Assembly (NCBI GenBank): GCA_021789095.1
Contig: JAJYJX010000069.1
Location: forward strand, 1-12,071
Source: a bacterium
GTDB lineage: Bacteria; JAMCPX01
Direction of reading: 5' to 3'
Length of the DNA: 12,071 nucleotides
Position numbers and translations under genes: made by a program. Under the pieces are notes generated by a model. The model did no database searches. It saw nothing but the letters and a program-made list of their open reading frames with translations, and was not told the DNA's origin. Below are positions 1 to 12,071 of this stretch, one piece after another. The first letter of the stretch is position 1; every line of letters starts with the position of its first letter.

Positions 1-1
1 C

Positions 2-550
2 AGTGATCCCGGGCTTGTTATACTCCCCACGCACAGGGTGGTGCATGATGTGTCACTCAAGGAACAGGAGTTCATTGACAGGCTTAAATTATGCTTTGAT
101 GTCAGACTCTTCAGCAGCAAACAGGACAATGCAGCAATAGATGCATGGATAAAAGAGATAGAAAACGCCGGAAAGGCATTCGGCGTTAAATGCTGCGGCA
201 GTGACAACCTCTATGTGCTGAACAATTACAGGCCGAACAGGCTGAAGGATGATACAACACCAGAGGCGTTAAAGTCACTCGATGTACATATCCTGAACAA
301 GGAGATCCTTGAAGGCATCCTGAACATATCGGAGCAGGAATTCTCGACAGGCAGAAAGCTGTCCTACTATCATGAACTGGACAGTGCACTGGGCTCTCTG
401 AAGCCAGGGGACGTTGCATTTGTTCTCAATGCACCGTCTGCAAGGGACGTAAAGGCTGTTGCATTGAAAGGACTGAACATGCCGCAAAAAACCACCTTCT
501 TCTACCCCAAGCTCCTCTCGGGTCTTGTATTCCACATGTTTAACCCGTAA
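2..550 (+). CDS. DUF1015 family protein, C-terminal part (start lies before the window)
   Basis: The reading frame is open from base 2 with no start needed, so this is the last 182 residues of a longer gene; DUF1015 proteins are usually about 400 residues. Family signatures seen are GLVILPTHRVV near the beginning of the visible part, and at the end GDVAFVLNAPS followed by MPQKTTFFYPKLLSGLVF, the typical closing block of the family. A GTG at 38 could be taken as a start, but it lies in the middle of the conserved PTHR block and is not the true start. The biochemical role of DUF1015 is not established; it is a soluble, widely conserved protein in anaerobes. It ends 31 bases before the next gene on the same strand, so the two are probably co-transcribed. 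Family assignment is confident; function is unknown. Confidence 0.88.
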   Translation, partial: SDPGLVILPTHRVVHDVSLKEQEFIDRLKLCFDVRLFSSKQDNAAIDAWIKEIENAGKAFGVKCCGSDNLYVLNNYRPNRLKDDTTPEALKSLDVHILNKEILEGILNISEQEFSTGRKLSYYHELDSALGSLKPGDVAFVLNAPSARDVKAVALKGLNMPQKTTFFYPKLLSGLVFHMFNP

Positions 551-581
551 AAAACGCTGTTTCTGAAACAAGGTTGAACGA

Positions 582-1634
582 ATGAACAAACTCCCTTGTT
601 GCACTTTCCAGGTAAATTATGCCAGAAACAGTGCGAGCAGAATGATCGCCGAATCCGAAAGCGCCAATATAGCACGGTGGAACGGTGAACACGGGCATTA
701 CGAAGTCTATTACATAAAGTTCAATCACAGGCAAAGCTCCACGGGGTATTGGATACGGTATACTCTACTCTCGCCTCTGAACGGTCCTGCGGTTGCAGAG
801 CTGTGGGGTATCTTCTTCGATTCAAAAAACCCTGCAAACAACATTGCTATCAAAAACACGTTTCCTATGTCAGATGCAGAAATAAAAAAGGACACCTTTC
901 TTTTCAGGATTAACGACGCTGTCATATCCCAGACAGGAACGAAGGGCACATTAAATGACGCAACCAACGTCATGCACTGGGATTTAAGGTTTGAGCAGGT
1001 TTCAGGACTGTTTTTTCATTTCCCGCACCGGTTCATGTACAGGACTGCAACACCAAAAACAAAGGTCGTTTCCCCTAACTTCGACATAAGAATACACGGG
1101 AAGATCGCGATCAACAACAGGGTCTATGAATGCAGCGGCGAGCCGGGCCAGCAAACCCACATTTGGGGTACAAAGCACGCAGAGAGATGGACATGGGCAA
1201 ATTCCAGCATATTCAAAGAAGACAGCTCGGCAATCTTCGAGGGTCTTTCAGCACAGGTAAAGATAGGGAACAGGCCGAGCCCTGCATTAACCCTGTTTTT
1301 CCTAAGGTGCCTTGGCAAAGATCACTGCCTGAACGGGCTCGTACAGCTTTTCAGAAACAAGAGCGAAAGCGCATTCCCTGTATGGAGGTTTAGCGCAAAA
1401 CAGGGGCACATGCGGTTCAGCGGTGAGATCAAAGCTGGCCTTGAATCGTTTGTCGGTGTAGAATACACAGACCCAGACCGCGAGAAGCTGTGGTGCTACA
1501 ACACAAAGGTAGCGGACATGAGACTCGAAGTATTTGAGCGTGATAAAAAGATCATAACTCTCACATCCGATAAATCGTGCGCACTTGAGTTTGTAAGCAG
1601 GGTCAAAGATCCCCGTGTACCCATAAGGATATAG
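582..1634 (+). CDS. AttH/CrtC/tocopherol-cyclase-like (lipocalin-type) protein
   Basis: A 350-residue protein. Recognisable blocks are GYWIRYTLLSP (about residues 55-65), AELWGIFFD (72-80), a segment with FHFPHRFMY and SPNFDIRIHGKI (145-175), and GQQTHIWGTKHAERWTWANSS (189-209). The aromatic, beta-rich pattern and the GxQxHxWGxxHAxRWxWA block resemble the two-lobed lipocalin-like fold shared by AttH, carotenoid 1,2-hydratase CrtC and tocopherol cyclase. There are no long hydrophobic segments or signal peptide, so it is probably cytosolic. The ATG at 582 has AAGG about ten bases upstream; the ATG at 642 is an alternative, and homology would begin only after it (RWNGEHGHYEVYY). It follows DUF1015 by 31 bases. 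The enzymatic role, if any, cannot be told from sequence; a lipid or isoprenoid ligand is inferred only from the fold family. Family assignment is moderate. Confidence 0.7.
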   Translation: MNKLPCCTFQVNYARNSASRMIAESESANIARWNGEHGHYEVYYIKFNHRQSSTGYWIRYTLLSPLNGPAVAELWGIFFDSKNPANNIAIKNTFPMSDAEIKKDTFLFRINDAVISQTGTKGTLNDATNVMHWDLRFEQVSGLFFHFPHRFMYRTATPKTKVVSPNFDIRIHGKIAINNRVYECSGEPGQQTHIWGTKHAERWTWANSSIFKEDSSAIFEGLSAQVKIGNRPSPALTLFFLRCLGKDHCLNGLVQLFRNKSESAFPVWRFSAKQGHMRFSGEIKAGLESFVGVEYTDPDREKLWCYNTKVADMRLEVFERDKKIITLTSDKSCALEFVSRVKDPRVPIRI

Positions 1635-1666
1635 CTAAAATCTTTAATTCCTCTTATTGCATTTTT

Positions 1667-1811
1667 GGAGTTACTCCTTCTCTTGAGGAGAAGGAAGGGA
1701 TAAAGTCACATTTCCATGCGGCTGCGATAGCAGACGGGGTGTTTTCTTTCACCCTGCATTGTTTTTTTCCCGCAGATCAACTCCTGCGTTATCCCTCTTA
1801 ATTTAAGAGGC
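1667..1811. repeat. Chain of short palindromes between convergent genes
   Basis: Five inverted repeats follow each other in 145 bases: GGAG/CTCC (1667-1677); an 8-bp stem TCCTTCTC/GAGAAGGA with a 5-base loop (1675-1695); CTGC/GCAG (1722-1733); GGGTG/CACCC (1737-1754); and CCTCTTA/TAAGAGG (1795-1811). The pattern resembles degenerate copies of dispersed intergenic palindromes common in deltaproteobacterial genomes (inference from memory, not searched). The region carries no open reading frame of its own. It lies between the plus-strand operon and the minus-strand nuclease gene, at the left border of the AT-rich segment. Confidence 0.5.
1736..1768 (+). terminator. Weak candidate terminator for the DUF1015 operon
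   Basis: The hairpin GGGGTG/CACCCT with an 8-base loop is followed, after GCATTG, by a run of seven T. It lies about 100 bases after the end of the lipocalin-like gene. The short stem and the gap before the T-run make this uncertain; one of the other hairpins nearby may do the job instead. Confidence 0.25.
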
Positions 1812-1874
1812 GGGCACACAAGCGAAGCTTGGGTCGAGGGCGTTAGAATTTTTATACTCTTACCGCCTGCGTAA

Positions 1875-2051
1875 CGTGTAGACGCACCACCATTTCTTTC
1901 CCTAGCTGTTGGAAACGTTATAGAAGAAGGAATACGTCAATGTAATAAGAGCGATGAATTTTTGCTTTTTGATTATTATGTAACCAATGTAAGCAAGCCT
2001 ACCAATGAGGAAATCTTAAAATATCTTAAAGAGATCGAGGATAGAAGATGA
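1875..2051 (+). pseudogene. Coding remnant, 58 codons, origin unknown
   Basis: The frame opens after a TAA at 1872-1874, has no convincing start codon or ribosome binding site, and reads to a TGA at 2049-2051. Its second half looks like genuine protein: it contains LAVGNVIEEGIRQCNKSDEF, then LFDYYVTN, and ends with PTNEEILKYLKEIEDRR, a charged amphipathic helix. It abuts the end of the minus-strand nuclease gene (stop at 2052), tail to tail. I read it as the C-terminal tail of a gene whose front was lost at the repeat-rich border; I do not recognise the family. It could also be chance coding. Confidence 0.35.
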
Positions 2052-2780
2052 TCAAACTATTCGCCTCCAGCGTTTAAACGCTTTCACATCTGCTGAACTT
2101 AAATCGAACCACTCTCCTCTCATTCTTTTTGCTTCAAATCGTTTATGCCAGTAGGCCTCAATACCGCTTGGATCATCTGTTTTGATTGAATGAATTAAAT
2201 CCATTTTTTCTGGTAGTTGAATCCGAAGTTCATTCCCACGTCGCACCGTATCGTTAGTTTTACCAATTTTGTAATAACGGCCAGATTTAAAAAGATATAC
2301 TTCATCGATATTCATATTAGCATCGCCATTATTTTCTCTTTTTTCCAACTTTCTAAGAACAAATTCGCATAGTTTTATAACATCTTCGTTGCCACTTTTA
2401 TTTTTGCAATATTCTATTCCTTTAGTTGAAAACTGTTTTTTAGTCCCAAAGCGATGTTGAAAAGTTCCTTTGTCTGGAAATGTGGAATCATTGCTTTTCT
2501 CAACTGTAATTTCACTGTAGGTTGGGAATTTCCCGAGCTTACGCACAAGACCAATAATTTTTTCGATAAGAAATTCATCGGGGTATGCACCCTGGAGTTG
2601 GTTAGGCTCAAAACCAGCCTCTTTTTAAGCATCACCAAATCGCGGCCAGTATTTAGCCCAATCGTAGGGGTTAATCCCCGTTTCTTTTTCAAATCTGCCT
2701 ACACCCAAAGGCTTGCCGTCATTTTCTTTTGCAGTTCGTAGGATAGCATCAAGAATATCTTGTTTGGTCACATTGCTCAT
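2052..2780 (-). pseudogene. Homing-endonuclease-repeat / GIY-YIG (T5orf172-MUG113) nuclease, broken by one ochre codon
   Basis: Read from the ATG at 2780, the frame is 243 codons with one internal TAA at 2625-2627 (codon 52). Before the stop lies a homing-endonuclease-associated repeat (TKQDILDAILRTAKENDGKP, then KYWPRFGDA). Directly after it, in the same frame, the repeat continues with KEAGFEPNQ. A second repeat follows (LGKFPTYSE, then FPDKGTFQHRFG). The C-terminus is a GIY-YIG nuclease of the T5orf172/MUG113 type: VYLFKSGRYYKIGKT, then GIEAYWHKRF and GEWFDLS. The family normally has leucine at the stop position (WGDALKEAGF), so a TTA to TAA change explains it. A GTG at 2546 would give a 164-residue product with the nuclease domain intact, but it is an internal codon of the second repeat and lacks a ribosome binding site. 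The gene is AT-rich and lies in an accessory segment. A sequencing error or suppression remains possible. Confidence 0.8.
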
Positions 2781-2794
2781 AGTTTTTGCTTTCT

Positions 2795-2823
2795 TTAATA
2801 ACCCATCAACATAAAACAATCAA
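2795..2823 (-). promoter_or_regulatory. Candidate promoter of the nuclease gene
   Basis: On the minus strand TTGATT (2823-2818) and TATTAA (2800-2795) are separated by 17 bases. Transcription would start around 2788, only a few bases before the ATG at 2780, so the transcript would be nearly leaderless. The match is good, but AT-rich sequence produces such matches by chance. Confidence 0.35.
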
Positions 2824-2952
2824 GTACACATACAGATTTTTTTCAAACCAGCGAAGATTACATTTTTTTATCAATCTTACAAAAAGAAAAATCGATTCAC
2901 AGAAAGAGATAGAAAGTAGTTTTTTGAGATGGTTGTAGGTTGCAGAGGCAAA

Positions 2953-2972
2953 GGGCGGTTCGTGAACCGCCC
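2953..2972. repeat. REP-like perfect palindrome
   Basis: A 9-bp stem GGGCGGTTC/GAACCGCCC with a two-base loop, followed by CCTACAC. This GC-rich palindrome stands out in an AT-rich stretch and resembles the widespread intergenic element with GGGCG arms and a CCCCTAC tail. Such copies often give false short ORFs containing GAVHEPP, as happens here on the minus strand. Confidence 0.6.
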
Positions 2973-3006
2973 CTACACATAAATTCTTATTAAAAGCCTC
3001 CTTTGA

Positions 3007-3064
3007 GTTCATTCACTTGCGTTCACATTTGTTCATTTATTCGTTCACGTGAGGGTGAACGAAT
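3007..3064. repeat. GTTCA cluster with 10-bp inverted repeat
   Basis: GTTCA occurs at 3007, 3021, 3031 and 3044, and its complement TGAAC at 3056. The last two form a perfect inverted repeat ATTCGTTCAC/GTGAACGAAT (3039-3048 and 3055-3064) with a 6-base loop. It lies about 70 bases after the end of the Panacea operon. It could be a transcript-end hairpin, a protein-binding cluster or a mobile-element remnant; there is no T-run, so it is not a standard intrinsic terminator. Confidence 0.45.
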
Positions 3065-3098
3065 GAAGAAGAAGCTAATAAATTTTAATGTGTTATAT

Positions 3099-3127
3099 GG
3101 ATTCCCATTTTCATCAGAATGACGGGG
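3099..3127. repeat. Degenerate palindromic repeat remnant
   Basis: GGATTCCC followed by GAATGACGGGG recalls the common dispersed repeat whose arms read GGATTCCCGC and GCGGGAATGACGG, but the central GC-rich stem has decayed. It lies just outside the stop codon of the putative toxin gene. The match is by eye only. Confidence 0.3.
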
Positions 3128-3132
3128 AAAGA

Positions 3133-3573
3133 TTAAATAAGCTTTTTAATGAAGGGCTTTACTATGGGACTGTTCTTTATTGCTTCAACGACCTTTTTTC
3201 TGACTTGCAGTGATATGTCACGGGTTATAAGCTTACAGTTGTAATCCGGATCAACTATCTTGTGGAATTCTTTTTTTAGTATCAATACAGGGGCATTGCA
3301 ATCTATGATGCTTTCCTTTTTTAAGAATAAAAGATCCCCTTTGTTTACCTTAACAAGAGATGATATAGCAGCATCGCTACCTCTATTATGGTAGTACCTG
3401 ACACGATTCTCTATTTGTGATGTAATAATGCATAGGAGCAGGCTGGAGTCATCGTTTATAGGAACTGTTATATAGTAGTGCGGCGGGGAATCCGGCGAAT
3501 ATTCAAGATTCTTAAAAAAGCAAATGCAAAACTCTGTCAGATTCTGAGCAATGATATCCGGAGGAAAATCCAC
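3133..3573 (-). CDS. Putative toxin of a Panacea toxin-antitoxin pair (unassigned family)
   Basis: A 146-residue protein encoded three bases after the antitoxin stop codon (TAA, CTT, GTG). The GTG start has no clear ribosome binding site of its own, which suggests translational coupling. The core alternates hydrophobic strands: HYYITVPI (about residues 32-39), SLLLCIITSQ (43-52), GDLLFLKKES (79-88) and APVLILKKEF. The end is helical and basic, with RKKVVEAIKNSPIVKPFIKK. There are no membrane segments or metal-binding motifs. The small all-beta layout with an opening HYYITV strand recalls the PemK/MazF SH3-like barrel, but this is an impression and catalytic residues cannot be assigned. Panacea antitoxins are known to pair with many different toxins, usually in adjacent genes, so position is the main argument. 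The order here is antitoxin first. The gene is AT-rich like its partner. Confidence 0.65.
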   Translation of the reverse strand: MDFPPDIIAQNLTEFCICFFKNLEYSPDSPPHYYITVPINDDSSLLLCIITSQIENRVRYYHNRGSDAAISSLVKVNKGDLLFLKKESIIDCNAPVLILKKEFHKIVDPDYNCKLITRDISLQVRKKVVEAIKNSPIVKPFIKKLI

Positions 3574-3576
3574 AAG

Positions 3577-4146
3577 TTAATCGAAGTTTCCGGTCAGGAG
3601 CTTTTTCGATTCACTGATGTGGGCTTTGGGCACCAAGAGAGGATCATTTTTTATAGTGGAAAGAAGCTCTTTCGTTTCAATACGCTCCCTTCTTGTAAGC
3701 CCTTCTTTAAAAAGATCCTGGTATTGGTACCACTCAGGATATTTATGTGTATATTCGACCAGCTTCCATTGGCTCATTTTGCCAAACTTATCGATGATAA
3801 AATCAAGAACCCCTTTGTCGCTCTCTGAAAGCATATCAAAAGAAACTTTTGCATTGGGATTTGCCTCGAAATTGTTTTTATCAATCTTTTTAAGCAGTCT
3901 TGAGGCGTATTTATATCCTGAAGATGTGATATTAAAAGAATCGAAGCTCAAAACATCTTTTACGGTTGTTCCTACAGGACCGTTTTCCATGGCGTAATAA
4001 TCATCGTTTGTTATAGTTCTTCCGTAACGGAGAAGATGGAGTTTATCTGCAAGGTAGATAAGCTTTACAAGCTTTATCTTGTCAGCTCTTTTTATCTTTG
4101 TAAGAATATAGTATAGGGCTTCTACTACTGTTGCGGTTTGTATCAT
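3577..4146 (-). CDS. Panacea-domain (DUF4065/SocA-like) antitoxin
   Basis: A 189-residue protein of the Panacea/DUF4065 family, typically the antitoxin of two-gene toxin-antitoxin systems and related to the proteolysis adaptor SocA. The signature is clear at residues 23-58: KIKLVKLIYLADKLHLLRYG, then ITNDDYYAMENGPVG. The second half carries SESDKGVLDFIIDKFGKMSQ and LVEYTHKYPEW, as in the family. The ATG at 4146 is chosen because AGAAGGA lies five bases upstream; a GTG at 4164 in the same frame would start before that site and within the promoter. Two promoter-like sequences precede it. It is followed by the putative toxin after three bases. Its likely role is to bind and neutralise that protein, and possibly to repress the operon, although no DNA-binding domain is evident. 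Family assignment is strong; the antitoxin role is inferred from family and context. Confidence 0.85.
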   Translation of the reverse strand: MIQTATVVEALYYILTKIKRADKIKLVKLIYLADKLHLLRYGRTITNDDYYAMENGPVGTTVKDVLSFDSFNITSSGYKYASRLLKKIDKNNFEANPNAKVSFDMLSESDKGVLDFIIDKFGKMSQWKLVEYTHKYPEWYQYQDLFKEGLTRRERIETKELLSTIKNDPLLVPKAHISESKKLLTGNFD

Positions 4147-4151
4147 TTCTA

Positions 4152-4158
4152 TCCTTCT
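4152..4158 (-). promoter_or_regulatory. Ribosome binding site deciding the antitoxin start
   Basis: AGAAGGA on the minus strand, five bases before the ATG at 4146. It supports that start over the in-frame GTG at 4164. Confidence 0.7.
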
Positions 4159-4166
4159 AACCACCT

Positions 4167-4195
4167 TTTATAACAATCCATTCTGTGAAAGTCAA
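4167..4195 (-). promoter_or_regulatory. Strong candidate promoter of the Panacea operon
   Basis: TTGACT (4195-4190) and TATAAA (4172-4167) are separated by exactly 17 bases on the minus strand. Predicted transcription begins near 4160, giving a very short leader that starts at the ribosome binding site. This is one of the best sigma-70-type matches in the window. Confidence 0.55.
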
Positions 4196-4230
4196 ATAGG
4201 GAAAAGTGAGTTTCTTTCTTCATATAAAAC

Positions 4231-4259
4231 GATATAGAACCGTATTTATGCATAGTCAA
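4231..4259 (-). promoter_or_regulatory. Second candidate promoter upstream of the Panacea operon
   Basis: TTGACT (4259-4254) and TATATC (4236-4231), again with 17 bases between. Predicted transcription begins near 4224 and would add about 80 bases of leader. The two promoters are 64 bases apart and share the same -35 word. Confidence 0.4.
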
Positions 4260-4303
4260 GTACTTTTTCGGTCCCTTGATCTTAAATGGATCCGCCGGAA
4301 CCA

Positions 4304-5749
4304 TTAATCCAGCCCGTATTCCTTCCAGTTTTTTGTAACAAGTTCTTTTATTTCTGCAGGCATTGAGATCACAGGCGGCCAAACGCGCTTGTGTCCCTCT
4401 TCCTTCAGTTTCTTTGTTGCGTCAATGCCCATCTTCGAGCCGAAGCCAATCTCCGGCGAGGCATGGTTCAGCACATCGACCGGCCCCTGCTGGATAATGA
4501 TATCCCGCTGTGGATCGACATTGTTCCCGAGCCTCCAGATCACGTCCTTTATGTTCTGCACATTTACGTCCTTATCAAAAACTATAACGATCTTTGTAAA
4601 CATGAACTGGCCGAGTCCCCAGATCGCGTTTATCACCTTGCGCGCATGTCCGGGTACGGCCTTGTCTATACTCACGAAAGCCATATTGTGAAACACGCCT
4701 TCTACAGGCAGATTTATATCAACGATTTCAGGCAGGATCTTCCGGACAAGCGGCAGGAAGAGCCTTTCCGATGCCTTGCCGAGGTAGCAGTCCTCCATGG
4801 GCGGTTTGCCTACAATAGTTGCGGGGTAAACAGGATCATTGCGGTGGGTTATGGCTGTTATGTGGAATACCGGATACTGATCTTCCATGGAGTAGTAACC
4901 TGTGTGATCCCCGAACGGTCCTTCTGTGCGCATCTCGCCGGGATCGACATATCCCTCAAGCACAAACTCCGCGTGTGCGGGCACCTCAAGATCGGAATTG
5001 ATACACTTTACAAGCTCGACCGGTTCCTCCCTGAGAAAGCCCGCAAAGATCATCTCGTCAACACCGTCAGGCAGCGGTGCTGTTGCTGCGTAGAGCGTCT
5101 GCGGATCAATGCCTATTGCAACGGCAACATCCATCCTCCTGTTCAGATCCCTGTGCTTCCTGAAATGGGCTGCACCATGCCTGTGCATGTGCCAGTGCAT
5201 GCCTGTTGTCTTCGCGTCGTAGACATGCATCCTGTACATGCCGACATTGCGCCCGCCCGTAACCGGGTCCTTTGTAAAAACAAGCGGCAGAGTTATAAAC
5301 TTCCCCCCGTCGAGCGGCCATGTTTTGACAATGGGCAGTTCATTAAGATCCGGATTGTCACTGATAATGACCTCATGGCAGGGGCCGTCCTGCCTCGTTT
5401 TAGGAAGCATGTCCGAAAGTTGCTTGAGTTTCGGCAGCATCTTGAGCTTCCCCCACAGTGTTTCAGGTGGTTTCTGTCCAAGCAGCGCATTCATTTTATC
5501 CTGCAGGTCGTTCAGGCTGCCCACTCCGAGGGCAAATGCCGTCCTTGATTCGGTTCCGAACATGTTCATCAGCAGAGGGAATTGGCTGCCCTGTACCTGT
5601 TTGAAAAGCAGTGCAGGTCCGCCAGTCTTAATTACCCTGTCTGCGATTTCCGCGGCCTCGAGCACGGGTGAGATCTCTTTGTTGATGACCTTCAGTTCAC
5701 CCCTTTTTCCAAGTGCTGCGATATAGTCTCTCAGGTCTTTAAAAGGCAT
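4304..5749 (-). CDS. ubiD: UbiD-family prenylated-FMN decarboxylase (menaquinone/ubiquinone or aromatic acid type)
   Basis: A 481-residue protein, close to the usual 480-500 residues. UbiD enzymes decarboxylate aromatic acids such as 3-polyprenyl-4-hydroxybenzoate, using prenylated FMN made by UbiX, in the cytoplasm. It begins with the canonical MPFKDLRDYIAALGKRGELK. Other family blocks are DPVTGGRNVGMYRMHVYD (about 161-178), GMHWHMHRHGAAHF (183-196), LEVPAHAEFVLEGYVDPGE (254-272) and EGPFGDHTGYYS (276-287), the cofactor and active-site region. N168 and H191 sit where the metal/cofactor ligands of the family are expected. The ATG at 5749 fits the family start better than a GTG at 5758. It has no good ribosome binding site; a small upstream ORF overlaps the start and may couple translation. 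No UbiX is in the window. Whether the substrate is a quinone precursor or another aromatic acid cannot be told. Confidence 0.92.
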   Translation of the reverse strand: MPFKDLRDYIAALGKRGELKVINKEISPVLEAAEIADRVIKTGGPALLFKQVQGSQFPLLMNMFGTESRTAFALGVGSLNDLQDKMNALLGQKPPETLWGKLKMLPKLKQLSDMLPKTRQDGPCHEVIISDNPDLNELPIVKTWPLDGGKFITLPLVFTKDPVTGGRNVGMYRMHVYDAKTTGMHWHMHRHGAAHFRKHRDLNRRMDVAVAIGIDPQTLYAATAPLPDGVDEMIFAGFLREEPVELVKCINSDLEVPAHAEFVLEGYVDPGEMRTEGPFGDHTGYYSMEDQYPVFHITAITHRNDPVYPATIVGKPPMEDCYLGKASERLFLPLVRKILPEIVDINLPVEGVFHNMAFVSIDKAVPGHARKVINAIWGLGQFMFTKIVIVFDKDVNVQNIKDVIWRLGNNVDPQRDIIIQQGPVDVLNHASPEIGFGSKMGIDATKKLKEEGHKRVWPPVISMPAEIKELVTKNWKEYGLD

Positions 5750-5840
5750 TTTTAACACTAAAACGTTTAAGAGCGATGCTTGTTCGTTCGTTTAACCCTG
5801 CGATCCGCCTAAGACTCTTAAGTTTTTTTATATTACCCAT
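5739..5840 (-). CDS. Possible 33-residue leader ORF overlapping the ubiD start
   Basis: ATG at 5840 with AGAGGA seven bases upstream, the best ribosome binding site near ubiD. The peptide starts MGNIKKLKSLRRIAGLNERT and is strongly basic (ten Lys or Arg in 33). It ends at a TAA (5741-5739) that lies 11 bases inside ubiD in another frame. UbiD's own ATG lacks a good ribosome binding site, so the arrangement suits translational coupling. It could also be a chance ORF in a leader; no homologue is recalled. Not a signal peptide or a membrane peptide. Confidence 0.35.
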   Translation of the reverse strand: MGNIKKLKSLRRIAGLNERTSIALKRFSVKNAF

Positions 5841-5858
5841 CTTCAAGTCCTCTGTAAG

Positions 5859-5886
5859 ATTATATGCAGGCATCTTACCTTATCAT
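5859..5886 (-). promoter_or_regulatory. Candidate promoter ahead of ubiD
   Basis: A perfect TATAAT (5864-5859) on the minus strand with a weak -35 ATGATA (5886-5881) 16 bases upstream. Transcription would start near 5852, at the ribosome binding site of the small ORF. It suggests ubiD is transcribed separately from the radical-SAM gene that ends at 5976. Confidence 0.4.
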
Positions 5887-5975
5887 TTTTGTCTTTATTC
5901 GAAGAATACCTTTGTTTGACGCAGGTTTTTCATCCACCTCACAAACCTCTCTCTTTTTAAAAGAACTTTTTCGGG

Positions 5976-7391
5976 TTAGAACATATTCAGACGTATGGCC
6001 TGGGCTGATCTCTTCATGGTTGCCTTCAGCTGTGCCAGATAGTTAATATAGTCCTCGTTGAGCTTAAACCATCTCTTTATAATGCGTTTTGCGAATAGCT
6101 TAATCACAAGGGTGGAATAGGAATGCGCCCTGCTGTTGATCATGCCGCCCACCCGGCCTATGGTCTTATCAAACACCATGTTCAGAGCGTCATTGAAAAC
6201 ACGCGTGTAAGAATAAAATTCTTCGAATGAGTCAAGCATGCCGCTCTGCAACTCCCACGGCGTCATATTTTTGGGCTGGAACACAGCATGCATGCCGTCA
6301 TAGTATTGCCACATGTTGTGCAGGATCCTGCCTTGTGATTCAAGCTTCTCATAGGTTTCGGTGCCGGGCAGGGGTGTTAAAATCATGTACTGGACAGTGT
6401 CTATCTTGTTTTTTACGGAGAACTTTACTGTTTCTTCGAATATGTCCCTGTCATCCTCGTCCCCGCCGAATATGAACATGCCGTGTATGCGAATGCTGTT
6501 TCTATGGAACACCTCTATAGCGCGCTTTATGTCATCCAGTGTCTGGTGCTTGCTCAATCCGTTCAGCGTTTCATCCCTTACCGATTCAAAACCTATGTAC
6601 ACCGTGTTGCATCCCGCTTTTTTCATGTCACTGACCAAGTCGGGATAGCGTGTAATATCCGTCCTGACCTGCGCAGACCAGTCAAACTTGAAATTTGCTT
6701 TTGATATGCGTTCCATGAGCTGGTGCGTCCTGTTTACATTCGCCGTAAGATTATCATCATAGAAGAAAACAAAATTTGTTTTTACGCGCTTCAATTCTTC
6801 CATGACCCTGTCAATGGACAATGTCCTGTACCCCTGGCCGAACATTTTTGTTACGGAACAGAAATTGCAGTCATACGGGCAGCCACGCGATGTCATTACA
6901 GGCGTAATACGCATCTTTTCACTGTTCACAAGAAGACGGAAATCCGGGGTTGGAAGATTATCAAGATTTTGCATTAACCTGCCGTTGATAAAACGCTGGT
7001 CAGAGCCGTTCTTCAGGAGATCGACGATGATTTCGTCTCCCTCGCCTGTTACAACATGATCAACATACTTCGCAGTCTCTTCCTTCAGGAATGATGCATG
7101 TATGCCGCCCATGATCACAGTTGAACGCGGGTTCTTTTGTTTGAACTGCCTTGCCAGTTCATAAGCCCTTTCTGAAGTGGACGTAAGTGAGGTCAGGAGA
7201 AGAAAATCGCCCTCCAGCTCATTCATGGCAAGTTTTCTGCCAAGCAGATTTTCATTAACGATCTTTACATCAAAACCAGCATCCCTTATCATGGTACCAA
7301 GGTAAATAGGCCCCATAAGAGGCAGGTTTACGAATTTCGCAAATACATTTGCCTCTACCGCTTTTGGTTCAACGAACAAGACTTTTTTCAT
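5976..7391 (-). CDS. Radical-SAM protein with B12-binding-type N-terminal domain
   Basis: A 471-residue protein. Residues 1-130 form a Rossmann-like B12-binding-type domain (KKVLFVEPK, PLMGPIYLGTMIRDAGFDV, LLLTSLTSTSERA, VIMGGIHASF). The DxHxxG motif that supplies the axial histidine is replaced by NENLLG, so any cobalamin would bind without a histidine ligand. The radical-SAM core follows, with the iron-sulfur motif CPYDCNFC (C171, C175, C178), then FFYDDNLT and VYIGFESVRDETL. A C-terminal region from about 335 begins with LTPLPGTETYEKLESQGR and MTPWELQSG, resembling the DUF4070-type extension. These proteins do methylations or other radical chemistry, often on lipids, cofactors or natural products; the substrate here is unknown. 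Its ATG overlaps the stop of the upstream membrane-protein gene as ATGA, so the two are coupled. AAGGAG lies 11 bases before the start. Confidence 0.9.
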   Translation of the reverse strand: MKKVLFVEPKAVEANVFAKFVNLPLMGPIYLGTMIRDAGFDVKIVNENLLGRKLAMNELEGDFLLLTSLTSTSERAYELARQFKQKNPRSTVIMGGIHASFLKEETAKYVDHVVTGEGDEIIVDLLKNGSDQRFINGRLMQNLDNLPTPDFRLLVNSEKMRITPVMTSRGCPYDCNFCSVTKMFGQGYRTLSIDRVMEELKRVKTNFVFFYDDNLTANVNRTHQLMERISKANFKFDWSAQVRTDITRYPDLVSDMKKAGCNTVYIGFESVRDETLNGLSKHQTLDDIKRAIEVFHRNSIRIHGMFIFGGDEDDRDIFEETVKFSVKNKIDTVQYMILTPLPGTETYEKLESQGRILHNMWQYYDGMHAVFQPKNMTPWELQSGMLDSFEEFYSYTRVFNDALNMVFDKTIGRVGGMINSRAHSYSTLVIKLFAKRIIKRWFKLNEDYINYLAQLKATMKRSAQAIRLNMF

Positions 7392-7876
7392 GTTTTATTA
7401 AACTCCTTTATTAATATTATGCTTATTCCAAACAATACCAGTGAAATCGGCCACAGCCTGTAATCAACGGAAAATATGAGAAAGAACACGATGCACAAGC
7501 CCATGAGAAATACCGCAAGGTGGAAGAATATTATGCCGGCTCCCGTACTTATATATATGGCTAAAAATGATACACCAAGAAAGCCTACAAAGAACGGCCA
7601 GAGGTATGACATGCTTGTCCATGATGTGTAATTTTCATAGAACGCAAGCATGCTGAACTGTATAAGGTAAACACCTATTGCAAGAACCACGGCGTCCTTC
7701 TTGCCTCTGTCCATGTAAAGCATGTAAAGACCTATACCCAGGACCAACGGGAAAACAGGCCATAGGTGGTATATCCCGTTTATATACCCGTAATTTTCAA
7801 GTATGAGCAATGCGCCTATGCCTATGCACAGTAACGCAAGTACATTGTATCTGCCTTTTCTCAAGGTATTTTCCAT
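7388..7876 (-). CDS. LiaF/DUF5668-like multispan membrane protein
   Basis: A 162-residue inner-membrane protein with about six hydrophobic segments (near 11-28, 40-55, 61-79, 93-110, 113-135, 141-157). The tripeptide LWP occurs three times (38-40, 92-94, 141-143), each time at the head of a hydrophobic helix with glycines (LWPVFPLVLGIG, LWPFFVGFLGVS, LWPISLVLFGIS). This points to an internally repeated unit like the LiaI/LiaF-type transmembrane region (DUF5668). There is no soluble domain. The start ATG has GGTGA six bases upstream. The gene overlaps the radical-SAM gene by four bases and is transcribed first, from a good promoter with a structured leader. A role in membrane stress or lipid sensing is known for some relatives; here it is only a guess. 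Confidence 0.8.
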   Translation of the reverse strand: MENTLRKGRYNVLALLCIGIGALLILENYGYINGIYHLWPVFPLVLGIGLYMLYMDRGKKDAVVLAIGVYLIQFSMLAFYENYTSWTSMSYLWPFFVGFLGVSFLAIYISTGAGIIFFHLAVFLMGLCIVFFLIFSVDYRLWPISLVLFGISIILIKEFNKT

Positions 7877-7889
7877 TTTTGTTCACCAC

Positions 7890-7942
7890 GTTAGAAAGAT
7901 CACGGCTTAAAGCATTCGTTATTTATTGCGGTGTTTTCTAAC
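7890..7942 (-). promoter_or_regulatory. Structured leader with GTTAGAAA inverted repeat
   Basis: GTTAGAAA (7890-7897) and TTTCTAAC (7935-7942) form an 8-bp stem that is extended inside by CAC/GTG. The predicted transcription start (about 7942) falls at the outer edge of this repeat, and the inner edge ends three bases before the GGTGA ribosome binding site. The whole leader of the membrane-protein/radical-SAM mRNA would thus be enclosed by one stem. The same GTTAGAAA word is repeated at 10769-10865. Confidence 0.45.
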
Positions 7943-7948
7943 TGGATA

Positions 7949-7977
7949 AATATAGTACCCTTTTCCTGTAATGTAAA
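7949..7977 (-). promoter_or_regulatory. Candidate promoter of the membrane-protein/radical-SAM operon
   Basis: TTTACA (7977-7972) and TATATT (7954-7949) on the minus strand, 17 bases apart, five of six matches each. It places the start of transcription near 7942, about 66 bases before the ATG at 7876. Confidence 0.5.
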
Positions 7978-8004
7978 TACTATTTTACCGGAATTGCAAG
8001 CAAC

Positions 8005-8655
8005 TTATAGTATCTTGATATACGACACCTGTCTTTCTTTACTGCCAGCCCTGTGTGAATGAAATCCTTTGGAACACTTTGTGCACATATTGATATTTGA
8101 TATGTTTGCCCCGGGTATACCCGCAGCCTCAAGCTCTTTATGCGCTATACTGGAAAGATCAAGGAGCCCTTTGTTCTTTGATGTCTTCCTGAATGCGGTT
8201 TTAACATTTATTATGCTGTTTATGCTGTCAAATACCTCCATGCTGACTTCATAACATTTTTTGCATATGCCGGGACCTATTGCAAAATACGTATCTTCTT
8301 CACGTGCATTATAAAAGGTGCACAGCTTTTCAACGGCATTGAATATGACCTTATTGGCAAGCCCCCTCCATCCTGCATGTATTACTCCAACTATCCTTAT
8401 CTTCGGATTGTACAGCAGGATGGGCAGGCAGTCGGCGGTTTTTACGCCAAGCATAACGGAATGTACATGCGTCAGCATCGCATCTGCAACAGGTATGTAG
8501 TTTACCGGAAGTTCATCAACGATCACGACGTTGTTTGTATGCTTTTGAGGCATGAGTATAATATCCACGGGCCATACTGCATGTGCATTCCCAAACCCGT
8601 GCTCTATTTCCGGAAACTTACTGAAAAGATCCGATTTAATATAGTTCGTGTTCAT
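8005..8655 (-). CDS. pgeF: Laccase-domain protein of the PgeF/YfiH/LACC1 family
   Basis: A 216-residue cytosolic protein of the family once called polyphenol oxidase, whose members are purine nucleoside phosphorylase/adenosine deaminase-type enzymes or peptidoglycan editing factors. The catalytic zinc residues are all present: H39 in MPQKHTNNV, C76 in VKTADCLPIL and H93 in VIHAGWRGLA. The downstream blocks AIGPGICKKCYEV (125-137) and FHSHRAGSKERQV (199-210) are also typical. It is shorter than the usual 240-260 residues because the N-terminal segment before QKHT is reduced: the usual SxRxGGVS stretch is missing and only HGFGNA remains. The start overlaps the end of rluD by 20 bases; rluD followed by pgeF is a common gene order. 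The symbol follows the family; physiological substrate is not provable here. Confidence 0.9.
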   Translation of the reverse strand: MNTNYIKSDLFSKFPEIEHGFGNAHAVWPVDIILMPQKHTNNVVIVDELPVNYIPVADAMLTHVHSVMLGVKTADCLPILLYNPKIRIVGVIHAGWRGLANKVIFNAVEKLCTFYNAREEDTYFAIGPGICKKCYEVSMEVFDSINSIINVKTAFRKTSKNKGLLDLSSIAHKELEAAGIPGANISNINMCTKCSKGFHSHRAGSKERQVSYIKIL

Positions 8656-9592
8656 CCAACACCGCTTTCAGCCATGCAGGGAAAGGTGCTGAAAATTTCA
8701 TGGCCGTACTATAAACCGGGTGTATAAAACGTATTGAATAGGCAAACAGTGCTATTCCGTCGAGCAGCGAAAACATCCTGTATAACCGGGGATCGCGAAA
8801 TTCAGGTCTTCTTTTAGAATAGAGGGTATCGTTCACAATTGGATATCCCATGTCGCTCAGCTGCGTTCTGAGCTGGTGGGTCCTGCCCGTCCGGGGATGA
8901 AGCATTACAACAGTAGCACCTGTTAACCTTTTTACAACGTGGAACGAGGTTATCGCCTTCCTGCCCCTTGTTGTTTTTGTAGTCATTCTTTTCCGGTCAA
9001 CCGGATGCCTGTTTATAATGCTTTCTATCATACCTGCATCCCTTGTCATAACATTGTAGGTTACGGCAATGTATGTCTTCTGGATTTCACGCTGTCTGAA
9101 CATTCTCAGAAACGCCATATGCGATTCGTTGTCCTTTGCTACAATCAAAAGGCCGCATGTCTGTTTGTCAAGTCTGTGCACGATACCCCTGCGCATGGCA
9201 TCTCCCATATCGGAAAGCGTCTTGTTCATATAGAGAAGGGCATTGAGCACACTGTTGTGCATTGCATGAACTGTCGGATGTGTTGATATACCAGCAGGCT
9301 TGTTCAGGATCATTATATGTTTATCTTCGTATAGAACAGGTATTTGTATCGGTTCTGGCAGCGGCGATACCCGGGGTTCTTCCGGCAGTACATATACCTT
9401 TATCGTTTCATTGCCCTTTATCCTGTAACCAGGCTTTTGTACTGCAGCTCCGTTTATTGTTATGTTTCCGCTGCGTATGAAGGTTTTGATTCTCTCCCTT
9501 GATAAGGCTTTTAACTTGTGTGTTAAAAAAATGTCCAGCCTTTCTCCCCTGTCGTCAGCAGAGGTGGAAAGCTGTTCCTGCACATGAGCCAT
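8636..9592 (-). CDS. rluD: 23S rRNA pseudouridine synthase, RluD/RluA family
   Basis: A 318-residue enzyme that isomerises uridines in 23S rRNA, in RluD the helix-69 sites near 1911/1915/1917. An S4 RNA-binding domain spans about residues 17-75 (RLDIFLTHKL, then SRERIKTFIRSGNITING). The catalytic domain follows with ILNKPAGISTHP (95-106) and the active-site motif GIVHRLDKQTCGLL (136-149), in which D142 is the catalytic aspartate. Further blocks are QKTYIAVTYN and LHPRTGRTHQLRTQL. The family usually reads HRLDKDTSG; here Q and C replace D and S, which are not catalytic. The ATG at 9592 lies one base after the stop of the upstream gene (TAATATG), so translation is coupled. The exact target within the family (RluD versus RluA or RluC) cannot be certain without comparison; RluD is favoured by the S4 domain and the pgeF neighbour. 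Confidence 0.9.
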   Translation of the reverse strand: MAHVQEQLSTSADDRGERLDIFLTHKLKALSRERIKTFIRSGNITINGAAVQKPGYRIKGNETIKVYVLPEEPRVSPLPEPIQIPVLYEDKHIMILNKPAGISTHPTVHAMHNSVLNALLYMNKTLSDMGDAMRRGIVHRLDKQTCGLLIVAKDNESHMAFLRMFRQREIQKTYIAVTYNVMTRDAGMIESIINRHPVDRKRMTTKTTRGRKAITSFHVVKRLTGATVVMLHPRTGRTHQLRTQLSDMGYPIVNDTLYSKRRPEFRDPRLYRMFSLLDGIALFAYSIRFIHPVYSTAMKFSAPFPAWLKAVLDEHELY

Positions 9593-9593
9593 A

Positions 9594-9872
9594 TTACCAG
9601 ATTTTTGATTTTATTCTTTGTCCTGCAAGTTTTATAATGACATCGGCTATTGCCCGTTCATACAGCCGCAATACAGATACGTCCTGTTTCAACTCGGGGG
9701 TTAATCTGCTCAGGAAGAGCTCTCTGCCCTCTTCTATCTCATCCTTCATAACCTCGTAGAAGTTATCGTTCTCTATACCCTGCTTCACCTTTTCCTGATT
9801 GTACAGCGATAGATCAGAGGCAATTGCCCTGGCAAGCCTTTTTGCTTCAACCTCATTACCTATTAGCGGCAT
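9594..9872 (-). CDS. Conserved-looking small helical protein, function unknown
   Basis: A 92-residue, charged, mostly helical soluble protein with blocks AKRLARAIASDLSLYNQEKV, DEIEEGRELFLSRL and LYERAIADVIIKLAG. There are no cysteines, membrane segments or known catalytic motifs. The start ATG at 9872 has a strong ribosome binding site, GGGGGAG, three bases upstream and overlaps the patatin gene by 17 bases; its stop is one base before rluD. This tight packing, together with the good site, shows that it is a real gene in the same operon. I do not recognise the family beyond a vague likeness to small proteins annotated as hypothetical in deltaproteobacteria. Confidence 0.8.
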   Translation of the reverse strand: MPLIGNEVEAKRLARAIASDLSLYNQEKVKQGIENDNFYEVMKDEIEEGRELFLSRLTPELKQDVSVLRLYERAIADVIIKLAGQRIKSKIW

Positions 9873-10755
9873 AAACTCCCCCTTGCTCTTTTGAGCCTAT
9901 TAAATCATTCAATTTGTCAATTTGCAACTCTGCTGAACGTACCCCCTGTTTTATCATATCGGCTGATCTTCCGAAATCAGTCCATTCCACCCCTGCAAGC
10001 GAAGGCCTTATAACTATGTCAGCGCCTGTTAATTGTTCCTCTTTTACAATATGTCTGAGGATGGCATTAGCGCGCCATATAAGATCAATGCCCCTGGAAG
10101 GCTTTACTGTAATATCAAGCGGGGTAGAAACATCAACAGCAATGACAATATCCGCTCCAAGTTGTTTTGTATGCCTCACGGGCACTGTATCTATAAAACT
10201 GCCGTCAACCAGAAGCATACCGTCTTTCTGCACGGCAGGCAGGATGCCGGGTATTGCAGAACTTGCCATCATGGCGTTCCTAAGGCTTCCCCTGTCCATG
10301 TTCACAACTGCACCATTTAATATATCTACGGCTATTGCAGAAAACTTTATAGGCAGCGATTCTATTTGTACATCATCATCTATCAGCATGTTTATAAGGC
10401 TCCTGTATGTTTGGTCCTTTATAAAGGAAAGCCTTGTTATGGATGAAGCATAAAACATGCCTGTAAAGAAATGCCTTCTTACAGATTCAAAAAAACTGCC
10501 TTTCTCCGCCTGCCTGCCCCTTATGTAATCCAGCTTTATACTTCTGAACTCGCTGCTCTTAAGCATTGCTGCAAGCTTTTCTTCTATAATCTCAGGGTTC
10601 TGGAATCTCGCGTATATTGCACCTATAACAGCCCCTGCACTTGTCCCTGTTATGCAGTGGAACCTTATACCTGTTTTATGGAGCTTTTTTATTACACCTA
10701 TATGTGCAATACCCCTTGCCCCGCCCCCTCCAAGTGCAAGTCCGATTTTTACCAT
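9856..10755 (-). CDS. Patatin-like phospholipase, RssA type
   Basis: A 299-residue serine hydrolase of the patatin family, which deacylates lipids with a Ser-Asp dyad. The oxyanion-hole motif GGGGARGIAH is at residues 9-18, the nucleophile elbow GTSAG at 37-41 with S39, and the DGS motif (LLVDGSFIDTVPV) has D184. There is no signal peptide, beta-barrel or transmembrane segment, so it is of the small cytoplasmic RssA-like kind rather than an autotransporter. The ATG at 10755 gives the canonical start MVKIGLALGGGGARG. Its ribosome binding site is weak; GGGG lies 13 bases upstream at the edge of a structured element. It is the first gene of a four-gene unit. Its physiological substrate is unknown. 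Confidence 0.9.
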   Translation of the reverse strand: MVKIGLALGGGGARGIAHIGVIKKLHKTGIRFHCITGTSAGAVIGAIYARFQNPEIIEEKLAAMLKSSEFRSIKLDYIRGRQAEKGSFFESVRRHFFTGMFYASSITRLSFIKDQTYRSLINMLIDDDVQIESLPIKFSAIAVDILNGAVVNMDRGSLRNAMMASSAIPGILPAVQKDGMLLVDGSFIDTVPVRHTKQLGADIVIAVDVSTPLDITVKPSRGIDLIWRANAILRHIVKEEQLTGADIVIRPSLAGVEWTDFGRSADMIKQGVRSAELQIDKLNDLIGSKEQGGVYAANR

Positions 10756-10768
10756 ACAACCAGTTTAC

Positions 10769-10865
10769 CCCGTTAGAAAGGGCGCAGTTTGAACAGCGTC
10801 CTTTCTAAAAAGAATCAATATTTTTAATACCCTTCCTGACATAAATGACGTGGCTTTCTAACGGG
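10769..10865. promoter_or_regulatory. Intergenic element with three GTTAGAAAG-type arms and alternative stems
   Basis: CCCGTTAGAAAG (10769-10780) and CTTTCTAACGGG (10854-10865) form a perfect 12-bp inverted repeat at the two ends of the gap between the HNH and patatin genes. A third arm at 10796-10808 (GCGTCCTTTCTAA) pairs with 10773-10785 (TTAGAAAGGGCGC) over 13 positions with one G-T wobble and a 10-base loop. The left arm cannot be in both stems at once. Read as minus-strand RNA it lies just before the patatin start codon and could work as a switch; read as DNA it could be a small transposon-like repeat. TTTAC occurs next to both ends (10764-10768, and 10867-10871 after one base). Confidence 0.5.
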
Positions 10866-10867
10866 AT

Positions 10868-11470
10868 TTACTTTTCTAGTTCCACATTCCAGTATGATGC
10901 ATCGACAATGTTCAGAAAAGGCGCCCATTCTTTGTATACAGTGTGTTTAAAATTAAAGACGGCATACGGCGTCCATTCAGGTTTTTTAGGCCTTTTTACC
11001 AATTTCATGCCTGCCTGCTCCGGGGTCATTCCTCCCTTTTTCTTGTTGCATTCAAAACAACTGCATACAACATTGTCCCATGTGCTCAAGCCGCCCAGTG
11101 AACGGGGGATTATATGATCAATGTTCAGTTCTGTTTTTTGATACCTTTTCCCGCAGTACTGGCAGGTATTCTTATCCCTTGCAAATATATTCAACCTTGA
11201 AAACCTGACGTGTTTTTTGGGTATGCGATCATAAGCAACAAGAACAATAACTCTGGGTACCTTTATAACTCTGTGAACGATACCGATAACATCATCATTG
11301 TATTCTGCCTTTAACTCTGACCAGTTTTGGAAATCATAGATTGTAAATTGCCTGTCAACAGCCTTGGCAATACCTTCATAAAGCAGGGTAAAGGCCCTTT
11401 TTACTGTTGTCACATGAACAGGCAGGTAGGACTTATTCAATACCAGTACTTCTGTCGCTAAAACACCCAT
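10868..11470 (-). CDS. HNH endonuclease family protein
   Basis: About 200 residues. An N-terminal segment (VLVLNKSYLPVHVTTVKRAF, then LLYEGIAKAV) precedes an HNH domain. Numbered from the longer start, the domain has CQYCGKRY (C108, C111), NIDHIIPRSLGG (D123, H124), TWDNVVC (N138) and CFECN (C143, C146). The two CxxC pairs fit the structural zinc site and D-H with N fit the HNH active site. This stand-alone HNH family is common in bacterial chromosomes; it has no known restriction or phage partner here and its role is unknown. The ATG at 11470 is preferred because AGG lies six bases before it and it starts two bases after the upstream gene's coding end; an ATG at 11485 in the same frame adds five residues but has AAGG only one base away. 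Its stop is at the border of the repeat element. Confidence 0.85.
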   Translation of the reverse strand: MGVLATEVLVLNKSYLPVHVTTVKRAFTLLYEGIAKAVDRQFTIYDFQNWSELKAEYNDDVIGIVHRVIKVPRVIVLVAYDRIPKKHVRFSRLNIFARDKNTCQYCGKRYQKTELNIDHIIPRSLGGLSTWDNVVCSCFECNKKKGGMTPEQAGMKLVKRPKKPEWTPYAVFNFKHTVYKEWAPFLNIVDASYWNVELEK

Positions 11471-11471
11471 A

Positions 11472-12071
11472 TCATACCTGGCCATGCCTTAAGATTTCTG
11501 ATACAAGGGTCTCGCTGCCATAGGTGGCGTTTTCTTTTACCAGTTTTTCCACCAGCTCCGAATTCCTCTTGCGGAACGCATTGACTATCTCCTTGTGCTG
11601 GCTTATCGAACCTTCGATCTTGCCGCTCATGGTCAAAGCTATCCTGAATCTCTGAAACTGCTGGGTCAACGACTGAAGCAATTGATAAAGTTTTTCATTG
11701 CCGCAGTTGCGCAAAAACTTGTCATGAAATTCATTGTGGAGTTTGAAAGCAAGCCTCCATTCACCCTTTTTATGGGCTTCTTCAAGCCTGTTGTTGAGAT
11801 CCTCCATTTTCTTGATGTCTTCTTCGCTCATCCTGTTGCAGGCAAGCCGTGCCGCATAGCCCTCGAGTATGCTTTTTATTTCATAAAAATCTCTAATGTC
11901 TTTTTCTGTAATAGGTGCAACATAAGCACCCCTGTGGGCCTGAACTTTTATAAACCCTTCTGTTTCAAGCTGCCGTATTGCTTCCCTGATAGGCGTTCTG
12001 CTTATGTTGAATTTATTGGCCATTTCCGCTTCAGCAACACGCTCTTCCGGCTGGAGGATACCTTTGATTAT
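11472..12071 (-). CDS. GntR-family transcriptional regulator, FCD subfamily (N-terminus beyond the window)
   Basis: The frame runs open to the window edge, and the codons before the ATG at 12023 still match the family (GILQPEERVAEAEMA), so the true start lies outside. The winged-helix DNA-binding domain shows FNISRTPIREAIRQLETEGF and VQAHRGAYVAPI. The FCD ligand-binding domain follows, with IKSILEGYAARLAC, KLHNEFHDKFL and SQHKEIVNAFRKRN. In this family four residues, usually D-H-H-H, bind a metal. Here the first appears as H, the next two H are present, and the last seems to be N (in ENATYG). Metal binding may therefore be altered. FCD regulators usually respond to carboxylic acids. The gene overlaps or nearly abuts the HNH gene, so the two are probably co-transcribed. 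Targets are not evident. Confidence 0.9.
   Translation of the reverse strand: MIKGILQPEERVAEAEMANKFNISRTPIREAIRQLETEGFIKVQAHRGAYVAPITEKDIRDFYEIKSILEGYAARLACNRMSEEDIKKMEDLNNRLEEAHKKGEWRLAFKLHNEFHDKFLRNCGNEKLYQLLQSLTQQFQRFRIALTMSGKIEGSISQHKEIVNAFRKRNSELVEKLVKENATYGSETLVSEILRHGQV

What the first reader, a model, noticed from the sequence alone, without database searches (positions are those of the whole stretch)
3133..4195. Panacea antitoxin paired with a toxin of unassigned family
Seen: a clear Panacea/DUF4065 domain with a strong promoter and ribosome binding site, followed after three bases by a 146-residue protein with no obvious known domain. Known: Panacea antitoxins neutralise many unrelated toxins encoded next door. 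Inference: the partner is the toxin and may be a new or diverged type, perhaps with a PemK/MazF-like barrel (strands HYYITVPI, SLLLCIITSQ). Placement in an AT-rich accessory segment beside a nuclease gene fits a mobile defence or stability module.
Basis: partly seen in the sequence, partly recalled or inferred. Interest (0 to 1): 0.65.

Follow-up and report, generated by a model that had tools for sequence, protein, structure and literature searches.

The report
Panacea antitoxin with diverged MazF-like toxin
Two adjacent bacterial genes look like a poison-antidote pair in which a known all-purpose antidote protein (Panacea) probably holds a diverged MazF-type RNA-cutting toxin in check; it is a new example of a kind of pair already shown in other bacteria.

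Summary
On the minus strand lie a clear Panacea protein (PF13274, 88 bits against a cut-off of 25.7) and, three bases further on, a 146-residue protein with no Pfam hit of its own. A TTGACT-17-TATAAA promoter and an AAGGA site precede them. The pair is not a chance neighbourhood. All seven relatives found by searching with the partner alone, and all four hits (the window's own included) of a profile search over 386 genomes, sit directly behind a Panacea gene. The two proteins co-diverge (r = 0.96), and the partner is under strong purifying selection.

The "unassigned" toxin can be assigned at the level of fold. Its AlphaFold model matches MazF structures (VIA Z 10.8), and a profile built from the enlarged family matches MazF/PemK proteins (hhalign 95%, E 3.6e-8; RelE-like control 0.2%). 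The MazF catalytic Thr is kept (T51); the catalytic Arg position is probably His (H32).

Best reading: a PanAT type II toxin-antitoxin operon whose toxin is a diverged MazF-like ribonuclease. Kurata et al. 2022 already verified two PanAT pairs with MazF/PemK-like toxins, so this is a new member of a known kind. Toxicity, RNA cleavage and neutralisation are inferred, and the predicted complex was inconclusive.

The parts
4167..4195 (-). sigma-70-like promoter TTGACT-17-TATAAA
   Evidence: only such match in the window; 0.03 expected per shuffled 2.4 kb strand
4152..4156 (-). AAGGA ribosome binding site, 5 bases before the ATG
   Evidence: sequence read directly
3577..4146 (-). panA: Panacea-domain antitoxin, 189 aa (ORF open from 4164)
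   Evidence: PF13274 1.1e-24; relatives share the MIxT start
3133..3573 (-). panT: 146-aa MazF-like putative toxin, GTG start, 3 bases after panA and in the same frame
   Evidence: relatives with PanA in front; MazF fold; profile match to MazF
3478..3480 (-). codon of H32, aligned with the catalytic Arg25 of MazF
   Evidence: global profile alignment; His in 14 of 15 relatives
3421..3423 (-). codon of T51, aligned with the catalytic Thr48 of MazF; invariant
3142..3171 (-). codons of the conserved C-terminal motif SPIVKPFIKK (residues 135-144), beyond the MazF-aligned core
   Evidence: identical in the 8 closest members; S135 and K143 invariant in 15
1801..4200 (.). AT-rich accessory segment that carries the pair
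   Evidence: 37% GC against 47-54% in the flanks; gene order breaks at the 3' end of ubiD

Best explanation
The two genes form a PanAT-type (type II) toxin-antitoxin operon. Shown: the gene pair, its promoter-like site, its conservation and co-divergence, and the predicted MazF-like fold of the second protein. Inferred: the second protein (PanT) is a ribonuclease that cuts mRNA (or tRNA or rRNA) and stops translation, with T51 and probably H32 in the place of MazF's Thr48 and Arg25. PanA, translated first and in excess, binds PanT directly and blocks it. When PanA is lost, degraded or triggered, for instance by a phage product, PanT is freed and growth stops. The pair moves as a unit among AT-rich, defence-rich segments.
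For: Seven of seven genome relatives found with the partner alone (36-62% identity, Nitrospirae and Geobacteraceae MAGs) have PanA directly upstream, between largely different flanking genes. A profile search of 386 genomes gave four hits, all directly downstream of a PanA. PanA and PanT distances correlate, r 0.96 over 14 pairs, permutation p 0.0001. For the closest relatives dN is about 0.1 against dS of 1.0-2.8. Fold: Foldseek best hit MazF 4me7, E 4e-4; VIA Z 10.8 over 105 residues at 2.5 A to MazF-mt3, with MazF/PemK-family entries filling all 50 rows; repeated with a second, better model of pLDDT 89.5. Profile against MazF: 95%, E 3.6e-8; RelE-like control 0.2%. Two of 15 members hit PemK_toxin directly, best 1e-4. 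T51 invariant. Neighbours of relatives include a HsdM gene (L003), a type I methyltransferase with an HsdR-type N terminus (L004), DndB/DpdB (L007) and a nucleotidyltransferase (L002). Kurata 2022 verified PanAT pairs whose RNase-like toxins also lacked domain hits (PMC8832971).
Against: No toxicity, RNase or binding data exist. The window protein itself does not reach the PemK family. The MazF catalytic Arg is probably replaced by His. The joined PanA-PanT model has pTM 0.57, so no interface was predicted with confidence. L002 keeps an intact PanT beside a PanA with a large internal gap, which would be dangerous if PanT is a strong toxin and PanA the only antidote, unless that gap is an assembly fault.
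Confidence: 0.78

Rival explanations
1. The pair is a toxin-antitoxin operon, but the MazF-like barrel is not a ribonuclease: it binds another target without cutting, as CcdB (a relative in fold, from general knowledge) binds gyrase, and the His and conserved C-terminal motif mark a different mode of action.
For: The Arg of the MazF active site is probably His; S135 and K143 beyond the MazF core are invariant; the window protein has no PemK hit.
Against: T51 and its TS(Q) surroundings match MazF's catalytic Thr and T51 is invariant; the Arg position is also His in 4 of 24 ordinary MazF/PemK proteins and Lys in one M. tuberculosis MazF (PMC7354611).
Confidence: 0.13
2. PanA acts as a protease adaptor, as SocA does (type VI), delivering the partner to ClpXP rather than blocking it by binding.
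For: SocA carries the same domain (PF13274; PMC8832971).
Against: Score 19.6 against a cut-off of 190 for the SocA equivalog model. Kurata 2022 report that tested PanA proteins form complexes with their toxins (abstract) and favour direct inactivation over the SocA mechanism.
Confidence: 0.04
3. The second gene is not a toxin but an accessory or regulatory protein that happens to travel with Panacea, for example on integrative elements.
For: Weak similarity of 6 of 8 close members to the mycoplasma ICE protein family Mbov_0400, best 4.7e-5, whose function is not stated; no toxicity data.
Against: MazF fold and profile match; all relatives found are tied to the antitoxin domain.
Confidence: 0.05

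Closest known systems
PanAT pairs of Pseudomonas moraviensis and Bifidobacterium ruminantium (Kurata et al. 2022, PMC8832971)
   Same: Panacea antitoxin with a toxin that lacks domain hits but looks MazF/PemK-like by profile methods; there toxicity, rescue and inhibition of protein synthesis were shown.
   Different: Sequences of those toxins were not available here, so whether this family is the same cluster was not tested; other phyla.
MazF/PemK/Kid toxins (PF02452)
   Same: Predicted barrel fold, profile homology, conserved catalytic Thr.
   Different: Partner is Panacea, not MazE/PemI; about 30 residues longer; catalytic Arg probably His; conserved C-terminal SPIVKPFIKK; the window protein does not reach the Pfam cut-off.
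Second Panacea-linked family in this sample (A6: L040, L041, L043, L044, L047, L059)
   Same: Small protein directly behind PanA; profile match to this family, hhalign 97%, E 3.6e-11; an invariant His at the matching strand.
   Different: Distinct subfamily; only 7.6% to ordinary MazF.
SocAB (type VI)
   Same: Panacea-domain antitoxin.
   Different: SocA equivalog model far from met; adaptor mechanism not expected.
Mbov_0400 family ICE element protein (NF045891)
   Same: Weak similarity over residues 82-136.
   Different: 16.2 bits against a cut-off of 55; its genome neighbourhood could not be examined (one search found none).

Membership tests
SocA_Panacea domain (PF13274) | profile score over the curated cut-off across the whole domain | tested here: met
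   88 bits against 25.7, profile positions 1-113 of 113
[quoted passage not shown]
   pair conserved in the window, seven genome loci and further loci, with largely different flanking genes
PanAT toxin-antitoxin pair (Kurata 2022) | partner toxic, PanA rescues | not testable with these tools
   needs expression in a laboratory strain
PanAT toxin-antitoxin pair (Kurata 2022) | direct complex of PanA and PanT | tested here: inconclusive
   read-through model of both proteins: pLDDT 89.5, pTM 0.57
MazF/PemK fold superfamily | PemK-like barrel fold | tested here: met
   VIA Z 10.8 over 105 residues at 2.5 A and Z 10.0 with the second model; predicted, not solved
MazF/PemK fold superfamily | sequence-profile homology | tested here: met
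   hhalign 95%, E 3.6e-8 with A3; control 0.2%
PemK_toxin Pfam family (PF02452) in the narrow sense | score over the curated cut-off | tested here: not met
   no hit for the window protein; 2 of 15 relatives hit, best 1e-4. Therefore not filed as a PF02452 member
MazF ribonuclease active site | Thr48 equivalent | tested here: met
   T51, 15 of 15
MazF ribonuclease active site | Arg25 equivalent | tested here: not met
   probably H32, 14 of 15; the alignment is less sure at this end; Arg is not universal in MazF (His in 4 of 24 ordinary members; Lys in one)
SocA (NF047745, type VI) | equivalog score over cut-off | tested here: not met
   19.6 against 190
Mbov_0400 (NF045891) | score over cut-off | tested here: not met
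   16.2 against 55

The most novel reading that the evidence does not exclude
This Panacea-bound branch of the MazF fold uses a different active site or target (His in place of Arg, plus an invariant C-terminal Ser/Lys motif absent from the MazF core), and the C-terminal motif is the docking site that ties the branch to Panacea antitoxins.
Probability: 0.15. Interest if true: 0.45.

Novelty: new member of a known kind. Interest (0 to 1): 0.27.

Why it matters
It gives a named fold and a testable active site to one of the many Panacea partners that lack domain hits, and a compact, co-diverging family of pairs in which to study how one antitoxin domain adapts to MazF-like toxins. It would not change the general picture of Panacea.

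Tried and rejected
tblastn of the partner against plasmids and phages: nothing. Profile scan of viral contigs with the partner: nothing; scanning with PanA gave five viral contigs, and the partner family or a distant relative of it sits behind PanA in all five. PDB sequence searches with the partner or its profile: only chance hits. NF045891 in 386 genomes: no hit anywhere, so Mbov_0400 neighbourhoods could not be judged. Spurious low-scoring genome hits of the single sequence were discarded after the profile search. Nucleic-acid mimicry by PanA, as known for the C-terminal domain of DarG, was considered: the window PanA is basic (pI 9.1), so not favoured. Operator-like palindromes near the promoter: none. 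Repeats bounding the segment: no convincing pair. The interface from the read-through model is not interpretable at pTM 0.57. No structure library was searched with PanA alone, so nothing is claimed about its fold.

Full report
Observation. The minus strand carries, in order, a promoter-like site TTGACT-17-TATAAA (4195-4167), an AAGGA ribosome site (4156-4152), a Panacea gene (ATG 4146 to 3577, 189 aa) and, three bases on and in the same frame, a 146-residue ORF starting with GTG (3573-3133). The Panacea domain is certain (PF13274, 88 bits against 25.7, full length). The promoter pattern occurs once in the window, against 0.03 expected per shuffled 2.4 kb strand. The second ORF has no Pfam or PHROGs hit and only a sub-threshold NCBIfam hit (Mbov_0400, 16 bits against 55).

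The second ORF is a real gene and is tied to Panacea. A search of genome contigs with the partner alone returned seven relatives (36-62% identity) from Nitrospirae MAGs and one Geobacteraceae MAG. In all seven the ORF directly upstream is PanA, with an intergenic gap of 2-3 bases to the aligned start, while the genes further out mostly differ. An enlarged profile (A3, 15 members) run over 386 genomes gave four hits, the window's own included, and each lies directly downstream of a PanA, although only 68 of those genomes have any PanA. PanA and PanT distance matrices correlate at r 0.96 over 14 pairs (p 0.0001); some of these pairs were found through PanA, so this shows co-inheritance rather than an independent count. 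Among the closest relatives nonsynonymous change is about 0.1 per site where synonymous change is 1.0-2.8.

What the partner is. An AlphaFold model from eight sequences (pLDDT 79.9) finds MazF as best Foldseek hit (4me7, E 4e-4), and in VIA-align all 50 listed entries are MazF/PemK-family structures, best Z 10.8, 105 residues, 2.5 A. A second model with a deeper alignment (pLDDT 89.5) gives Z 10.0 for the same fold. Profile-profile comparison supports homology and not only shape: A3 against 24 MazF/PemK proteins gives 95%, E 3.6e-8; a RelE-like control family that also sits behind PanA gives 0.2%. Two of the 15 members reach PemK_toxin directly (best 1e-4).

Active site. MazF Arg25 and Thr48 are the key catalytic residues (PMC7354611). 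T51 aligns with Thr48 and is invariant in 15 of 15. H32 aligns with Arg25 in the global profile alignment and is His in 14 of 15; this end of the alignment is less certain. His also occurs there in 4 of 24 ordinary members and Lys in one M. tuberculosis MazF, so the change does not exclude a ribonuclease. The family adds a conserved C-terminal motif SPIVKPFIKK (S135 and K143 invariant) beyond the MazF-aligned core; its role is unknown, docking to PanA being one possibility.

Complex. Because the two window genes are in one frame, reading the stop codon through allowed both proteins to be folded as one chain, with four other in-frame pairs as paired rows. Each protein folds well, but pTM is 0.57: the mutual placement is not confident, and no interface is claimed.

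Setting. The segment 1801-4200 is 37% GC against 47-54% beside it. In related genomes the neighbouring ubiD and radical-SAM genes are kept, but the gene after ubiD is a bioA-like aminotransferase in three of them (G001, G004, G007); here the PanAT pair stands there instead. No repeats mark an element boundary. Relatives lie beside a HsdM gene (L003), a type I methyltransferase with an HsdR-type N terminus (L004), a DndB/DpdB-type protein (L007) and a nucleotidyltransferase of a candidate defence family (L002). Five related pairs, found through PanA, are on contigs classed as viral in IMG/VR. A mobile stability or defence module is therefore plausible but not shown.

Relation to known systems. 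Kurata et al. 2022 (PMC8832971) described 88 clusters of Panacea partners and verified nine new pairs. Two of these (P. moraviensis, B. ruminantium) have toxins without domain hits but with predicted MazF/PemK similarity, and both inhibit protein synthesis. The 2023 follow-up (PMC10440598) lists MazF/PemK among the commonest folds in its network and shows that a stand-alone Panacea domain can neutralise directly. The window pair fits that picture; its PanA is a stand-alone Panacea protein with a short C-terminal tail.

Verdict. A PanAT type II toxin-antitoxin operon with a diverged MazF-like toxin, confidence 0.78; a new member of a known kind. Fold, pairing and conservation are shown computationally; toxicity, RNA cleavage, direct neutralisation and any defence role are inferred.

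Noticed in passing
window 2052-2819 (-): GIY-YIG (MUG113/T5orf172) nuclease gene with one in-frame stop after about 64 codons, so probably decayed, or expressed only as its C-terminal part.
   Followed up: partly
window 4304-5758 and 5976-7391 (-): ubiD-like and radical-SAM genes are kept side by side in related genomes, but gene order breaks at the 3' end of ubiD, where three relatives have a bioA-like gene and the window has panA.
   Followed up: partly
L002:4600-4998: PanA with a large internal gap in the Panacea core beside an intact PanT; either a damaged antitoxin or an assembly fault.
   Followed up: no
L041:931-1326, L043, L040, L044, L047, L059: A second family of small proteins behind PanA, related to this PanT by profile (97%) but hardly to ordinary MazF (7.6%); one is in a genome of the window's own family.
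   Followed up: partly
L037, L049, L053, L063, L066, L067: PanA followed by a RelE/HigB-looking protein in several unrelated genomes.
   Followed up: no
model me8397d6e82d7, residues 4-172 (PanA): Structure match of the PanA part to chain B of the M. tuberculosis DarTG complex 7yk3 (Z 9.6, 139 residues, 4.2 A); which protein chain B is was not checked, and a largely helical domain can reach this Z by chance.
   Followed up: no
window 3133-3573: Weak similarity of the PanT family to the mycoplasma ICE protein family Mbov_0400 (6 of 8 close members, best 4.7e-5); worth checking whether those also sit beside Panacea genes.
   Followed up: partly
window 582-1634 (+): Gene with sub-threshold similarity to tocopherol cyclase (1.1e-4, below cut-off).
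   Followed up: no
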